64,000 nucleotides of DNA from Lacinutrix sp. WUR7 (GTDB lineage Bacteria > Bacteroidota > Bacteroidia > Flavobacteriales > Flavobacteriaceae): positions 2,304,001-2,368,000 of the forward strand of contig NZ_CP045067.1 in NCBI RefSeq assembly GCF_016864015.1, in the 5' to 3' direction. Under the pieces are notes generated by a model that did not search any database, was not told the DNA's origin, and was given only the letters and a program-made list of their open reading frames with translations. Every line of letters starts with the position of its first letter. The first letter of the stretch is position 1. Positions 1-64,000 of this stretch are shown here, piece after piece. The position numbers were made by a program, and so were the translations under genes.

Positions 1-888
1 AAGTTGATGAGCAATTTTATAGATGGTATTCCTATTAAAATGTTAGCTTCTATGCTTCCGTTTAAAACAAAAATGAATCCGTTTTTATACGCTAATATTC
101 ATTTGTTAGCAAAGTTTGAAGACAAGCATAACGAAGATTATAAAGGGGAATCTAAAGCTTCCGCTTTATCTAAAAAAGGACAATTAAATATTATACAAAG
201 CTTGTATGATTATATTAAAAAACTGACTTTAAAAGAACATAGTGAATGGGGTAATTACTACGATAAAACCAATTATAGTACAGATGCTTTTGTAGAAAAA
301 TCTACAATAATTGATACGTGGATAGAAAATGTGCAAGCAAAAACGCTAATTGATGTTGGTGGTAATGATGGTACTTTTGTTAGAAAAATTAATTCCGAAT
401 TAAAGCAAGCATTGGTTTGCGATATAGACAATAATGCGGTAGATTTTAATTATAAAGCAATTAAAGAGAACAAAGAATCTTTTATTACTCCTTTTGTTTT
501 AAATGTTTTAAATCCTTCTGCAGCCATTGGTTTTCAAAATAAGGAGCGCGATTCCTTTATAAATAGAATGAAAGACTTTGCTCCAGATGTTACATTGGCT
601 TTGGCAGTAATTCATCACATGTCCTTATCTGGTAATGTAACTTTTGAGATGTCTGCACAGTTTTTTGCTTCCTTTTCTAAATACTTGGTTATCGAGTTTC
701 CAAAAAGAAACGATTCTTGGGTACAACGCTTGTTAAGTAGTAAGGTAGATTTTAAAGATCATTTTGATTGGTATACTTTAGAAAATTTTGAATCCGCTTA
801 TGCTATATATTTTGAAGTACTAGAAAAAAAACCTATTACAAATAGTGAACGTGTAATGTATTTACTAAAACCAAAGCATGTTAAGTAA
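1..888 (+). CDS. Class I SAM-dependent methyltransferase, 5' partial
   Basis: This is a methyltransferase of unknown substrate at the edge of the polysaccharide locus. The glycine-rich SAM motif DVGGNDGTF lies about 115 residues in, followed by an acidic strand end (CDIDNNAVDF) and a VIHHMSLSG segment typical of a class I Rossmann methyltransferase. The frame is open to the first base of the window, and the visible N-terminus (FIDGIPIKMLASMLPFKTK) resembles an internal part of longer methyltransferases of about 470 residues. I therefore think the gene begins upstream and that the ATG at 7 and TTG at 4 are internal. The 3' end overlaps the next gene by 11 bases, which suggests co-transcription and translational coupling. 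It probably modifies a sugar or lipid intermediate of the surface glycan; that is inference from position. Confidence 0.8.
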   Translation, partial: KLMSNFIDGIPIKMLASMLPFKTKMNPFLYANIHLLAKFEDKHNEDYKGESKASALSKKGQLNIIQSLYDYIKKLTLKEHSEWGNYYDKTNYSTDAFVEKSTIIDTWIENVQAKTLIDVGGNDGTFVRKINSELKQALVCDIDNNAVDFNYKAIKENKESFITPFVLNVLNPSAAIGFQNKERDSFINRMKDFAPDVTLALAVIHHMSLSGNVTFEMSAQFFASFSKYLVIEFPKRNDSWVQRLLSSKVDFKDHFDWYTLENFESAYAIYFEVLEKKPITNSERVMYLLKPKHVK

Positions 889-2371
889 ATTAAGAAATAA
901 GGTAATTACTTTTCTAGATAGCAAAAAAGAAATTCCTGTTATAGCAGCTGTTGCAGCAGGATTGTATCCTTTTCTTTTTAATTTTGAAAAGAATTTTACG
1001 CTTATAAACTCCTGGCAACAATTTTATTTTTATTGTTTTATATATTTATTATTACCAACAGTAATTTTTGTTTCTGTAAGTTTTATTACTAAAAAATATA
1101 ACCTACTAAAAGGTAAGAGAAAATTTTTATTTCCAGTTTTAAACTTTGCTTTTTTTACTTTTTTCTTATATATAAACATGCATGGAATAGCAAAAAAAAA
1201 GATAGGATTACTATTTATTTTTATTGCATGTTTACTAGCAATCCTAATTTATAAGCATTTTAAAAAAATTATTGTTTTGCAATTTATATTGGCAATCTTT
1301 GTTATTCCTTTTTTAATTTTAAAGATTGTTGGTTTTGTTTCTTATTCCAATAAATGGATGGAACAACCAGACAATATTGAAGCTATTGTTTTTAAAAAGA
1401 CACCTAATATTTATATAATACAGGTTGATGGTTATGCTAATTTTTCTGAACTAGTTAAAGGGCATTATAATTTTGATAATAGGGATTTTGAAAATTATTT
1501 ACAGGATAATGAGTTTAAAAAATATTACAACTTTAGAAGTAATTATTTTTCGACTTTAAGTTCCAATAGTTCATTTTTTGCAATGAAACATCATTATTAT
1601 AATTCACCAAAAGAAGCCCAAACCGAATTATATAATTCTAGAGATATTATTGTTGGTGAAAATCCTGTAGTATCCATTTTAAAAAATAATAATTACAAAA
1701 CAAATTTGCTATTAGAGTTTTCTTATCTATTACTTAATAGACCTAAAATAGCATATGATTTTTGTAATATTGATTATTCCAACATTTCATATTTTTCTAG
1801 AGGATTTGAAAAACAAAATGATTTAGTTGCAGATTTAGATAAAGCAATAGAAAACAATAGCGAATCTGCAAACTTTTATTTTATTGAAAAAATTTCTCCA
1901 GGTCATGTTACAACATCCGAGTTTGCTGGTGATTCTAAAGATGCAGAACGAGAATTATATTTAAAAAGATTATTAGAAACAAATATTTGGCTAAAAAAAA
2001 TAATAAAGACTATAAATACTAAAGATAAAAATGCGCTAATTGTTATTAGTGCAGATCATGGTGGGTTTGTTGGTTTAAACGCAACTCCAGAAGCTAGAAA
2101 GAAGCAAACAGACGACAAAATAATTAAATCTATTTTCACTAGTACGTTAGCAATAAAGTGGCCAAATGAAGCGCCAGAATTTGATACTGAATTTAAAACT
2201 CCAGTTAATTTTTTTAGAATATTATTTGCTCATTTGGCAGAGGACGCATCTTATTTAGATAATTTACAAGATGATAAAAGCTATATGGTTATTAAAAAAG
2301 GAGCACCTTATGGAGTTTATGAACTAATAAATGAAAAAGGAGAAGTTGTTTTTAAAGAATTATCTAAATAA
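878..2371 (+). CDS. Membrane-anchored sulfatase/alkaline-phosphatase-superfamily protein
   Basis: About five hydrophobic segments lie in residues 20-155 (for example FYFYCFIYLLLPTVIFVSV), followed by a soluble domain. The domain begins at PNIYIIQVDGYANFSEL (about residue 175) and carries the late metal-site motif ISADHGGFVG at about 390, the pattern of the sulfatase/alkaline phosphatase superfamily. The N-terminal membrane part plus catalytic domain recalls LPS phosphoethanolamine-type transferases and other membrane sulfatase-like enzymes, but the nucleophile is not the usual Cys or Ser-x-Pro-x-Arg sulfatase signature. The reaction is therefore unknown. The ATG at 878 lies inside the end of the methyltransferase gene. 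Its place suggests transfer or removal of a charged group on an envelope glycan. Confidence 0.75.
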   Translation: MLSKLRNKVITFLDSKKEIPVIAAVAAGLYPFLFNFEKNFTLINSWQQFYFYCFIYLLLPTVIFVSVSFITKKYNLLKGKRKFLFPVLNFAFFTFFLYINMHGIAKKKIGLLFIFIACLLAILIYKHFKKIIVLQFILAIFVIPFLILKIVGFVSYSNKWMEQPDNIEAIVFKKTPNIYIIQVDGYANFSELVKGHYNFDNRDFENYLQDNEFKKYYNFRSNYFSTLSSNSSFFAMKHHYYNSPKEAQTELYNSRDIIVGENPVVSILKNNNYKTNLLLEFSYLLLNRPKIAYDFCNIDYSNISYFSRGFEKQNDLVADLDKAIENNSESANFYFIEKISPGHVTTSEFAGDSKDAERELYLKRLLETNIWLKKIIKTINTKDKNALIVISADHGGFVGLNATPEARKKQTDDKIIKSIFTSTLAIKWPNEAPEFDTEFKTPVNFFRILFAHLAEDASYLDNLQDDKSYMVIKKGAPYGVYELINEKGEVVFKELSK

Positions 2372-2415
2372 ATACTAATAAAATTAGTACTTTCAGCCTT
2401 ATAAAAAGAAATCAA

Positions 2416-3390
2416 ATTAGTTTTACTATCCATAAATATAACCCAGAAAATAAAGCACTTTGGAACAACTTTGTTGCCAAAGCTAAAAATGCTACTTTCT
2501 TATTTCAAAGAGATTTCATGGAATATCATCAAGATAGATTTGATGATTTTTCGTTATTAATTTATAAAAATGATAAGCTAATTGCTGTTTTACCAGCAAA
2601 CATAACTAATGAAAACGTGTTTTCACATCAAGGATTAACCTATGGAGGGCTAGTTGTTTCAGAAAAACTAAAATTAAAGGATGTTGCTCGATGCTTAAAA
2701 GCAGTATTAAATTATTATAAAGAAAAAGGTGTTAAAACTTTACAGTTAAAACAGTTTCCTTCTATTTATAGTCTAGTACCTAATGATGAAATGCAATATC
2801 TAATGTTTGTTTTACAAGCAGAATTAATTAAAAGAGATACACTTTCTGTTTTAAATCTAAAATATAAACCAAAACTATCTAAAGACCGAATTGCTGGAAA
2901 TAAAAGGGCTTTAAAACAAAACTTGGAGGTTAAAGAGGTTGCAGAATTTGATGCCTTTTGGAATACCATTCTTATCCCAAATTTGAATGCAAAACATGAA
3001 GCACAACCAGTACATTCTTTACAAGAAATTAAAAATTTAAAAAATAAGTTTCCCAAAAATATTAGACAATTCAATGTGTATCAAGATAATGTTCTTGTAG
3101 CAGGAACTACTATTTTCGAAACAAACCAGGTTGCACATTCGCAATATATTTCTGGAAATGCAGATAAAAATGTTATTGGTAGTCTTGATTTTTTACACCT
3201 ATATTTAATTAATGAAGTTTTTAAAGATAAAGCGTATTTTGATTTTGGAATCTCTAATGAAAACCAAAGCAAAAATATAAATCAAGGCTTGCAATATTGG
3301 AAAGAAGGTTTTGGAGCAAGAACCATTACCCAAGATTTTCACCAAATAGATTTGAAGAATATGGATAATTTAGATACTATATTTATATGA
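2416..3390 (+). CDS. FemAB/GNAT-fold N-acyltransferase-like protein, probable non-AUG start
   Basis: The protein resembles the FemAB/acetyltransferase-like family often found in flavobacterial sugar loci. Visible blocks are [28 protein letters not shown] and the C-terminal [19 protein letters not shown] with [11 protein letters not shown]. The first ATG is at 2518, but the reading frame stays open upstream to 2368 and encodes family-like sequence ([17 protein letters not shown]). No ATG, GTG or TTG exists in that extension, so I place the start at ATT 2416; ATA 2401 and ATT 2383 are alternatives. The stop overlaps the next ATG (ATGA), so this gene and the aminotransferase are coupled. A plausible role is N-acylation of the amino sugar made by the neighbouring aminotransferase; this is inference. 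Confidence 0.75.
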
Positions 3391-4487
3391 TTAAGTTTCT
3401 AGACTTACATAAGATTAATGCGCGTTTTGATATTCCGTTTCAAGAACAATTTAAACAGTTTTTAGATTCTGGTTATTATATTTTAGGAAAGCAAGTTGCT
3501 ACTTTTGAAACCAATTTTGCAAGCTATTGTGGTACCAAACATAGTATAGGAACAAGTAATGGTTTAGATGCTTTAATTTTAATTTTTAAAGCCTATAAAG
3601 AACTTGGTTTGTTACAAGATGGTGACGAAGTTATTGTGCCTGCAAATACCTTTATTGCAAGTTTTTTAGCTGTTATCCATTCTGGATTAAAGCCTGTTTT
3701 TATCGAACCAGATTTGGTAACCTATAACCTCTCCCTTTCTGAAATAGAAAAACAAATAACTCCAAATACCAAAGCGATTCTTGCGGTGCATCTATACGGA
3801 CAAATAGCAGATATGCAAAGTATAAATACACTCGCAGAAAAACACGGATTATTGGTTGTTGAAGATGCAGCACAAGCACACGGAGCAGTGTATGAAAACA
3901 ATAAAAAAGCAGGGAATCTTAGTGACGTAGCTGCATTTAGCTTTTATCCTGCCAAAAATCTTGGAGCATTAGGTGATGGAGGAGCTATTACTACAAATAA
4001 TGATGCCTTAGCTGCAGTAATAAGAAAACTGAGAAACTATGGTTCTTCTAAAAAGTATTTACATGATACCATTGGTTTTAATAATAGGTTAGACGAAATA
4101 CAAGCCGCTTTTTTAAACATAAAGCTTCCAAAGTTAGATGCAGATAATGAAAAACGACGAGAAATAGCAAAGCGTTTTATTTCGGAAATTAAAAACGAAA
4201 AAATAACACTTCCATTTTATGATAATTCTAAAAATCATGTGTTTCATCTTTTTGTCATTTTAGTAGAAGATAGAGCCGATTTTACAAGTTTTTTAAAGCA
4301 GAATGAAATAGAAACACTAATACATTATCCTATTGCGCCACATAAGCAAGAAGCATTAAAGGATTTTGCTTCTTTAAAATTACCAGTAACAGAACTTATT
4401 CATAAAAACATTGTAAGTTTACCAATAAGTCCTGTTTTAACAAAAAAAGAAATTACCCAAATTATACAAACTATAAACGCATATTAA
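3387..4487 (+). CDS. DegT/DnrJ/EryC1/StrS sugar aminotransferase (FdtB/QdtB-like)
   Basis: This PLP enzyme of 366 residues transfers an amino group onto a keto-sugar nucleotide in the cytoplasm. Family blocks are clear: [39 protein letters not shown] with the PLP-pyridine aspartate, and [17 protein letters not shown] with the Schiff-base lysine near residue 190. The N-terminus [14 protein letters not shown] is typical of the FdtB/QdtB/WecE group. A ketoisomerase of the FdtA/QdtA type lies at 8997-9407, so the likely product is dTDP-3-amino-3,6-dideoxy-galactose or -glucose. The start overlaps the upstream FemAB-like gene by four bases. The exact sugar cannot be decided from the sequence alone. 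Confidence 0.88.
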
Positions 4488-4504
4488 TTGAAACTGTTTT
4501 ATCT

Positions 4505-4532
4505 GTATTTAGAATCACAAAGATCTAAATAC
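4505..4532. other. Hairpin between aminotransferase and flippase genes
   Basis: GTATTTAGA at 4505-4513 pairs perfectly with TCTAAATAC at 4524-4532 across a 10-base loop, in the 68-base gap after the aminotransferase. No U-tract follows on the plus strand, so it is not a standard terminator. It may stabilise mRNA ends or attenuate transcription. Confidence 0.4.
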
Positions 4533-4555
4533 AATAAAAGAACATACTTAAATAT

Positions 4556-5881
4556 TTGAAACGCTTATTAAATTATATAAACTCTAATGTTCTATTTAAA
4601 GTTGCTTCGTTAAATTCGGCAGCAGTTTTAACTAAAATAATTACAGGTTTTTTAACCTCTAAAGCTATTGCATATTTTATAGGTGCAGAAGGAATGGCTT
4701 TAATAGGGAATTTGCGTGATTTTTTACGATCTGCACAGTCCATTTCAATTCTAGGTCTTTACAATGGTGTTGTAAAATATGTAGCAGAATTTAAAGAGAA
4801 TGCTTTAGAGTTAAGTAAAACTTTATCTACCGTGTTCTACATTGGTTTTGTTTCTACTTTTCTGGTTTCTTTTTTGTGTTACTTTAATACAGATTACATT
4901 AATGATTCTCTGTTTCCGGGATATAGTGACTATGCTTATGTTATAAAAATATTTGCAATTGCATTGCCTTTTTATACCTTAAACATGTTCGCTTTTTCTA
5001 TTTTAAATGGCTTTTCTAAGTATAAATTAATACTGATTATTAATATAATCGGTCAAGTTCTCGGGACCGTTGTAACCGTTCTTTTAATTTGGTTGAATAG
5101 AATAGATGGCGCATTAATAGCAATTGTAATAGCAGAATCTTTAATCTTTTTAATAACCTTAGTTGGTATTTTAAATCAACGAAGTTTAATCCCGTTAATC
5201 AAGATTAAAAACGTTAGACTTTCTTCTATTAAAAAATTAAGTTCTTATTCTATAATGGCACTGTTTTCAGCCATCGTTTTACCAATAGTTTCGGTTGTTG
5301 TTAGAAATTATATCATAGATAATGTTAGTTTGGAAGCGGCAGGTTTTTGGGAAGCAATGACACGAATATCTAAATATTATTTAATGTTTGTAAGCTCCTT
5401 ATTAACATTATACATCTTACCGCGTTTGTCAGAAATTGATAACGTTAAAGAATTTAGAAAAGAAATTTTTGGTTTTTATAAAACCATAGTGCCAATATTT
5501 GCTTTAGGTTTAGTTGTTATTTATGTGCTTCGATCTTTTATAATAACAGTGGTGTTAACGGACAAATTTAAACCTGTTGAAGATTTGTTTTTTTGGCAAT
5601 TATTAGGTGATTTTGTCAAAGTATTATCGGTGGTAATTTCCTATCAATTTTTAGCCAAGAATATGTTTTGGCACTATATCATAACCGAAGCTTTTTCTGT
5701 ACTTTTAATGTATCTAGCTAGTATTTATTTTATAGATTTATATGGTGTTAAAGGGGCAGCAATTGCCCACTTTGTAAATTATGCAATTTATTATATTATC
5801 ATTTTATTAATCTTCAGTTCTTCACTTTTTGGTGTGATTCCAGATGAAGTTGAAGAAGATGAAAAAGACTTAGAAGTTTAA
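4556..5881 (+). CDS. Wzx-type O-antigen/polysaccharide flippase
   Basis: This 441-residue protein is hydrophobic throughout, with roughly 12 membrane segments and the N-terminal pattern NSAAVLTKIITGFLTSKAIAYFIG seen in O-antigen translocases of the MATE-like/MVF flippase superfamily. The conserved GAEGMALIGNLRDF loop also fits WzxE-like translocases. It would move an undecaprenyl-diphosphate-linked repeat unit across the inner membrane. The start is TTG at 4556; no upstream ATG is in frame nearby. The C-terminus ends in a highly acidic cytoplasmic tail (EVEEDEKDLEV). The PhyH-type dioxygenase follows after 3 bases, so the two are probably one transcript. Confidence 0.88.
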   Translation: MKRLLNYINSNVLFKVASLNSAAVLTKIITGFLTSKAIAYFIGAEGMALIGNLRDFLRSAQSISILGLYNGVVKYVAEFKENALELSKTLSTVFYIGFVSTFLVSFLCYFNTDYINDSLFPGYSDYAYVIKIFAIALPFYTLNMFAFSILNGFSKYKLILIINIIGQVLGTVVTVLLIWLNRIDGALIAIVIAESLIFLITLVGILNQRSLIPLIKIKNVRLSSIKKLSSYSIMALFSAIVLPIVSVVVRNYIIDNVSLEAAGFWEAMTRISKYYLMFVSSLLTLYILPRLSEIDNVKEFRKEIFGFYKTIVPIFALGLVVIYVLRSFIITVVLTDKFKPVEDLFFWQLLGDFVKVLSVVISYQFLAKNMFWHYIITEAFSVLLMYLASIYFIDLYGVKGAAIAHFVNYAIYYIIILLIFSSSLFGVIPDEVEEDEKDLEV

Positions 5882-5884
5882 ATC

Positions 5885-6721
5885 ATGAATACAAAAACCT
5901 GTCATATTTATTTAGATAATACACCTTATGCTTTTAAAGTGAAAGGTGATTTTTTCTGGGGAAAAGAAGAATTGCTATACAATAAAGCCGATAGTGTTTT
6001 ATCCAAAATGTCTTGGGAAGCTGAAGGGTATAAAGTGGTTACTGCTTTTATAAATGATGAATTTGAAAGATTAAAGAAGTCCCTAACCCAAAATATTATG
6101 GATGCCATAAAAGCGAATAATATTTCTTTTAACGAAGATACGTTTACGCTTGAAAAATACCATGAGGTTGTTAATACCAATGAATTACATAATCAAGTTA
6201 TTGATATTACTAGAAATTTAGAAAACAAAGATTTCGATTTTAATATAGATGCCTTGGCAGAGCGTTTTGGTGATATTTTAGGGTATAAACTAACCTCTTG
6301 GGTAGAAGAATTGCAAAAATCACATATACAGATTAGAATAAGTAGACCAAACTCATTAGATATCAATCCGCCACACAGAGATGGGTATTTAAGCTATTGG
6401 GAAGACATTATTAATGTTTGGATACCAATTGTTGGTTGTAATGAAAAGGCGTCGTTACCTGTTCTTCCCGGAAGTCATTTAATTCCGGAAAACGAAATTT
6501 TAAGAACCGAAAGCAAAGGAGCAGAGATAAATGGTAATATATATTATGTGCCATGTATTTTAGAAACCAAAACCGGAAGTATTAAAATGATAAGGCCAAA
6601 CCCAAAGCAAGGGGAAGCTTTAATTTTTACACCTTTCTTAATTCATGGTGCTGCAGTAAATAATAATAAAGATATTACTAGAGTATCTTTAGAGTTGCGT
6701 TTCCCTAGAATTTTAGATTAA
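5885..6721 (+). CDS. Phytanoyl-CoA dioxygenase (PhyH)-like Fe(II)/2-oxoglutarate oxygenase
   Basis: The C-terminal half carries the 2-oxoglutarate oxygenase triad. H164-x-D166 lies in PPHRDGYLSYWED, the distal histidine is H254 in FLIHGAAVN, and the 2-oxoglutarate-binding arginine is about R266 in TRVSLELRF. VLPGSHLIPE and GEALIFTP are further PhyH blocks. The N-terminal 100 residues show no recognisable domain. The enzyme would hydroxylate or otherwise oxidise a small substrate. Inside a polysaccharide cluster, directly after the flippase, a sugar nucleotide or a sugar N-acyl group is plausible but unproven. The gene ends on a TTAA shared with the convergent glycosyltransferase. Confidence 0.8.
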   Translation: MNTKTCHIYLDNTPYAFKVKGDFFWGKEELLYNKADSVLSKMSWEAEGYKVVTAFINDEFERLKKSLTQNIMDAIKANNISFNEDTFTLEKYHEVVNTNELHNQVIDITRNLENKDFDFNIDALAERFGDILGYKLTSWVEELQKSHIQIRISRPNSLDINPPHRDGYLSYWEDIINVWIPIVGCNEKASLPVLPGSHLIPENEILRTESKGAEINGNIYYVPCILETKTGSIKMIRPNPKQGEALIFTPFLIHGAAVNNNKDITRVSLELRFPRILD

Positions 6722-7860
6722 ATTTTAGATTGCCATTTTTCTAAATATATTTTTGCAGCATCTACATAATGATGTTCTTTTTCTATGAAAGCTCTAGCAT
6801 TTTTAGATATTTCTGTGATTTTGTTAGGATTTAAGATTAGCCACTCCAGTTTTTCAGCAATTTTTTTGGCATCAGGTAAAGCGTTAATCGCAATAGTATC
6901 TTCTTCAATATTAAAATAATCTAACCATTCTTGTTCGGCTCCAGTAAAAACCACTTTTCCTTTTGCCATAGCTTCCAAAGCATTAAAACCTTGGTCGTAA
7001 GCAAATACTTGATCTAATAAAATATGAGCAGTATCAAAAGCTTTAATATATTCTTGGTATGGTAAACTTTTTACAGTAATGATTTCTATTTTATCTGCAT
7101 GTTTTTTATTTAAAATAGCTAAAGCTTCTTCAAAAATGTCGTTTCCTTTTTTGTAATAATTAAAAGAATTAATACCGTGAAAAATAACAATCTTACCAGT
7201 TACCTCTAAATCTATATATTTCAATTTTTCTAGATTAATTGGGTTAGGAGCCTTTCCTAAATATTTTTCATTTCCTATTAAAGGGATGTGGTAGTCTAAG
7301 TCGCTAGCAATAACCCCTTTTATGTTTTTATAGACATATTCATGCAGCTTTACATAAGGAGTAGTTAAGTACATTAAAGCATGCCAGAAATCTTTTTTCG
7401 TGCTTTTGTTATTAAAATAAGGCGTGAGTATGGAGTATCTAAACTTTTTATCGTGTGCATATTTTATGCTAACATAGTCTGTACCACAAGAAAGCAGAAA
7501 AACATTTTTATTGTTTTTAAAAATAAAATCCAACAGTTCCTTTTCTACTTTGGGTATGGTATTAAACGGGGTTTCATTAATTAGCTGTACAATATCAAAA
7601 CCAGTTAGTTGTTCTTTAAAATCATTAAATTGCTTTTTAACACTTAACGAAGTAATTTCAAAACCAAATAACTTGTATAAAGCGGTTTTTACTTTACTAG
7701 AAAAGCCTGTTGTGTATTTTAAAGAATAAGATATATCTACTTTTCTTTTTTTAAATCCATCGCCATGACCTACCACCAATACTTCATGGCCAAGTTTTTG
7801 CAATCCTTCTTTTAAAGTATAGTGCGAAGAGTTATATTCTCCTAATAATAAGATTTTCAT
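6718..7860 (-). CDS. Glycosyltransferase, GT4/GT-B type
   Basis: The GT-B fold is suggested by the N-terminal MKILLLGEYNSSHYTLKEGLQKLGHEV, with its first Rossmann strand and glycine, and by the C-terminal donor-site region. There, HILLDQVFAYDQGFNALEAMAKGKVVFTGAEQEW matches the conserved G-x-x-x-E-A-M-A segment of GT4 enzymes. It is the only gene of this orientation in the first 9 kb, and its stop shares the TTAA at 6718-6721 with the plus-strand dioxygenase. Its 5' end faces another glycosyltransferase across 31 bases. Acceptor and sugar are unknown; assembly of the surface glycan repeat unit is the likely role. Confidence 0.85.
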   Translation of the reverse strand: MKILLLGEYNSSHYTLKEGLQKLGHEVLVVGHGDGFKKRKVDISYSLKYTTGFSSKVKTALYKLFGFEITSLSVKKQFNDFKEQLTGFDIVQLINETPFNTIPKVEKELLDFIFKNNKNVFLLSCGTDYVSIKYAHDKKFRYSILTPYFNNKSTKKDFWHALMYLTTPYVKLHEYVYKNIKGVIASDLDYHIPLIGNEKYLGKAPNPINLEKLKYIDLEVTGKIVIFHGINSFNYYKKGNDIFEEALAILNKKHADKIEIITVKSLPYQEYIKAFDTAHILLDQVFAYDQGFNALEAMAKGKVVFTGAEQEWLDYFNIEEDTIAINALPDAKKIAEKLEWLILNPNKITEISKNARAFIEKEHHYVDAAKIYLEKWQSKI

Positions 7861-7864
7861 TTAC

Positions 7865-7872
7865 TATATTTG
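7865..7872 (+). promoter_or_regulatory. Candidate -7 promoter element (TATATTTG)
   Basis: TATATTTG matches the Bacteroidota -7 consensus TAnnTTTG and sits 19 bases before the TTG start of the glycosyltransferase at 7892, in the 31-base divergent gap. I see no good TTTG element at the expected upstream distance. Confidence 0.45.
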
Positions 7873-7891
7873 GTTTCTAATAAATTATCCA

Positions 7892-9007
7892 TTGCAAAAT
7901 AACAATAAAAAAAAGATTTGCGTAGTTACTTCTTCTCTTGCAAAAGGAGGAGCAGAAAAATCTTCGGCAACCCTTACGCATATTTTGCATAATTTAGGTT
8001 ATGATATTCATGTTGTAACAATGTTATCGCAAGTAGAATATGCATATTCTGGTACGCTTTTTAACTTAGGTGAATTTAAAGATAAAAACGATACTTTTTC
8101 AGGAAAAATCAAAAGATTCAGAAAATTTAAGAAATACCTTAAAAAAGAAAACTTCGATGTTGTTATTGATAACAGATATCGTGTGTTGGCGTATAGAGAA
8201 TGCATCTTTACTAAATATTTGTACAACAATATTCCTGTAATTTATGTGCTTCATAATTACGTGCAAGAAAAAACGTTTACACCATATAAATGGCTGAATA
8301 ATTGGTTGTATAAAAAGGAAACATTTACTGCTGTTTCAGAAGAAATTAGTCAAAAATTTAAAGAAGAATTTCAAATTAAAAAAATGCATACCGTTTATAA
8401 TGCGTTTAACTTTGAAGAGATAGAACAAAAGGCTTCCGAAGCTAATACCTTTGAAATAGAAAATAACAACTATATTATTTTTTACGGAAGAATAGACGAT
8501 CACCATAAAAATATTAGCTTATTATTACAAGCATATAAAGCATCCAAACTGCCAGAACAGCATATTAAATTATTAATATTAGGTAATGGAGATGATTATA
8601 ATAAGATTGTAAATTACACCAAAGAATTACAGCTCGAAAATGATGTAGTATTCAAGGGGTTTACTGCAAATCCGTATCCGTATGTGAAAAATGCTTTATT
8701 CACCATGCTTACAAGTAGACATGAAGGTTTTCCTATGGTAATTCCAGAATCGTTAGCATTAGCAACTCCTGTGATCGCTGTTAACTGTACCTCGGGACCA
8801 AAAGAAGTAATAGAAAATAGGGAAAATGGATTGCTAGTAGAAAATTATGATGTAAATGCCTTAGCAGATGCAATGAATAGTTTTATATTTGACAAAGTAC
8901 TTTATCAGCATTGTAAAGCAAATGCTAAGCAAAGTGTAGAAAAGTTTTCTGTTGAAAATATAAGTAAAGACTGGAATAAACTAATTGAAAATTTAAATGA
9001 AAACTAG
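7892..9007 (+). CDS. Glycosyltransferase family 4
   Basis: This 371-residue GT-B enzyme opens with KKICVVTSSLAKGGAEKSSATL, in which the GGAE(K) block is characteristic of GT4 enzymes that extend undecaprenyl-linked oligosaccharides (PglA/PglJ-like). The donor domain carries FYGRIDDHHKN and TSRHEGFPMVIPESLALATPVIAVNCTSGPKEVI, with the E-G-F-P-x-x-x-x-E motif. The start is TTG at 7892, close to a TATATTTG promoter element. The 3' end overlaps the ketoisomerase gene by 11 bases, so these two are translationally coupled. That fits an enzyme that uses the amino sugar produced by the pathway. Confidence 0.88.
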   Translation: MQNNNKKKICVVTSSLAKGGAEKSSATLTHILHNLGYDIHVVTMLSQVEYAYSGTLFNLGEFKDKNDTFSGKIKRFRKFKKYLKKENFDVVIDNRYRVLAYRECIFTKYLYNNIPVIYVLHNYVQEKTFTPYKWLNNWLYKKETFTAVSEEISQKFKEEFQIKKMHTVYNAFNFEEIEQKASEANTFEIENNNYIIFYGRIDDHHKNISLLLQAYKASKLPEQHIKLLILGNGDDYNKIVNYTKELQLENDVVFKGFTANPYPYVKNALFTMLTSRHEGFPMVIPESLALATPVIAVNCTSGPKEVIENRENGLLVENYDVNALADAMNSFIFDKVLYQHCKANAKQSVEKFSVENISKDWNKLIENLNEN

Positions 9008-9407
9008 CGTAAACGACGTTAAAATTATTGAAGTACCAACAGTAAGTGATACTCGTGGTAAGCTAGCTGTTGTTGAAAAAGATTGCATACCATTTGCCGT
9101 TAAAAGAGTATATTATTTATATGATGTGCCAAGCGATTCTTATCGTGGTGGTCATGCGCATAAAAACTTATATCAGTTTCTAATTCCTTTAAGTGGTAGT
9201 TTTGAAGTGCATTTAAAAGATGGTGAAAACGAAAGAAAAATAACCTTAAATAAACCCAATAAAGGCTTGTTAATTGTCCCTGGAATCTGGCGGGAAATTG
9301 ATAACTTTTCTTCTGGTTCTGTATGCTTGGTTTTAGCTTCTAACGAATATGATGAAAGCGACTACATAAGAGCCTATAAAGACTTCGAGTTATTTAAACG
9401 GACTTAA
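8997..9407 (+). CDS. Sugar-nucleotide 3,4-ketoisomerase (FdtA/QdtA, WxcM-like cupin)
   Basis: This single-domain cupin of 136 residues matches the FdtA/QdtA family in length. Diagnostic blocks are VPTVSDTRGKLAVVE, KRVYYLYDVPSDSYRGGHAHKN with the catalytic-site histidines of H-A-H, and QFLIPLSGSFEVHL. In the known pathway it isomerises dTDP-4-keto-6-deoxyglucose to the 3-keto sugar, which a DegT enzyme such as the one at 3387 then aminates. Whether the galacto- or gluco-configured product is formed cannot be told from length or motifs. The last 18 bases overlap the convergent glycosyltransferase. Confidence 0.88.
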   Translation: MKTSVNDVKIIEVPTVSDTRGKLAVVEKDCIPFAVKRVYYLYDVPSDSYRGGHAHKNLYQFLIPLSGSFEVHLKDGENERKITLNKPNKGLLIVPGIWREIDNFSSGSVCLVLASNEYDESDYIRAYKDFELFKRT

Positions 9408-10328
9408 ATTAACATGAAACTGTCTTAATACATTTTGTGTTTTCATTAAAAAGACTAAAACACTTTTATTACAACTAAGTAAAAAACGCTGTTTCGCGTT
9501 TAAATTACTTTTATCTAAATGTTTTAAGTAAAAATCCATCTGTTTTTTATTACCCACAAGTTTGTATTGTAATGCAATAGAAAATCTATTTAAATCTAGA
9601 TACGTTTTTAATGAAGCATTGTTTTTCGCTTCTTCTTCGTAGGCCTCTAAATCTAGAAAATTTCTTAAGTTCGTATTAGAGTTTGAGATTCTGTTTTCTG
9701 CATGCAAGTTGTAAATAGCAGTAACATTACTATTAAAAGCGACTTGGTGTTGTATGGCGATTTTAATCCATAAGTCGGTGTCTTCGCCAGCTCCAAATGT
9801 GATTTTTTCATCAAACCCATTATAATCTTCTAATATTTTTTTAGGAACCATTACTGCAGATGTCCAAGCAATACAACTAAATATACTAGATTTAAAATAG
9901 TCTGTAACAATGCCATTCCAAGCTTTCGGAATATCTATATAATCAGATTCTAATGTAATTTCGCCTATTTTCTTTACATACGCATTTGCATACAAACCGC
10001 AATTAGGGAAATCTTCGGTGAGTTTTTTTAGTTGTGCTAAATGGTTATTTAGCCATAAATCATCCGCATCTAAAAAAGCAATATAATCTGCATTTGCTTT
10101 TTCAATTCCGTAGTTTCTGGCATGAGAAACACCTTGATTTTTTATAGTATGCACTTGGATCCTAGAATCCTTAAGTACGCTTAAACTTTGTAGACTGCCA
10201 TCTGTAGAACCATCATTAACTATAAGGATTTCAAAATCTTGAAATGTTTGGTCAAGAGCACTCTGTATTGTGTTAACAATAAAATGTTCTTTGTTGTATA
10301 ATGGAATTATTATGGAAAAAAAGGGCAT
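9390..10328 (-). CDS. Glycosyltransferase family 2
   Basis: A GT-A fold is clear. The N-terminus PFFSIIIPLYNKEHFIVNTI is followed by FEILIVNDGSTDGSLQ and then ADYIAFLDADDLW, which holds the DxD metal site near residue 90. The acceptor-side segment GAGEDTDLWIKIA supplies the E-D catalytic base motif. Length is 312 residues, normal for a family 2 transferase. It lies 3 bases downstream of a second GT2 gene on the same strand, so the pair is probably one transcript. Its 3' end overlaps the ketoisomerase gene by 18 bases in convergent orientation. Substrates are unknown. Confidence 0.9.
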   Translation of the reverse strand: MPFFSIIIPLYNKEHFIVNTIQSALDQTFQDFEILIVNDGSTDGSLQSLSVLKDSRIQVHTIKNQGVSHARNYGIEKANADYIAFLDADDLWLNNHLAQLKKLTEDFPNCGLYANAYVKKIGEITLESDYIDIPKAWNGIVTDYFKSSIFSCIAWTSAVMVPKKILEDYNGFDEKITFGAGEDTDLWIKIAIQHQVAFNSNVTAIYNLHAENRISNSNTNLRNFLDLEAYEEEAKNNASLKTYLDLNRFSIALQYKLVGNKKQMDFYLKHLDKSNLNAKQRFLLSCNKSVLVFLMKTQNVLRQFHVNLSPFK

Positions 10329-10331
10329 TAA

Positions 10332-11222
10332 TTACGTGTGTAAGTAACAAAGGTAGCTTAATCTGTATAAATCAAATAGGTAGAGAGAAGGTTTTTTTGA
10401 AAGTAAGTTTTTATCAAAAGAACCTTTAAATGCTTTATAAATAAAGGCAAACATATAATGAAGCTTTACTTTTTTTAGTTTAAAAAACACTTTAGTTATT
10501 AGTGTATAGTCTTTAGGGATTAAGTTTTGTTTTAAAAATAGGTGTAAAGCATCTACAGATTCGATAGATTTTTTTAAAAACAAGCTGCTTTCTTCTAAAC
10601 CTAAATGGTATGTTGGATTTTCAATATGTTCTATTTTAATCTGTTTTAATTTTAAATGATATGAAAACAGCGTGTCTTCATGTCTTAAATTGGGTATATC
10701 TTCATCAAAAGAGACAACATTAAATACGTCTTTTTTAATTAGAAAGTTAAGCGTTAAAAAGCTTAAGTAAGGATTTTGGTTTCTTTGTATTGTAGGCAGT
10801 GCTTCACGTTTTCTTCCGTAAGCCCATCGTAGTAAGTGGTTATTGTTAGGTTTCTTTTCGCTATACAAAATTCCGCCATAAATAACTTGCGATGTTTTGG
10901 TTATGGATTTTAAATAGGTAGCTATAAAGTCTTTTTCTTTTGGTAGTACATCTGCATCCAAAAAAAGCAACCATTCAAATTTTGCTTCTTTTGCTAAAAG
11001 ATTTCTAATAGCACTTCTACCAATGTTTTTTTCTAGTATATGGTATTTTGTGTTTTCTAGACTATTAATCTCTTTATTGGCAGCAATAATGCTTTTATCT
11101 TTGGAGCCATCATCATAACACAATATTTCAAAAGCCACATCTAGCTGCTTTATTTGGGCATACACTTCCGCCACAAGAGCGCTAATGTTGTAATTGTATG
11201 TGGGAATTAATATAGAGAGCAT
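10332..11222 (-). CDS. Glycosyltransferase family 2
   Basis: The GT-A features are MLSILIPTYNYNISALVAEV, FEILCYDDGSKDKSI and WLLFLDADVLPKE with the metal-binding D-A-D. RHEDTLFSYHL carries the putative catalytic base. The protein is 296 residues and has no membrane anchor except a moderately hydrophobic C-terminal end (LYRLSYLCYL). It is first in a two-gene minus-strand unit with the GT2 gene at 9390. Its start faces the beta-helix protein across an 82-base gap that carries the plus-strand promoter at 11270-11299. A role in repeat-unit synthesis is likely. Confidence 0.88.
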   Translation of the reverse strand: MLSILIPTYNYNISALVAEVYAQIKQLDVAFEILCYDDGSKDKSIIAANKEINSLENTKYHILEKNIGRSAIRNLLAKEAKFEWLLFLDADVLPKEKDFIATYLKSITKTSQVIYGGILYSEKKPNNNHLLRWAYGRKREALPTIQRNQNPYLSFLTLNFLIKKDVFNVVSFDEDIPNLRHEDTLFSYHLKLKQIKIEHIENPTYHLGLEESSLFLKKSIESVDALHLFLKQNLIPKDYTLITKVFFKLKKVKLHYMFAFIYKAFKGSFDKNLLSKKPSLYLFDLYRLSYLCYLHT

Positions 11223-11269
11223 GAATGCTTGTTAGATTTGTTCAAAACTAACAAAAATAATGTAATCTG

Positions 11270-11299
11270 TTTGCTATTGGTATAGTAATTGTAATTTTG
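11270..11299 (+). promoter_or_regulatory. Bacteroidota-type promoter (TTTG-N18-TAATTTTG)
   Basis: TTTG at 11270-11273 and TAATTTTG at 11292-11299 are separated by 18 bases, matching the -33/-7 promoter layout of Bacteroidota. The ATG of the beta-helix gene starts only 5 bases later, so the transcript would begin at or very near the start codon. Confidence 0.65.
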
Positions 11300-11304
11300 T
11301 TACT

Positions 11305-12939
11305 ATGAAGAAAATCTGTCTTACTATTTTGTCTGCTTTATTTGTAACGCTAAGCTTTGCACAGCAAGAGTTTCATGTGTTTCCTGAAAACCATAAAACA
11401 ACACCAGGGAAAACTACAGGAAACGGGTCGTTGCAAAATCCTTGGGATTTACAAACCGCATTAACCCAATCTAATAAAACAGTTAAAGGTGAGGATACCA
11501 TTTGGTTGCATGAAGGGGTTTATAATGGTAGATACAATAGTACGCTCAATAGCACCATTCCAAATAAATACATTACAGTAAGTGCATATCCAAACGATCG
11601 AGTGATTTTAAATGGAAATGTTGCTTCTACCAACGGACAGACCCTAGGCATTCGTGGTGGACAAGTAATTTATAAGGATTTTGAAGTTACTTGGTTGGGT
11701 GGTTTTAATAGAGATTTTAGAATTAAGAAATTTAAGGGAATTGCAGGAGTTTATCATTTAGAAGGAAGAAATTGCAAGTTCATAAACCTTAAAATATATA
11801 ATAATCCTGGATTAGGTTTTGGTTCTTGGAAAAGTACTGGAGGAACCTTAATTGCCGAATGTTTTGTTTTCAATAACGGTGTGATTAATGAAAAAGGAAG
11901 AGGTGCTGGAGAAGGATTTTATGTTCAGAACAAAAGTGAAGAAGAACGAATTATTAAAAACAATGTCATTTTTAATAATTACTATAAAGGTATTGAAGTT
12001 TGGTCTGCAGGAAGAAATGCAGATTTTGAATATGTTAAAAATATCACTCTAGATAATAATGTCATTTTTAATAGTGGTTTGCCTGCAAATAAGTACACGG
12101 TAGATAATATTATTGTCGCTTCAGACGATAGAAATGCTATAAACATTGCAAAGAATATTAAGGTTACCAATAACATTTTGTATCACAATACAAACTATTT
12201 AAAAAATGAGGTAAATGGTGATGCGCCATCGCTAACCATCGGTTTTTATCATAAAGCGCCAGTAGAAAATGTGGTGGTAGATAATAATCTTATTTTAGGA
12301 AGAAATAACGCATTGAGAATTCTGTATGCAAAAACGCTAACCTTTACAAACAATACGGTTTATACGGGGTATATGAATTTTACAAACTCGGTTTTCGATC
12401 TAGCAAAAAATAATAATTGGAAGTTTTCTAATAATACATATTATTCAAAAAATACGGCAGGTTTCCGTATTCATAAAACAAACTATTCCTTTAACGATTG
12501 GAAAACGAAGTTTAATATAGATACAAACAGCCAAAAAAAACACATTGGTGCATTTAACTTAGCCAACGTTTTAGATATTACAAAAAGCGAATACAAATCC
12601 AGTAGTTACCGAGTGGTGCTTTTTAATAAAGAGGAGCAAGATGTGGTTGTCGATTTCTCGGAATACAACATCGAAAAAGGAAGCAAGTATTCCATTACAG
12701 ATGTAGAGAATTTAGACAGTGTTTTAAAGACTGGAACATTAACGGAAGGCTCTAAGATAACAGTGCCAATGCAAGCTGTACATCCTTCAGAAAATAAAAC
12801 ATTAAATAATTTTGGCGTATTTATTATCGAATTTAATGCAGTGGAAAAAACGGCATCTACCAGTACAAATAGTACAAATGAGGAAAAAGAGAATAAAAAG
12901 GAAAGCGGCTTGAAACGTTTCTTTAATTGGCTATTTTAA
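11305..12939 (+). CDS. Secreted right-handed parallel beta-helix protein
   Basis: A signal peptide (MKKICLTILSALFVTLSFAQ) precedes a 520-residue protein. It has repeated N-N-x-I/V-F-N/Y-N strands (IIKNNVIFNNYYKGIEV, ITLDNNVIFNSGL, IKVTNNILYHNTNY, VVVDNNLILGRNN), the pattern of a right-handed beta-helix as in pectate lyases and alginate epimerases. The first block, KTTGNGSLQNPWDLQTAL, is typical of polysaccharide-acting beta-helix proteins. A small C-terminal domain and an acidic, lysine-rich tail follow; I see no type IX sorting domain. It may be a polysaccharide lyase or epimerase that acts on the locus product, but no catalytic residues can be assigned. Its stop shares TTAA with ftsE. Confidence 0.8.
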   Translation: MKKICLTILSALFVTLSFAQQEFHVFPENHKTTPGKTTGNGSLQNPWDLQTALTQSNKTVKGEDTIWLHEGVYNGRYNSTLNSTIPNKYITVSAYPNDRVILNGNVASTNGQTLGIRGGQVIYKDFEVTWLGGFNRDFRIKKFKGIAGVYHLEGRNCKFINLKIYNNPGLGFGSWKSTGGTLIAECFVFNNGVINEKGRGAGEGFYVQNKSEEERIIKNNVIFNNYYKGIEVWSAGRNADFEYVKNITLDNNVIFNSGLPANKYTVDNIIVASDDRNAINIAKNIKVTNNILYHNTNYLKNEVNGDAPSLTIGFYHKAPVENVVVDNNLILGRNNALRILYAKTLTFTNNTVYTGYMNFTNSVFDLAKNNNWKFSNNTYYSKNTAGFRIHKTNYSFNDWKTKFNIDTNSQKKHIGAFNLANVLDITKSEYKSSSYRVVLFNKEEQDVVVDFSEYNIEKGSKYSITDVENLDSVLKTGTLTEGSKITVPMQAVHPSENKTLNNFGVFIIEFNAVEKTASTSTNSTNEEKENKKESGLKRFFNWLF

Positions 12940-13619
12940 CTCTTACGTTGTACCACTTCAAAAATCTGATTTTCATCACACTTTAAAGTCTTACTTGGGT
13001 ATTTTAATAACAAAGCATAATCATGCGTAGCCATTAAAATAGTATTTCCATTTTTATTAATTTCTTGTAAAACTTCCATAACCTCAATACTGGTTTGCGG
13101 ATCTAGATTTCCTGTTGGCTCATCTGCTAGGATTAATTCAGGATCATTCAATAAGGCTCTAGCAATAGCAACACGTTGTTGTTCTCCACCAGAAAGTTCA
13201 TGCGGAAACTTAAAACCTTTGGTTTTCATGGCAACCTTATCTAAAACTTCATCAATTCTAGTTTTCATTTTATCTTTGTCTTTCCAGCCTGTTGCTTTTA
13301 AAACAAATAATAAATTGTCGTTAATCGTTCTATCTGTTAGTAATTTGAAATCTTGAAAAACAACACCAAGCTTTCGTCTTAAAAACGGAATGTCCTTTTC
13401 CTTTAATTTACGTAAATCATAATCTACAATATGTCCTTCACCTTGTGTTAAAGCCAAATCGCCATAAAGTGTTTTCATAAAACTACTTTTCCCAGAACCC
13501 GTTTTTCCTATTAAATAGACAAAATCTCCTTTGTTAACTTCTACATTGACATCAGAAAGCACTAAGTTGTTTCCTTGAAAAATAGAAACATCTTTTAATT
13601 GTAAAACAAGATTCGACAT
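12936..13619 (-). CDS. ftsE: FtsE-like cell-division ABC ATPase
   Basis: This 227-residue ABC ATPase has Walker [10 protein letters not shown] near residue 40, a Q-loop in VVFQDFKLL, signature LSGGEQQR near 142, Walker [10 protein letters not shown] and the switch histidine in MATHD. Together with the short length and the [14 protein letters not shown] block, this is the FtsE pattern. FtsE works with the membrane protein FtsX to control peptidoglycan hydrolases at the division site. No ftsX lies beside it, so the partner must be elsewhere. It is 4 bases downstream of the membrane protein gene at 13624-14967 on the same strand, and its stop is shared with the convergent beta-helix gene. Confidence 0.85.
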
Positions 13620-13623
13620 AAGT

Positions 13624-14967
13624 TTATAGTATTTTGTTATAACCTAAACGGTTTTTTAAATTGGTGATATTTGTTATTGTAAAGAAAATTATTAATGGAA
13701 AAAAAGGAAAACAGAATCTCGAATTAGTACCATAAGCAACCAAAGCTTGTGCTAATGATCCTGAAAGAACAATAGCAATAAGAAATAAATCAGAATCAAA
13801 TTTTTTAAATTTAAAAGTAATAATTTTTATTAAAGAAAATAGGAGAAACAAAAAGTTTGAAAGTAAGAGTAACGGTTTTTGAACGTAATTCCATAGTGCC
13901 GAGAAAATAGTATTCGCTAATGGAGATTTAAAACTACTTGTATGCCATAATAATGCAGAAGTGGATCTCCAAAAATTAACCCAAGAAATTGCTACTTGTT
14001 TTACATATAAATCAGGATGTTTTTTAAATAAATCTATAGATATTTTAGATAATTCGTGAGATAAATCTGGAGGAGAGAGTTTGGTCTCCTTAAGTAGTTC
14101 TTTATATGCGTGCCAAACTGTCATTGCGTATTTGCCTGACTGATTTTGTTCTTCAAGGTAGGTTCTGTGTTTAACAAAAATATCTCTTATTACTTTGTCT
14201 TTTTCTGGAGCCTTTTCAAAAAAGAAAGTTGCTGTTTGTGACAAATTAATCCCTAAATAATAAGTGCTAGTAAAATATCCAATATTTCTTTCGTTTAAAG
14301 AACACCAACTGTAAAAAGATATGAAAGGAATAATTAATACAATAATTGCTTTTAAAAATGTTTTTTTAATTCCAAAAGAGGCGTTTTTTACAATGTAAAA
14401 AAGAAAGAAACCGATAGGTAAATATATAAACATGGGTCTAGTTAAATAGATACTAGCAAATAGTAAGGATAGAATAAAAAGATGTTTTGGTTTAGAATCG
14501 TTATCCAGTAGTTTAAAGTTTTCAATATACCAGAATATAAGAAGCATTAAAGTAACCGTTAGCGTTTCAGTTAATATTGCCAACTCGAAAAATAAAAAAT
14601 TCAAAAAAGAAGTTGTAATAAAGGCGATCCAAAAGGAAGTGATTTTATTTTTAGTTCTTAAATAAGCATACTTGTAGAGTAAAATTATATTTAATATTCC
14701 TAAAAAAGATTGAAATAGTATGGTTAATTTTAAACTGTTTGCACATAATGCAATTAAAGTAGGGAAGCCGGGTGTGCGTTCTCCTGTATAGCCATTTAAG
14801 TTGAAATCACTAATAGCGGTAGCTAAATCGATATAATTCTGAGAATCTTTAAATATTCCATCATCACTATAATTCATAAAAATAACAAGTCTAATTATTA
14901 GACCATAAATAATTAAAATTGGAAGTGTGTATTTTTGGATAAAAGTATCTAGTTTTTTAATTATCAT
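13624..14967 (-). CDS. Multi-pass membrane protein, ArnT/GT39-like
   Basis: The 447-residue protein has about ten hydrophobic segments. The block FKDSQNYIDLATAISDFNLNG with the later RTPGFPTLIAL matches the first extracytoplasmic loop of lipid-linked glycosyltransferases of the ArnT/GT39 class, in which an acidic residue in that loop is catalytic. A long soluble loop (about residues 225-320) separates the last membrane groups. It probably transfers a sugar from a lipid carrier to an envelope acceptor. Weak similarity to uncharacterised membrane proteins is also possible. It is followed on the same strand by ftsE after 4 bases. Confidence 0.65.
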   Translation of the reverse strand: MIIKKLDTFIQKYTLPILIIYGLIIRLVIFMNYSDDGIFKDSQNYIDLATAISDFNLNGYTGERTPGFPTLIALCANSLKLTILFQSFLGILNIILLYKYAYLRTKNKITSFWIAFITTSFLNFLFFELAILTETLTVTLMLLIFWYIENFKLLDNDSKPKHLFILSLLFASIYLTRPMFIYLPIGFFLFYIVKNASFGIKKTFLKAIIVLIIPFISFYSWCSLNERNIGYFTSTYYLGINLSQTATFFFEKAPEKDKVIRDIFVKHRTYLEEQNQSGKYAMTVWHAYKELLKETKLSPPDLSHELSKISIDLFKKHPDLYVKQVAISWVNFWRSTSALLWHTSSFKSPLANTIFSALWNYVQKPLLLLSNFLFLLFSLIKIITFKFKKFDSDLFLIAIVLSGSLAQALVAYGTNSRFCFPFFPLIIFFTITNITNLKNRLGYNKIL

Positions 14968-15084
14968 TATTTAAAAAGAGTACGCGTTTTATACAATTAT
15001 TGATTTTAAGAGATGTAAATGTATTATTAAAAAGTTAAAAGCTAAAAATTAAAAGTTAAAAGTTTTTTGTTTCCTACAATTAAT

Positions 15085-15133
15085 TTCAGTCTTTGGTCAC
15101 CAGTCATCGGTCCTTCATCATCTAGCTTCAGCC
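15085..15133. repeat. Degenerate TCAGTC-family intergenic repeat
   Basis: The gap 14968-15228 contains a segment built from TTTCAGTC, CCAGTCATCGGTC and TTCATCATCTAG. The same words recur in the TCAGTC repeats at 29888-29946 and 34191-34260. Just upstream, 15027-15067 is a run of degenerate TTAAAAG heptamers. Confidence 0.45.
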
Positions 15134-15196
15134 AATTTTTAATAACTCGGTTTATAATTATAACAAAATTATTTCGTTATCACTTACATATTGATT

Positions 15197-15204
15197 TATC
15201 TTTG
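15197..15204 (+). promoter_or_regulatory. Candidate -7 promoter element (TATCTTTG)
   Basis: TATCTTTG is an exact TAnnTTTG match and lies 24 bases before the ATG of the TPR protein. The upstream half is only approximate (TTTCG at 15172-15176). Confidence 0.5.
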
Positions 15205-15228
15205 ATTCTTTAATAAAAAACATAGTCC

Positions 15229-18200
15229 ATGACTAGAAAAAATCTATACATACTTCTATTAGCTATAGCTTGTAGTTTTCCAATATTTGCACAACAATCG
15301 GCAATATACACCAGTGATCTTGTAGCCTATCAAAAAGCGTTAAGCTTATATAATAATCAACAATATTTAGCAGCACAATCTTTATTTAATCAAATAAAGA
15401 GAACGGCAAAAGCAGATGTTTTAGAAAGTGATTGTGCTTTCTTTATAGCAAATTGTGCCGTGCGATTAAACCAACAAAACGCAGATCAACTAATTGAAAA
15501 CTTTGTAGCAGATTATCCTACAAGTACCAAACGAAATACTGCTTATGTAGATGTTGCAGATTATTATTTTACCAACGAAAAATATGCACACGCTAAAAAA
15601 TGGTACGATAAAGTAGATGAAAGCGGATTAGCAAGAACCGAAAAGGAAAGATTCAACTTTAATAATGGTTACGTTGCTTTTGTAACGCAAGATTTTAAAA
15701 CAGCAAAAGAATATTTGAGTCGTGTAGAAAACTCACAAGAATATGGATCGCAAGCCAAGTATTATATCGGGTTTATGGCATATCAAAGTGATGATTATGA
15801 TAAGGCAAACGAGTACTTTGATCAAGTTGGTGAAGAAGAAAAATACAAAGAGAAGCTTTCTTACTATCAAGCAGATTTACATTTTAAACTCGGTAAGTTT
15901 GAAGAAGCTATAAAACTGGCAAAAGAACAAGTTCCTAATAGTGATGAAACCGAAGTTTCGCAACTCAACAAAATAATTGGTGAAAGCTATTTTAACCTAG
16001 AGAAATATCCAGAGGCTATTCCTTTTTTATCTAAATATGAAGGGACTCGAGGTAAGTGGAATAACACCGATTATTACCAGCTTGGCTATGCATACTACAA
16101 ACAAAAAGAGTATCAGAAAGCCATCAACGAGTTCAATAAAATTGTTGGAGGAAATAATAGCGTAGCACAAAATGCCTACTATCATTTAGGGGAAAGCTAT
16201 GTGAATCTAGACAAAAAACAAGAGGCTTTAAATGCGTTTCGTAATGCTTCAGAAATGGATTACGACTTAAAAATTCAAGAGGATGCATGGTTAAATTATG
16301 CGAAGATTAGTTACGAAATAGGAAATCCGTACCAATCTGTTCCGCAAGTATTATCTACTTATTTAGATACATATCCAGAAACAGCATACAAAAGCGAAAT
16401 AGAAACCTTGCTAATCGATTCGTATATCACTTCTAAAAACTACAAGGAAGCCTTAAAGTTATTAGAAGGTAAAAAGAGTTTTGAAAATAAAGTAGCGTAC
16501 CAAAAGGTGACTTTTTATAGAGGAATTGAATTGTACAATGAAAGCAAATACCAGGAAGCTTTAAAACTTTTTAATACGTCTTTAAAAGAACCACAAGACG
16601 CTAAATATACTGCAAGAGCAACTTTTTGGAAAGCAGAAACCGATTACAATCTTTCTAATTTTGAAGATGCTTTAGTTGGTTTTAAACAATTTGAACAACA
16701 AACCTCTGCAACAGAAACGCCAGAAATTACCAACTTAGATTACAATATTGCATACACCTATTTTAAACAGAAAAATTATACGCAAGCAACACAATATTTC
16801 AATCAATTTATAAGTAAAAGAAAAGAGGATAAAGTAAGATTGAATGATGCATATCTTCGTTTGGCAGATGGTTATTTTGTTTCTAGTCAGTATAACGAAG
16901 CCATTCAAGCTTATGACGAAGCAATTAAAATAGGAAAAATCGAATCCGATTACGCATTTTTTCAAAAAGCATTAAGTATTGGTTATGCCGGAAATGCTTC
17001 CCAAAAGATTACGCAATTAGAAACGTTTATAAATACGTATGAAGCTTCTAAATTACGCGATGATGCAATTTATGAGCTTGGTAATTCCTATGTAAAAGCA
17101 GGAAACACAGACAAAGCAATGCAAGCTTATGATCGTTTAAATAGCGAATATTCTCGTAGTCCATTCGTGCCAAAAGCATTACTCCGACAAGGATTAGTTT
17201 ATTATAATGGAAGCGAAAACCAATCCGCTTTAACCAAATTTAAAAAGGTTGCGGCAGATTTCCCTGGAACTCCAGAAGCAAATCAAGCGGTTGCTACAGC
17301 ACGTTTAATTTATATCGATTTAGGAAAAGTAGACGAATACGCTTCTTGGGTGAAAACCTTAGATTATATCGAAGTTACTAATGCCGATTTAGATAATACC
17401 ACCTATGAAGCTGCCGAAAAGAAGTATTTAGATAATGAAACCGATAAAGCAATTAAGCAGTTTAATGGTTACTTACAAGAATTTCCAAACGGATTACATG
17501 CTTTACAAGCGCATTTCTATGTCGCACAATTATATTTCAAAAAGGATTTAAAGGAAACCGCTGCACCACATTTTAAATATGTGACCCAAGCTTCGCAAAG
17601 TGAATTTACCGAAGAATCTTTGATGCGTTTGGCACAAATTTATACCGAAAGTAAAAATTGGGCCGACGCCATTCCAGTGTTAACTAGGTTAGAAATGGAA
17701 GCAAACTTTCCGCAAAATGTAATCTTTGCACAATCTAATTTAATGAAAGCAAATTACGAGTTAGAAAAATATAATGAGGCTGTCGCTTACGCGGAAAAAG
17801 TACTATTAAAAAGTAGCTTAGATAATAAAATTAAAAGTGATGCACATGTGATTATTGCACGTTCTGCAATGAAAACAGGAAACGAAGACAGAGCAAAAAC
17901 GGCCTATGCACAAGTGGAATTAACAGCGACAGGAGAAACCGCAGCAGAAGCGTTGTTTTATAATGGCTATTTTAAAAATAAAGCAGGAAGTTATGAAGCT
18001 TCAAATACAGCTATCCAACGTTTAGCAAAAGATTATTCTGGCTATAAATATTACAGCGCAAAAGGATTAGTGGTGATGGCGAAAAATTATTACGCTTTAG
18101 ACGACGCCTTTCAAGCTACCTACATTTTAGAAAGTGTAATTAAAAATTTTGCAGCCTTTGAAGATGTAGTTGCAGAAGCACAAACCGAATTAAGCAAAAT

Positions 18201-18249
18201 AAAAGAAGAACAAGCAAAGACAAATGCGTCTGTTGTTCCAGAAGATTAA
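15229..18249 (+). CDS. Exported tetratricopeptide-repeat protein (1006 residues)
   Basis: A signal peptide (LLLAIACSFPIFAQQ) is followed by some 20 or more TPR-like helical pairs across the whole length. Examples are NDYYQLGYAYYKQKEYQKAINEF, AYYHLGESYVNLDKKQEALNAF and DAYLRLADGYFVSSQYNEAIQAYDEAI. There is no catalytic domain. The protein would be a periplasmic or outer-membrane-attached scaffold. The gene is followed 101 bases later by a beta-barrel protein in the same direction; a long TPR protein with a barrel partner suggests an envelope complex, possibly in assembly or transport. The partnership is inferred from neighbourhood only. Confidence 0.85.
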   Translation: MTRKNLYILLLAIACSFPIFAQQSAIYTSDLVAYQKALSLYNNQQYLAAQSLFNQIKRTAKADVLESDCAFFIANCAVRLNQQNADQLIENFVADYPTSTKRNTAYVDVADYYFTNEKYAHAKKWYDKVDESGLARTEKERFNFNNGYVAFVTQDFKTAKEYLSRVENSQEYGSQAKYYIGFMAYQSDDYDKANEYFDQVGEEEKYKEKLSYYQADLHFKLGKFEEAIKLAKEQVPNSDETEVSQLNKIIGESYFNLEKYPEAIPFLSKYEGTRGKWNNTDYYQLGYAYYKQKEYQKAINEFNKIVGGNNSVAQNAYYHLGESYVNLDKKQEALNAFRNASEMDYDLKIQEDAWLNYAKISYEIGNPYQSVPQVLSTYLDTYPETAYKSEIETLLIDSYITSKNYKEALKLLEGKKSFENKVAYQKVTFYRGIELYNESKYQEALKLFNTSLKEPQDAKYTARATFWKAETDYNLSNFEDALVGFKQFEQQTSATETPEITNLDYNIAYTYFKQKNYTQATQYFNQFISKRKEDKVRLNDAYLRLADGYFVSSQYNEAIQAYDEAIKIGKIESDYAFFQKALSIGYAGNASQKITQLETFINTYEASKLRDDAIYELGNSYVKAGNTDKAMQAYDRLNSEYSRSPFVPKALLRQGLVYYNGSENQSALTKFKKVAADFPGTPEANQAVATARLIYIDLGKVDEYASWVKTLDYIEVTNADLDNTTYEAAEKKYLDNETDKAIKQFNGYLQEFPNGLHALQAHFYVAQLYFKKDLKETAAPHFKYVTQASQSEFTEESLMRLAQIYTESKNWADAIPVLTRLEMEANFPQNVIFAQSNLMKANYELEKYNEAVAYAEKVLLKSSLDNKIKSDAHVIIARSAMKTGNEDRAKTAYAQVELTATGETAAEALFYNGYFKNKAGSYEASNTAIQRLAKDYSGYKYYSAKGLVVMAKNYYALDDAFQATYILESVIKNFAAFEDVVAEAQTELSKIKEEQAKTNASVVPED

Positions 18250-18253
18250 ACAA

Positions 18254-18275
18254 ATTCCTGCGAAGGCAGGAATCT
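18254..18275. repeat. REP-like palindrome ATTCCTGC-GAAG-GCAGGAAT
   Basis: An 8-base perfect inverted repeat with a 4-base loop, followed by CT. The same element with one loop base changed occurs at 58526-58548 after rpoC. Confidence 0.6.
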
Positions 18276-18305
18276 TATAATTTAAAAGTTAAAGTTAAAG
18301 TTAAA

Positions 18306-18332
18306 TGTCATGCTGAGTAAAGTCGAAGCATT
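18306..18332. repeat. TGTCAtgcTGAGyrcAGTCGAA-type intergenic repeat
   Basis: TGTCATGCTGAG...AGTCGAAGCAT is a variant of a repeat seen at 23603, 23659, 41415 and 45419. It lies 19 bases before the barrel gene. Confidence 0.5.
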
Positions 18333-18350
18333 TCCAATAAAAATATAAAT

Positions 18351-20108
18351 ATGCGAAAGCAAAAAAATAAAATTCTAGTAATCCTTTTAATGTTAATTAC
18401 CACATTAGGTTTTTCTCAAGAACGCGAACAAGACACCTTAAATCCAGATGTGATTCAGGTTGTAAAACCATATACGCCTACGGTTTCCGATGCTTTTAAA
18501 GTAAAGGAAGTTCCATCTTTAGACGATGAAACAACAGCGACCAAAAAGGAAATTAAATACAATATTTTTTCATTTCCTGTAGCATCTACTTTTACGCCAG
18601 CAAAAGGAAAAGCAGCAGTGGTAGATAAAGAAGAACCAGCAAAGTTATATGACAATTATGCAACACTTGCAGCAGGAATGTACACCAGTATTTTAGGTGA
18701 AGTATATTTAAATCATGCCATTAGTAGAACCGAAAGTGTAGGTGGTTATATAAGTCATCATTCTTCGCAAGGTGGCATTAACGATCTCCTTTTAGATGAT
18801 AATTTTTCAAATACAAAAGTGAGTGCAAACTACGCTAGAAACGAACGCGATGTAGCATGGAATATTGAAGGCGGATTTTTACACCAAAAGTACAATTGGT
18901 ATGGCATACCACAGCCTTTGTATGATGACGCTGCAGCGGAAGCTATTGGAGATGTAGATCATACTTTTTATGGATTTAATCTTGGAGGAAATGTAGCTTT
19001 TACAGATTCGTATATTAACGAAGCTAGCGTTTTGTATAGACGATTTGGAGATAATAATAGTTCTGGGGAAAACAGATTTCTGGTAAATACCGACGGGGAT
19101 TTTACGATGCAAGATTTGGACTTTAATATCGGTTTAAGAATCGATTATTTAGGAGGGAAGTTTGATAGAAACTATTTTACAGAAGAAGCCTTAAAATATG
19201 GTAACTTTAATATCGGACTTTCACCAACATACCAATTGATAAAAGAAGATTTAACGCTAGATTTAGGAGTTTCGTTGTTTTATTTAAATGATATAGAATC
19301 CGGAAAAAGTAAGTTCTTTATCTATCCAAATATTTCAGCATCGTATAGAATGGTAGATGAAATTTTAATCGCTTATGGTGGAATTCAAGGGGATTTGGTT
19401 CAGAATACTTATTATGGTTTTGCACAAGAAAATCCGTTTGTATCTCCAACCTTATTCATTACACCAACCGATCAAAAATATAATGTTTTTGTTGGTTTAA
19501 AAGGAAAGATAGCCAATGGCATGAGCTATGATATTAAAGGAAGATATATGGCTGAAGGCGATAAAGCAATGTACAGAAATAATCTAGTTCCTTACGGTTT
19601 TGATGCAGATGAAGCATACCAAAACGGAAACGCTTTCGGTATCGTTTATGATGATGTTTCTACCTTTGGTGTTTCCGGAGAGATAAAGGCAGACATCAAT
19701 AGAAATTTCACCTTAGGAGTCAAAGCAGAATACTTTAGCTATAATGTAGATGAAGAAGCTGAAGCGTGGAATCTTCCAAACTTAAAAGCAAATCTATTTT
19801 TAGACTATCAAATAACGAAACAATGGTTTGCAGGAGCAAATCTGTTTTATGTAGGAGAACGAAAAGGATTGACTGGTTTTAATGATGTTCAGAATATCAC
19901 TTTTCCAGCGTTGTTAAATCCTACGGAAACCATCACCTTAAAAAGCTATTTTGATGCCAATGCACATGTTGGTTATCATTTAAACGATAGATGGTCGGCT
20001 TTTGCAAAAGTAAATAATATTGCAAACCAAGAATATAACCGTTGGCAAAACTATCCAGTGCAAGGACTTCAATTTCTTGCAGGAGCAACGTATAAGTTTG
20101 ATTTTTGA
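18351..20108 (+). CDS. TonB-receptor-like outer-membrane beta-barrel protein
   Basis: A signal peptide (ILVILLMLITTLGFSQ) is followed by a short region containing VIQVVKPYTPTVSDAFKVKEVP. The rest is a series of amphipathic strands ending in WSAFAKVNNIANQEYNRWQNYPVQGLQF and a final ATYKFDF, whose terminal phenylalanine is the outer-membrane barrel signature. The closing block matches TonB-dependent receptor C-termini. At 585 residues it lacks a plug domain of normal size, so it is probably not a standard siderophore receptor. It follows the 1006-residue TPR gene in the same direction and may be its outer-membrane partner. A hairpin terminator lies at 20251-20280. Confidence 0.8.
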   Translation: MRKQKNKILVILLMLITTLGFSQEREQDTLNPDVIQVVKPYTPTVSDAFKVKEVPSLDDETTATKKEIKYNIFSFPVASTFTPAKGKAAVVDKEEPAKLYDNYATLAAGMYTSILGEVYLNHAISRTESVGGYISHHSSQGGINDLLLDDNFSNTKVSANYARNERDVAWNIEGGFLHQKYNWYGIPQPLYDDAAAEAIGDVDHTFYGFNLGGNVAFTDSYINEASVLYRRFGDNNSSGENRFLVNTDGDFTMQDLDFNIGLRIDYLGGKFDRNYFTEEALKYGNFNIGLSPTYQLIKEDLTLDLGVSLFYLNDIESGKSKFFIYPNISASYRMVDEILIAYGGIQGDLVQNTYYGFAQENPFVSPTLFITPTDQKYNVFVGLKGKIANGMSYDIKGRYMAEGDKAMYRNNLVPYGFDADEAYQNGNAFGIVYDDVSTFGVSGEIKADINRNFTLGVKAEYFSYNVDEEAEAWNLPNLKANLFLDYQITKQWFAGANLFYVGERKGLTGFNDVQNITFPALLNPTETITLKSYFDANAHVGYHLNDRWSAFAKVNNIANQEYNRWQNYPVQGLQFLAGATYKFDF

Positions 20109-20250
20109 CACGTAGTTTCATCCTGAACTGGTTTCAGGATCTCACCAAATAAAACTAAATCACAATCCCAAAGCAATTCCTTCTCTTATTTCAAGGGAAG
20201 GTGGATTTGCCTTTTTCTCATAATGCTAAATTCGGAAGGGTTTTTAAAGC

Positions 20251-20280
20251 AAAGCGTTCTATTTAGAACGCTTTTGTTAT
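20251..20280 (+). terminator. Rho-independent terminator
   Basis: A perfect 10-base stem, AAAGCGTTCT and AGAACGCTTT, with an ATTT loop and then TGTTATTTTT. It closes the TPR/barrel unit and ends only 20 bases before the next ATG. Confidence 0.7.
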
Positions 20281-20299
20281 TTTTACAAAAACCAATCCC

Positions 20300-21922
20300 A
20301 TGAAAAAACTATTTTCCCTTTTAATCCTGCTACTCATCTTCTCCTGTAACAAAGAAGCGCAACAAGTAGATACTATTGTTACCAATGCAAAAATTTACAC
20401 CGTAAACGCAAACTTTGAAACTGCGGAAGCATTCGCAATTAAAGACGGAAAGTTTTTAGAAGTAGGTAATGCAATCGATATTAAAAAGAAGTTTCAAGCA
20501 GATACAATAATCGATGCTAAAGGGCAAACCATTGTTCCTGGTTTAATAGATGCACATTGTCATTTTTACGGATTAGGCTTATATGAGCAACGTGTAAACC
20601 TTGTTGGTACCAAAAGTTTTGTCGAAGTAATAAAACGGGTTACCGACTTTCAAGAAAAAAGAAATAGCCCTTTTATTATAGGTCGTGGTTGGGATCAAAA
20701 CGATTGGGAAGAAAAAGAATATCCAAACAAAGCATTATTAGATAGATTATTTCCAGATACTCCAGTGGCAATAAGCAGAATTGATGGCCACGCTATGTTA
20801 TGTAATCAAGCAGTTTTAGATCTAGCAAAAATTACCAAAAACACAAAAGTAGAGGGAGGAGAAATTCTAATGGAAAAAGGAAAACTTACAGGTATTCTAA
20901 TTGATAATCCTATGGGATTAGTAGAAGCCATTTTTCCGGAACCTACAAAACAAGAAAAAATTGCAGCATTATTAGAAGCACAAACTATTTGTACTAATCT
21001 AGGATTAACAACGGTTTCAGATGCAGGATTAGATCGAGATGTTATCGAATTGATAGATAGTTTACAAAAGGCTGAAAAACTAAACATTCGAGTATATGCG
21101 ATGATTAGCAACACCAAAGAAAACCTAGATTATTACCTTCCTAAAGGAAAAATAAAAACCGAAAAACTAAATGTACAATCTGTAAAAGTATATGCCGATG
21201 GCGCTTTAGGTTCTCGAGGTGCAGCTTTAAAACAAGAATATACCGATAAGCATAATCATTTTGGAGCAATGGTTATTGGTCTAGAGGATTACAAAAATCT
21301 TGCAACAAGAATTGAAAAAGCAGACTATCAAATGAATACGCATGCTATTGGAGATTCTGCAATTCACTTTGTTTTAAATACCTACAATAAAACACTAGAA
21401 GGAAAAACAGACAGACGTTGGCGAGTAGAACATGCGCAAGTAATAACAGACAACGATTTTGATTATTTTAAAAACGAAAATATTATTCCTTCCATACAAC
21501 CAACACACGCTACAAGTGATATGTATTGGGCAGAAGAACGTTTAGGTAAAGAAAGAGTAAAAGGAGCATATGCCTATAAAACGTTATTAAATCAAAGTGG
21601 ACGCGTTGCTTTGGGAACCGATTTCCCCGTAGAACAGGTTAGTCCGTTTTTAACTTTTTACGCTGCAGTTGCAAGACAAGATGTGGAAGGATATCCAGAG
21701 AATGGTTTTAATAAAGAAAACGCATTAACCAGAGAAGAAACCTTAAAAGGAATGACCATTTGGGCAGCGCATGCTAATTTTGAAGAACAAGAAAAAGGAA
21801 GCATAGAAGCTGGTAAGTTTGCAGATTTTATTATTTTAGATAAAGATATCATGCAAGTTCCAGAGCGTGAAATTCCTAATATAAAAGTGCAGCAAACTTT
21901 TATTGATGGCGTGGCACAATAA
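20300..21922 (+). CDS. Amidohydrolase-3 family lipoprotein (YtcJ-like)
   Basis: A lipoprotein signal (LLILLLIFSC) puts the cysteine near residue 16. The rest is a metal-dependent amidohydrolase with GQTIVPGLIDAHCHFYG (first metal histidines), SVKVYADGALGSRGA (lysine block), MNTHAIGDSA, RWRVEHAQ and ALGTDFPVEQVSPF, and a C-terminal beta-sandwich (GKFADFIILDKD). These are the diagnostic blocks of the YtcJ/amidohydrolase-3 group at its usual length of about 540 residues. The enzyme would act in the periplasm or at the outer membrane on an amide or cyclic amide; the natural substrate is unknown. It stands alone between a terminator and a DUF2059-like gene 58 bases downstream. Confidence 0.88.
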   Translation: MKKLFSLLILLLIFSCNKEAQQVDTIVTNAKIYTVNANFETAEAFAIKDGKFLEVGNAIDIKKKFQADTIIDAKGQTIVPGLIDAHCHFYGLGLYEQRVNLVGTKSFVEVIKRVTDFQEKRNSPFIIGRGWDQNDWEEKEYPNKALLDRLFPDTPVAISRIDGHAMLCNQAVLDLAKITKNTKVEGGEILMEKGKLTGILIDNPMGLVEAIFPEPTKQEKIAALLEAQTICTNLGLTTVSDAGLDRDVIELIDSLQKAEKLNIRVYAMISNTKENLDYYLPKGKIKTEKLNVQSVKVYADGALGSRGAALKQEYTDKHNHFGAMVIGLEDYKNLATRIEKADYQMNTHAIGDSAIHFVLNTYNKTLEGKTDRRWRVEHAQVITDNDFDYFKNENIIPSIQPTHATSDMYWAEERLGKERVKGAYAYKTLLNQSGRVALGTDFPVEQVSPFLTFYAAVARQDVEGYPENGFNKENALTREETLKGMTIWAAHANFEEQEKGSIEAGKFADFIILDKDIMQVPEREIPNIKVQQTFIDGVAQ

Positions 21923-21956
21923 TTGCTTTCTTTGTAAAAATATTTATTAACTAAGA

Positions 21957-21977
21957 TTACCGCTTTCGCGGAAAGTA
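21957..21977. repeat. Short palindrome CCGC-TTTC-GCGG
   Basis: A small GC-rich inverted repeat ending 4 bases before the DUF2059-like ATG. It resembles the TTCCG...CGGAA palindromes elsewhere in the window, with a shifted centre. It could also be a weak terminator. Confidence 0.35.
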
Positions 21978-21980
21978 AAC

Positions 21981-22511
21981 ATGAAAAAAATATATACACT
22001 AGTAATCGCCTTAATTGTATCTACAACAACTTTTGCACAAGTAGATGCGTATAGCGAAGACGTAAAACAATGTATTAAGAGCAATGGTACATATGCCTAT
22101 TATGAAGATGTAGTAGATCAAATGTTTGGTATGTTGCAAGAACAATATGCTTCACAAGAGGTTCCAGAAACGCTTTGGAACGAACTTAAAGGACTTAAAA
22201 CAGAATCGTTAGAGGAGTTAAGTCAAATGGTAGTTTCTGCGTATCGCGGACATTTTACTCACCAAGATGTAAAAAACATGAATGATTTGTATGCAACGAA
22301 AGCAGGACAAAATATGTTTAAAGAAGCAGGGAACCTTACCGAAGGGGATAAAGTAGCTTTAACCGAGTTTTACAGAAGTGATACCGGACAAAAAATTACA
22401 GGATCTCAAGATTCTATGAATGCTTCTATGAGCAAAATTTCTGAAATGTGGAGTAGTGGTTTTTACAGAACGATAGTAGGTAAATTAAGCGAAAAAGGAT
22501 TTAACTTATAA
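21981..22511 (+). CDS. Exported DUF2059-like protein
   Basis: A signal peptide (LVIALIVSTTTFAQ) precedes a mostly helical protein of 176 residues. The central segment AYRGHFTHQDVKNMNDLYATKAGQNMFKEAGNLT followed by ALTEFYRSDTGQKI matches the conserved F-T-x-x-D/E-x-x-x-L-x-x-F/Y-Y-x-S-x-x-G core of DUF2059 proteins. The function is unknown; members are periplasmic. The next small gene starts 2 bases after the stop, so they are co-transcribed. Confidence 0.75.
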   Translation: MKKIYTLVIALIVSTTTFAQVDAYSEDVKQCIKSNGTYAYYEDVVDQMFGMLQEQYASQEVPETLWNELKGLKTESLEELSQMVVSAYRGHFTHQDVKNMNDLYATKAGQNMFKEAGNLTEGDKVALTEFYRSDTGQKITGSQDSMNASMSKISEMWSSGFYRTIVGKLSEKGFNL

Positions 22512-22512
22512 T

Positions 22513-22854
22513 ATGAAACAATTTCTATTTTTACTTTTTGTAGGTCTTTTTTCTTGGAATAGCTTTTCGCAAGATCTACCACCTAATCCAGAACCAGGAA
22601 AATGTTATATTAGATGTAGAGAGAATGGGAAACACGTTTCATGGCAAGAAATTAATTGTGATTTTAATGATGTTTTTTCAGACCAAAATAAAGTAAAGAC
22701 ACTTCAGATAAAATTAGCAAATTTAAATTATGATGTTGAAGTGTCGGGAGAAGTCAATCTGAAAACCATTGCAGCATATACGCAATACACTAAAGACGAA
22801 AAAAAACGTCATCGTAGAGCTAAAAAGAAACGAAAAGAAACGAAAAGAAACTAA
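22513..22854 (+). CDS. Small exported protein with peptidoglycan-binding-like segment
   Basis: A signal peptide (FLFLLFVGLFSWNSFSQ) is followed by NPEPGKCYIRC, a block I associate with flavobacterial OmpA- and peptidoglycan-binding-type proteins. Then comes KTLQIKLANLNYDVEVSGEVNLKTIAAYTQY, which resembles half of a PG_binding_1 repeat (L-x-x-L-G-Y...G-x-x-x-x-x-T-x-x-A-x-x-x-F/Y). The C-terminus is strongly basic (RRAKKKRKETKRN). It may bind the cell wall. It starts 2 bases after the DUF2059-like gene and shares its stop with the convergent methyltransferase. Confidence 0.6.
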   Translation: MKQFLFLLFVGLFSWNSFSQDLPPNPEPGKCYIRCRENGKHVSWQEINCDFNDVFSDQNKVKTLQIKLANLNYDVEVSGEVNLKTIAAYTQYTKDEKKRHRRAKKKRKETKRN

Positions 22855-23549
22855 AGACTAAGCTTGGCCAAATAATCAAAATGGTCTCCTTCGGTAATTA
22901 ATTCACATTTTAGCCCAACCGAAGTACAAGCAGTAAGCAAGGTGTTAAAATCTAAATACAACCATTTCATTGGTTTTTCATCCTCTCCTTTATAGCTTAA
23001 AAAATAATCGAGTTCGCCATAATAATTGGCAGTAGTATCCATCCAGAATCCACCATCTTCATCTTCGTACATATATTTAATATCACTAGAATCTATTAAT
23101 ATTTGTCCGCCAGAATTTAAAATACTTTTTAAATGCTTCAAATACGTCACCACGTGATTCAGCTCTTGAAATATACCAGTACCATTCATCAGTAATAAGA
23201 TAGTGTCAAAAGTTTCGGTTTCCTTTAAAAGATCTTTTACTTCGGCTTTAATAACACCTCTCTTTTTACAAACTTCTATAGCTCCTTTAGAAATATCAAT
23301 AGCTTGTACAGCAATGTTTTTTTCCTGTAAATACAAACTATGACTACCAGCTCCTGATCCAACATCTAAGACCTTTCCTTTAGAAAGTTGTAATGCTTTT
23401 TGCTCAAGTTTCGGCATTTCAGAAAAACTTCTAAAAAGATATGGAATAGGTAATTCATCTGCATCACTAATATTAGTAGAAGTAATAATGTCTTCTGTAT
23501 AGTTTCCGTTTTGGTAATCTAATAAGGCTTTTCCGAATAAATCTTTCAT
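22851..23549 (-). CDS. Class I SAM-dependent methyltransferase
   Basis: The SAM-binding motif KVLDVGSGAGSHSLYL lies near residue 60, with the acidic strand end VQAIDISKGAIE and the late motif FDTILLLMNGTGIFQ. These make a small-molecule class I methyltransferase. A TTG precedes the ATG by three bases; I chose the ATG (complement of 23547-23549). There are no domain extensions and the substrate is unknown. The gene is convergent with the small exported protein and shares CTAA at its end. The upstream gap contains a palindrome and two GAGCGCAGTCGAA repeats. Confidence 0.85.
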   Translation of the reverse strand: MKDLFGKALLDYQNGNYTEDIITSTNISDADELPIPYLFRSFSEMPKLEQKALQLSKGKVLDVGSGAGSHSLYLQEKNIAVQAIDISKGAIEVCKKRGVIKAEVKDLLKETETFDTILLLMNGTGIFQELNHVVTYLKHLKSILNSGGQILIDSSDIKYMYEDEDGGFWMDTTANYYGELDYFLSYKGEDEKPMKWLYLDFNTLLTACTSVGLKCELITEGDHFDYLAKLSL

Positions 23550-23564
23550 CAAAATTTTATTTTC

Positions 23565-23584
23565 ATTTCCGTGAAAACGGAAAT
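23565..23584. repeat. REP-like palindrome ATTTCCG...CGGAAAT
   Basis: Seven-base perfect arms around TGAAAA, followed by CTTTTT. It lies between the divergent starts at 23549 and 23743. Same family as 31233-31252 and 58636-58655. Confidence 0.55.
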
Positions 23585-23602
23585 CTTTTTATTTATTGTT
23601 AT

Positions 23603-23630
23603 TGTCACACTGAGCGCAGTCGAAGCGAAT
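23603..23630. repeat. GAGCGCAGTCGAA intergenic repeat, copy 1 of a pair
   Basis: TGTCACACTGAGCGCAGTCGAAGCGAAT. A second copy starts 56 bases later in the same orientation. Confidence 0.6.
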
Positions 23631-23658
23631 CTAGGAATCTGTGTTTAATTAATTATTC

Positions 23659-23684
23659 TGTCATGTTGAGCGCAGTCGAAACAT
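23659..23684. repeat. GAGCGCAGTCGAA intergenic repeat, copy 2 of a pair
   Basis: TGTCATGTTGAGCGCAGTCGAAACAT-type copy. It shares TGTCA, TGAGCGCAGTCGAA and flanking bases with copy 1. Confidence 0.6.
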
Positions 23685-23730
23685 CCTGATTATTTTGCTG
23701 TATCACTTCGTTCTAATTAACAAGTTTAAT

Positions 23731-23738
23731 TACTTTTG
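23731..23738 (+). promoter_or_regulatory. Candidate -7 promoter element (TACTTTTG)
   Basis: Exact TAnnTTTG match ending 4 bases before the ATG at 23743, the same geometry as at 11292-11305. A transcript from here would have almost no leader. Confidence 0.5.
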
Positions 23739-23742
23739 CTTT

Positions 23743-24237
23743 ATGGAAGAATTTCTAAAACAACTCCCAAAGCTTGCCAAAGATAAGCATAAGGAAAACA
23801 AAACCTTTTTTACAAAGCTAAAAAAGAAAGCACCAAAAAATTTAGATTACATCATGCAAGAATTGCATGAAGAAGAATTTGAGCGTACCGATTGTTTAAC
23901 CTGTGCTAATTGTTGTAAAACTACTGGTCCTTTGTTTACCGATAAAGATGTAGAAAGAGTTGCAAAACATTTTAAGCAAAAACCACAACAGTTTATTGCT
24001 AATTATTTGCGTGTAGATGAAGACAATGATTATGTATTGCAGTCTGTACCTTGTACCTTTTTAGGAGCAGATAATTACTGTTCCATTTATGATGTACGAC
24101 CAAAAGCATGCAGAGAGTTTCCGCATACAGACAGAAAAAAGTTTCAGCAAATTTCTAATCTTACCATGAAGAACGTGGCTATTTGTCCCGCAGCTTTTAA
24201 TATTGTAGAAGAAATGAAAAAACGAATAAAAGCCTAG
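23743..24237 (+). CDS. YkgJ-family cysteine-cluster protein
   Basis: I chose the ATG at 23743 (MEEFLKQLPKLAKDKH); a longer TTG-initiated frame exists but adds sequence upstream of a promoter element. The protein has the zinc/iron-sulfur cysteine pattern of the YkgJ/UPF0153 family: C-L-T-C-A-N-C-C in TDCLTCANCCKTTGP, then CTFL, YCSIYDVRPKACREFP and the late VAICPAA. These cysteines are thought to bind a metal cluster. The biochemical role is unknown. The gene stands alone, with divergent repeats upstream. Confidence 0.85.
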   Translation: MEEFLKQLPKLAKDKHKENKTFFTKLKKKAPKNLDYIMQELHEEEFERTDCLTCANCCKTTGPLFTDKDVERVAKHFKQKPQQFIANYLRVDEDNDYVLQSVPCTFLGADNYCSIYDVRPKACREFPHTDRKKFQQISNLTMKNVAICPAAFNIVEEMKKRIKA

Positions 24238-24344
24238 TTTTTATAGCGTTAGTTTTGTTTTAAGTTGTTGTAATTACTTGTGTAGAAAATAAGAGCTACG
24301 AGAAAAATCGTTTTTACTATCTTTAAAAACAAAACATTTCAAAT

Positions 24345-25187
24345 TTGGAAAACCTTATAAACTACTTTGAAACCATTCCTAGCTTACATAGAAGTCTTAT
24401 TCTTGTTGGAGGAATTACATTTTTTTGGCTATTAGAAGGTGTTTTACCTCTGTATAAATTAAACTATAAAAAATGGAAACATGCAGTTCCAAATTTATTC
24501 TTTACAGGAACAACAATAATTATAAACTTTGCACTCGCTTTTTTGCTACTTCAAAGTGCTGATTGGGTGAAAGCAAACGACTTTGGAATTATTAATTGGT
24601 TACCCGAAATGCCGTTAGTTTTATATGTATTTCTAGGTGTATTTTTTCTGGACTTTTTTGGAGCGTATTTAGCGCATTTTGTAGAACATAAAGTGAATGT
24701 CTTATGGAAAGTGCATTTGGTACATCATACCGATCATAAAGTAGATGCAACCACAGCAAATAGACATCATCCGTTAGAAAGTATTATCCGTTTTGCTTTT
24801 ACTTTATGCGGAGTGTTTATCGTTGGTACACCAATTGCAATTGTAATGTTGTATCAGTCACTATCTTTAATCGCTACACAATTCACACATGCTAATATTA
24901 AGTTGCCTAGAAAGCTTGATACTGCCTTAAGTTACTTTTTGGTTTCTCCAGATATGCATAAAGTACACCACCATTATGTGTTGCCTTATACCGATTCTAA
25001 CTACGGGAATATTTTTTCGGTTTGGGATAGACTTTTTGGGACATTCATGACTCTAGATAGAAACAAATTAATCTACGGAGTCGATGTTTTTCCACACGAA
25101 GCAGAAAACAGTAGCATTACTAATTTGCTAAAACAACCATTTCAAAAATACAGAAATGCTACCAAGTTAGATGCAAAAGAAAATTAA
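24345..25187 (+). CDS. Sterol desaturase/fatty-acid hydroxylase family membrane protein
   Basis: Four or so membrane segments lie around the eight-histidine di-iron signature: HFVEHKVNVLWKVHLVHHTDH, then NRHHPLE, and late HKVHHHYVLPYTDSNYGNIF with the closing WDRLFGTF. This is the fatty-acid hydroxylase superfamily, whose members hydroxylate or desaturate lipids in the membrane. The start is TTG at 24345 (MENLINYFETIP); no better ATG precedes the first helix. A near-consensus TATCTTTA lies 20 bases upstream. The glycerophosphodiesterase gene follows after 15 bases, suggesting a lipid-metabolism unit. Confidence 0.88.
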   Translation: MENLINYFETIPSLHRSLILVGGITFFWLLEGVLPLYKLNYKKWKHAVPNLFFTGTTIIINFALAFLLLQSADWVKANDFGIINWLPEMPLVLYVFLGVFFLDFFGAYLAHFVEHKVNVLWKVHLVHHTDHKVDATTANRHHPLESIIRFAFTLCGVFIVGTPIAIVMLYQSLSLIATQFTHANIKLPRKLDTALSYFLVSPDMHKVHHHYVLPYTDSNYGNIFSVWDRLFGTFMTLDRNKLIYGVDVFPHEAENSSITNLLKQPFQKYRNATKLDAKEN

Positions 25188-25202
25188 TTATCATTTCTAT
25201 TT

Positions 25203-26027
25203 ATGAATAGTAAAACTTCACAAATAATAGATATTCAAGGACACAGAGGTTGTAGAGGTTTAATGCCAGAAAACACACTTCCTGCATTTAAAAAAGCGAT
25301 AGTGTTAGGCGTGCATACCTTAGAGTTGGATGTTGCTATATCTAAAGATAATAAGGTGATTGTCTCACACGAACCTTATATGAATCCGGATATTTGTTTA
25401 GATGCTAACGGAAAAGAAATTCCGGAAGGGAATGGTGAAAAGTACAATCTATACCAATTAACATATTTAGAAATTAAAGCTTTCGATTGTGGTACTAAGT
25501 TTTATGAAAGATTCCCCAATCAAGAAAAAATACAAACCTATAAACCGTCGCTAGATGAAGTTTTTAGTACTTCTGAAGTATTAAATCCAAATATTAAATA
25601 TAATATTGAAATTAAAGCGCTTCCCGAATATGATGGTGTTTTCACACCTGAACCAGAAGAATTTGTGAAACTCGTTTTACAAACTATTCAAGAACATCCA
25701 GTGTTTAATAGGTGCAATCTTCAATCTTTTGATGTACGAATTCTCGAAGAAATAAAAAAGCAAGCTCCAGAAATGCAAGTGGCTATTTTGGTGGATGCAT
25801 CCGAAGGGATTCCAGAAAAACTAAAACAGTTAAGCTACAAGCCAGAAATAATAAGTCCGTATTATAAACTGTTAGATAAAGAAACTACAAACTATTATCA
25901 AGAACAAGGGTTTAAAGTAATTCCGTGGACCGTGAATACTGCTTCTCAAATGCAAGAAATGATTCGCTTTAATGTAGATGGAATAATTACTGATTTTCCA
26001 GATGTATTATTACAAATTTGTCAATAA
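25203..26027 (+). CDS. Glycerophosphodiester phosphodiesterase
   Basis: The TIM-barrel GDPD motifs are complete: IQGHRGCRGLMPENTLPAF with the catalytic histidine-arginine and glutamate, TLELDVAISKDNKVIVSHEP with the second acid pair and catalytic histidine, YNIEIKALPEY, and the C-terminal VIPWTVNTASQMQEMIRFNVDGIITDFPDV. It hydrolyses glycerophosphodiesters to glycerol-3-phosphate and an alcohol. No signal peptide is visible, so it should be cytoplasmic. It is 15 bases downstream of the lipid hydroxylase gene and probably in the same transcript. Confidence 0.92.
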   Translation: MNSKTSQIIDIQGHRGCRGLMPENTLPAFKKAIVLGVHTLELDVAISKDNKVIVSHEPYMNPDICLDANGKEIPEGNGEKYNLYQLTYLEIKAFDCGTKFYERFPNQEKIQTYKPSLDEVFSTSEVLNPNIKYNIEIKALPEYDGVFTPEPEEFVKLVLQTIQEHPVFNRCNLQSFDVRILEEIKKQAPEMQVAILVDASEGIPEKLKQLSYKPEIISPYYKLLDKETTNYYQEQGFKVIPWTVNTASQMQEMIRFNVDGIITDFPDVLLQICQ

Positions 26028-26294
26028 ATATATTAAAATATTAAAGGTGCTGTGTGTATTAATGGGAATGCTTGTTATATTGATTGTTTTGTAAAAAATC
26101 GAAAGTGTTTTGTGTTTTTTCTTCCATTTAATGGAAACTAAAGTCTTTTATTTCAGTCGAATAGTATTTCGTCTGTAAAACTTGGTATTCAACGAATATT
26201 TCTACTTAAGCCATATATAAGTGTCTTTTTTTTGTAAATTAATATGATCTTTGGACAGAATTTTGATTAATAGCGCTTATCAAATTCAATAAAA

Positions 26295-27245
26295 ATGGTT
26301 AAATTAATTCACGTAATGAAAGAGGGGAAAATTACGCTATTATTCTTGTTTATAGCCATGATGACATGTAATGCATCATTTTCTCAAAACAAAGTTTATT
26401 CTACAATTGCAAAAAACGTTAATTCTGAAGCTAATAGTTTACAACACAATTTAAATAGAACTGGAGATACACTACATTTAAGTAGTGATTTCAATCTTTA
26501 TAAAGTGGAGTTTATTGGAACGTATGCATCTAAAGTTTTTGAAATAGAAAGAGGTTTAAAAAGAACAAGCATTCCATTGGCTTCTGTTCCTGTTGGAGAG
26601 TACACCATTGCAGCTTTTCAAATAGAAAAAAGCGATGACATTTATCAATACCAAAAAACTATTATTTTTAGAGTTTCTAGACTTTTACCAATTGAAGATC
26701 TTAAAACGGAAGAAGAACTAATTGCTGAGGTTGCACCAGAGTTAAAAAGTCCAGAAGAAGAACTTGTTGCTGAGGCTAATCCGGAGTCAGAAAGATTAGA
26801 AGAAGAACGAATTGCTGAGATTACTCCAGAACCAGAAATTATAGAAGAAGAACCAATAATAAAAGAGGAGGAAACGGTTGTTGCAGAAATAATTAAAGAA
26901 TTGCCAGTACAAAAGGAAAAGACAGAAAAACCTAAAAAGGAAATAGTTAAAAAAGGAATAGTTAAAAAAGAAGTTACTCCTAAAGGGAATACTAGGGTTG
27001 CTACGCGTACAGCTAAACCTAAAAAGGAACGTGTAGTGGTAGAAAAACTAGTTAACGAGAAAAAGTTAGTTAGTGCTAAACCAGAAAGACAAACTAAAGT
27101 TGTAGAAAGAAAAAAACCTAGTTTAGACTCTACAACGTATAAAAGCTACAACCTTACAAATAGAAGAAATGGTAGTTACGCTGTGCAAACTCGTGAACAG
27201 TATAGAGCAGAAAACTTGAGACCAAACGGAGAACCTTATAACTAG
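26295..27245 (+). CDS. Exported protein with 15-residue acidic repeats and a basic tail
   Basis: I do not recognise the family. A hydrophobic signal (ITLLFLFIAMMTCNASFSQ) is followed by a 100-residue region rich in beta strands (FNLYKVEFIGTYASKVFEI, PVGEYTIAAFQIE). Then come 3.3 tandem repeats of 15 residues starting EEELIAEV, EEELVAEA and EEERIAEI, encoded by 45-bp units from 26709. After these the charge flips: residues from about 200 on are lysine-rich (PKKEIVKKGIVKKEV). ATG 26295 is used; an alternative ATG at 26316 would shorten the n-region. The 267 bases upstream hold no gene. It may be a cell-surface or periplasmic linker protein. Confidence 0.6.
   Translation: MVKLIHVMKEGKITLLFLFIAMMTCNASFSQNKVYSTIAKNVNSEANSLQHNLNRTGDTLHLSSDFNLYKVEFIGTYASKVFEIERGLKRTSIPLASVPVGEYTIAAFQIEKSDDIYQYQKTIIFRVSRLLPIEDLKTEEELIAEVAPELKSPEEELVAEANPESERLEEERIAEITPEPEIIEEEPIIKEEETVVAEIIKELPVQKEKTEKPKKEIVKKGIVKKEVTPKGNTRVATRTAKPKKERVVVEKLVNEKKLVSAKPERQTKVVERKKPSLDSTTYKSYNLTNRRNGSYAVQTREQYRAENLRPNGEPYN
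26709..26843 (+). repeat. In-frame 45-bp tandem repeat (three units plus a partial)
   Basis: Units at 26709-26753, 26754-26798 and 26799-26843 each begin GAAGAAGAAC; a fourth begins at 26844 and degenerates. Because the unit length is a multiple of three, copy-number change would alter protein length without a frameshift. Confidence 0.75.
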
Positions 27246-27285
27246 TTTAAATTAGTCACAGAGCAAATGTTATTTGCGAATATTT

Positions 27286-27316
27286 AAAGCCTTTAGATTT
27301 TTTCTAGAGGCTTTTT
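27286..27316. terminator. Bidirectional terminator between convergent genes
   Basis: AAAGCCTTTAG pairs with CTAGAGGCTTT (one G-T pair) around a T-rich loop, with T-runs on both strands. The right end overlaps the namZ stop region. Confidence 0.7.
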
Positions 27317-28631
27317 ACTTATACAATAAATAGGCTTGTCGCATGGCATTATAAGTTGCTAAACCTTTAACCCAAGTTTTCTTAATCTCGTAAGCTGTAT
27401 GTTGGTTTTCAATTTGTTTTTGTAGTTTTCTAGTTCCAGCTAGCTTGGTAAAGAAGTTGTTGAAAAATGTTTCCTTTTTTTCTGTAGCCTGATACGCTTC
27501 AATAATATAGTTAAGGTCTAATCTGCTTAAATACTTACTAGTGCTTAAATCCATACCATAACAGACTTTGTTTTCATGTTTTGGGTACTTAGATCCTTCG
27601 TTTGGTTTTGGTGTAAAGGTATAAGTATACGGAAACATTTCAGTGTCTAAAAAAGGACTGCCAAATATTTGAAACTGCTTATCTGTTCCTCTACCAGCAC
27701 TTACGTTTGTTCCTTCAAAAAAGCATAAGCTAGGATATAAGTTTATAGATTTTGCATTAGGTAAGTTTGGAGAAGGTTTAATTGGTAATTCGTAAACCGT
27801 ATCGTGTGTGTAATTTTGCATTGCAATTACAGTAATATCACATTGTACACCATGCTCTAACCATTTTTCACCATTAATCATTTTAGCATATTCAGCAATA
27901 GTCATTCCGTGCACCACAGGAATAGGATGCATACCAACAAAACTTTTGTGTTCCATTTCTAAAATAGGACCATCAATATAATGCCCATTTGGATTTGGTC
28001 TATCTAAAATCAATACTGGAATATTAGCTTCTGCACAAGCTGCCATCACATAATGTAAAGAAGAAATGTAGGTGTAAAAGCGTGCGCCAACATCTTGAAT
28101 GTCAAAAATAACAAGATCTAAATCCTTAAGCTGTTCTACTGAAGGCTTTTTGTTTTTACCATATAGCGAAACAATTGGTAATCCTGTTTTGGTATCTATA
28201 CCATCTTTAACTACTTCCCCAGCATCCGCAGTTCCTCGAAAACCATGCTCTGGAGCAAATACTTTTTTTACATCCACTTTTAATGCGATTAAAGAATCTA
28301 CAAGGTGTGTGTATGTGTCATTGCGAGGAGCTTTTTGCGACGTGGCAATCTCATTCTTGTTACCTTTAAATATCACACTAGTCTGATTGGCAACAATACC
28401 AACACGTTTTCCGTTTAGTAAAGGTAAATAGGCTTCGGTTTGATTTGCACCAAGAATTAATTCTTTGCTAATAATCTGCTGTATGCTATCCTGCTGCCCT
28501 TGTAGAAGGATCTCGTTTTTAGCCATAACTTCCATATTAGAACTGCTAGCTTCAGATTTTGCCTTACTTCCGCAAGAAATTAATACCAAAACAAATAATA
28601 AAACTGTATTTTTGAAAACATTAAATCGCAT
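27315..28631 (-). CDS. namZ: DUF1343 family, NamZ-like exo-beta-N-acetylmuramidase lipoprotein
   Basis: A lipoprotein signal (LLFVLVLISCGSK) precedes the DUF1343 domain, for which members are characterised as exo-beta-N-acetylmuramidases releasing MurNAc from peptidoglycan chains. Blocks seen are GKRVGIVANQTSVI, VKKVFAPEHGFRGTADAGE, LPIVSLYGKNKKPS, DLVIFDIQDVGARFYTYI, ILDRPNPNG, HGMTIAEYAKMINGE and SAGRGTDKQFQIFGSPF. The residue run NEIATSQKAPRND (about 93-106) interrupts the segment between NQTSVI and THLVDSL and is encoded by an intergenic-type repeat (28315-28352). The start lies 8 bases from the divergent permease gene. Confidence 0.85.
   Translation of the reverse strand: MRFNVFKNTVLLFVLVLISCGSKAKSEASSSNMEVMAKNEILLQGQQDSIQQIISKELILGANQTEAYLPLLNGKRVGIVANQTSVIFKGNKNEIATSQKAPRNDTYTHLVDSLIALKVDVKKVFAPEHGFRGTADAGEVVKDGIDTKTGLPIVSLYGKNKKPSVEQLKDLDLVIFDIQDVGARFYTYISSLHYVMAACAEANIPVLILDRPNPNGHYIDGPILEMEHKSFVGMHPIPVVHGMTIAEYAKMINGEKWLEHGVQCDITVIAMQNYTHDTVYELPIKPSPNLPNAKSINLYPSLCFFEGTNVSAGRGTDKQFQIFGSPFLDTEMFPYTYTFTPKPNEGSKYPKHENKVCYGMDLSTSKYLSRLDLNYIIEAYQATEKKETFFNNFFTKLAGTRKLQKQIENQHTAYEIKKTWVKGLATYNAMRQAYLLYK
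28315..28352. repeat. TCATTGCGAGGA...CAATCTC repeat inserted inside namZ
   Basis: On the plus strand, TGTCATTGCGAGGAGC and GGCAATCTC flank a short middle. The same ends recur in the intergenic copy at 32206-32243. Here it is read in frame on the minus strand as part of NamZ. Confidence 0.7.
28607..28614 (+). promoter_or_regulatory. Candidate -7 promoter element for the permease gene
   Basis: TATTTTTG is an exact TAnnTTTG match, 25 bases before the TTG start at 28640. It lies inside the signal-peptide coding region of the divergent namZ gene. Confidence 0.4.
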
Positions 28632-28639
28632 AATCTAGT

Positions 28640-29875
28640 TTGAATTTCGAGTTTTTTATAGCTAAACGCATTATTGATAGTAAAGCGTATAAAAGTAGTG
28701 TTTCGGCACCAATAATAAAAATTGGAATCGCTGCAATTGCTGTTGGTATCATAGTCATGATGATTGCGGTTGCCACAGGAATTGGTCTGCAACAAAAAAT
28801 TAGAGATAAAGTTTCGGCTTTTAATGGGCATATTATTATTTCTAATTTCGATAGTAATAACTCGCAAGAAAGCGGAAAACCAATTTCTACCAAACAAGAT
28901 TTTTATCCTAAGTTTAAAAATATTGACGGCATTAAAAACGTGCAAGCAGTGGCATCCAAATTCGGAATCATTAGAACCGAAACCGATTTTGAAGCCATCA
29001 TTGTAAAAGGGGTAGGAGCAGATTATGATTGGGATTATTTTCAAGAATTTCTTGTCGAAGGCAGATTACCAGATTATACCAAAGAGAGAAATCAAGACGT
29101 GCTAATTTCAGAAGATTTAGCCAAACGCATGCAGTTTTCTTTAAACGATACGTTTACCACTTTCTTTAGAAAAGAAGATCCTAACGCAATGCCAATACCA
29201 TTGCGATATAATATTGTTGGTATTTACAATTCCGGATTAAAAGAATTTGACGAAACCTATGTTATTGGAGATCTTCGTCATATTCAACGTTTAAACAAAT
29301 GGGAAGCCGACCAAGTTGGAAGCTTCGAGGTTTTATTAGAAGATTATTCGCAACTAAACGATAAGTACAGAGAAGTCTTTCAAAACACACCATCTTTATT
29401 AAACGCAGTAACCGTAGAGCAAAAACACGCTTCTATTTTTGAGTGGATTAGTATTTTCGATAAAAACACTTATGGCATTATCGGTATCATGATTCTCGTT
29501 GCAGGAATAAATATGATTACCGCATTACTGGTTTTAATCCTAGAACGCACAAAAATGATAGGTATTTTTAAAGCACTAGGAAGTAACAATTGGAGTATTC
29601 GTAAAATGTTTTTATACAATGCAGGCTATATTATTTTAAAAGGATTGTTTTGGGGAAACCTAATAGGACTAACCTTACTATTCGCACAAAAATATGGAAA
29701 AATATTCCCGTTAGATCCTGCCGTATATCACGTAAGTGAAGTACCTGTTTATATCAGTTTCGGTTACATTCTAGCATTAAATATTGGAACCTTTATTCTC
29801 TGTTTACTCATGCTATTAATTCCGTCTTACATCATCACCAAAATTTCGCCAGTTAAAGCAATTCGTTTCGAGTAG
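28640..29875 (+). CDS. LolC/FtsX-type ABC transporter permease
   Basis: The 411-residue protein has the LolC/LolE/MacB architecture. There is an N-terminal membrane helix (IIKIGIAAIAVGIIVMMIAVATGIG), a periplasmic domain of about 220 residues, and three C-terminal helices with the FtsX core (IILVAGINMITALLVLILERTKMIGIFKALGSNNWSI, then the last two helices and PVKAIRFE). It would act with an ATPase in extraction of lipoproteins or in cell-wall control. No ATPase gene is adjacent. The start is TTG at 28640; MNFEFFIAKRII matches the usual N-terminus of the family, so I keep it although only 8 bases separate it from namZ. Confidence 0.85.
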   Translation: MNFEFFIAKRIIDSKAYKSSVSAPIIKIGIAAIAVGIIVMMIAVATGIGLQQKIRDKVSAFNGHIIISNFDSNNSQESGKPISTKQDFYPKFKNIDGIKNVQAVASKFGIIRTETDFEAIIVKGVGADYDWDYFQEFLVEGRLPDYTKERNQDVLISEDLAKRMQFSLNDTFTTFFRKEDPNAMPIPLRYNIVGIYNSGLKEFDETYVIGDLRHIQRLNKWEADQVGSFEVLLEDYSQLNDKYREVFQNTPSLLNAVTVEQKHASIFEWISIFDKNTYGIIGIMILVAGINMITALLVLILERTKMIGIFKALGSNNWSIRKMFLYNAGYIILKGLFWGNLIGLTLLFAQKYGKIFPLDPAVYHVSEVPVYISFGYILALNIGTFILCLLMLLIPSYIITKISPVKAIRFE

Positions 29876-29900
29876 GTTTTTCTTAACAGTCACAGTTTCT

Positions 29901-29926
29901 AGTCTCAGTCTCAGTCTCAGTCTCAG
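29901..29926. repeat. TCAGTC hexamer tandem repeat (about 4 copies)
   Basis: A run of TCAGTC units inside a longer element (29888-29946) that ends with GTTCGGTCTTCCATCTAG. Part of a family also present at 15085, 34191 and, inverted, 54110. Confidence 0.75.
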
Positions 29927-30039
29927 TGTTCGGTCTTCCATCTAGTTAATCTTTCTCTGTGAAAACTCGGCAATTCTCTGTGTAACTCAGTGAAATGGTT
30001 TTTCAAGAATATGCAAGCCAGCAGAAGTTTTTTGATACG

Positions 30040-30133
30040 TTGGGCGTTTACTACTTCGCTTGAGCTTCGTAGTACCGCGCTTTCACAAGTCGCTCTTTTC
30101 AAGGAGCTCCAACAATTGCTCAATCGCTAACGC
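30040..30133. repeat. Structured intergenic element, copy A
   Basis: The element starts TTGGGCG and has a hairpin (TACTAC...GTAGTA). It continues CCGCGCTTTCACAAGTCGCT, has a second GCTC...GAGC hairpin, then CAACAATTGC, and ends CAATCGCTAACGC. Copy B at 41241-41417 has the same order of parts. The gap 29876-30241 holds no gene; apart from this element it holds the TCAGTC run, two TCTCTGTG words and a TTTTAACTA-rich stretch. Confidence 0.6.
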
Positions 30134-30241
30134 AAAATAAAAATTCACTTTTCACTTTTAACTATTCCCTTTTAACTATTTTTGCACTTCGAATAAAAGG
30201 TTGAATTAAAAAAAAGATTCCCGTTTTTAAGGGAAGAACAC

Positions 30242-31222
30242 ATGGAATACGCAAATAACATACTAGAAACTATTGGTAACACACCATTAGTAAAACTAAA
30301 TAAATTAACAGCAGACTTACCTTGTTTGGTGCTAGCTAAATACGAAACTTTTAATCCAGGAAATTCTGCTAAAGACAGAATGGCTTTAACCATGATTGAA
30401 GATGCAGAGGCTGACGGACGTTTAAAACCAGGAGGAACTATTATTGAAGGAACTTCAGGAAATACTGGAATGGGATTAGCACTTGCTGCCATTGTAAAAG
30501 GATACAAATGTATTTTTGTAATTAGCGATAAGCAATCTAAAGAAAAAACAGATGTACTTAGAGCACACGGAGCAGAAGTTGTTGTTTGTCCTACAGATGT
30601 TGCACCAGAAGATCCAAGATCTTACTATTCGGTTTCTAAACGTTTGGGAGAAGAAACACCAAATTCATGGTATGTAAACCAATATGATAACCCGAGTAAC
30701 GCAAAAGCACATTACGAAAGTACTGGACCAGAAATCTGGAAACAAACCGATGGAAAGATTACGCATTTTGTGGTTGGAGTAGGAACAGGAGGAACGATTT
30801 CAGGAGTTGGAAAATACTTAAAAGAACAAAATCCAGATGTGAAAGTTTGGGGAATTGATACCTACGGATCTGTATTTAAAAAATACCACGAAACAGGAAT
30901 CTTTGATGAGAAAGAAATCTATCCTTATGTAACCGAAGGTATTGGAGAAGATATCTTACCAAAAAATGTAGACTTTTCTATTATTGATGGATTTACTAAA
31001 GTAACCGATAAAGATGCAGCTGTATACACACAAAAACTAGCGTTAGAAGAAGGTATGTTTTTAGGAAATAGTGCAGGAGCAGCAATAAAAGGGCTACTAC
31101 AATTAAAAGACGAATTTAAAAAAGACGATGTTGTAGTTGTTCTTTTTCATGATCATGGAAGTCGTTACGTTGGTAAAATGTTCAATAACGATTGGATGAA
31201 AAAAATGGGTTATATAGAATAG
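30242..31222 (+). CDS. PLP-dependent cystathionine beta-synthase/cysteine synthase
   Basis: This fold-type II PLP enzyme has the lysine at about K44 in NPGNSAKDRMAL, the substrate loop EGTSGNTGMGLAL and the phosphate-binding GVGTGGTISGVGKYL. QYDNPSNAKAHYESTGPEIW and VTEGIGEDILPKN are closer to cystathionine beta-synthases than to CysK. The 326-residue protein lacks the C-terminal CBS regulatory domains, so it is a catalytic-core-only form. It would condense serine with homocysteine, or O-acetylserine with sulfide. It stands alone, and a strong terminator follows at 31277-31309. Confidence 0.88.
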   Translation: MEYANNILETIGNTPLVKLNKLTADLPCLVLAKYETFNPGNSAKDRMALTMIEDAEADGRLKPGGTIIEGTSGNTGMGLALAAIVKGYKCIFVISDKQSKEKTDVLRAHGAEVVVCPTDVAPEDPRSYYSVSKRLGEETPNSWYVNQYDNPSNAKAHYESTGPEIWKQTDGKITHFVVGVGTGGTISGVGKYLKEQNPDVKVWGIDTYGSVFKKYHETGIFDEKEIYPYVTEGIGEDILPKNVDFSIIDGFTKVTDKDAAVYTQKLALEEGMFLGNSAGAAIKGLLQLKDEFKKDDVVVVLFHDHGSRYVGKMFNNDWMKKMGYIE

Positions 31223-31232
31223 TTCTTTTTTT

Positions 31233-31252
31233 ATTTCCGTAACGGCGGAAAT
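31233..31252. repeat. REP-like palindrome ATTTCCG...CGGAAAT
   Basis: Seven-base perfect arms around TAACGG, followed by CTC, between the cystathionine beta-synthase gene and its terminator. Confidence 0.55.
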
Positions 31253-31276
31253 CTCAAGAAACAAAATTAAATCATA

Positions 31277-31309
31277 AAAAAAACCTCCTAAATTCTAGGA
31301 GGTTTTTTT
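31277..31309. terminator. Strong bidirectional terminator
   Basis: A perfect 14-base stem (AAAAAAACCTCCTA and TAGGAGGTTTTTTT) with a 5-base loop. It serves the plus-strand gene and, on the other strand, the SDR gene at 31384-32103. Confidence 0.88.
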
Positions 31310-31383
31310 ATACCTAAACCGTTAGTTCGCGTATTTTTTTTATTAAAAAAAGGTATCGAGAACCAATTACGATTTATAATCTA

Positions 31384-32103
31384 CTAAGGATTCGTAGACC
31401 ATAAAGCAGCACTTTTAAGCATCGCTCTTCTTGGTAAGTTTAATCCAGCAACTATTAATTCTGCAAAATCATCAGGTTGTAAAACGCTATCTTCCGAATC
31501 TTTACTTGCAATACCTAAATCTATTGACATATCTGATGCGATAGTACTTGGTGTTAATGTGCACACTCTAATATTGTTTTTACGGACTTCCTTCATTAAA
31601 GATTCCGACATACCAATAACTGCAAATTTAGATGCCGAATATGCAGAGGTAGTTGCATTTCCAGATAAACCAGCAGTAGAAGATATGTTTATAATATCTC
31701 CTTCATTTTTATCTATTAAATAAGGTAAAACCTCTTTAGTAACATAATACATTCCCATTACGTTGGTTTGTATTATCGCACTCCATTGTTCTACATCCAT
31801 TTCATTTAAAGTACCAAAAGCAGCAATTCCTGCATTGTTTACCAAAATATCTACAGATCCAAGTGCATCTACTAAATCTTTAACTCCTTTTTTTACTTCG
31901 TCATAATTACCAACATCAAAAACCGCATAAACAGCGTTTACACCTAAAGCTTTTATTTCGGCAACGGTTTCTTTTAAAACTGCTTCGTTTCTACCTGTTA
32001 TAGCTACATCTATTCCTTCTTTGGCAAATGCAATTGCAGTTGCTTTTCCTAGGCCTCTTCCTCCTCCAGTAATTATTGCTTTTTTATTTTTTAATTTTTT
32101 CAT
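31384..32103 (-). CDS. Short-chain dehydrogenase/reductase, 3-oxoacyl reductase type
   Basis: A classical SDR of 239 residues. It has the NAD(P) motif TGGGRGLGKA near residue 12, DILVNNAGIAAFG near 87, the catalytic serine in NISSTAGLSGNATTSAYSASKF and the Y-x-x-x-K that follows. The length and the AITGRNEAVLKETV segment fit the FabG-like 3-oxoacyl reductases. Substrate cannot be assigned. It is a single gene, convergent with the cystathionine beta-synthase gene and separated from it by a bidirectional terminator. Confidence 0.9.
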   Translation of the reverse strand: MKKLKNKKAIITGGGRGLGKATAIAFAKEGIDVAITGRNEAVLKETVAEIKALGVNAVYAVFDVGNYDEVKKGVKDLVDALGSVDILVNNAGIAAFGTLNEMDVEQWSAIIQTNVMGMYYVTKEVLPYLIDKNEGDIINISSTAGLSGNATTSAYSASKFAVIGMSESLMKEVRKNNIRVCTLTPSTIASDMSIDLGIASKDSEDSVLQPDDFAELIVAGLNLPRRAMLKSAALWSTNP

Positions 32104-32205
32104 TTGTGTTATTTTTTTCTATTAATAGTGAAGTGATAATGGATACAAAAATAGTGATGTCAATAGTTATAACCGAATTTATAAGGCATTCTTAACAGCA
32201 AATTA

Positions 32206-32243
32206 TGTCATTGTGAGGAGCAAAAGGAACAAGTCAATCTCGT
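32206..32243. repeat. TCATTGtGAGGA...CAATCTC intergenic repeat
   Basis: Starts TGTCATTGTGAGGAGC and ends GTCAATCTCGT. It has the same ends as the copy inside namZ. It lies in the gap 32104-32321 together with other unexplained sequence. Confidence 0.65.
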
Positions 32244-32321
32244 GAAGCTAACACAAATCGAATTTATTGCACCAGTTCGAGTGATTTTTGAAAAAATCGT
32301 GTCCAGTACATGTTTGCTTTT

Positions 32322-32810
32322 TCACGCTGTAATTGTTACTCCATCTTTCATTTCAATAGCCGTAGGTTTTTCAAACCAGGATTCCATAAAATCAAAGTTT
32401 TCTTGGGTTACTTCAAATTCAAAAGTGTCTCCTTTTTCTTCGTTTCTTTTTAATACGCGTTCTAGTCTAGTTTTTTTACTAATATCTAAAAAATGGGTTT
32501 TAATTTCAAAACCATGTTTTGAAGCAAATTTTCTAAACTTTGCACGATGCGAAAATTTAGAAAGCCCTAAATCTAGAATGGCATCGGTATTGCCGTTTTC
32601 TAGTTGTGTTACCAAATCTAGAATAATCATTTCAGCTCTTTCAATACGTTCTAAAAACCAATCTAATCCATCTTCCGTTTTCTTATCCGCGAGAAATAAA
32701 GTATTGTTCCAGGTGTCTATAGAAAAGAGAATGCCTTTGGTTTCTTTCTTTAGTTGGTTGGAGTAGGTGGTTTTTCCGGAACCTGTGTTGCCTATAATGA
32801 GGTGGATCAT
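32322..32810 (-). CDS. P-loop ATPase/kinase, AAA_33-like
   Basis: The protein of 162 residues starts with a P-loop (IIGNTGSGKTTYSNQL, Walker A) and FSIDTWNNTLF. ERAEMIILDLVTQLENGNTDAILDLGLS follows, typical of small nucleotide or zeta-toxin-like kinases. A lid region, THFLDISKKTRLERVLKRN, has the arginine pairs seen in such kinases. I see no antitoxin-like neighbour, so a toxin role is not supported. Substrate is unknown. Confidence 0.75.
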   Translation of the reverse strand: MIHLIIGNTGSGKTTYSNQLKKETKGILFSIDTWNNTLFLADKKTEDGLDWFLERIERAEMIILDLVTQLENGNTDAILDLGLSKFSHRAKFRKFASKHGFEIKTHFLDISKKTRLERVLKRNEEKGDTFEFEVTQENFDFMESWFEKPTAIEMKDGVTITA

Positions 32811-32916
32811 TTTATAATAGCTATGATTAACAAAATTATTCTATTTTTTTGAAAAATAAAAATACATAGAATGAAGTATTTTTTGCCATGTAAAACACAT
32901 TATGTACTTTAGTATA

Positions 32917-34188
32917 ATGATAGAAAATTTTCTACATTATATTTGGCAATACAAAAAATTTGCGCTAACCAATTTACAGACAGTCGCACAAGAACCTGTT
33001 TCTGTGATACAAGTTGGTGCGCACAACCATAATACGGGACCAGATTTTTTTAATGCACAAATTAAAATTGCCGACCAACTTTGGGCAGGTAATGTAGAGA
33101 TTCATATAAAATCTAGTGATTGGTTTTTACACAACCATGAGCAAGACAAAAATTATGATAGTGTTATCCTGCATGTAGTTTGGGAGCATGATACTGAAAT
33201 ACACCGAAAAGACAATACCGTAATTCCAACTTTAGTTCTTAAAGATGTGGTTAGTAAAACGGCTTTACAGAATTATCAAAAGCTGTTTAGTAAAAAACAA
33301 AAATGGATCAATTGTGAAAACGATTTTGCAAGTATCAGTGATTTTGTGGTAAGCAATTGGTTAGAGCGTTTGTACTTTGAACGTTTAGAACGAAAATCTA
33401 CAGCAATTACACAATTACTGCAATCCAGTAAGAATAATTGGGAAGCGGTTCTTTTTAAAATGCTTGCTAAAAACTTCGGGCTAAAAGTAAATGGCGATGC
33501 TTTTTTAAGTCTTGCGAGTTCGTTCCCTTTTAATTTAGTGCAAAAGCTACACGCCAAACAAACTAGTTTAGAGGCTTTGCTTTTTGGACAAGCAGATTTG
33601 TTAGATAAGGATGTCCAAGATTTGTATTATCTAGAACTTAAAAAAGAATATCAGTTTTTAAAACAAAAGCATAACTTGTCTGGTGCAACCGTAATTCCTT
33701 TTCAGTTTTTTAGATTACGACCTCCAAATTTTCCTACCATTCGTATTTCACAACTAGCAAGTGTATATGCTACGCAAAGTAGTTTGTTTTCAAAAATAAT
33801 TTGCGCAACTAGTAAAGCAGAAATTTATAACTTGTTTACCGTTGTTACTTCTTCATATTGGGAAATTCACTTTACGTTTGGTAAAGTTTCTAAAGCATCT
33901 AAAAAAAGAATTACAAAGTCGTTTATAGATTTACTTATTATAAATACCATTGTGCCTATTCAGTTTAGTTTTGCAAAACAACAAGGAAAAGAGCTAACGG
34001 ATGCCATTATTAGTATTATTCAAGAGATAGCTTCCGAGAAAAATAGCATTGTTACCAAATTTCAAGATCTAAAACCTTTAGGGAATTCTGCTATGCATAG
34101 TCAAGCATTATTGCAGCTTAAAACCGAATATTGTGATAAAAATAAATGTTTGCAATGTGCAATTGGAAGCAGTTTGATAAAGAGGTAA
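32917..34188 (+). CDS. DUF2851 family protein
   Basis: The start MIENFLHYIWQYKKF at 32917 matches the family's usual N-terminus; an in-frame ATG at 32902 adds MYFSI and overlaps a TACTTTAG promoter-like element. The conserved block VIQVGAHNHNTGPDFFNAQIKI...WAGNVEIHIKSSDWFLHNH...YDSVILHVVWEHD is the family hallmark. It recalls a nuclease-like E-x-D-x-x-x-x core, but no activity is known to me. The C-terminus contains CDKNKCLQCAIG, a short cysteine cluster. It is followed by a tandem TCAGTC repeat. Confidence 0.85.
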   Translation: MIENFLHYIWQYKKFALTNLQTVAQEPVSVIQVGAHNHNTGPDFFNAQIKIADQLWAGNVEIHIKSSDWFLHNHEQDKNYDSVILHVVWEHDTEIHRKDNTVIPTLVLKDVVSKTALQNYQKLFSKKQKWINCENDFASISDFVVSNWLERLYFERLERKSTAITQLLQSSKNNWEAVLFKMLAKNFGLKVNGDAFLSLASSFPFNLVQKLHAKQTSLEALLFGQADLLDKDVQDLYYLELKKEYQFLKQKHNLSGATVIPFQFFRLRPPNFPTIRISQLASVYATQSSLFSKIICATSKAEIYNLFTVVTSSYWEIHFTFGKVSKASKKRITKSFIDLLIINTIVPIQFSFAKQQGKELTDAIISIIQEIASEKNSIVTKFQDLKPLGNSAMHSQALLQLKTEYCDKNKCLQCAIGSSLIKR

Positions 34189-34190
34189 GT

Positions 34191-34260
34191 TCAGTCTCAG
34201 TCTCAGTCTCAGTCTCAGTCTCAGTATTCAGTCCCAGTATTCAGTCACAGTATTTAGTGG
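34191..34260. repeat. TCAGTC hexamer repeat plus CAGTATT units
   Basis: Bases 34191-34224 are TCAGTC repeated nearly six times. They are followed by three CAGTATT-containing units. It starts 2 bases after the DUF2851 stop. The rest of the gap to 34425 shows no gene. Confidence 0.8.
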
Positions 34261-34425
34261 CAGTGTTTCCAATTTCAATATGTCGAGTTTATATATAATA
34301 TTTAAAAATAATTCTTCAGAAAAACATTCGTGTATTCGTTGTAAAAACAAAACAATAACTATGGATTTCTTTATTTTTAAATCTGGATTTAGAATAAATT
34401 CAGGACAATTAACTAAATTGCAGTC

Positions 34426-34653
34426 ATGAACATTTTTTATCGCATTCTCTTATATTTTCAAAAACATGGTTATTATGTTTGTCAGCGTATTGCAGATAGA
34501 TTTGGTATGCGAGCAAAAGTGGTAAGAACTTCGTTTATATATCTAACTTTTGTTACCGTAGGTTTTGGCTTTGCTTTGTATTTGTTTTTAGCTTTCTGGA
34601 TAAAAATAAAAGATATTGTGTATACAAAACGAACTTCGGTTTTCGACCTATAA
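34426..34653 (+). CDS. PspC-domain small membrane protein
   Basis: This 75-residue protein is one PspC domain. A basic N-terminal segment (HGYYVCQRIADRFGMRAKVVR) is followed by a hydrophobic helix pair (TSFIYLTFVTVGFGFALYLFLAFWI). In other bacteria PspC domains sit in the phage-shock/envelope-stress system; here no other psp gene is visible. The potassium channel gene starts 3 bases later, so the two are translated from one message. Confidence 0.78.
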   Translation: MNIFYRILLYFQKHGYYVCQRIADRFGMRAKVVRTSFIYLTFVTVGFGFALYLFLAFWIKIKDIVYTKRTSVFDL

Positions 34654-34656
34654 CGT

Positions 34657-35682
34657 ATGATTAGCCCTTTTTTAAGATTTTTTAGAACCAGAATTTATAC
34701 AGCAGTAAGTTTGCTAGTAATACTACTCTTTGTTGGGGTATTAGGATTTAAACTATTGTCACATTATTCTTGGATTGACGCCTTTTACATGACAGTAATA
34801 ACCATTACAACTGTCGGTTTTGGTGAAGTGCAACCTCTAGATCCAGTATCTAAAATATTTACTATTTTCTTAATACTAACTAGTATAATAATTGTTGGGT
34901 ACGCCTTATCTGTGATTACAGAATATATTTTAAGCAAAAATAATTTGGAAGAATTAAAACAAAAAAAGATGCAGAAAACCATAAATGAGCTAGCAAACCA
35001 TATTATTATTTGTGGTTATGGAAGAAACGGAAAACAAGCAGCTAAAAAACTACTAGCTTATAATAAACCTTTTGTTGTTATTGAAAAAAATAAAGAAACC
35101 ATCGATAAATTTGAAAGCGAAGAACTGCCTTTTATTTTTGGAAATGCAAATGAAGATGAAGTTTTATTGCAAGCTGGAATTGAGAGAGCAAATACTTTGA
35201 TTTCTGCTTTACCAAGTGATGCAGATAATTTGTTTGTGGTGCTTTCTGCAAGACAGATGAATACAAACATGCGTATTATTAGTAGAGCATCTGAAGAAAC
35301 ATCTTATAAAAAACTAAAATTTGCAGGAGCAAATAATGTAATACTTCCAGATAGAATTGGTGGCGATCATATGGCTTCTTTGGTTGTTATTCCTGATTTG
35401 ATTGAGTTTATAGATAACCTTGGAGTTGTTGGGAATTCAAATATTAATGTAGAAGAAATTCAAGTAAGTAAACTCTATAATACTAATGCGAGTATTCAAA
35501 CGATAAAAGATTTAGACTTACGTAGAAAGACAGGATGCAATGTAATAGGATATAAAAATGGGGATGGAGAATATATTGTAAATCCAGAAGCAGATCAGAA
35601 GTTAGAAGCTAATGCTAAGATAATTGTACTTGGCAGACCAGAACAAATCAAAGAATTAAATACCGTGTATAACTTACACTAG
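34657..35682 (+). CDS. Potassium channel with TrkA-N (RCK) domain
   Basis: Two membrane helices surround the pore loop with the selectivity filter TITTVGFGEVQP near residue 50. The cytoplasmic part has a TrkA-N/RCK Rossmann domain (HIIICGYGRNGKQAAKKLL, then VVIEKNKETIDKF and FGNANEDEVLLQAGIERA) and a TrkA-C-like end (IVLGRPEQIKELN). This is the two-helix, MthK-like ligand-gated channel layout. It would move K+ under nucleotide or ion control. Its upstream neighbour is a PspC gene only 3 bases away. Confidence 0.92.
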   Translation: MISPFLRFFRTRIYTAVSLLVILLFVGVLGFKLLSHYSWIDAFYMTVITITTVGFGEVQPLDPVSKIFTIFLILTSIIIVGYALSVITEYILSKNNLEELKQKKMQKTINELANHIIICGYGRNGKQAAKKLLAYNKPFVVIEKNKETIDKFESEELPFIFGNANEDEVLLQAGIERANTLISALPSDADNLFVVLSARQMNTNMRIISRASEETSYKKLKFAGANNVILPDRIGGDHMASLVVIPDLIEFIDNLGVVGNSNINVEEIQVSKLYNTNASIQTIKDLDLRRKTGCNVIGYKNGDGEYIVNPEADQKLEANAKIIVLGRPEQIKELNTVYNLH

Positions 35683-35773
35683 ACTCCTATTTTAACAGGT
35701 TATGCTTTAAAAAATCATTTTTTTTTAGCATCTTGCTAACTTAAATCAAAATTTTAACTAACTAAATTATATC

Positions 35774-37384
35774 ATGAAGAAATATCTTCTTACCATTTTT
35801 ACATTCATTTTACCATTTATAAATTTTGCGCAAGAGGCACAAGAGGTTGGTGTTGACCAGAAAATTGACCAAATTTTTGGCGATGCAACAGGATGGTTTG
35901 TGAATTTTATATTCTATCAGATAGATTTTGGTGGTGAGGTTAAAGTGTTTTGGGTATTGTTTCCTTTAATTCTTGGAGCATTATACTTTACATTTTATTT
36001 TAAGTTTATCAACTTCACAAGTTTTGTTACTTCTGTAAATATTGTTAGAGGAAAGTATGATGATTTAGAAGGAAGAGAAGATCATAAAGTAGAAATTGAA
36101 AAATCAAAATTTACAGATGAAGAAGATAATCCAGATACTATTAGAGTAGAAGGGCATGAAGGAGAAGTGAGTCACTTTCAAGCATTAACAGCAGCATTAT
36201 CTGCAACCGTAGGTTTAGGTAATATTGCAGGAGTTGCAATTGCTGTATCTATTGGTGGAGCAGGAGCTACGTTCTGGATGATTGTTGCAGGATTTTTAGG
36301 AATGGCATCTAAATTTGTAGAATGTACACTTGGTGTAAAATATAGAGATATAGGAGAAGATGGAACCGTTTATGGTGGACCAATGTACTACCTAACGAAA
36401 GGATTAAAAGCAAAAGGACTTGCAGGTTTAGGAAAAGTACTAGCGGTATTATTCGCGATTTTTGTAATTGGAGGATCTTTTGGAGGTGGAAACATGTTTC
36501 AAGTAAATCAAGCTTTTCAACTAGTTGAAAGTATTACAGGTGGAGACGCTTCTTTTTTACATGGTAGAGGATGGTTATTCGGTATTGTAATGGCTGTACT
36601 TGTAGGTATTGTTATTATTGGAGGAATTAAAAAGATTGCTAAGGTTACCGATAAAATTGTACCTTTTATGGTTGTTATTTATGTAGCAGCTTCTTTATTT
36701 GTAATACTAGCAAATTACCATATGGTAGGTGATGCTTTTACATCAATATGGAATGGAGCATTCAGCCCTGAAGGTGTTGCCGGTGGAGCAATTGGAGTTT
36801 TAGTACAAGGATTTAGACGTGCAGCTTTCTCTAATGAAGCTGGTGTTGGTTCTGCATCTATTGCGCATTCCGCAGTAAAAACTAAATATGCAGCAAGTGA
36901 AGGTATGGTTGCTTTATTAGAACCATTTATCGACACTGTAGTTGTTTGTACTATGACCGCTTTAGTGTTAATTATTACTGGTAATGTAACAGCTGCAAAT
37001 GCAGGATTAAATGATGCACAAGCAATTTTATTAACCTCTGGAGCATTCGAATCTGTTATTTCATGGTTCCCGTATGTACTTACTGTTGCAGTAGTATTAT
37101 TTGCATTTAGTACCATGATTTCTTGGTCTTATTATGGGTTTCAAGGTTGGGCTTACCTTTTTGGTAGATCTAAAAAAATGGAATATGCGTATAAATTATT
37201 ATTCTGTGTATTTGTAGTTATTGGTTCTGCAGCAAGTTTAGGTTCTGTAATTGGTTTTTCAGACGCCATGATCTTTGCTATGATGGTTCCAAACATGATC
37301 GGATTGGTGTTATTAGCACCAAGAGTACGTGAAGAATTAATTAAATATAAAAACGCTATAAAAAATAGAGTTTCAGAAGATTAA
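35774..37384 (+). CDS. Alanine/glycine:cation symporter (AGCS family)
   Basis: An N-terminal signal-like helix (MKKYLLTIFTFILPFINFAQ) is followed by about ten membrane segments with the AGCS signatures ALSATVGLGNIAGVAIA, GGPMYYL, FRRAAFSNEAGVGSASIAHSA and the late FAFSTMISWSYYGFQGW. A cytoplasmic acidic loop (residues 95-135) separates the first helices. It imports small amino acids with Na+ or H+. The cleavable-looking N-terminal extension is common in flavobacterial members as far as I recall. It stands between a channel gene and a ComEA-like gene. Confidence 0.92.
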   Translation: MKKYLLTIFTFILPFINFAQEAQEVGVDQKIDQIFGDATGWFVNFIFYQIDFGGEVKVFWVLFPLILGALYFTFYFKFINFTSFVTSVNIVRGKYDDLEGREDHKVEIEKSKFTDEEDNPDTIRVEGHEGEVSHFQALTAALSATVGLGNIAGVAIAVSIGGAGATFWMIVAGFLGMASKFVECTLGVKYRDIGEDGTVYGGPMYYLTKGLKAKGLAGLGKVLAVLFAIFVIGGSFGGGNMFQVNQAFQLVESITGGDASFLHGRGWLFGIVMAVLVGIVIIGGIKKIAKVTDKIVPFMVVIYVAASLFVILANYHMVGDAFTSIWNGAFSPEGVAGGAIGVLVQGFRRAAFSNEAGVGSASIAHSAVKTKYAASEGMVALLEPFIDTVVVCTMTALVLIITGNVTAANAGLNDAQAILLTSGAFESVISWFPYVLTVAVVLFAFSTMISWSYYGFQGWAYLFGRSKKMEYAYKLLFCVFVVIGSAASLGSVIGFSDAMIFAMMVPNMIGLVLLAPRVREELIKYKNAIKNRVSED

Positions 37385-37422
37385 ATATTTTTTGTAACTT
37401 CATCTAAACTAAACTGTTGAAG

Positions 37423-38307
37423 ATGAATACTTTTAAATCCCATTTCGTGTTTACTAAAAAACAACGAAATGGGATTTTTCTATGGTTAACAATTATCATT
37501 GCGGTACAGTGTTTTTCTTTTTTTAACGATTTTTCTTCGGAAGAAATTCCAGTAAATCATAAGCAATTAGCCCTTTTTGAAAAGGAAATGGATTCCCTTC
37601 GTACAGTAGAAATAGAAAATCGGAAACCGAAAATTTATCCCTTCAACCCAAATTTTATTACCGATTATAAAGGCTATACTTTAGGAATGACCAGTGTGGA
37701 AATTAATAGATTGCTTCAGTTTAGAAAACAAAATAAATGGGTGAACTCGGTGAAACAGTTTCAGCAAGTCACTAAAGTTTCCGATTCGCTATTAAATAAA
37801 ATCTCTCCGTTTTTTAAATTCCCAGAATGGGTTACCAATCCCAAACCGAAGACCTATACCAAGTATACAACGAAGAGCGATTCCGATACACCAAAAACAT
37901 TTCAGCAAAAAATAGATTTAAATACTGCAACCGCTAGTCAATTACAAAAAGTAAGAGGTATTGGCGAAGCATACTCTAATCGCATTGTAAAATATAGAGA
38001 CAAGCAAAACGGATTCATTGCAGACGTACAATTACAAGAAGTCTACGGATTAAAACCAGAAGTCATTACACGTATTACTAATGAATTTACCGTAAAAACC
38101 CCAAAAGCAATAGATAAAGTATCTGTTAACAAAGCAACAAGGGATCAGTTGGTGAATATACCATATATAGATTACGAGGTTGCACATCAAATAATGGAAC
38201 AAAGAGTGTTGCGGGACGGTTTTCAATCTATTGAAGAATTAACAAAAGTTAAAGGCTTTCCAGTAAAAAAAATCGAGATAATTAAATTATATTTGACTCT
38301 AAACTAG
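37423..38307 (+). CDS. Helix-hairpin-helix (ComEA-like) protein
   Basis: I chose ATG 37423 (MNTFKSHFVFTKKQRNGIFLW); a TTG lies 6 bases upstream. One membrane helix (GIFLWLTIIIAVQCFSFF) anchors it. Three helix-hairpin-helix pairs follow: IGLNTATASQLQKVRGIG-type near residue 165 (DLNTATASQLQKVRGIGEAYSNRIVKYR), a preceding MTSVEINRLLQFRKQ copy, and SVNKATRDQLVNIPYIDYEVA near 230. These bind DNA in ComEA proteins, which act in natural transformation. Here the protein may instead be a general DNA-binding membrane protein. The acyl-CoA dehydrogenase gene starts 22 bases later. Confidence 0.85.
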   Translation: MNTFKSHFVFTKKQRNGIFLWLTIIIAVQCFSFFNDFSSEEIPVNHKQLALFEKEMDSLRTVEIENRKPKIYPFNPNFITDYKGYTLGMTSVEINRLLQFRKQNKWVNSVKQFQQVTKVSDSLLNKISPFFKFPEWVTNPKPKTYTKYTTKSDSDTPKTFQQKIDLNTATASQLQKVRGIGEAYSNRIVKYRDKQNGFIADVQLQEVYGLKPEVITRITNEFTVKTPKAIDKVSVNKATRDQLVNIPYIDYEVAHQIMEQRVLRDGFQSIEELTKVKGFPVKKIEIIKLYLTLN

Positions 38308-38329
38308 AATATAATAAAAAATCAACTTT

Positions 38330-39499
38330 ATGAACAACATGTACTTCACAGAAGAGCATCAATTATTTAGACAAAGTTTACAAGACTTCTTAAAAAAAGA
38401 AGTGGTTCCACATATAGATAAATGGGAAGAAACTGGAACTGTAGAACGTTTCATTTGGAAGAAATTCGGAGAAATGGGTTTCTTTGGTTTAGCATATCCA
38501 GAAGAATATGGCGGATTAAACCTAGATTTATTCTACACTGTTATATTGTTAGAAGAATTACAAAAAATAAACTCTGGCGGATTTGCAGCTAATATTTGGG
38601 CACATACCTATTTAGCAATGACGCATGTTAATAAAGAGGGAAGCCACGAAATAAAAGAAAAATATTTAACAGCAAGTATTACTGGAGATAAAATAGGTTG
38701 TCTTTGTATTACAGAACCTTTTGGTGGATCGGATGTTGCAGGAATGCGTACAACAGCAATTAAAAAAGGAGATACGTATGTACTTAATGGTTCTAAAACA
38801 TTTATTACAAATGGGGTGTATAGTGACTATTTAGTAGTTGCTGCTAAAACAGATCCAGAAGCAGGACATAACGGAATGAGTATGTTTATCATGGATAGAG
38901 ATACACCAGGAATCTCTGCTACTAAACTAGATAAATTAGGATGGAGAGCAAGTGATACTGCAGAAATTGCTTTCGATAATGTAACCATTCCTGCAAGTAA
39001 TTTAATGGGTGAAGAAGGAAAAGGTTTTCCGTATATCATGCAACATTTTGCTTTAGAGCGTTTAATTATGGGAATTAATGCACACGCAAGAGCAGATTAT
39101 GCTTTAGAGTATGCAAGACAATATATGAGTGAACGTACCGCATTTGGAAAAACAATAGACAAGTTTCAAGCATTACGTCATAGCTTTGTAGATCTGTATG
39201 CCGATATGGATATGTGTAGAGAATATAACTACTCGGTGGCTAACAGACTTAATAACGGGGAGTATGTGGTAAAAGAAGCAACCATCTCTAAATTGAAGTC
39301 TACAAAAATGGCAGATGAGGTTGCATATCAATGTATGCAGTTTTTAGGAGGTTATGGTTATATGGAAGAATATCCAATGGCACGACTTTTGCGTGATAGC
39401 AGACTAGGACCAATTGGTGGAGGAACAAGTGAAATTCTTCGTGAGATTCTCGCTAAAATGGTAATTGATAAGAAGGAGTATAAGCCTGCTGCAAAATAA
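38330..39499 (+). CDS. Acyl-CoA dehydrogenase
   Basis: This 389-residue flavoenzyme shows CITEPFGGSDVAGMRTTA (FAD/acyl contact), DTPGISATKLDKLGWRASDTAEIAFDNV, the helix RTAFGKTIDKFQALRH and QCMQFLGGYGYMEEYPMARLLRD with the catalytic glutamate region. It ends with GPIGGGTSEILREILAKMVIDKKEYKPAAK. It oxidises acyl-CoA to enoyl-CoA, feeding electron-transfer flavoprotein; chain length is unknown. ATG 38330 is used; ATG 38339 is three codons in. Copies of its own 3' end follow at 39534 and 39627. Confidence 0.93.
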   Translation: MNNMYFTEEHQLFRQSLQDFLKKEVVPHIDKWEETGTVERFIWKKFGEMGFFGLAYPEEYGGLNLDLFYTVILLEELQKINSGGFAANIWAHTYLAMTHVNKEGSHEIKEKYLTASITGDKIGCLCITEPFGGSDVAGMRTTAIKKGDTYVLNGSKTFITNGVYSDYLVVAAKTDPEAGHNGMSMFIMDRDTPGISATKLDKLGWRASDTAEIAFDNVTIPASNLMGEEGKGFPYIMQHFALERLIMGINAHARADYALEYARQYMSERTAFGKTIDKFQALRHSFVDLYADMDMCREYNYSVANRLNNGEYVVKEATISKLKSTKMADEVAYQCMQFLGGYGYMEEYPMARLLRDSRLGPIGGGTSEILREILAKMVIDKKEYKPAAK

Positions 39500-39533
39500 A
39501 CTGATTATTATTTTAGCGAAAATTATATAATAA

Positions 39534-39585
39534 TCTCGCTAAAATGGTAATTGATAAGAAGGAGTATAAACCTGCGGCGAAATAA
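39534..39585 (+). repeat. Second copy of the acyl-CoA dehydrogenase 3' end
   Basis: This 52-base copy matches 39448-39499 (the last 52 bases of the gene). It encodes the same ending AKMVIDKKEYKPAAK with three differences, all at synonymous third positions. It has no promoter or start of its own. An inverted 10-base partner (ATTTTAGCGA, near 39510-39519) lies upstream. Confidence 0.85.
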
Positions 39586-39589
39586 TTCC

Positions 39590-39637
39590 ATTACCATTTT
39601 CACTAAAATTGTAGCCCAATTTTGATGAAATGGTAAT
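39590..39637. repeat. Imperfect inverted repeat between tail copies 2 and 3
   Basis: Bases 39590-39611 pair with 39617-39637 (about 20 bases, one insertion and one or two mismatches). The arms contain the AAATGGTAAT word of the tail copies, so the third copy is part of a hairpin. Confidence 0.6.
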
Positions 39638-39671
39638 AGATTCCAAAGTATATAAACCTGCTGAAAAATAA
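39627..39671 (+). repeat. Third, diverged copy of the acyl-CoA dehydrogenase 3' end
   Basis: In frame it reads EMVIDSKVYKPAEK then stop, clearly related to the gene's C-terminus KMVIDKKEYKPAAK. The remaining sequence to 39811 shows no gene. Confidence 0.75.
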
Positions 39672-39811
39672 TTTCAGTAGTATTTTAAAAATCGCTACAT
39701 TGTTTTTTTACAAAATAATGTGGCGATTTAAGAATTCCTTAAGATGAAATACTAATTAGTATTCCAAATCGTTAACTAAGAAAATGGCCCTGAAACTATT
39801 AAACTTATACT

Positions 39812-41236
39812 ATGCAATTTAAAAACACAAAACAATTAGCTGTTGTTATCTTACTTTTTTTAGGAGTTACCAGTTACGCGCAAACCGAACTTAAAAATAC
39901 CGTTGTAGATACACTAGATTCTTTCCCTATTGCTAGCGCAAGTGTCTATATTAAAAACACAACCATTGGTACGGTAACCAATATAGATGGTAATTTTGTG
40001 CTACAAGTGCCAGAAAAACATGAACAAGACACACTTGTTGTTTCTTCTATTGGGTATTCTACCTTTAGAATTCCAATTCAAGAATTTGATGCTAGTACTC
40101 CAATATTTCTATCTGAAGAACAAGCATCTTTAGACGAAGTGGTTTTAATAGCAGAGGCAAGACCAAAAACAGGAAACGAAATTGTAGTCAAAGCAATTTC
40201 AAAACTAGAACGAAACCTTCCGGATTCTTCATACATTCAAAAAGGATTTTTAAGACATAAAGAACGTAACAAAAATGAATTTAAATGGCTAATCGAAAGT
40301 GCTATAACGGTTTATGATTCGGGTTACACTTCCAATAGTGCCGATTATCTAAAAATTAATGTAGATCAAGTCCGTAAAAGTTATGACCTTCGGGATGTAG
40401 ATAGTTTGTTCACTTTTGCATCGTATAAGAATCAAAACACCAAGAAAAAACTCAAAGCAAAAGATATAAGCCGAAGATCGGTAACCACAGATCAACTATT
40501 AACAGCCATTAAATGGAATGATAATAGAATAAACGGTTTGCAAAATCTTTTTCAAGGTAAATTAAATTTATTGCGTAATGCAAATAATGCCAAAGCTATA
40601 TTTGGTGACGACATACTAGAAAAGCACCAATTTGAATTAGATACTATTTTAGTAGATAATGAGCGTAAACTATATAAAATTAAAATTGAAGACTCTAAAG
40701 ACTTTGTCGGTTTAGACACCAAAGGAATCTTTAACGAAGGGTATCACGCACAAGGTTGGTTATATATTTATTATGATAACTATGCCTTTAAGAAAATAGA
40801 GTATGAGCTGGTAGCTGCATCTCCAGCGCAAAAAGATAGAAGTAAAAGACTTTTTGATACCCAAACCAATCACAAATTAGTAATCACTTATAGGGAGTAT
40901 AAAGATAAAATGTACCCAAATTATATTTATTACGAAACACCAAAGTTGGTAAATGTAGGAATGAAGCCATCTTTAAAAATTTCAAAAGTAGAAGAAGCAC
41001 GCTATAATAAAGAAGAACGTTACTATTATACGGTACAAGAAATTCTGTTTTCCGAAATTATTCTAGACAAAGAAGAAATAGCAAACGAGCTACAAAAAGA
41101 TTGGGATGCAGACATCTTTGCGCCAAAACCATACAATAAAGACTTCTGGAAGAGTTATAACGTCTTATTAGAAAGTGAAGAAGATGAGCAGCTTATTTTA
41201 GATCTAAGCAAAAGAGCGTCCTTATATAAAGATTAA
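39812..41236 (+). CDS. Carboxypeptidase-regulatory-like domain outer-membrane-associated protein
   Basis: A signal peptide (LAVVILLFLGVTSYAQ) is followed by a carboxypeptidase-D regulatory-like/CarboxypepD_reg_2 domain (FPIASASVYIKNTTIGTVTNIDGNFVLQVPE) and DTLVVSSIGYSTFRIPI with DEVVLIAEARPKTGNE. The remaining 340 residues resemble the domain found after it in flavobacterial proteins of unknown function (KWLIESAITVYDSGY, QGWLYIYYDNYAFKKIEYE). There is no C-terminal barrel signature and no catalytic motif. It would sit in the periplasm or at the outer membrane. The three-gene cassette follows after the structured gap. Confidence 0.7.
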   Translation: MQFKNTKQLAVVILLFLGVTSYAQTELKNTVVDTLDSFPIASASVYIKNTTIGTVTNIDGNFVLQVPEKHEQDTLVVSSIGYSTFRIPIQEFDASTPIFLSEEQASLDEVVLIAEARPKTGNEIVVKAISKLERNLPDSSYIQKGFLRHKERNKNEFKWLIESAITVYDSGYTSNSADYLKINVDQVRKSYDLRDVDSLFTFASYKNQNTKKKLKAKDISRRSVTTDQLLTAIKWNDNRINGLQNLFQGKLNLLRNANNAKAIFGDDILEKHQFELDTILVDNERKLYKIKIEDSKDFVGLDTKGIFNEGYHAQGWLYIYYDNYAFKKIEYELVAASPAQKDRSKRLFDTQTNHKLVITYREYKDKMYPNYIYYETPKLVNVGMKPSLKISKVEEARYNKEERYYYTVQEILFSEIILDKEEIANELQKDWDADIFAPKPYNKDFWKSYNVLLESEEDEQLILDLSKRASLYKD

Positions 41237-41240
41237 TTAT

Positions 41241-41417
41241 TTGGGCAAATGCTCCTTCGCTAAAGCAAACCAACTTTATCATTTACAACTAAGTAATAAG
41301 ACTTTAAATTATTTAAGCAAGGCATCTATATGCTCCAAAGCTTTAGCGAAGGAGCACCACGCTTTCACTACTCGCTTTTTTATGAAAAATAAAAAGAGCT
41401 CAAACAATTAGCCTGCG
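41241..41417. repeat. Structured intergenic element, copy B
   Basis: It starts TTGGGC. A perfect 16-base stem (41251-41266 with 41340-41355) encloses a 73-base loop. Then come CACGCTTTCACTACTCGCT, a second hairpin with T-run and A-run arms, GAGCTCAAACAATTAGC and TGCG. The order of parts equals copy A at 30040-30133, while the first stem differs in sequence and length. Confidence 0.6.
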
Positions 41418-41437
41418 TTGAGCGCAGTCGAAACGTT
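41415..41437. repeat. GAGCGCAGTCGAA intergenic repeat
   Basis: GCGTTGAGCGCAGTCGAAACG directly abuts copy B of the structured element. Confidence 0.55.
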
Positions 41438-41520
41438 CAATCCTTTTTGCAGAATACTACAGTTATTGATCTTTTATTCAGTAATTTAGAATCTCATTTT
41501 TTTAAACGTAAAAGTGTTAA

Positions 41521-41583
41521 ACAAATGTTAATGTATAGAATATTTTCTATATCTTAGAAAATATTCTATACATTAACATTTGT
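41521..41583. repeat. 63-bp perfect palindrome upstream of the cassette
   Basis: The 29-base arms 41521-41549 and 41555-41583 are exact reverse complements around TATCT. The inner arm words are TATAGAATATTTTCTA and its partner. It ends 14 bases before the ATG at 41598. No U-tract follows, so it is not a normal terminator; it could be an operator, a cruciform or an mRNA hairpin. Confidence 0.9.
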
Positions 41584-41597
41584 CAATACTGACTAAG

Positions 41598-42251
41598 ATG
41601 AAAACTATTAAAGAAACAAAAAAATTAATCGCAATTTTATTAATTTATACATTTTTAATGCCAACTTTTTATTCCTGTTCAAAAGTAAACATGGATGAGG
41701 GGTCTAGTATTAATAATTCTCTATATAGAAAAGAGGCTAAAAAAATTATTAATGAAGTTGATTTAGTAGAAAAAAATTTGCATTCTACTATAAATAGCAG
41801 ATTAACTTCTGATTTTGAAATTACTCAAGAGTTAATTGATGAACAACTAGTTTTGTTAGGATATCAAGAAGGTGAAATTTCTGTAGAAATGGTAAATGAA
41901 ATTATAACAAAGTATGGTGTATCTACAACAGATGGAATTGATCAACTTTTAGCTGATTATAATTTAACAGAGTTCACAAAATCTTCTTTAAAAAGTATTT
42001 CTGAAGGGAATTGGATAGAAAACATTATAGATCATGTAGATTATAATAACTTAGAAATAAACGAAAAAGAAATGTTATCATTCATTAATTCATATGGGCA
42101 AGAGTTGGATTATCAAGGTCATGGAAGATATAGTTTTTGGGGACTTTTTGGAGCAATTGCAGGAATGCTGGTTGGTGGTTTACTGTGTAGTTTGTGCATT
42201 ATTGTAGGAGGAGTTCTTGGAGGAGTTTTAGGAAGTACTGGAGGGAAATAA
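41598..42251 (+). CDS. Lipoprotein with glycine-zipper C-terminus, unknown function
   Basis: I chose ATG 41598 (MKTIKETKKLIAI); a TTG-initiated extension from 41580 would run through the palindrome. The signal LIYTFLMPTFYSC gives a lipoprotein cysteine. The middle is acidic and helical (EITQELIDEQLVLLGYQEGE, TDGIDQLLADYNL). The last 37 residues are GLFGAIAGMLVGG, LLCSLCIIVGG, VLGGVLGSTGGK: a hydrophobic, glycine-spaced segment with repeated GxxxG, able to enter or cross a membrane. I do not recognise a family. Two envelope genes follow in the same direction after 18 bases. AT content looks higher than in the preceding gene. Confidence 0.65.
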   Translation: MKTIKETKKLIAILLIYTFLMPTFYSCSKVNMDEGSSINNSLYRKEAKKIINEVDLVEKNLHSTINSRLTSDFEITQELIDEQLVLLGYQEGEISVEMVNEIITKYGVSTTDGIDQLLADYNLTEFTKSSLKSISEGNWIENIIDHVDYNNLEINEKEMLSFINSYGQELDYQGHGRYSFWGLFGAIAGMLVGGLLCSLCIIVGGVLGGVLGSTGGK

Positions 42252-42269
42252 TAAATTAACATATTAATT

Positions 42270-42893
42270 ATGAAGGGAAATATTTTTATAAAGGTTTTAT
42301 TAATTTTAATTTCTAGTGTGGTTTACTCTCAAGAAAGTATGAAGTCTAATAAAGGAGAATATTTGATGCATATGGATATTGGGATTGCAACTTTAGAAGC
42401 AGAAAATATTTTTAAAACTAACGCGCAAGTATTAGAAGTATTTGTAGGAAAAGAATTTTTAATGAACAATACATGGGCTATAATTACAGGTATTGAACAT
42501 TCAAAAGTAAAAAGTGATTATAGTTCTTTAATTAATGAACAATTATTTTTAACAAATAACTATTTAAGTTTACCTCTGTATTTTCAAGGGGAATATAAAA
42601 GTACCGATAAATTAACAGTCTATGCCAGAGTAGGGTTTTATGCTTCTTATCTTTATTATTCTAAATTGGAAAATATAAATCTTAATCAGAATAGTAGTAA
42701 TAAAAATTTAGGTTTAAATTATGGAGCTCAAATAGGTTTAGGTATTAACTATAAGATTGCTGAAGACTTAGGTGTTTTGTTTGGAGTAAAGTCTAAATCA
42801 GATATGTTTAATAATTACAGAGACTCTAAGCAGGAATTTAAACTTACTAATTTCTATGCGTTAGAATTTGGTCTGATATTTAATGTTTTTTAG
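42270..42893 (+). CDS. Small outer-membrane beta-barrel protein
   Basis: A signal peptide (VLLILISSVVYSQ) is followed by alternating amphipathic strands typical of an eight-stranded barrel. Examples are YLMHMDIGIATLEA, WAIITGIEHSKV, YLSLPLYFQGEY, LTVYARVGFYASYLYY, NYGAQIGLGINYKI and LGVLFGVKSK, ending FYALEFGLIFNVF with a terminal phenylalanine. Length of 207 residues fits the OmpA/porin-family small barrels. It is the middle gene of the cassette; its end overlaps the next start by 11 bases, so translation is coupled. Confidence 0.75.
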   Translation: MKGNIFIKVLLILISSVVYSQESMKSNKGEYLMHMDIGIATLEAENIFKTNAQVLEVFVGKEFLMNNTWAIITGIEHSKVKSDYSSLINEQLFLTNNYLSLPLYFQGEYKSTDKLTVYARVGFYASYLYYSKLENINLNQNSSNKNLGLNYGAQIGLGINYKIAEDLGVLFGVKSKSDMFNNYRDSKQEFKLTNFYALEFGLIFNVF

Positions 42894-43533
42894 AAGACCT
42901 TTGAAATATTTACATATAATTAGTTTTGTGGCTTTATTTAGTTGTAATAAAACTAATTTTCAGTACGATAACATATTACTCGATGAAGAACAAATATATA
43001 TAGTATATCGAGGAACTAAAACTAAACTTGGTAATATAGCTAGAGACTTTAACTTAAAAGATAAGTTTAGTTCTCATGTAGGTTTTTTAATATTTAAAAA
43101 TAACACATGGCTTGTATACCATGTGCTAGATGAAAATGATAATCAATCTGATTTAAGAATACATAAAATGAAAGATTTTTTAGACATAAATAAAGAAAGG
43201 GTTTTTTATACAAGTTTATGGAAAATTAATACTAGTAGTTCTACAGAAACTAATACTATAAGGAAATGTATTTTGGGTTATGAGGGTTTAAAAATTGTAT
43301 TCAATAAAAACTTTTCAACCAATGAACCAAACAGATTATATTGTTCAGAATTTATTGTGAAAGTTTTGAGGAAATCAGATACATTAAAATATAAATTTGA
43401 AAAAAGTAAACGTAAATTAACAGGTGTATTTAAATCTTATTTGGGAAGAGATACATTATCTTATTATCCCGTTGATATTTTTCAAGACAATAAAAAATTT
43501 ATATTTCTTAAAGAATGGAAACTTAAGAAATAA
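42883..43533 (+). CDS. Permuted NlpC/P60 (YiiX/YebB-like) lipoprotein
   Basis: A short hydrophobic start ends in IISFVALFSC, a lipoprotein cysteine. The core pattern is that of permuted NlpC/P60 enzymes: histidine H65 in SSHVGFLIFKNNTW and cysteine C154 in NRLYCSEFIVKVL, with order His before Cys as in YiiX. Members cleave amide bonds in peptidoglycan peptides or lipids. It overlaps the barrel gene by 11 bases. Together with the glycine-zipper lipoprotein this looks like an envelope-acting unit of unknown purpose. Confidence 0.75.
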   Translation: MFFRRPLKYLHIISFVALFSCNKTNFQYDNILLDEEQIYIVYRGTKTKLGNIARDFNLKDKFSSHVGFLIFKNNTWLVYHVLDENDNQSDLRIHKMKDFLDINKERVFYTSLWKINTSSSTETNTIRKCILGYEGLKIVFNKNFSTNEPNRLYCSEFIVKVLRKSDTLKYKFEKSKRKLTGVFKSYLGRDTLSYYPVDIFQDNKKFIFLKEWKLKK

Positions 43534-43562
43534 ATAAAGATTATACTTTGTATTTTTATTTC

Positions 43563-43570
43563 TATATTTG
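43563..43570 (+). promoter_or_regulatory. Candidate -7 promoter element for rpsU
   Basis: TATATTTG fits TAnnTTTG and lies 38 bases before the rpsU ATG, leaving room for the Shine-Dalgarno site in the leader. No TTTG is at the best upstream spacing. Confidence 0.4.
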
Positions 43571-43593
43571 AAGCCTTAAAAAATCTAAAAGAG

Positions 43594-43599
43594 AGGAGG
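43594..43599 (+). promoter_or_regulatory. Strong Shine-Dalgarno site of rpsU (AGGAGG)
   Basis: AGGAGG in GAGAGGAGGT, 9 bases before the ATG at 43609. Other starts I inspected in this window have no such site, so it stands out. In flavobacteria the anti-Shine-Dalgarno of 16S rRNA is reported to be masked with help from bS21, the product of this gene. Confidence 0.85.
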
Positions 43600-43608
43600 T
43601 TAAGAACT

Positions 43609-43803
43609 ATGTTAAGAATTCCAGTACAAGCAGGAGAAAATATAGAGAGAGCATTAAAACGCCACAAACGTAAGTTTGTTAAAACTACAGTTAAAAATCA
43701 ACTACAAGAACGTAAACAATATACTAAACCTTCTATGGAACGTAGAGCACAAGTGCAAAAAGCACAATATGTTCAAGGATTAAGAGATGCAGAAAACGTT
43801 TAA
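43609..43803 (+). CDS. rpsU: Ribosomal protein bS21
   Basis: This is the 64-residue small-subunit protein with the family core GENIERALKRHKRKF and the basic C-terminal stretch QLQERKQYTKPSMERRAQVQKAQYVQGLRDAEN. It binds the platform near the 3' end of 16S rRNA. Its own mRNA has a strong AGGAGG site, unlike its neighbours, which fits an autoregulatory loop where bS21-poor ribosomes translate rpsU preferentially. A terminator follows at 43828-43861. The recombinase gene downstream is the usual flavobacterial neighbour. Confidence 0.95.
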   Translation: MLRIPVQAGENIERALKRHKRKFVKTTVKNQLQERKQYTKPSMERRAQVQKAQYVQGLRDAENV

Positions 43804-43827
43804 GTACTTTTAAAGAAGATAATATTA

Positions 43828-43861
43828 AATCCTATTAGTAATAACTATTAGGATTTTTTTG
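43828..43861 (+). terminator. Terminator after rpsU
   Basis: AATCCTA and TAGGATT form the outer stem, TAGT and ACTA the inner stem with an AATA loop, then seven or more T. Confidence 0.8.
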
Positions 43862-43895
43862 TTTTAAAATCAATTCCAGTAAAACTTTAGTACAT

Positions 43896-43935
43896 TTAAC
43901 TATTAACTATTAACTATTAACTATTAACTATTAAC
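43896..43935 (+). repeat. Heptamer (TTAACTA) tandem repeat upstream of the recombinase gene
   Basis: 5.7 perfect copies of TTAACTA ending 7 bases before the ATG at 43943. It occupies the position where the leader or core promoter would lie. Confidence 0.9.
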
Positions 43936-43942
43936 ATCAATA

Positions 43943-44836
43943 ATGCTATTTAACGCTTTCATCGATTATCTCTTGTTAGAAAAAAACTATTCTAAGCTAA
44001 CCATAAAAGCCTATGAAAAAGATCTTTCCGATTTCTTAATGTTTAATGCTTCCGCATTCGATCAAGAAAGTATAGAAGACGCAAACTATTCGCAAATAAG
44101 AAGTTGGATCGTTGCTATGGTAGAAAAAGAAATCTCCAATAGAAGTATTAATAGAAAAATTTCGGCTTTAAATACCTACTATAAATTCCTTCTTAAAATA
44201 GGAGAAATAGAAGCAAATCCATTAGCAAAACACAAAGCTTTAAAAACAAGTAAGAAAATACAGATTCCATTTTCTGAAGCCGAAATAGCAATCGTATTAG
44301 ACGAGCTTAACTTTCAAGAAGATTATAAGGGAATACGAGATAAACTAATTATAGAACTATTTTATTCTACAGGAATTAGACGTATGGAGCTGGTGCAGCT
44401 GCAATTAAAAGATATTGATACCTCCAATAAAACATTAAAAGTATTAGGGAAACGCAACAAAGAAAGATTTGTTCCATTATTACAATCGGTAATACAAACT
44501 ATCAACAAATATCTAGAAGCAAGAAAGCAATTAGAAATAATAGTAGATAAAGACTGTTTGTTTTTAACCCAAAAAGGAGTTAAAATTTACGAAACACTTG
44601 TGTACCGAATAATAAATGAGTATTTTAGTTTAGCATCTACTAAAGTAAAAAAGAGCCCGCATATATTAAGACATTCATTTGCAACTCATTTACTAAATCA
44701 AGGTGCAGACTTAAATGCTGTAAAAGAATTGCTTGGGCATTCTAGTTTAGCTGCAACACAAGTTTATACACATAATAGTATAGCAGAGTTAAAAAAAGTG
44801 TACCTAAACACACATCCAAGAAGTAAAAAAAAATAG
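43943..44836 (+). CDS. XerC/XerD-type tyrosine recombinase
   Basis: The 297-residue protein is full length for Xer recombinases. An N-terminal SAM-like core-binding domain (FIDYLLLEKNYSKLTIKAYEKDL) precedes the catalytic domain with R146 in STGIRRMEL, H240-x-x-R243 in HILRHSFATHLL, H266 in LLGHSSL and the nucleophile Y275 in TQVYTHNS. The layout next to rpsU and hpf is a conserved chromosomal one, so I read it as a housekeeping Xer protein for chromosome dimer resolution rather than a mobile-element integrase. XerC and XerD cannot be separated here. Upstream lies a heptamer repeat. Confidence 0.9.
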   Translation: MLFNAFIDYLLLEKNYSKLTIKAYEKDLSDFLMFNASAFDQESIEDANYSQIRSWIVAMVEKEISNRSINRKISALNTYYKFLLKIGEIEANPLAKHKALKTSKKIQIPFSEAEIAIVLDELNFQEDYKGIRDKLIIELFYSTGIRRMELVQLQLKDIDTSNKTLKVLGKRNKERFVPLLQSVIQTINKYLEARKQLEIIVDKDCLFLTQKGVKIYETLVYRIINEYFSLASTKVKKSPHILRHSFATHLLNQGADLNAVKELLGHSSLAATQVYTHNSIAELKKVYLNTHPRSKKK

Positions 44837-44868
44837 CATAATTGTTTAACCTATAATAAATTAGAAGT

Positions 44869-45171
44869 ATGAAAGTAAACACCCAATCCGTCAACTTCAA
44901 TGCAGATCAAAAACTATTAGACTTTGTCCAAAAACGTATGGATAAGTTAGATACCTTTTACGATAAGATAATAAAAGCAGACGTTTTTTTGAAATTAGAT
45001 AATACTAGTGATAAGGAAAATAAAATTTTTGAAGCACGAGTAAGTGTACCTGGAGATAGCTTCGTTGTGAAAAAACAATGTAAATCGTTCGAAGAGGGTA
45101 CAGATGTGGCGATTGCGTCGCTCGAAAGACAGTTAAAAAAGCGAAAAGAAAAATTAAGAGCACATTTATAA
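44869..45171 (+). CDS. hpf: Ribosome hibernation-promoting factor/RaiA family
   Basis: This 100-residue protein has the short HPF/RaiA fold: KVNTQSVNFNADQKLLDFVQKRMDKLDTFYDKI, then an acidic-basic strand DVFLKLDNTSDKENKIFEARVSVPG, and the helix SFEEGTDVAIASLERQLKKRKEK. Such proteins bind the 30S decoding site and stabilise inactive ribosomes in stationary phase. The short form lacks the C-terminal dimerisation domain of long HPF. It is 32 bases downstream of the recombinase gene. Confidence 0.9.
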   Translation: MKVNTQSVNFNADQKLLDFVQKRMDKLDTFYDKIIKADVFLKLDNTSDKENKIFEARVSVPGDSFVVKKQCKSFEEGTDVAIASLERQLKKRKEKLRAHL

Positions 45172-45191
45172 AAAAAATATCGAAAAAATGT

Positions 45192-45221
45192 TTTGAATAA
45201 TTAAATAAATATATACATTTG
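45192..45221 (+). promoter_or_regulatory. Promoter of the tRNA-tuf operon (TTTG-N18-TACATTTG)
   Basis: TTTG at 45192-45195, an 18-base spacer and TACATTTG at 45214-45221 match the Bacteroidota consensus exactly. It lies 53 bases before the first tRNA. The spacing equals that of the promoter at 11270-11299. Confidence 0.75.
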
Positions 45222-45274
45222 CAGTCCGTTAGAAATAGCGGGCTTTTTTTATAGCTAAAAGGCATTAAAAAAAA

Positions 45275-45348
45275 GCCGATGTAGCTCAGCTGGCTAGAGC
45301 AGCTGATTTGTAATCAGCAGGTCGTGGGTTCGAGTCCCTCCATCGGCT
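45275..45348 (+). tRNA. tRNA-Thr (anticodon TGT)
   Basis: Acceptor GCCGATG pairs with CATCGGC. The anticodon stem-loop is CTGATTTGTAATCAG, and the T-loop GGTTCGAGTCCC is normal. The CCA end is not encoded. Its 3' end recurs at 45440-45459. Confidence 0.95.
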
Positions 45349-45418
45349 CAAAAAGTGAATTGCGCAAAGGGAAGTTGATAATTTTTGAAATGAAATTATT
45401 GACTTGGGACGAGAAGTT

Positions 45419-45438
45419 TATCCTGAGCGTAGTCGAAG
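45419..45438. repeat. GAGCGtAGTCGAA intergenic repeat
   Basis: CCTGAGCGTAGTCGAAGG directly abuts the duplicated tRNA-Thr 3' end. Confidence 0.5.
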
Positions 45439-45439
45439 G

Positions 45440-45459
45440 GAGTCCCTCCATCGGCTCAA
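45440..45459 (+). repeat. Duplicated 3' end of tRNA-Thr
   Basis: A 20-base exact copy of 45332-45351, which covers the 3' T-arm and acceptor strand of tRNA-Thr plus 3 bases. The rest of the tRNA is not present. This is the pattern left by integration into, or rearrangement at, a tRNA 3' end. Confidence 0.8.
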
Positions 45460-45489
45460 GTTCTTTAATAGAGTGAAATATTTATAATT

Positions 45490-45571
45490 GGGGAGATACT
45501 CAAGCGGCCAACGAGGACAGACTGTAACTCTGTTGTTTTTAACTTCGTAGGTTCGAATCCTACTCTCCCCA
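45490..45571 (+). tRNA. tRNA-Tyr (anticodon GTA)
   Basis: A class II tRNA with a long variable arm. Acceptor GGGGAGA pairs with TCTCCCC, and the anticodon region is CAGACTGTAACTCTG. Confidence 0.95.
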
Positions 45572-45642
45572 CTTTTTTAACTGCGATACCAGTAAAGTAG
45601 TTTTAAAGCGAAGGTTGTGAATATTAAGGATTATAAATAATT

Positions 45643-45715
45643 GCGAGAGTAGCTCAGTTGGTAGAGCGTCAGCCTTCCAAGCTGAATGTCGCCGGTTCGA
45701 ACCCGGTCTCTCGCT
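45643..45715 (+). tRNA. tRNA-Gly (anticodon TCC)
   Basis: GCGAGAG pairs with CTCTCGC. The anticodon arm is CAGCCTTCCAAGCTG with anticodon TCC, and the T-loop is standard. Confidence 0.95.
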
Positions 45716-45725
45716 CTAATATTTA

Positions 45726-45797
45726 GCCGGTGTAGCTCAGGGGTAGAGCGTTTCCTTGGTAAGGAAGAGGCCACGGGTTCAATTCCCGTCATTGGCT
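45726..45797 (+). tRNA. tRNA-Thr (anticodon GGT)
   Basis: GCCGGTG pairs with CATTGGC (two G-T pairs). The anticodon loop sits in TTCCTTGGTAAGGAA. Confidence 0.95.
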
Positions 45798-45860
45798 CTT
45801 TTTAAAGTATAGTATAGAATAAATTGAACAATAATATAAATAGATTAAAATAAATTAAAC

Positions 45861-47048
45861 ATGGCAAAGGCAACTTTCGATCGTTCAAAACCACACTTAA
45901 ACATTGGTACAATTGGACACGTAGATCACGGTAAAACAACTTTAACTGCTGCTATTACTAAAGTATTAGCTGATGCAGGTTTATCAGAGGCAAAAGATTT
46001 CGATCAAATTGATAACGCTCCTGAAGAAAAAGAAAGAGGTATAACAATTAATACTTCTCACGTAGAATATGCAACAGCAAATCGTCATTACGCTCACGTT
46101 GACTGTCCAGGTCACGCCGATTACGTAAAGAACATGGTTACTGGTGCAGCGCAAATGGATGGTGCTATTTTAGTAGTAGCAGCAACAGATGGTCCAATGC
46201 CACAAACACGTGAGCATATCTTATTAGGACGTCAGGTAGGAATTCCTCGTATGGTTGTATTCATGAATAAAGTGGATATGGTTGATGATGAAGAATTACT
46301 TGAGTTAGTAGATATGGAGATTAGAGATTTATTATCTTTCTATGAATATGATGGAGATAATGGACCTGTAATTGCTGGTTCTGCTTTAGGTGCACTTAAC
46401 GGTGAACAAAAATGGGTAGATACTGTAATGGAATTAATGGATGCTGTAGATGCATGGATTGAAGAGCCTGTAAGAGAAGTAGACAAGCCTTTCTTAATGC
46501 CTATCGAAGATGTATTCTCTATTACTGGTCGTGGTACTGTTGCAACTGGTCGTATTGAAACTGGTGTAGCAAATACTGGAGATCCTGTAGAGATTATTGG
46601 AATGGGAGCTGAAAAGTTAACATCTACTGTTACAGGTATTGAAATGTTCCGTCAAATCCTTGATAGAGGTGAAGCTGGAGATAATGCAGGTATCTTATTA
46701 AGAGGTATTGAAAAGTCTCAAATTTCTAGAGGTATGGTAATCTGTAAGCCAGGTTCTGTAACTCCTCACGCTAAATTTAAAGCTGAGGTTTATATCCTTA
46801 AGAAAGAAGAAGGTGGACGTCACACTCCATTCCATACAAATTACCGTCCACAATTTTACGTTCGTACAACGGATGTAACTGGAAACATTGCGCTTCCTGA
46901 TGGAGTTGAAATGGTAATGCCTGGAGATAACTTAACAATTCACGTTGAGTTAATTCAACCAATTGCAATGAATGTTGGTCTTCGTTTCGCTATACGTGAA
47001 GGAGGAAGAACAGTTGGAGCTGGTCAGGTAACTGAGATTTTAGACTAA
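45861..47048 (+). CDS. tuf: Elongation factor Tu
   Basis: The 395-residue GTPase has [14 protein letters not shown] (G1), RGITI (effector), VDCPGHADY (G3) and [10 protein letters not shown] (G4). It delivers aminoacyl-tRNA to the ribosome. It follows four tRNA genes on the same transcript and is followed by trpT and secE, the conserved Bacteroidota order. The terminator-like hairpin at 47074-47100 may reduce readthrough into secE. Confidence 0.98.
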
Positions 47049-47072
47049 TTAAGAGTTTATAAATAATAAGTA

Positions 47073-47100
47073 AAGGTGTTCCGTTTTTGCGGAACGCCTT
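47073..47100 (+). terminator. Hairpin after tuf, partial terminator
   Basis: An 11-base stem (AAGGTGTTCCG with CGGAACGCCTT, one G-T pair) and a T-rich loop. No clear U-tract follows, so it may only attenuate or protect the tuf mRNA end. Confidence 0.5.
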
Positions 47101-47111
47101 GACTTATATTT

Positions 47112-47184
47112 ACGGGTTTAGCTCAGTTGGTAGAGCACTGGTCTCCAAAACCAGGTGTCGGGAGTTCGAGTCTCTCAACCCGTG
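47112..47184 (+). tRNA. tRNA-Trp (anticodon CCA)
   Basis: ACGGGTT pairs with AACCCGT. The anticodon arm is CTGGTCTCCAAAACCAG with CCA. It ends 17 bases before secE. Confidence 0.95.
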
Positions 47185-47201
47185 CAAATACAAATATTAT
47201 A

Positions 47202-47399
47202 ATGGCAGGAATTGTAAATTATATAAAAGAATCATTTGAAGAATTAAAGAATAATGTGAGCTGGCCTACATGGGCAGAAACACAAAGTTTAACTATTCTT
47301 GTAGCTGTATTTTCTATTATTTTCTCTTTAGCAATTTGGGGAATAGATACAGTTTTCAGTAGAGTTATTGGGTATTATTTTAATTTAATAAACGGATAA
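47202..47399 (+). CDS. secE: Preprotein translocase subunit SecE
   Basis: I chose ATG 47202 (MAGIVNYIKESFEELKNNVSWPTWAETQ); a longer frame would run through tRNA-Trp. The protein is 65 residues with an amphipathic N-terminal helix and one membrane helix (LTILVAVFSIIFSLAIWGIDTVF), the minimal SecE layout. It clamps SecY in the SecYEG channel. nusG follows after 11 bases, as expected. Confidence 0.95.
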   Translation: MAGIVNYIKESFEELKNNVSWPTWAETQSLTILVAVFSIIFSLAIWGIDTVFSRVIGYYFNLING

Positions 47400-47410
47400 T
47401 TTTAAGATTT

Positions 47411-47965
47411 ATGTCTGAAGGAATAGAAAAGAAGTGGTACGTAGTTAGAGCTGTAAGTGGTCAAGAAAACAAAATCAAAGCATATATTGAGAATGAAATA
47501 GCTCGATTAGGCTTACAAGATTATGTAGATCAGGTTCTTGTACCTACTGAAAAAGTAATTCAAATACGTAACGGGAAAAAGGTAAGCAAAGAAAAAGTTT
47601 ACTTTCCTGGTTATATAATGGTTCAGGCAAATTTAAGTGGTGAAATCCCTCACATAATTAAATCTGTAACAAATGTTATTGGTTTTTTAGGAGAAACTAA
47701 AGGAGGAGAGCCAGTGCCTTTAAGACAATCTGAAGTTAACAGAATGTTAGGTAAAGTAGATGAATTAGAAGTAGATACAGATGTTAATGTAGCAATACCA
47801 TTCACAATAGGAGAAACGGTAAAAGTTATAGACGGACCATTCAATGGTTTTGACGGAAGTATCGAAAAGATAAATGAGGAAAAGCGTAAACTAGAAGTAA
47901 TGGTGAAGATTTTTGGAAGAAAAACACCATTAGAATTAAGTTATATGCAAGTAGAAAAAGTATAA
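47411..47965 (+). CDS. nusG: Transcription termination/antitermination factor NusG
   Basis: The NGN domain is seen in KKWYVVRAVSGQENKIKAYI and VYFPGYIMVQANL, and the KOW domain in GETVKVIDGPFNGFDGSIEKINEEKRKLEVMVKIFGRKTPLEL. At 184 residues it is the simple bacterial form. It binds RNA polymerase and couples it to ribosomes or Rho. It belongs to the secE-nusG-rplK-rplA run. Confidence 0.96.
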   Translation: MSEGIEKKWYVVRAVSGQENKIKAYIENEIARLGLQDYVDQVLVPTEKVIQIRNGKKVSKEKVYFPGYIMVQANLSGEIPHIIKSVTNVIGFLGETKGGEPVPLRQSEVNRMLGKVDELEVDTDVNVAIPFTIGETVKVIDGPFNGFDGSIEKINEEKRKLEVMVKIFGRKTPLELSYMQVEKV

Positions 47966-48034
47966 TAATTGTTACATAAAGATAGATGTTTCTTTTGCTT
48001 CCAATAAAAGTAAACATCGACTAAATTATTTAAA

Positions 48035-48472
48035 ATGGCAAAAGAGTTAGACAAAGTAGTTAAGTTACAAGTAAGGGGAGGTGCAGCGAATCCGTCGCCA
48101 CCGGTTGGACCCGCTCTAGGAGCTGCTGGGGTTAATATCATGGAGTTCTGTAAGCAGTTTAATGCTAGAACACAAGATAAACCAGGTAAAGTTTTACCTG
48201 TGGTAATTTCTGTTTACAGAGACAAATCATTTGAATTTGTAATCAAAACACCACCAGCTGCAGTACAATTATTAGAAGCGGCAAAAATCAAGAAGGGTTC
48301 AGGAGAACCAAACCGAAAAAAAGTAGCTAAAGTTTCTTGGGATCAAGTGAAAACTATCGCAGAAGACAAAATGGTAGATTTAAATGCATTTACAATTGAA
48401 TCTGCTATGAAGATGGTAGCTGGAACCGCAAGGTCAATGGGTATAACCGTGACTGGAAACGCGCCAAATTAA
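48035..48472 (+). CDS. rplK: Ribosomal protein uL11
   Basis: [35 protein letters not shown] is the L11 N-terminal domain with its proline-rich factor-binding site, and [15 protein letters not shown] ends the rRNA-binding domain. The 145-residue length is normal. It forms the GTPase-associated centre with L10-L12 from the same operon. Confidence 0.97.
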
Positions 48473-48491
48473 TCTATAAAAGAAATTTAAA

Positions 48492-49181
48492 ATGGCAAGA
48501 TTAACAAAAAAGAAAAAAGAGGCTTTAGCAAAAATAGAAAAAGGAAAAGTTTATTCTATTACTGAAGCATCTGCATTAATAAAAGAAATATCTAATGCAA
48601 AGTTTGACGCATCTGTAGATTTAGCAGTTCGTTTAGGAGTTGATCCTAGAAAAGCTAACCAAATGGTAAGAGGTGTTGTATCTCTTCCTCATGGTACAGG
48701 TAAAGACGTAAAAGTTTTAGCATTAGTAACTCCAGATAAAGAAGCAGAAGCTAAAGAAGCTGGAGCAGATTTCGTTGGTTTAGATGAGTACCTTGATAAA
48801 ATCAAGAGTGGTTGGACAGACGTAGACGTTATTATTACTATGCCTAGTGTTATGGGGAAATTAGGTCCTTTAGGACGTGTATTAGGTCCTCGTGGTTTAA
48901 TGCCTAACCCTAAGACTGGTACAGTAACAATGGATATTGCAAAAGCCGTTACAGAAGTAAAAGCTGGTAAAATTGACTTTAAAGTAGATAAAACTGGTAT
49001 TGTACATGCTGCAATTGGAAAAGCATCTTTTAGTGCTGATAAAATTGAGGACAATGCAAATGAATTATTACAAACATTAATGAAACTTAAACCAACTGCA
49101 TCTAAGGGAGTTTATGTAAAAAGCATTTTTATGTCTTCTACTATGAGCCCTAGTATAGCTGTAGATACTAAAATTGGTTAA
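48492..49181 (+). CDS. rplA: Ribosomal protein uL1
   Basis: Full-length L1 of 229 residues. It has the N-terminal [21 protein letters not shown], the second-domain [22 protein letters not shown] and the ending [23 protein letters not shown]1 forms the L1 stalk and is a known translational autoregulator of the L11-L1 message in other bacteria. It begins 20 bases after rplK. Confidence 0.97.
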
Positions 49182-49200
49182 TTAGTTAAAAACTTTTATT

Positions 49201-49722
49201 ATGACAAGAGAAGACAAATCACAAGTAATTAAAGACTTAACTTCACAATTAGCTGATAACGCAAATATCTATTTAGCAGATATTTCTGGATTAAACGCAG
49301 TTGCAACATCTAATTTACGTCGTGCTTGTTTTAAAGCAAACGTACAATTAGCAGTTGTTAAGAACACATTACTTGAAAAAGCAATGGAAGCATCAGATAG
49401 AGAATTTGGTGATCTTCCTTCAGTTTTAAAAGGAAATACATCGGTGATGTATTCTGAAACTGGAAACGCTCCAGCTAAAGTAATTAAAGCTTTCAGAAAG
49501 AAATCAGAGAAGCCTTTATTAAAAGGTGCTTTTATTGAAGAAGCTGTTTACATTGGTGATGAGCAATTAGATATGTTAGTTGACATCAAGTCGAAAGAAG
49601 AATTAATTGGAGATATCATTGGATTATTACAATCTCCAGCTAAAAACGTTATTTCAGCGCTTCAATCGGGAGGAAATACACTTTCAGGTATCTTAAAAAC
49701 ATTATCTCAAAAAGAGGGATAA
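49201..49722 (+). CDS. rplJ: Ribosomal protein uL10
   Basis: This 173-residue protein has TREDKSQVIKDLTSQLADNANIYLADISGL, then NLRRACFKANVQLAVVKNTLL and LKGNTSVMYSET, the L10 core that holds the rRNA. The C-terminal helix (SALQSGGNTLSGILKTLSQ) binds L12 dimers. It sits between rplA and rplL, 19 bases after rplA. Confidence 0.96.
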   Translation: MTREDKSQVIKDLTSQLADNANIYLADISGLNAVATSNLRRACFKANVQLAVVKNTLLEKAMEASDREFGDLPSVLKGNTSVMYSETGNAPAKVIKAFRKKSEKPLLKGAFIEEAVYIGDEQLDMLVDIKSKEELIGDIIGLLQSPAKNVISALQSGGNTLSGILKTLSQKEG

Positions 49723-49783
49723 TCAACTAAGTACGCACTTAATTACAAATATATTATTACAAAATTATTAAAACGATAGAAAA

Positions 49784-50158
49784 ATGGCAGATTTAAAAGA
49801 TTTCGCAGAACAATTAGTTAACTTAACAGTAAAAGAAGTTAATGAATTAGCAACTATATTAAAAGATGAGTACGGTATTGAGCCTGCTGCTGCAGCTGTA
49901 GCTGTTGCTGCTGGACCTGCAGGTGGTGGAGACGCTGCTGAAGCTCAAACTGAATTTGACGTAATATTAAAAGCCGCTGGTGGTTCTAAATTAGCAGTAG
50001 TAAAATTAGTTAAGGAATTAACTGGTTTAGGTTTAAAAGAAGCTAAAGGTTTAGTTGATGATGCACCAAGTGCAATCAAAGAAGGAGTTACTAAAGACGA
50101 AGCAGAAGGCTTAAAAGCTTCTTTAGAAGAAGCGGGAGCTGAGGTAGAGCTTAAGTAA
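49784..50158 (+). CDS. rplL: Ribosomal protein bL12
   Basis: The 124-residue protein has the N-terminal dimer domain, an alanine/glycine hinge ([20 protein letters not shown]) and the factor-binding C-terminal domain ([39 protein letters not shown]). It recruits GTPase factors to the ribosome. A hairpin lies downstream, before rpoB. Confidence 0.97.
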
Positions 50159-50181
50159 TTACACTAAGCAAACAACATAAA

Positions 50182-50218
50182 GGTTTAGGTCTGGAACACG
50201 CGTTCTAAGACCTAGACC
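50182..50218 (+). terminator. rplL-rpoB intergenic hairpin, probable attenuator
   Basis: GGTTTAGGTCT and AGACCTAGACC form the outer stem, GAAC and GTTC an inner stem with an ACGC loop. ATTTTG follows. It is placed like the attenuator between L12 and beta genes known in other bacteria, and would set the ratio of ribosomal protein to polymerase. Confidence 0.6.
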
Positions 50219-50283
50219 ATTTTGCGTATATAAATATGACATATACGTTTTATAATTTTTTTTAATCAAAACTCCGTCCATTG

Positions 50284-53200
50284 ATGTTAGCAAAACAAGC
50301 TGAAAGATTAAATTTCTCATCTATTATCAATAGAACTGAATATCCAGATTTTATGGATATTCAAATAAAATCCTTTCAGGATTTTTTCCAGTTAGAAACT
50401 AAATCTGAAGAAAGAGGAGATGAAGGTCTATACAATACCTTTCTAGAAAACTTCCCAATAACAGACACACGTAATCAATTCGTATTAGAATTTTTAGATT
50501 ACTTCATTGATCCACCTAGATATTCTATAGAAGAATGTATTGAGAGAGGACTTACATATAGTGTTCCATTAAAAGCAAGGTTAAAGTTATACTGTACAGA
50601 CCCTGAACATGAGGATTTCGAGACCATTGTTCAAGATGTGTACTTAGGTACAATACCTTACATGACACCTTCTGGTACTTTTTGTATCAATGGTGCAGAA
50701 CGCGTTGTAGTTTCTCAATTACATCGTTCACCAGGTGTGTTTTTCGGTCAATCATTCCACGCAAATGGGACTAAATTATACTCTGCAAGAGTAATACCAT
50801 TTAAAGGTTCTTGGATTGAGTTCGCTACAGATATTAATCAGGTAATGTATGCATACATTGATAGAAAGAAAAAATTACCTGTAACTACTTTATTTAGAGC
50901 AATTGGTTTTGAAAGAGATAAAGATATTTTAGAGATTTTTGATTTAGCTGAAGAAGTTAAAGTATCAAAATCTGGACTTAAGAAAATCTTAGGACGTAAA
51001 CTTGCTGCACGTGTTCTTAATACATGGCATGAAGATTTCGTTGATGAAGATACAGGAGAAGTAGTATCGATCGAACGTAATGAAATCGTTTTAGATCGTG
51101 ATACTGTTATAGATAAAGATAATATTGAAGAAATTCTTGAAGCGAATGTAAAAGCAATCCTTTTACATAAAGAAAGTGCAGAACAAGGAGATTATGCTAT
51201 TATTCATAATACACTTCAAAAAGATCCTACAAACTCTGAAAAAGAAGCTGTAGAACATATTTATAGACAACTACGTAATGCAGAGCCGCCAGATGAAGAA
51301 ACTGCACGTGGTATTATAGATAAATTATTCTTTAGTGATCAACGTTACTCTTTAGGAGAAGTTGGTCGTTATAGAATGAACAAGAAATTACAGTTAGATA
51401 TCGGTATGGATAAGCAAGTGCTTACCAAAGAAGATATCATAACTATTATAAAATATTTAATCGAGCTTATTAACTCTAAAGCGGAGATTGATGATATTGA
51501 TCACCTATCTAACCGTCGTGTACGTACAGTAGGAGAACAATTATCTTCTCAATTTGGTGTTGGTTTAGCACGTATGGCACGTACTATTCGTGAGCGTATG
51601 AACGTTCGTGATAACGAAGTATTTACTCCTATTGACTTAATTAATGCAAAGACATTATCTTCTGTAATTAATTCTTTCTTTGGTACAAACCAATTGTCTC
51701 AATTTATGGATCAAACCAATCCTCTTGCAGAGATTACGCATAAGCGTCGTCTTTCCGCATTAGGACCAGGTGGTTTATCTCGTGAAAGAGCTGGTTTCGA
51801 AGTACGTGATGTTCACTATACACACTACGGAAGACTTTGTCCTATTGAAACACCAGAGGGACCAAACATTGGTCTTATTTCTTCACTTTCGGTATTTGCT
51901 AAAGTGAATTCTATGGGATTCATTGAAACACCTTACAGAAAAGTAACAGATGGTGTAGTAGATATTAAAAATGAACCGATTTACTTAAGTGCTGAAGAGG
52001 AAGAAGATAAATTAATCGCGCAAGCAACTGTAAAAGTTGATGACGATGGTAAGATTTTAGATGATAAGGTAATTGCAAGAATGGAAGGTGACTTCCCAGT
52101 AATTGATCCTAAGGAGCTTCACTATACAGATGTTGCACCAAATCAAATTACATCTATTTCTGCTTCATTAATTCCTTTCTTAGAACATGATGATGCGAAT
52201 AGAGCCCTAATGGGATCTAACATGATGCGTCAAGCTGTACCATTATTACGTCCGCAAGCTCCTATTGTAGGAACTGGTTTAGAACGTCAAGTGGCTTCAG
52301 ATTCTCGTGTACTTATTAATGCAGAGAGAAATGGTGTTGTACAATATGTAGATTCACTAGAAATTACTATAAAATACGATCGTACTGATGATGAAGCTAA
52401 AGTTAGTTTCGACTCAGATACAAAAACATATCCTTTAACGAAGTTTAGAAAAACCAATCAAGGTACAAGTATTAACTTGAAACCAATTGTTGTAAAAGGA
52501 GATAAAGTTGTAAAAGGTCAAGTTTTATCTGAAGGTTATGCAACTCAAAAAGGAGAGCTAGCTTTAGGAAGAAATATGAAAGTAGCCTTCATGCCTTGGA
52601 AAGGGTATAACTTTGAGGATGCAATTGTAATTTCTGAAAAAGTAGTACGTGAAGATATTTTTACATCTATACATATAGATGAGTATTCTTTAGAAGTTAG
52701 AGATACAAAATTAGGTAACGAAGAGTTAACTAATGATATTCCTAACGTATCTGAAGAAGCTACAAAAGATCTTGATGAAAACGGAATGATTCGTGTTGGG
52801 GCAGAAGTGAAACCTGGTGATATCCTTATCGGAAAAATTACACCAAAAGGGGAATCGGATCCTACTCCAGAAGAAAAATTATTACGTGCAATCTTTGGTG
52901 ATAAAGCTGGAGATGTAAAAGATGCTTCATTAAAAGCTTCACCTTCATTACATGGTGTTGTAATTAATAAGAAGTTATTCTCAAGAGCGGTTAAAGATAA
53001 ACGTAAACGTGCTCAAGATAAAGAAGATATAGCGCAATTAGAAGCTTTATATTATACTAAGTTTGATGATTTGCAAGCTGTTTTAGTGGATAAATTATTC
53101 ACTCTTGTAAATGGTAAAACTGCACAAGGTATCTTTAATGATTTAGGTGAAGAAGTTCTTCCAAAAGGAAAGAAATTTACACTTAAAATGTTAAATGCTG

Positions 53201-54096
53201 TAGATGATTATACGCACTTAACTTCTGGTACTTGGACAACAGACGACAAGACTAACAAGTTAGTTGCAGATTTAATTCATAACTACAAGATTAAAGAAAA
53301 CGATTTACAAGGTTCTTTAAGACGTGAGAAATTTACTATTTCTGTAGGAGATGAATTACCAGCAGGTATCATCAAATTAGCAAAAGTTTATATTGCTAAA
53401 AAGCGTAAGCTTAAAGTGGGTGATAAAATGGCAGGACGACATGGTAACAAAGGTATTGTTGCACGTATTGTACGTCAAGAAGATATGCCATTCTTAGAAG
53501 ATGGAACGCCAGTTGATATTGTATTAAATCCACTTGGTGTACCTTCTCGTATGAACATTGGTCAGATATATGAAACGGTATTAGGTTGGGCCGGACAAAA
53601 ATTAGGTCGTACATACGCTACACCAATTTTTGATGGTGCTACTCTAGATCAAATCAACGAATTTACAGACGAAGCTGGAATTCCAAGATTCGGACATACC
53701 TATCTTTATGATGGTGGTACTGGAGATCGTTTTGATCAACCAGCAACCGTGGGAGTTATTTATATGTTGAAATTAGGACATATGGTTGACGATAAAATGC
53801 ACGCTCGTTCAATTGGACCATACTCTCTTATTACACAACAACCTCTTGGTGGTAAAGCACAATTTGGTGGACAACGTTTTGGAGAAATGGAAGTTTGGGC
53901 ACTGGAAGCATATGGTGCATCAGCAACCTTACGAGAAATATTGACAGTGAAATCTGATGATGTAATTGGTAGAGCTAAAACATACGAAAGTATTGTTAAA
54001 GGAGAACCAATGCCAGATCCAGGATTACCGGAATCATTCAATGTATTGATGCATGAATTGAAAGGGTTAGGATTAGACATCAGATTAGAGGAATAA
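50284..54096 (+). CDS. rpoB: RNA polymerase beta subunit
   Basis: At about 1270 residues this matches flavobacterial RpoB. The rifampicin-binding segment [34 protein letters not shown] is intact, as are [33 protein letters not shown] and the C-terminal [32 protein letters not shown] chose ATG 50284; a TTG lies directly before it. The rplL hairpin is upstream and rpoC follows after an 82-base gap that carries an inverted TCAGTC-type repeat. Confidence 0.97.
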
Positions 54097-54109
54097 TAAA
54101 AAAAGTATG

Positions 54110-54172
54110 AGGTCGCAGTATTCGGTTAGCTTTAATTGGATAACGGAATACTGAGACTGAGACTGAATACTA
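54110..54172. repeat. Inverted TCAGTC-family repeat between rpoB and rpoC
   Basis: The reverse complement reads AGTATTCAGTCTCAGTCTCAGTATTCCG, split here: TCAGTC units and two CAGTATTC words. CAGTATTCGGTTA (54116-54128) and TAACGGAATACTG (54141-54153) can also pair with one mismatch. No terminator T-run follows. Confidence 0.65.
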
Positions 54173-54178
54173 TAAGAA

Positions 54179-57100
54179 ATGGCAAGAAAACAAGATAAGA
54201 ACACAGTAAAGAGATTTAATAAAATCTCCATTGGTTTAGCATCACCAGAATCTATTTTAGCAGAATCTAGAGGTGAAGTTTTAAAACCAGAAACTATTAA
54301 TTATCGTACACATAAACCAGAACGTGATGGTTTATTCTGTGAGCGTATTTTTGGTCCTGTAAAGGATTATGAATGTGCTTGTGGTAAATATAAACGTATT
54401 CGCTACAAAGGTATTGTATGTGATCGTTGTGGTGTTGAAGTAACCGAAAAGAAAGTACGTCGTGACAGAGTAGGACACATTAATTTAGTAGTTCCTGTTG
54501 CACATATTTGGTATTTCCGTTCTTTACCAAACAAAATAGGTTATTTATTAGGACTTCCTTCAAAGAAGCTTGATATGATAATTTACTACGAACGTTACGT
54601 AGTAATTCAACCAGGTATTGCTAAAAATGCCGAAGGAGAACCATTACAAAAAATGGATTTCTTAACCGAAGAAGAATACTTAAATATTCTAGAAACTCTT
54701 CCGCAAGAAAACCAATACCTAGATGATACAGATCCTAACAAGTTCCTTGCAAAAATGGGAGCAGAATGTTTGATCGACTTATTAGCTAGAATAGATTTAG
54801 AAACGCTTTCATATGAATTACGTCATAAAGCAAATACCGAAACGTCTAAACAACGTAAAACGGAAGCTTTAAAACGTTTACAAGTAGTAGAAGCTTTAAA
54901 AGAATCTAACGAAAATAGAGAGAACCGTCCAGAATGGATGATCTTGAAAGTAGTGCCAATTATCCCACCAGAATTAAGACCTTTAGTGCCTTTAGATGGT
55001 GGACGTTTTGCAACTTCCGATTTAAATGATTTATATCGTCGTGTAATTATTAGAAACAATCGTCTTAAGAGATTAGTTGAAATAAAAGCACCAGAAGTTA
55101 TTTTACGTAATGAGAAACGTATGTTACAAGAGTCTGTAGATTCTTTATTAGATAATACACGTAAATCATCTGCAGTAAAAACAGATTCTAATAGACCATT
55201 AAAATCATTATCAGATTCACTTAAAGGTAAGCAAGGACGTTTCCGTCAAAACTTACTTGGTAAGCGTGTGGATTATTCTGCTCGTTCTGTAATTGTTGTT
55301 GGACCAGAATTAAGATTATTTGAATGTGGATTGCCTAAAAATATGGCAGCAGAGCTATACAAACCTTTCGTAATTAGAAAACTAATTGAAAGAGGAATTG
55401 TAAAAACTGTAAAATCTGCAAAGAAAATTATAGATAAAAGAGAACCTGTAGTTTGGGATATTTTAGAGAATGTTTTAAAAGGACATCCAGTACTTTTAAA
55501 TCGTGCTCCTACATTACACAGACTAGGTATTCAAGCTTTTCAACCAAAATTAATTGAAGGAAAAGCAATTCAATTACACCCATTAGTAACTACTGCATTT
55601 AATGCCGATTTTGATGGAGATCAAATGGCAGTGCACTTACCATTAGGACCAGAAGCTATTTTAGAATGTCAATTATTAATGTTGGCTTCTCATAATATCT
55701 TAAATCCAGCAAATGGTTCGCCAGTAACTGTACCTTCACAGGATATGGTACTTGGTCTTTACTATATGACCAAACTAAGAACTTCGACTAAAGACGTAAA
55801 AGTTAAAGGAGAAGGTTTAACTTTCTATTCTGCCGAAGAAGTAACTATTGCTTACAACGAAAAGCAAGTAGACTTAAATGCGCAAATTAAAGTAAGAGCA
55901 ATAGATTTTAATGAAGCAGGAGAATTAGTTCCTCAAATTATTGAAACTACTGTTGGTCGTGTAATCTTTAATAAGAAAGTACCAGCTGCAGCAGGATATA
56001 TAAATGATGTATTAACTAAAAAATCACTAAGAAATATTATTGGTGATATTTTAAAAGTAACATCAGTACCTGAAACAGCAGATTTCTTAGATGAAATTAA
56101 AAACTTAGGATACTACTACGCATTTAAAGGTGGTTTATCATTTAGTTTAGGAGATATTATTATTCCACCAGAAAAGCAATCTATGATTGATTCTGCAAAC
56201 GTAAAAGTGGAAGGGATTATGGGTAACTATAACATGGGACTTATAACAAATAATGAACGTTATAACCAAGTTATTGATATCTGGACTTCAACCAATGCAG
56301 AACTGACAGAATTGTCAATGAAGCGTATTCGTGAAGATCAACAAGGTTTCAACTCGGTGTATATGATGCTTGATTCTGGAGCCCGTGGATCTAAAGAACA
56401 GATTCGCCAGTTAACAGGAATGCGTGGATTAATGGCGAAGCCTAAAAAATCTACTGCAGGAGGTGGATCGATTATTGAAAATCCAATTCTTTCTAACTTT
56501 AAGGAAGGTCTTTCTATTTTAGAATACTTTATTTCTACGCACGGTGCACGTAAAGGTCTTGCCGATACAGCACTTAAAACTGCCGATGCAGGTTACTTAA
56601 CACGTCGTCTAGTAGATGTATCTCAAGATGTAATTGTAAACACGGTAGATTGCGGTACTTTAAGAGGTGTAGAAATTGCGCCACTTAAAAAGAATGATGA
56701 AGTTGTTGAAACTTTAGAAGAAAGAATCTTAGGTCGTATTTCATTAAACGATATATATAATCCATTAACAGACGAATTATTAGTTGGGGCTAATGAGTTA
56801 ATTACAGAAGAAATTGCAAAAGCAATTGAAAACTCACCAATAGATAAAGTAGATGCTCGTTCACCATTAAGTTGTGAAGCTAAGAAAGGTATTTGCGCTA
56901 AATGTTATGGTAGAAACCTTGCAACTAACAAAATGGTGCAACGTGGAGAAGCAGTAGGAGTTGTGGCAGCACAGTCTATTGGAGAACCAGGTACACAGTT
57001 AACATTACGTACATTCCACGTAGGTGGTATTGCAGGTAACATTTCTGAAGAAAATAAATTAGCTGTTAAGTTTGACGGTATTGCAGAGATTGAGGAATTA

Positions 57101-58480
57101 AAAACTGTAAAAGGGGAAGATAACGATGGTAACATCGTTGATGTTGTAATCTCTCGTACTTCTGAAATCAAATTAATAGATAAGAAAACTGGTATTACTT
57201 TAAGTACTAACAATATTCCTTATGGTTCCTTTGTTCAAGTTAAAAACGGAGACAAATTATCTAAAGGAGATGTAGTTTGTACTTGGGATCCATATAATGG
57301 TGTAATTATTTCAGAATTTGCTGGAAAAGTTCGTTATGAGAACATTGAACAAGGTATTACTTATCAAGTTGAAGTTGATGAGCAAACAGGTTTCCAAGAG
57401 AAAGTGATTTCTGAATCTAGAAACAAAAAGCTTATTCCAACACTTATTGTTGAAGATAGTAAAGGCGAAGCAATTCGTTCTTACAACTTACCAGTAGGAG
57501 CTCACATTATGATTGATGATGGTGAGAAGGTTAATATTGGTAAAATTTTAGTTAAGATTCCACGTAAGTCTTCTAAAGCAGGAGATATTACAGGAGGTTT
57601 ACCACGTGTAACAGAATTGTTTGAAGCACGTAATCCTTCTAACCCTGCAGTAGTAAGTGCTATTGATGGTGTTGTTTCTTTTGGTAAAATTAAAAGAGGT
57701 AATCGTGAGATTATTATAGAATCTAAAACTGGAGATATTAAGAAATACCTAGTTAAATTATCGAATCAAATTCTTGTACAAGAAAACGATTTTGTAAAAG
57801 CAGGTATGCCTTTATCAGATGGTTCTATAACACCTAACGATATTCTTAATATAAAAGGACCTTCAGCGGTACAACAATACTTAGTTAACGAAGTACAAGA
57901 AGTATATCGTTTACAAGGTGTAAAAATTAACGATAAGCACTTCGAAGTTGTTGTAAGACAAATGATGCGTAAAGTTAGAATTATAGATTCTGGTGATACT
58001 ATCTTCTTAGAAGATCAATTAGTACATAAAGCAGATTTCATTCAAGAAAATGATGATATCTTTGGAATGAAAGTTGTTGAAAATGCTGGTGATTCTGCTA
58101 CCTTAAAAGAAGGACAAATTGTAACAGCACGTGTGTTAAGAGATGAAAATTCTATTTTACGTCGTGAGGATAAAGCATTAGCGGAAGCTAGAGATGCTAA
58201 ACCTGCAACTGCTACACCTATCTTACAAGGTATTACAAGAGCATCGCTACAAACAAAATCATTTATATCTGCAGCTTCTTTCCAAGAAACTACCAAGGTA
58301 TTAAATGAAGCTGCTGTAGCAGGTAAAATTGATACTCTAGAAGGACTTAAAGAAAATGTAATTGTAGGACACAGAATTCCAGCAGGAACAGGAATGCGTA
58401 ACTATGAAAACATTATCGTAGGATCTAAAGAAGAGTTTGATCAAATGATGCAAGCAAAACAAGAGGTTAACTATAATTAA
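54179..58480 (+). CDS. rpoC: RNA polymerase beta-prime subunit
   Basis: The 1433-residue protein carries the zinc-ribbon [22 protein letters not shown], the catalytic [12 protein letters not shown] (about residue 475) and the second zinc site CGTLRGVE...[13 protein letters not shown]. The trigger-loop region has [25 protein letters not shown]. The C-terminus includes [15 protein letters not shown]. It forms the active centre with RpoB. A hairpin, a REP-like palindrome and a terminator follow within 130 bases. Confidence 0.98.
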
Positions 58481-58490
58481 ATGAGATTCC

Positions 58491-58511
58491 AACACTTCTT
58501 TTTGAAGTGTT
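58491..58511 (+). terminator. Hairpin 10 bases after rpoC
   Basis: AACACTTC and GAAGTGTT form a perfect 8-base stem with a TTTTT loop. No U-tract follows, so it is probably a stabilising or partial terminator. Confidence 0.45.
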
Positions 58512-58525
58512 AGCTAATCGAATTT

Positions 58526-58548
58526 ATTCCTGCGCAGGCAGGAATCTC
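58526..58548. repeat. REP-like palindrome ATTCCTGC-GCAG-GCAGGAAT
   Basis: Eight-base perfect arms, followed by CTC. Same element as 18254-18275. Confidence 0.6.
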
Positions 58549-58580
58549 TTAATTTGAAACGAAAGTTTTGATATAATAAT

Positions 58581-58615
58581 AAAAGTCCTGTTTTTTTAAA
58601 CAGGACTTTTTATTT
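58581..58615 (+). terminator. Terminator of the rpoBC unit
   Basis: AAAAGTCCTG and CAGGACTTTT form a perfect 10-base stem around a T/A loop and are followed by TATTTT. It ends 56 bases before the DUF3467 gene. Confidence 0.85.
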
Positions 58616-58635
58616 TAAATATAATTATTAATAAG

Positions 58636-58655
58636 ACTTCCGTTTTTACGGAAGT
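58636..58655. repeat. REP-like palindrome ACTTCCG...CGGAAGT
   Basis: Seven-base perfect arms around TTTTTA, 15 bases before the DUF3467 ATG. Related to 23565-23584 and 31233-31252, with one covarying pair in the arms. Confidence 0.5.
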
Positions 58656-58670
58656 GTAAACAAGTTTACG

Positions 58671-58988
58671 ATGGCAGAAGATAAAAACAAGAAAAAACCA
58701 GGACAAATTAATATCGAACTAGATGAGAAAATTGCGGAAGGGACTTATTCTAACCTAGCAATTATTAATCATTCTGTTTCCGAATTTGTTGTAGATTTTG
58801 TTAGTATTATGCCTGGAACACCTAAAAGTAAGGTGAAATCTAGAATTATATTAACACCACAACACGCTAAACGATTGATGAAAGCTTTAAGTGATAACGT
58901 AGCGAAGTTTGAAAACATGCATGGTGAAATCAAAGATTATGAGCAACCTCCAATACCTTTGAATTTTGGACCAACGGGTGAAGCGTAA
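58671..58988 (+). CDS. DUF3467 family protein
   Basis: A 105-residue protein with the DUF3467 pattern: INIELDEKIAEGTYSNLAIINHSVSEFVVDFVSIMPG, then KVKSRIILTPQHAKRLMKALSDNVAKFE and the ending PPIPLNFGPTGEA. It is cytoplasmic and of unknown function. In flavobacteria it is a common neighbour of rpoC as far as I recall. A long perfect palindrome at 59045-59097 ends the unit. Confidence 0.85.
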   Translation: MAEDKNKKKPGQINIELDEKIAEGTYSNLAIINHSVSEFVVDFVSIMPGTPKSKVKSRIILTPQHAKRLMKALSDNVAKFENMHGEIKDYEQPPIPLNFGPTGEA

Positions 58989-59044
58989 TATTTGATTAAA
59001 AGGAACTTTTAAAAAATGTAAAAATTAATTTTACGCGTTTAAAA

Positions 59045-59097
59045 AATTAAGCAAAAAAAATCCTCTAACACTGTTAGAGGATTTTTTTTGCTTAATT
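59045..59097. terminator. 53-bp perfect palindrome, bidirectional terminator
   Basis: Arms 59045-59070 and 59072-59097 are perfect reverse complements around one C. A core stem TCCTCTAACA/TGTTAGAGGA is flanked by A8/T8 tracts on both sides. It separates the convergent DUF3467 and prfC genes and should work on both strands. The rest of 58989-59268 shows no gene. Confidence 0.9.
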
Positions 59098-59268
59098 AAT
59101 ACATATAGAAATAAATTATAACATTACATTTATTAATAGGTTTATTTTATTCCTAGTAGATTTATGACTTTCAAAAGTGTCGTTTATTTGTTTTTTTAAA
59201 ATTATTATATATAAATTGCTTCTATTACAACTTCAAACTGTCTTAAATGTCTTTAAAATAGTTTTCTG

Positions 59269-60858
59269 TTATTTAAACTCACTTACAAAATGAAATTTAA
59301 GACTTGGATATTTTTGTTGTGTCATTTGTAAAGAAAATGCAGAGTCTGCTAAAAATACGAGTTGATTTCTTTTGTCTTTCGCTAAAAAACGTTGTTTTAC
59401 TCTTATAAACTCTTTGTATTCTTCACTTTTTTCATTTTCAGTTTCTATCCAACAAGCTTTAAAAACATTTAAATTTTCATAGGTACATTTCGCACCATAT
59501 TCATGTTCTAATCGGTATTGTATAACTTCATATTGTAATGCGCCAACGGTACCAATAACCTTTCTTCCATTTAATTCTAAAGTAAATAATTGGGCAACAC
59601 CTTCATCCATTAATTGATCTATACCTTTGTTTAATTGTTTAGATTTCATTGGATCCGCATTATTTATATATCTAAAATGCTCTGGTGAGAAACTAGGTAC
59701 ACCTTTGTAATTTAGTATTTCACCTTCGGTTAAGGTGTCTCCAATTTTAAAGGTTCCGGTATCTTGTAAGCCTACAATATCACCAGGATAGGAGATGTCT
59801 ACAATTTCTTTCTTCTCTGCAAAGAAGGCATTAGGACTAGAAAATTTTACTTTTTTATTATGTCTAACGTGCAAGTACTGTGTATTTCTTTTAAATTCTC
59901 CAGATACTATTTTAACAAATGCCAAACGGTTTCTATGGTTGGGATCCATGTTGGCGTGAATTTTAAAAACAAAGCCAGAGAACTTATCTTCATCCGGTTT
60001 TACTAATCGTTCTTCACTTTGCTTTGGTCTAGGTTTAGGTGCTATTTCAACAAAACAATCTAATAATTCACGTACTCCAAAACTATTTAAAGCAGAACCA
60101 AAAAACACAGGTTGTAGCGTACCATCTAAATATTCTTTATTGTTAAAACTTGGATAAATACCTTCTACTAATTCTATTTCTTCTCTTAGTGTTTCTGCTG
60201 CTTTATCTCCAACTAATTTATTTAATTCACTAGAGTTTAAATCCGAAATCTCTATAGTTTCTTCAATATTCTTTCGGCTATCACCACTAAATAAGTTTAT
60301 ATTCTTTTCCCATAAATTATAGATTCCTTTAAAGTCGTAACCCATTCCAATTGGAAAACTTAAGGGAGTTACTCGTAAACCTAATTTTTGCTCTATTTCA
60401 TCAAGGAGTTCAAAAGCATCTTTACCTTCACGATCCATTTTGTTAATAAATACAATCATTGGTATATTACGCATTCTACAAACTTCAACCAATTTTTCCG
60501 TCTGCTCTTCAACTCCTTTTGCTACATCAATTACCACAATAACACTGTCAACAGCAGTAAGGGTTCTAAAAGTATCTTCAGCAAAATCTTTATGTCCGGG
60601 TGTATCTAAAATATTAATTTTTATACCATTATATTCAAAAGCTAATACAGAAGTAGCTACAGATATTCCACGCTGTCTTTCAATCTCCATGAAATCACTA
60701 GTAGCACCTTTCTTTATTTTATTACTTTTTACTGCTCCAGCTTCTTGAATAGCTCCTCCAAATAATAGTAATTTCTCTGTTAGAGTTGTCTTACCAGCAT
60801 CGGGATGAGAGATAATTCCAAAGGTTCTTCTTCGTTTGATTTCGTCTGTAAATTTCAT
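59269..60858 (-). CDS. prfC: Peptide chain release factor 3
   Basis: The 529-residue GTPase starts with RRTFGIISHPDAGKTTLTEKLLLFGGAI (G1), has DFMEIERQRGISVATSV (effector), ILDTPGHKDFAEDTF (G3) and VFINKMDREGKDAFELLDEIE (G4). Long inserts match RF3 rather than EF-G. RF3 recycles RF1 and RF2 after peptide release. It is on the opposite strand to the rest of the block and is a single gene. Confidence 0.96.
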   Translation of the reverse strand: MKFTDEIKRRRTFGIISHPDAGKTTLTEKLLLFGGAIQEAGAVKSNKIKKGATSDFMEIERQRGISVATSVLAFEYNGIKINILDTPGHKDFAEDTFRTLTAVDSVIVVIDVAKGVEEQTEKLVEVCRMRNIPMIVFINKMDREGKDAFELLDEIEQKLGLRVTPLSFPIGMGYDFKGIYNLWEKNINLFSGDSRKNIEETIEISDLNSSELNKLVGDKAAETLREEIELVEGIYPSFNNKEYLDGTLQPVFFGSALNSFGVRELLDCFVEIAPKPRPKQSEERLVKPDEDKFSGFVFKIHANMDPNHRNRLAFVKIVSGEFKRNTQYLHVRHNKKVKFSSPNAFFAEKKEIVDISYPGDIVGLQDTGTFKIGDTLTEGEILNYKGVPSFSPEHFRYINNADPMKSKQLNKGIDQLMDEGVAQLFTLELNGRKVIGTVGALQYEVIQYRLEHEYGAKCTYENLNVFKACWIETENEKSEEYKEFIRVKQRFLAKDKRNQLVFLADSAFSLQMTQQKYPSLKFHFVSEFK

Positions 60859-61566
60859 AAAAAATAATTTTGGTAAATATACTTAAGACAAATATTTTTT
60901 GAGGAATTTTGAGAGAGTAATTTTTCCTTATTACTACATAACTTTAATCTATAAATGGAAAGATGATAACTATATAAAAATAAAATGCTTTTGTTTTAAT
61001 ATGGGTAGTTTGGAAATAATTGCCAAATTGTGATTTCCTTTTAACTTATTTAAAGATATTAATAACCATTATCAACTTCTTTTACTTTTTACTGGTTGTA
61101 AATTATAGAAATGTTAGACAACCAAACACTTCATATTTTAGTTTATGATTATAAATTACATACTTCATCGATTAATTATGTTAGGTCATCGTTTATACTA
61201 GTCTTGTTTGACGTTTAGAGCTATTTTTGCCTCAGATTTTGGGGATTTTGGCTAAAAATCAATAGAACTCATTTTTTGTCGGCTATTTTTACTATTTATC
61301 GAATTAACTGAACAATTTTATTAAATCGCTTTGTGGAAAATATTGTAATGATATTTTTGTCTTTAATAGCAAATTACGGAAAACCCGTAAAAAATAATTA
61401 AACGTTATTTCTCCCTAAGAGAATGAATAATTATTACAAATTTTTATTAAATACAACTAACACTAGGTGTTGTGCTAGTTTTTTGTGCGAAATAATTAAT
61501 ATGTTTTGTGATGCCTGCATTACAAAACATTTTTTATATAATAAAAAATAAATTACCCTCCATAAT
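60859..61566. other. 708-base intergenic region without a recognisable gene
   Basis: Very AT-rich. No open frame of coding character was seen on either strand. Two small structures stand out: TTACGG-AAAAC-CCGTAA near 61375-61391 and a bulged stem ATTTTTGCC (61223-61231) with GGCTAAAAAT (61250-61259). It would contain the promoters of prfC and of the adhesin gene. Confidence 0.6.
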
Positions 61567-64000
61567 ATGAAAATCTTTACTCGATTCTCGATTTTTAAAT
61601 TGAACAATTTAAGAATAATGTTTTTATTCTTTTTATTTCTAGCTATTCCAAGATTACATGCTCAAACTCAATGTGAAGTGGGGTATACATGTCCTGGACA
61701 GCCATCATCTTGTACTTACACATATAGTAATGGTTCTTGGTTTCCTAATATGCCTCAAGTAGGAATCACGGCGACGGAAAGTATTTGTATTTTGTCTGAT
61801 TATACTTGGAATTATAATTTTGAAGCCAAGGGTACAATTTATATAGCTCCAAATATAACGGTAAATGCAACCTTTCAAAAGGTTAGCACCTTAGTTGTTG
61901 AGGGTACATTAAATATTACAAATAATGTTGATGTTAGTAATGGAGTTGTGAATGTTTGTAATGAAGGGGTGCTTAATACTAGTGTTTTAAATGTTTCTTC
62001 AACATCAGTGATAAATAACGCTGGAGAAATTATTATAAACAGTTCCAATGGAATCACATTCAATAGTGGTGTAACAGTTAATAATTATGATGGTGCTAAT
62101 TTTGTGATGAATGGTGGTTCTAATGGTATTATACTTGATGGAATCATTAGTAACTGTGGTATAATTAGAGCAAACACTTCTGGTGATACTCAATTTAATG
62201 CTAATTCTCAGATATATAACGCTTGTACTTTCTATGTTGAGAATGATTTAAGAATAGATAGGGTTTTTACAAACGATGGTTTAATCGTTTCAGGTGGAAC
62301 TCTTAGAATAAATAATGGAATCGTAACCAATAACGGAGTTTTTGATGCAACAGATGTAATCGTTGACGGTACAACACAGCAATTGAATGGTAATAACTCA
62401 ACCTCTTTATTAATAGCAAGTGGTTCGGTTACATTAACGAATGGAGGGGATATTACAGATCATTTTTATTACGGACCAACAATAACAGCATGTAGTAATG
62501 GATGTGATGCAGGTGTAACTTTAGTAGACGATGTATATAGAAATTATGTGTCAACAGAAGAATATTTAGAATCTTGTGGAGGGTTAATATGTTCTGCTGA
62601 AACAGATTTTACGGATCCAGTAATTATGTGCCCTGCTAATATTGAGCAAGTTACATCTGGTAGTGGGGAGGCTATAGTAATTCCAGATCCTGTTTATTCA
62701 GATAATTGTCTTGTAGACACATTAGTTTGGGAAATGACTGGAGCAACAACAGGTAGTTCTTCAGTAACAGGAGAAAATGTTGTAGGAACACAAACATTTA
62801 ATATAGGTGTTACAACAGTTACATATACAGTTACAGATGTAGCTGGTAGATCTGTTGTATGTTCTTTTACTGTTACTATAATTTTAAATGATTCAGATGG
62901 AGATGGTGTTATTGATGATGAGGATGTTTGTAACGGTTTTGATGACACTTTAGATGCAGATAATGATACTGTGCCAGATGGTTGTGATCTAGATGATGAT
63001 AATGATGGTATTTTGGATACTGTTGAAAATAGCCAATGTGTTGTAGGAATACCTTCTAATTCTGGTGCATGGACTGCGTCAGGAAATGGTTCAAGTACAA
63101 CTTGGAGTACCTCTGCAGGTTTAGTTAATATATCGGCTTCAGCTACAAATTATGGTGCTGGAACAGGATTTGCTTTAAATGATTTTGAAACAACGGATAC
63201 AATGGCATGTAGTGGAGCTTATAGTGAGCCGACTATTGTTGGAAACCCTTCGTTAAGTATAAGACATACATTTCACCCTGATGGAAATATAAACGGAACA
63301 TCAAGTACAGGGCAAATTACTTTTGATTTTGGAGTTAATGTTATTAATCCAGTAATACATTTCGACCGATTAGGAGGTGGAGGAGGTATGAATCTTAGCA
63401 CTACTTCATCATTAATTACTGTATTGAATTCGGAAATCTCTTTAACAGAACTGCAACAAAATGACGTCCACTTTGTAACAACATCAAAGACAATAACTAG
63501 AAGTAGTGGTGTTATTTATAATTCTACTCCTTCAGAATGTGGTACTCCATTAGATGGTACCGCTGCAGGAAGTGTTAGGTTAAACGGTGTGTTTAGATCA
63601 TTGACAATAGAAATTTCTATGAATCCTAATGAAAATGGGCTTGTAAATGATAGATGGGAAATAGCTTTTAGTGATATTATTCAGGCTCCGGATTGTGATA
63701 ATGATGGAATACCGAATAGTTTAGATACAGATAGTGACAATGATGGTTGTCCAGATGCTTTAGAAGGAGGAGATAATATTTTAGCTGCAAACGTGAATCC
63801 GGATGGAACACTGGATGGGACTGCAAACGCATCTACTAATGGAGTACCTAATAATGTAAGTGCTACTATGGGGCAACCAATAGGTGGCTCAATAGATGGA
63901 ACCCCTTCAGATGCATTCGGACAATGTGATTCTGATGGAGATGGTGTTATAGATGATAATGATATATGTAATGGTTTTGATGATACTGTAGATACAGATA
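61567..64000 (+). CDS. Large secreted adhesin-like protein (HYR and thrombospondin-3 repeats), 3' partial
   Basis: The frame is open from ATG 61567 to the end of the window (811 codons). A long signal sequence (IMFLFFLFLAIPRLHAQ) precedes a beta-helix-like region (residues about 60-300) of repeated short strands such as VVNVCNEGVLNTSVLNVSS and GEIIINSSNGITFNSG. An HYR domain follows near 350-440 (DPVIMCPANIEQV, YTVTDVAGRSVVCSFTVTI). Next come calcium-binding thrombospondin type 3 repeats (DSDGDGVIDDEDVC at about 441, DNDGIPNSLDTDSDNDGCPD at about 710, another at 790). Such proteins are exported by the type IX system in this group, with a C-terminal sorting domain that would lie beyond the window. 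A role in adhesion is likely. Confidence 0.85.
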   Translation, partial: MKIFTRFSIFKLNNLRIMFLFFLFLAIPRLHAQTQCEVGYTCPGQPSSCTYTYSNGSWFPNMPQVGITATESICILSDYTWNYNFEAKGTIYIAPNITVNATFQKVSTLVVEGTLNITNNVDVSNGVVNVCNEGVLNTSVLNVSSTSVINNAGEIIINSSNGITFNSGVTVNNYDGANFVMNGGSNGIILDGIISNCGIIRANTSGDTQFNANSQIYNACTFYVENDLRIDRVFTNDGLIVSGGTLRINNGIVTNNGVFDATDVIVDGTTQQLNGNNSTSLLIASGSVTLTNGGDITDHFYYGPTITACSNGCDAGVTLVDDVYRNYVSTEEYLESCGGLICSAETDFTDPVIMCPANIEQVTSGSGEAIVIPDPVYSDNCLVDTLVWEMTGATTGSSSVTGENVVGTQTFNIGVTTVTYTVTDVAGRSVVCSFTVTIILNDSDGDGVIDDEDVCNGFDDTLDADNDTVPDGCDLDDDNDGILDTVENSQCVVGIPSNSGAWTASGNGSSTTWSTSAGLVNISASATNYGAGTGFALNDFETTDTMACSGAYSEPTIVGNPSLSIRHTFHPDGNINGTSSTGQITFDFGVNVINPVIHFDRLGGGGGMNLSTTSSLITVLNSEISLTELQQNDVHFVTTSKTITRSSGVIYNSTPSECGTPLDGTAAGSVRLNGVFRSLTIEISMNPNENGLVNDRWEIAFSDIIQAPDCDNDGIPNSLDTDSDNDGCPDALEGGDNILAANVNPDGTLDGTANASTNGVPNNVSATMGQPIGGSIDGTPSDAFGQCDSDGDGVIDDNDICNGFDDTVDTD

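Follow-up and report, generated by a model that had tools for sequence, protein, structure and literature searches.

The namZ gene carries two REP-derived segments

The window analysed here, a 64,000-nucleotide stretch of the genome designated G000, belongs to a marine member of the Flavobacteriaceae; its named homologues put it in the Oceanihabitans/Lacinutrix group. It contains on its minus strand the gene namZ (27315 to 28631), encoding an exo-beta-N-acetylmuramidase of 438 amino acids with homology to PDB 4jja. The protein is intact, with the Pfam domains NamZ_N (E = 2e-81) and NamZ_C (E = 7e-33) and a signal- or lipobox-like N terminus, and its homologues are encoded by a single uninterrupted open frame in nearly all relatives. 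Two segments of the gene are REP-derived. One is a TGTC-tagged A-type REP, TGTCATTGCGAG...GCAATCTCA, at 28316 to 28353, with a 36-bp core (GTCATTGCGAGGAGCTTTTTGCGACGTGGCAATCTC on the plus strand, 28317 to 28352) that the tag bases TGTC...CTCA extend to its full length; the core is translated from the minus strand as EIATSQKAPRND (residues 94 to 105). The other, a diverged E-type 27-mer at 28488 to 28514, is read from the minus strand as EILLQGQQD (residues 40 to 48) in the linker that follows the lipobox.

An earlier sequence-only reading of this DNA had described the A-type copy as an intergenic repeat read in frame, with a partner in a nearby gap. It translated the minus strand correctly as NEIATSQKAPRND, between NQTSVI and THLVDSL. 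Both copies that it listed, at 28315 to 28352 and 32206 to 32243, are real, with ends that were placed 1 to 2 bases off. The gap copy is an intergenic A-type REP at 32206 to 32241 (32207 to 32241, with TGTC starting at 32206 and CTCG as its 3′ end), lying between an SDR gene (31384 to 32103, minus strand) and a P-loop ORF of 162 amino acids (32322 to 32810, minus strand). No ORF of at least 90 amino acids spans it. An E-type REP, GAGATCCTGAAACCAGTTCAGGATGAA, was also found between genes on the minus strand at 20117 to 20143 (genome positions 2324117 to 2324143), with no overlapping ORF.

The similarity of the two A-type copies exceeds chance: the pattern GTCATTGNGAGG-N8-30-CAATCTC matched twice in the window and never in 100 dinucleotide shuffles. 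Searching the whole 3.99-Mb genome for the repeat ends, as the sequence-only reading had proposed, gave three strict A-type copies, one of them inside namZ and the third at 3395170, again intergenic, and the reversed-pattern control gave 0. Five E-type copies are present in G000. The coding copies number three (NamZ loop, NamZ linker, and MenE), a lower bound because strict patterns overlook diverged copies such as that in the NamZ linker. These data come from 0.8 Mb in spaced stretches together with whole-genome pattern searches; a relaxed palindrome scan, allowing one mismatch in the outer bases, returned 54 control hits and was too noisy for copy counts.

Several other repeats were observed in the window. 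A palindromic repeat, ATTCCTGCG(A/C)AGGCAGGAATCT, occurs at 18254 to 18287 and 58526 to 58559 in copies that are 88% alike, and a repeat with the core TTGAGCGCAGTCGAA occurs at 23588 to 23624, 23644 to 23703 and 41417 to 41455. Palindromes of the form TTTCCGT...CGGAAATC, possibly a further REP family, lie near gene ends at 23567 to 23590 and 31237 to 31257. There is a perfect inverted repeat at 41521 to 41583, with arms of 29 bp separated by 5 nt, an 86-bp unit present three times head-to-tail, 65 to 80% alike, at 39448 to 39705, and short intergenic runs of (AGTCTC)n in both orientations (29901 to 29935, 34187 to 34233, and inverted at 54137 to 54166).

The insert is absent from most NamZ homologues and lies in a loop predicted to be disordered

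The sequence-only reading expected NQTSVI and THLVDSL to be nearly adjacent in the family, and the NQTSVIF-THLVDSL loop is indeed short in most of about 100 NamZ loci, its length being variable throughout the family. In the alignment that it had suggested, the 13 residues formed a gap in PDB 4jja and in most homologues, and three of six congeners lack the segment. Of the two outcomes that the sequence-only reading named as refuting it, neither occurred: distant homologues do not have these residues, and the DNA copies resemble each other more than chance allows. Its interpretation is thereby supported. The exact loop peptide is also found in congener G003, and a version with two substitutions in G002. 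G001 has a degenerate version of the same length. In G004 the loop is different and shorter, and the site is empty in G005 and G006. A-type elements of 36 and 48 nt, in phase 0, occupy the same loop in two other genera, Flaviramulus (L013 and L068) and NBU2973 (L086). For the copy in G000 the A-type score was 29, the highest null score being 20.

The AlphaFold2 model of NamZ has a mean pLDDT of 81.9, with values below 50 at residues 7 to 54, 92 to 104 and 134 to 140, and the first two of these stretches are the two REP segments with their surroundings. The REP segments thus fit disordered loops in the model, although a shallow alignment at the insert would lower pLDDT too. Downstream of the insert, NamZ remains under purifying selection, with 31 synonymous and 11 non-synonymous codon differences from G003. 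The predicted tryptic peptides across the insert are NEIATSQK and TECHAELVEASHFK.

For the linker, the own segment NEILLQGQQD (28488 to 28514) reached an E-type score of 3.5 (empirical p = 0.003). It is diverged and was recognised mainly via G005, which counts against the explanation that we prefer below; the orthologous segment there is a clean palindrome, GAGATGCTTCAACCAGCGCAGCATGAC, read as NEMLQPAQHD. For the E-type 27-mer, ten NamZ homologues scored higher than the maximum of 312 codon-shuffled controls, each with its match in phase 0 of the coding strand. Their peptides co-vary with the DNA stem: EILNQVQDD has a C-G pair, EILKQVKND T-A and EMLRQAQHD G-C, such that the residue pairs I..D, I..N and M..H track the stem pairs. 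Such pairing of Met with His, and of Ile with Asp or Asn, is not what selection acting only on the protein would produce.

The same repeats are read in frame in other genes across the family

A third coding REP in G000, an E-type read in the other orientation, encodes HAELVEAS in MenE. This segment is a gap compared with PDB 4gs5; G000, G004 and G003 have it, G002 has lost part of it to a deletion, and G001, G005 and G006 lack it.

Among 301 genomes of the family, A-type elements were found in 35 and E-type elements in 128 (up to 66 per genome), and the reversed-pattern controls gave 0 in every genome. Sampled REPs form multiple dispersed copies that are mostly intergenic. In samples of GAG-ended copies drawn irrespective of genes, 10 of 85 (about 12%) lay in frame within ORFs of 233 to 959 amino acids; these were 3 of 28 A-type and 7 of 57 E-type copies, one of the seven being the NamZ case already known. 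The hosts in relatives include PurL, TrpF, BioF, LeuS, HsdS and a GHMP kinase. For PurL, the same REP site is used in two genera, and the adjacent segment VIAxxxKQS reads like a second REP, which suggests a head-to-head dimer. The GYDIA-family GHMP kinase (L200, 1090 to 2061, minus strand) contains an E-type REP peptide twice, as NEMLKQVQHDET and as NEILKQVQHDET.

We also read the TrpF loop that precedes IEIIKVFSI in 64 further genomes, where its length ranged from 8 to 50 residues. Recognisable REPs of four types were present in seven of these loops and, with two genera from the pattern search, in about nine genera, all in frame; the assignment in G126 is based on a short core motif only. The REP-bearing fraction is no population estimate, since the first 30 loci had been taken as the top matches of a query that itself carries a REP. 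In G134 (L315), three different REPs are translated in tandem, and in G131 (L329) one REP lies within the interior of another and is followed by a third, again in frame. As a separate observation, the core GAGCGCAGTCGA of the window repeat at 23588, 23644 and 41417 is read in frame in TrpF of G035 (QFERSREPND) and G131 (QFERSREQND).

We rate at about even the chance that, in Flavobacteriaceae, several unrelated REP families have landed repeatedly in specific loops of conserved enzymes (the TrpF loop and the NamZ linker and loop), that tandem and nested insertions lengthened the loop in TrpF from some 8 residues to 50, and that REP insertion is a main source of new protein sequence there.

Intragenic copies use stop-free, mostly hydrophilic frames

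The E-type element, at 27 nt, has a length divisible by three; of its six frames, three are open. The 13 intragenic E-type reads used two of these, E-I/M-L-K-Q-V-Q-D-D and H-A/S-E-L-V-S-A/E-S, and none used the third, the hydrophobic VMLNLFQHL (probability 0.005 if frames were equal), a tally that serves as a guide only, as some copies at shared sites may be non-independent. All A-type intragenic reads were EIAxSxx..PRND; in the own copy this frame, with a mean hydropathy of −1.45, is more hydrophilic than any other. Surviving intragenic copies are thus restricted to stop-free, mostly hydrophilic frames. Most of the elements sampled from G303 have TAG at the end where others have GAG, a change that places a stop in the frame that is read from GAG-ended copies, and 0 of 30 sampled copies were intragenic; this combination is suggestive (p of about 0.02, from a single genome).

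Origin of the NamZ insert

The block is very probably a CGTC/TGTC-tagged REP of the form CGTC or TGTC, a stem starting with AT, a loop and CTCA, acquired in a surface loop of namZ by an ancestor that belonged to the Oceanihabitans-like genus, and translated ever since. Observed directly are the repeat itself in the DNA, the related species that share it, the homologues that lack it and its reading in frame; the disorder of the loop that holds it is a model prediction. Insertion itself would have been roughly frame-blind, with the present copies being what selection left. To survive, a copy would need to keep the frame, carry no stop, be hydrophilic enough and lie in a loop or linker that tolerates a change in length, and later drift or in-frame deletion could then trim it, as may have happened to the G004 NamZ and the G002 MenE. 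Such a filter could likewise account for MenE here and for PurL, TrpF, BioF, LeuS, HsdS and the GHMP kinase in relatives.

Against this account stands that neither transposition nor a duplicated target nor an enzyme able to mobilise the element was seen, and with only three strict A-type and five E-type copies in G000, it is not visibly active there. The Y1/RAYT domain PF01797 was not detected in G000, and a local RAYT as the mover in this genome was therefore rejected; 117 of the 301 genomes of the family have the domain, as do 5 of the 14 controls, E. coli among them. Across the family, the association between Y1 and E-type elements was weak (odds ratio 1.9, p = 0.009, uncorrected for phylogeny), 24 of 54 genomes with at least 10 E-type copies had no Y1_Tnp, and no strict REPs were found near six Y1 loci. 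Given that no Y1/RAYT was detectable in the own genome, the likeliest guess would be that copies were moved in trans by an enzyme that has since disappeared, or by errors of replication or repair at hairpins. The sequence-only reading suggested a mobile element; the dispersed distribution points to past movement, and no transposition or dedicated transposase was seen. Its suggestion that the element makes coding sequence holds only in the sense that inserted DNA becomes lasting loop sequence.

Alternative explanations for the insert

That an ordinary variable loop merely happens to look like an intergenic repeat is extremely improbable. The length of the NamZ loop does vary across the family, but the shuffles, the score relative to its null, the absence of control matches in 301 genomes and the parallel cases in many genes all speak against it, and chance similarity was rejected by the shuffled sequences, the reversed pattern and the codon-shuffled genes. 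The NamZ element is identical at 36 of 36 nt between G000 (28317 to 28352) and G003 (L313), next to 42 differences in 140 downstream codons (30%). Such identity has a probability of about 0.01 under uniform divergence, and simple inheritance with drift, as in our preferred explanation, leaves it unexplained. Set beside the downstream divergence, it favours some recombination or constraint, although chance is also possible.

Constraint would be expected if the inserted peptide had been exapted, giving NamZ (or MenE, or TrpF) a useful property and being maintained because selection acts on the protein or on a DNA or RNA hairpin. Besides the identity, this would agree with the MenE element, which differs only synonymously among G000, G004 and G003 (GCT/GCA and GAA/GAG), HAELVEAS being constant. 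We nevertheless regard exaptation as improbable, given that the segment has been lost or trimmed in close relatives (NamZ in G004, MenE in G002) and is degenerate in others, that it is predicted to be disordered, and that the same loops hold unrelated REPs in other genera. A recent homologous recombination of a short tract from the G002/G003 clade into G000, with the sister G004 showing the older state, is a better candidate, though still an unlikely one. Codon trees place G000 and G004 as sisters, and G002, joined by G003 in the MenE tree, branches next; G004 is without the element, and the match between G000 and G003 extends over about 52 nt. However, one loss in G004 would be no less simple an account, so short a tract does not allow a formal test, and the degenerate version of the same length in G001 points to an older insertion. 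The element was therefore either gained before the split of G000, G004, G002 and G003 and cut down in G004, or brought into G000 by recombination.

Comparison with known repeat systems

In-frame palindromic repeats in genes are best known from Rickettsia. We found no report of coding REPs in Flavobacteria among open-licence papers. In-frame REPs as such are known from the Rickettsia palindromic elements and from the survey of Di Nocera et al. 2013 (PMC3733652); new here are the lineage and the host genes, and the repeated landing at the same loops, for which the evidence is unusually strong. The Rickettsia-type phenomenon is thereby extended to a large free-living bacterial family with hundreds of comparable genomes, and whether selfish DNA builds protein loops becomes directly testable, with dated gains and losses and natural pairs of orthologues with and without the insert. 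For annotation, peptides such as EILKQVQDD, HAELVSAS and EIATSxxPRND in Bacteroidota proteins should be read as REP-derived and not as conserved motifs.

CGTC- and GTAG-tagged REPs have been described in five or more phyla, some of them intragenic and in frame (Di Nocera et al. 2013, PMC3733652); a term search of that paper for Flavobacter* returned no named host. The tag of such REPs is CGTC, or else TGTC or CCTC. The own copy carries TGTC, and CGTC or TGTC is present in 24 of 28 A-type and 54 of 58 E-type copies sampled from the family, which indicates that these flavobacterial elements belong to the CGTC-tagged superfamily. Shared with it are the CGTC/TGTC end, dimers, in-frame intragenic copies and the lack of a dedicated transposase, none having been found for CGTC REPs either (PMC3733652). 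The stem starting with AT and the 3-nt tail are alike as well, closely in the E-type and loosely in the A-type. The E-type structure, GTC-ATGCTGAA-CTTGT-TTCAGCAT-CTC, fits an AT-starting stem of 8 to 9 bp, a loop of 4 to 5 nt and a 3-nt tail. A-type elements, including the NamZ copy, meet this rule only loosely, as they have a 5-bp outer stem and a long, variable interior in place of 4- to 5-nt loops, and the tail is CTC(A) instead of CCA. Different REPs at about the same site were reported for recB of two Xanthomonas species (PMC3733652), an example that the several REP types at one flavobacterial loop exceed.

The GTAG-tagged REPs of the RAYT/TnpA-REP system (REPINs) are likewise short dispersed palindromes that form dimers and clusters, but the tag here is CGTC or TGTC, G000 is without Y1_Tnp, and the association with Y1 in the family is weak. 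A further parallel is that drawn by the sequence-only reading, with the Rickettsia palindromic elements (RPE-4, RPE-6 and RPE-1). The comparison is apt in that the CGTC/TGTC tag is shared with the superfamily that includes two elements of R. conorii, RPE-4 (CGTC-4) and RPE-6 (CGTC-1) (PMC3733652). The hosts here are free-living marine Flavobacteriaceae and not an obligate intracellular alphaproteobacterium, the own genome has far fewer copies, and the likeness is set by description and not by an RPE consensus. In both systems, palindromes are read in frame in unrelated conserved genes, here NamZ, MenE, PurL, TrpF, BioF, LeuS, HsdS and the GHMP kinase, and the genes are left intact.
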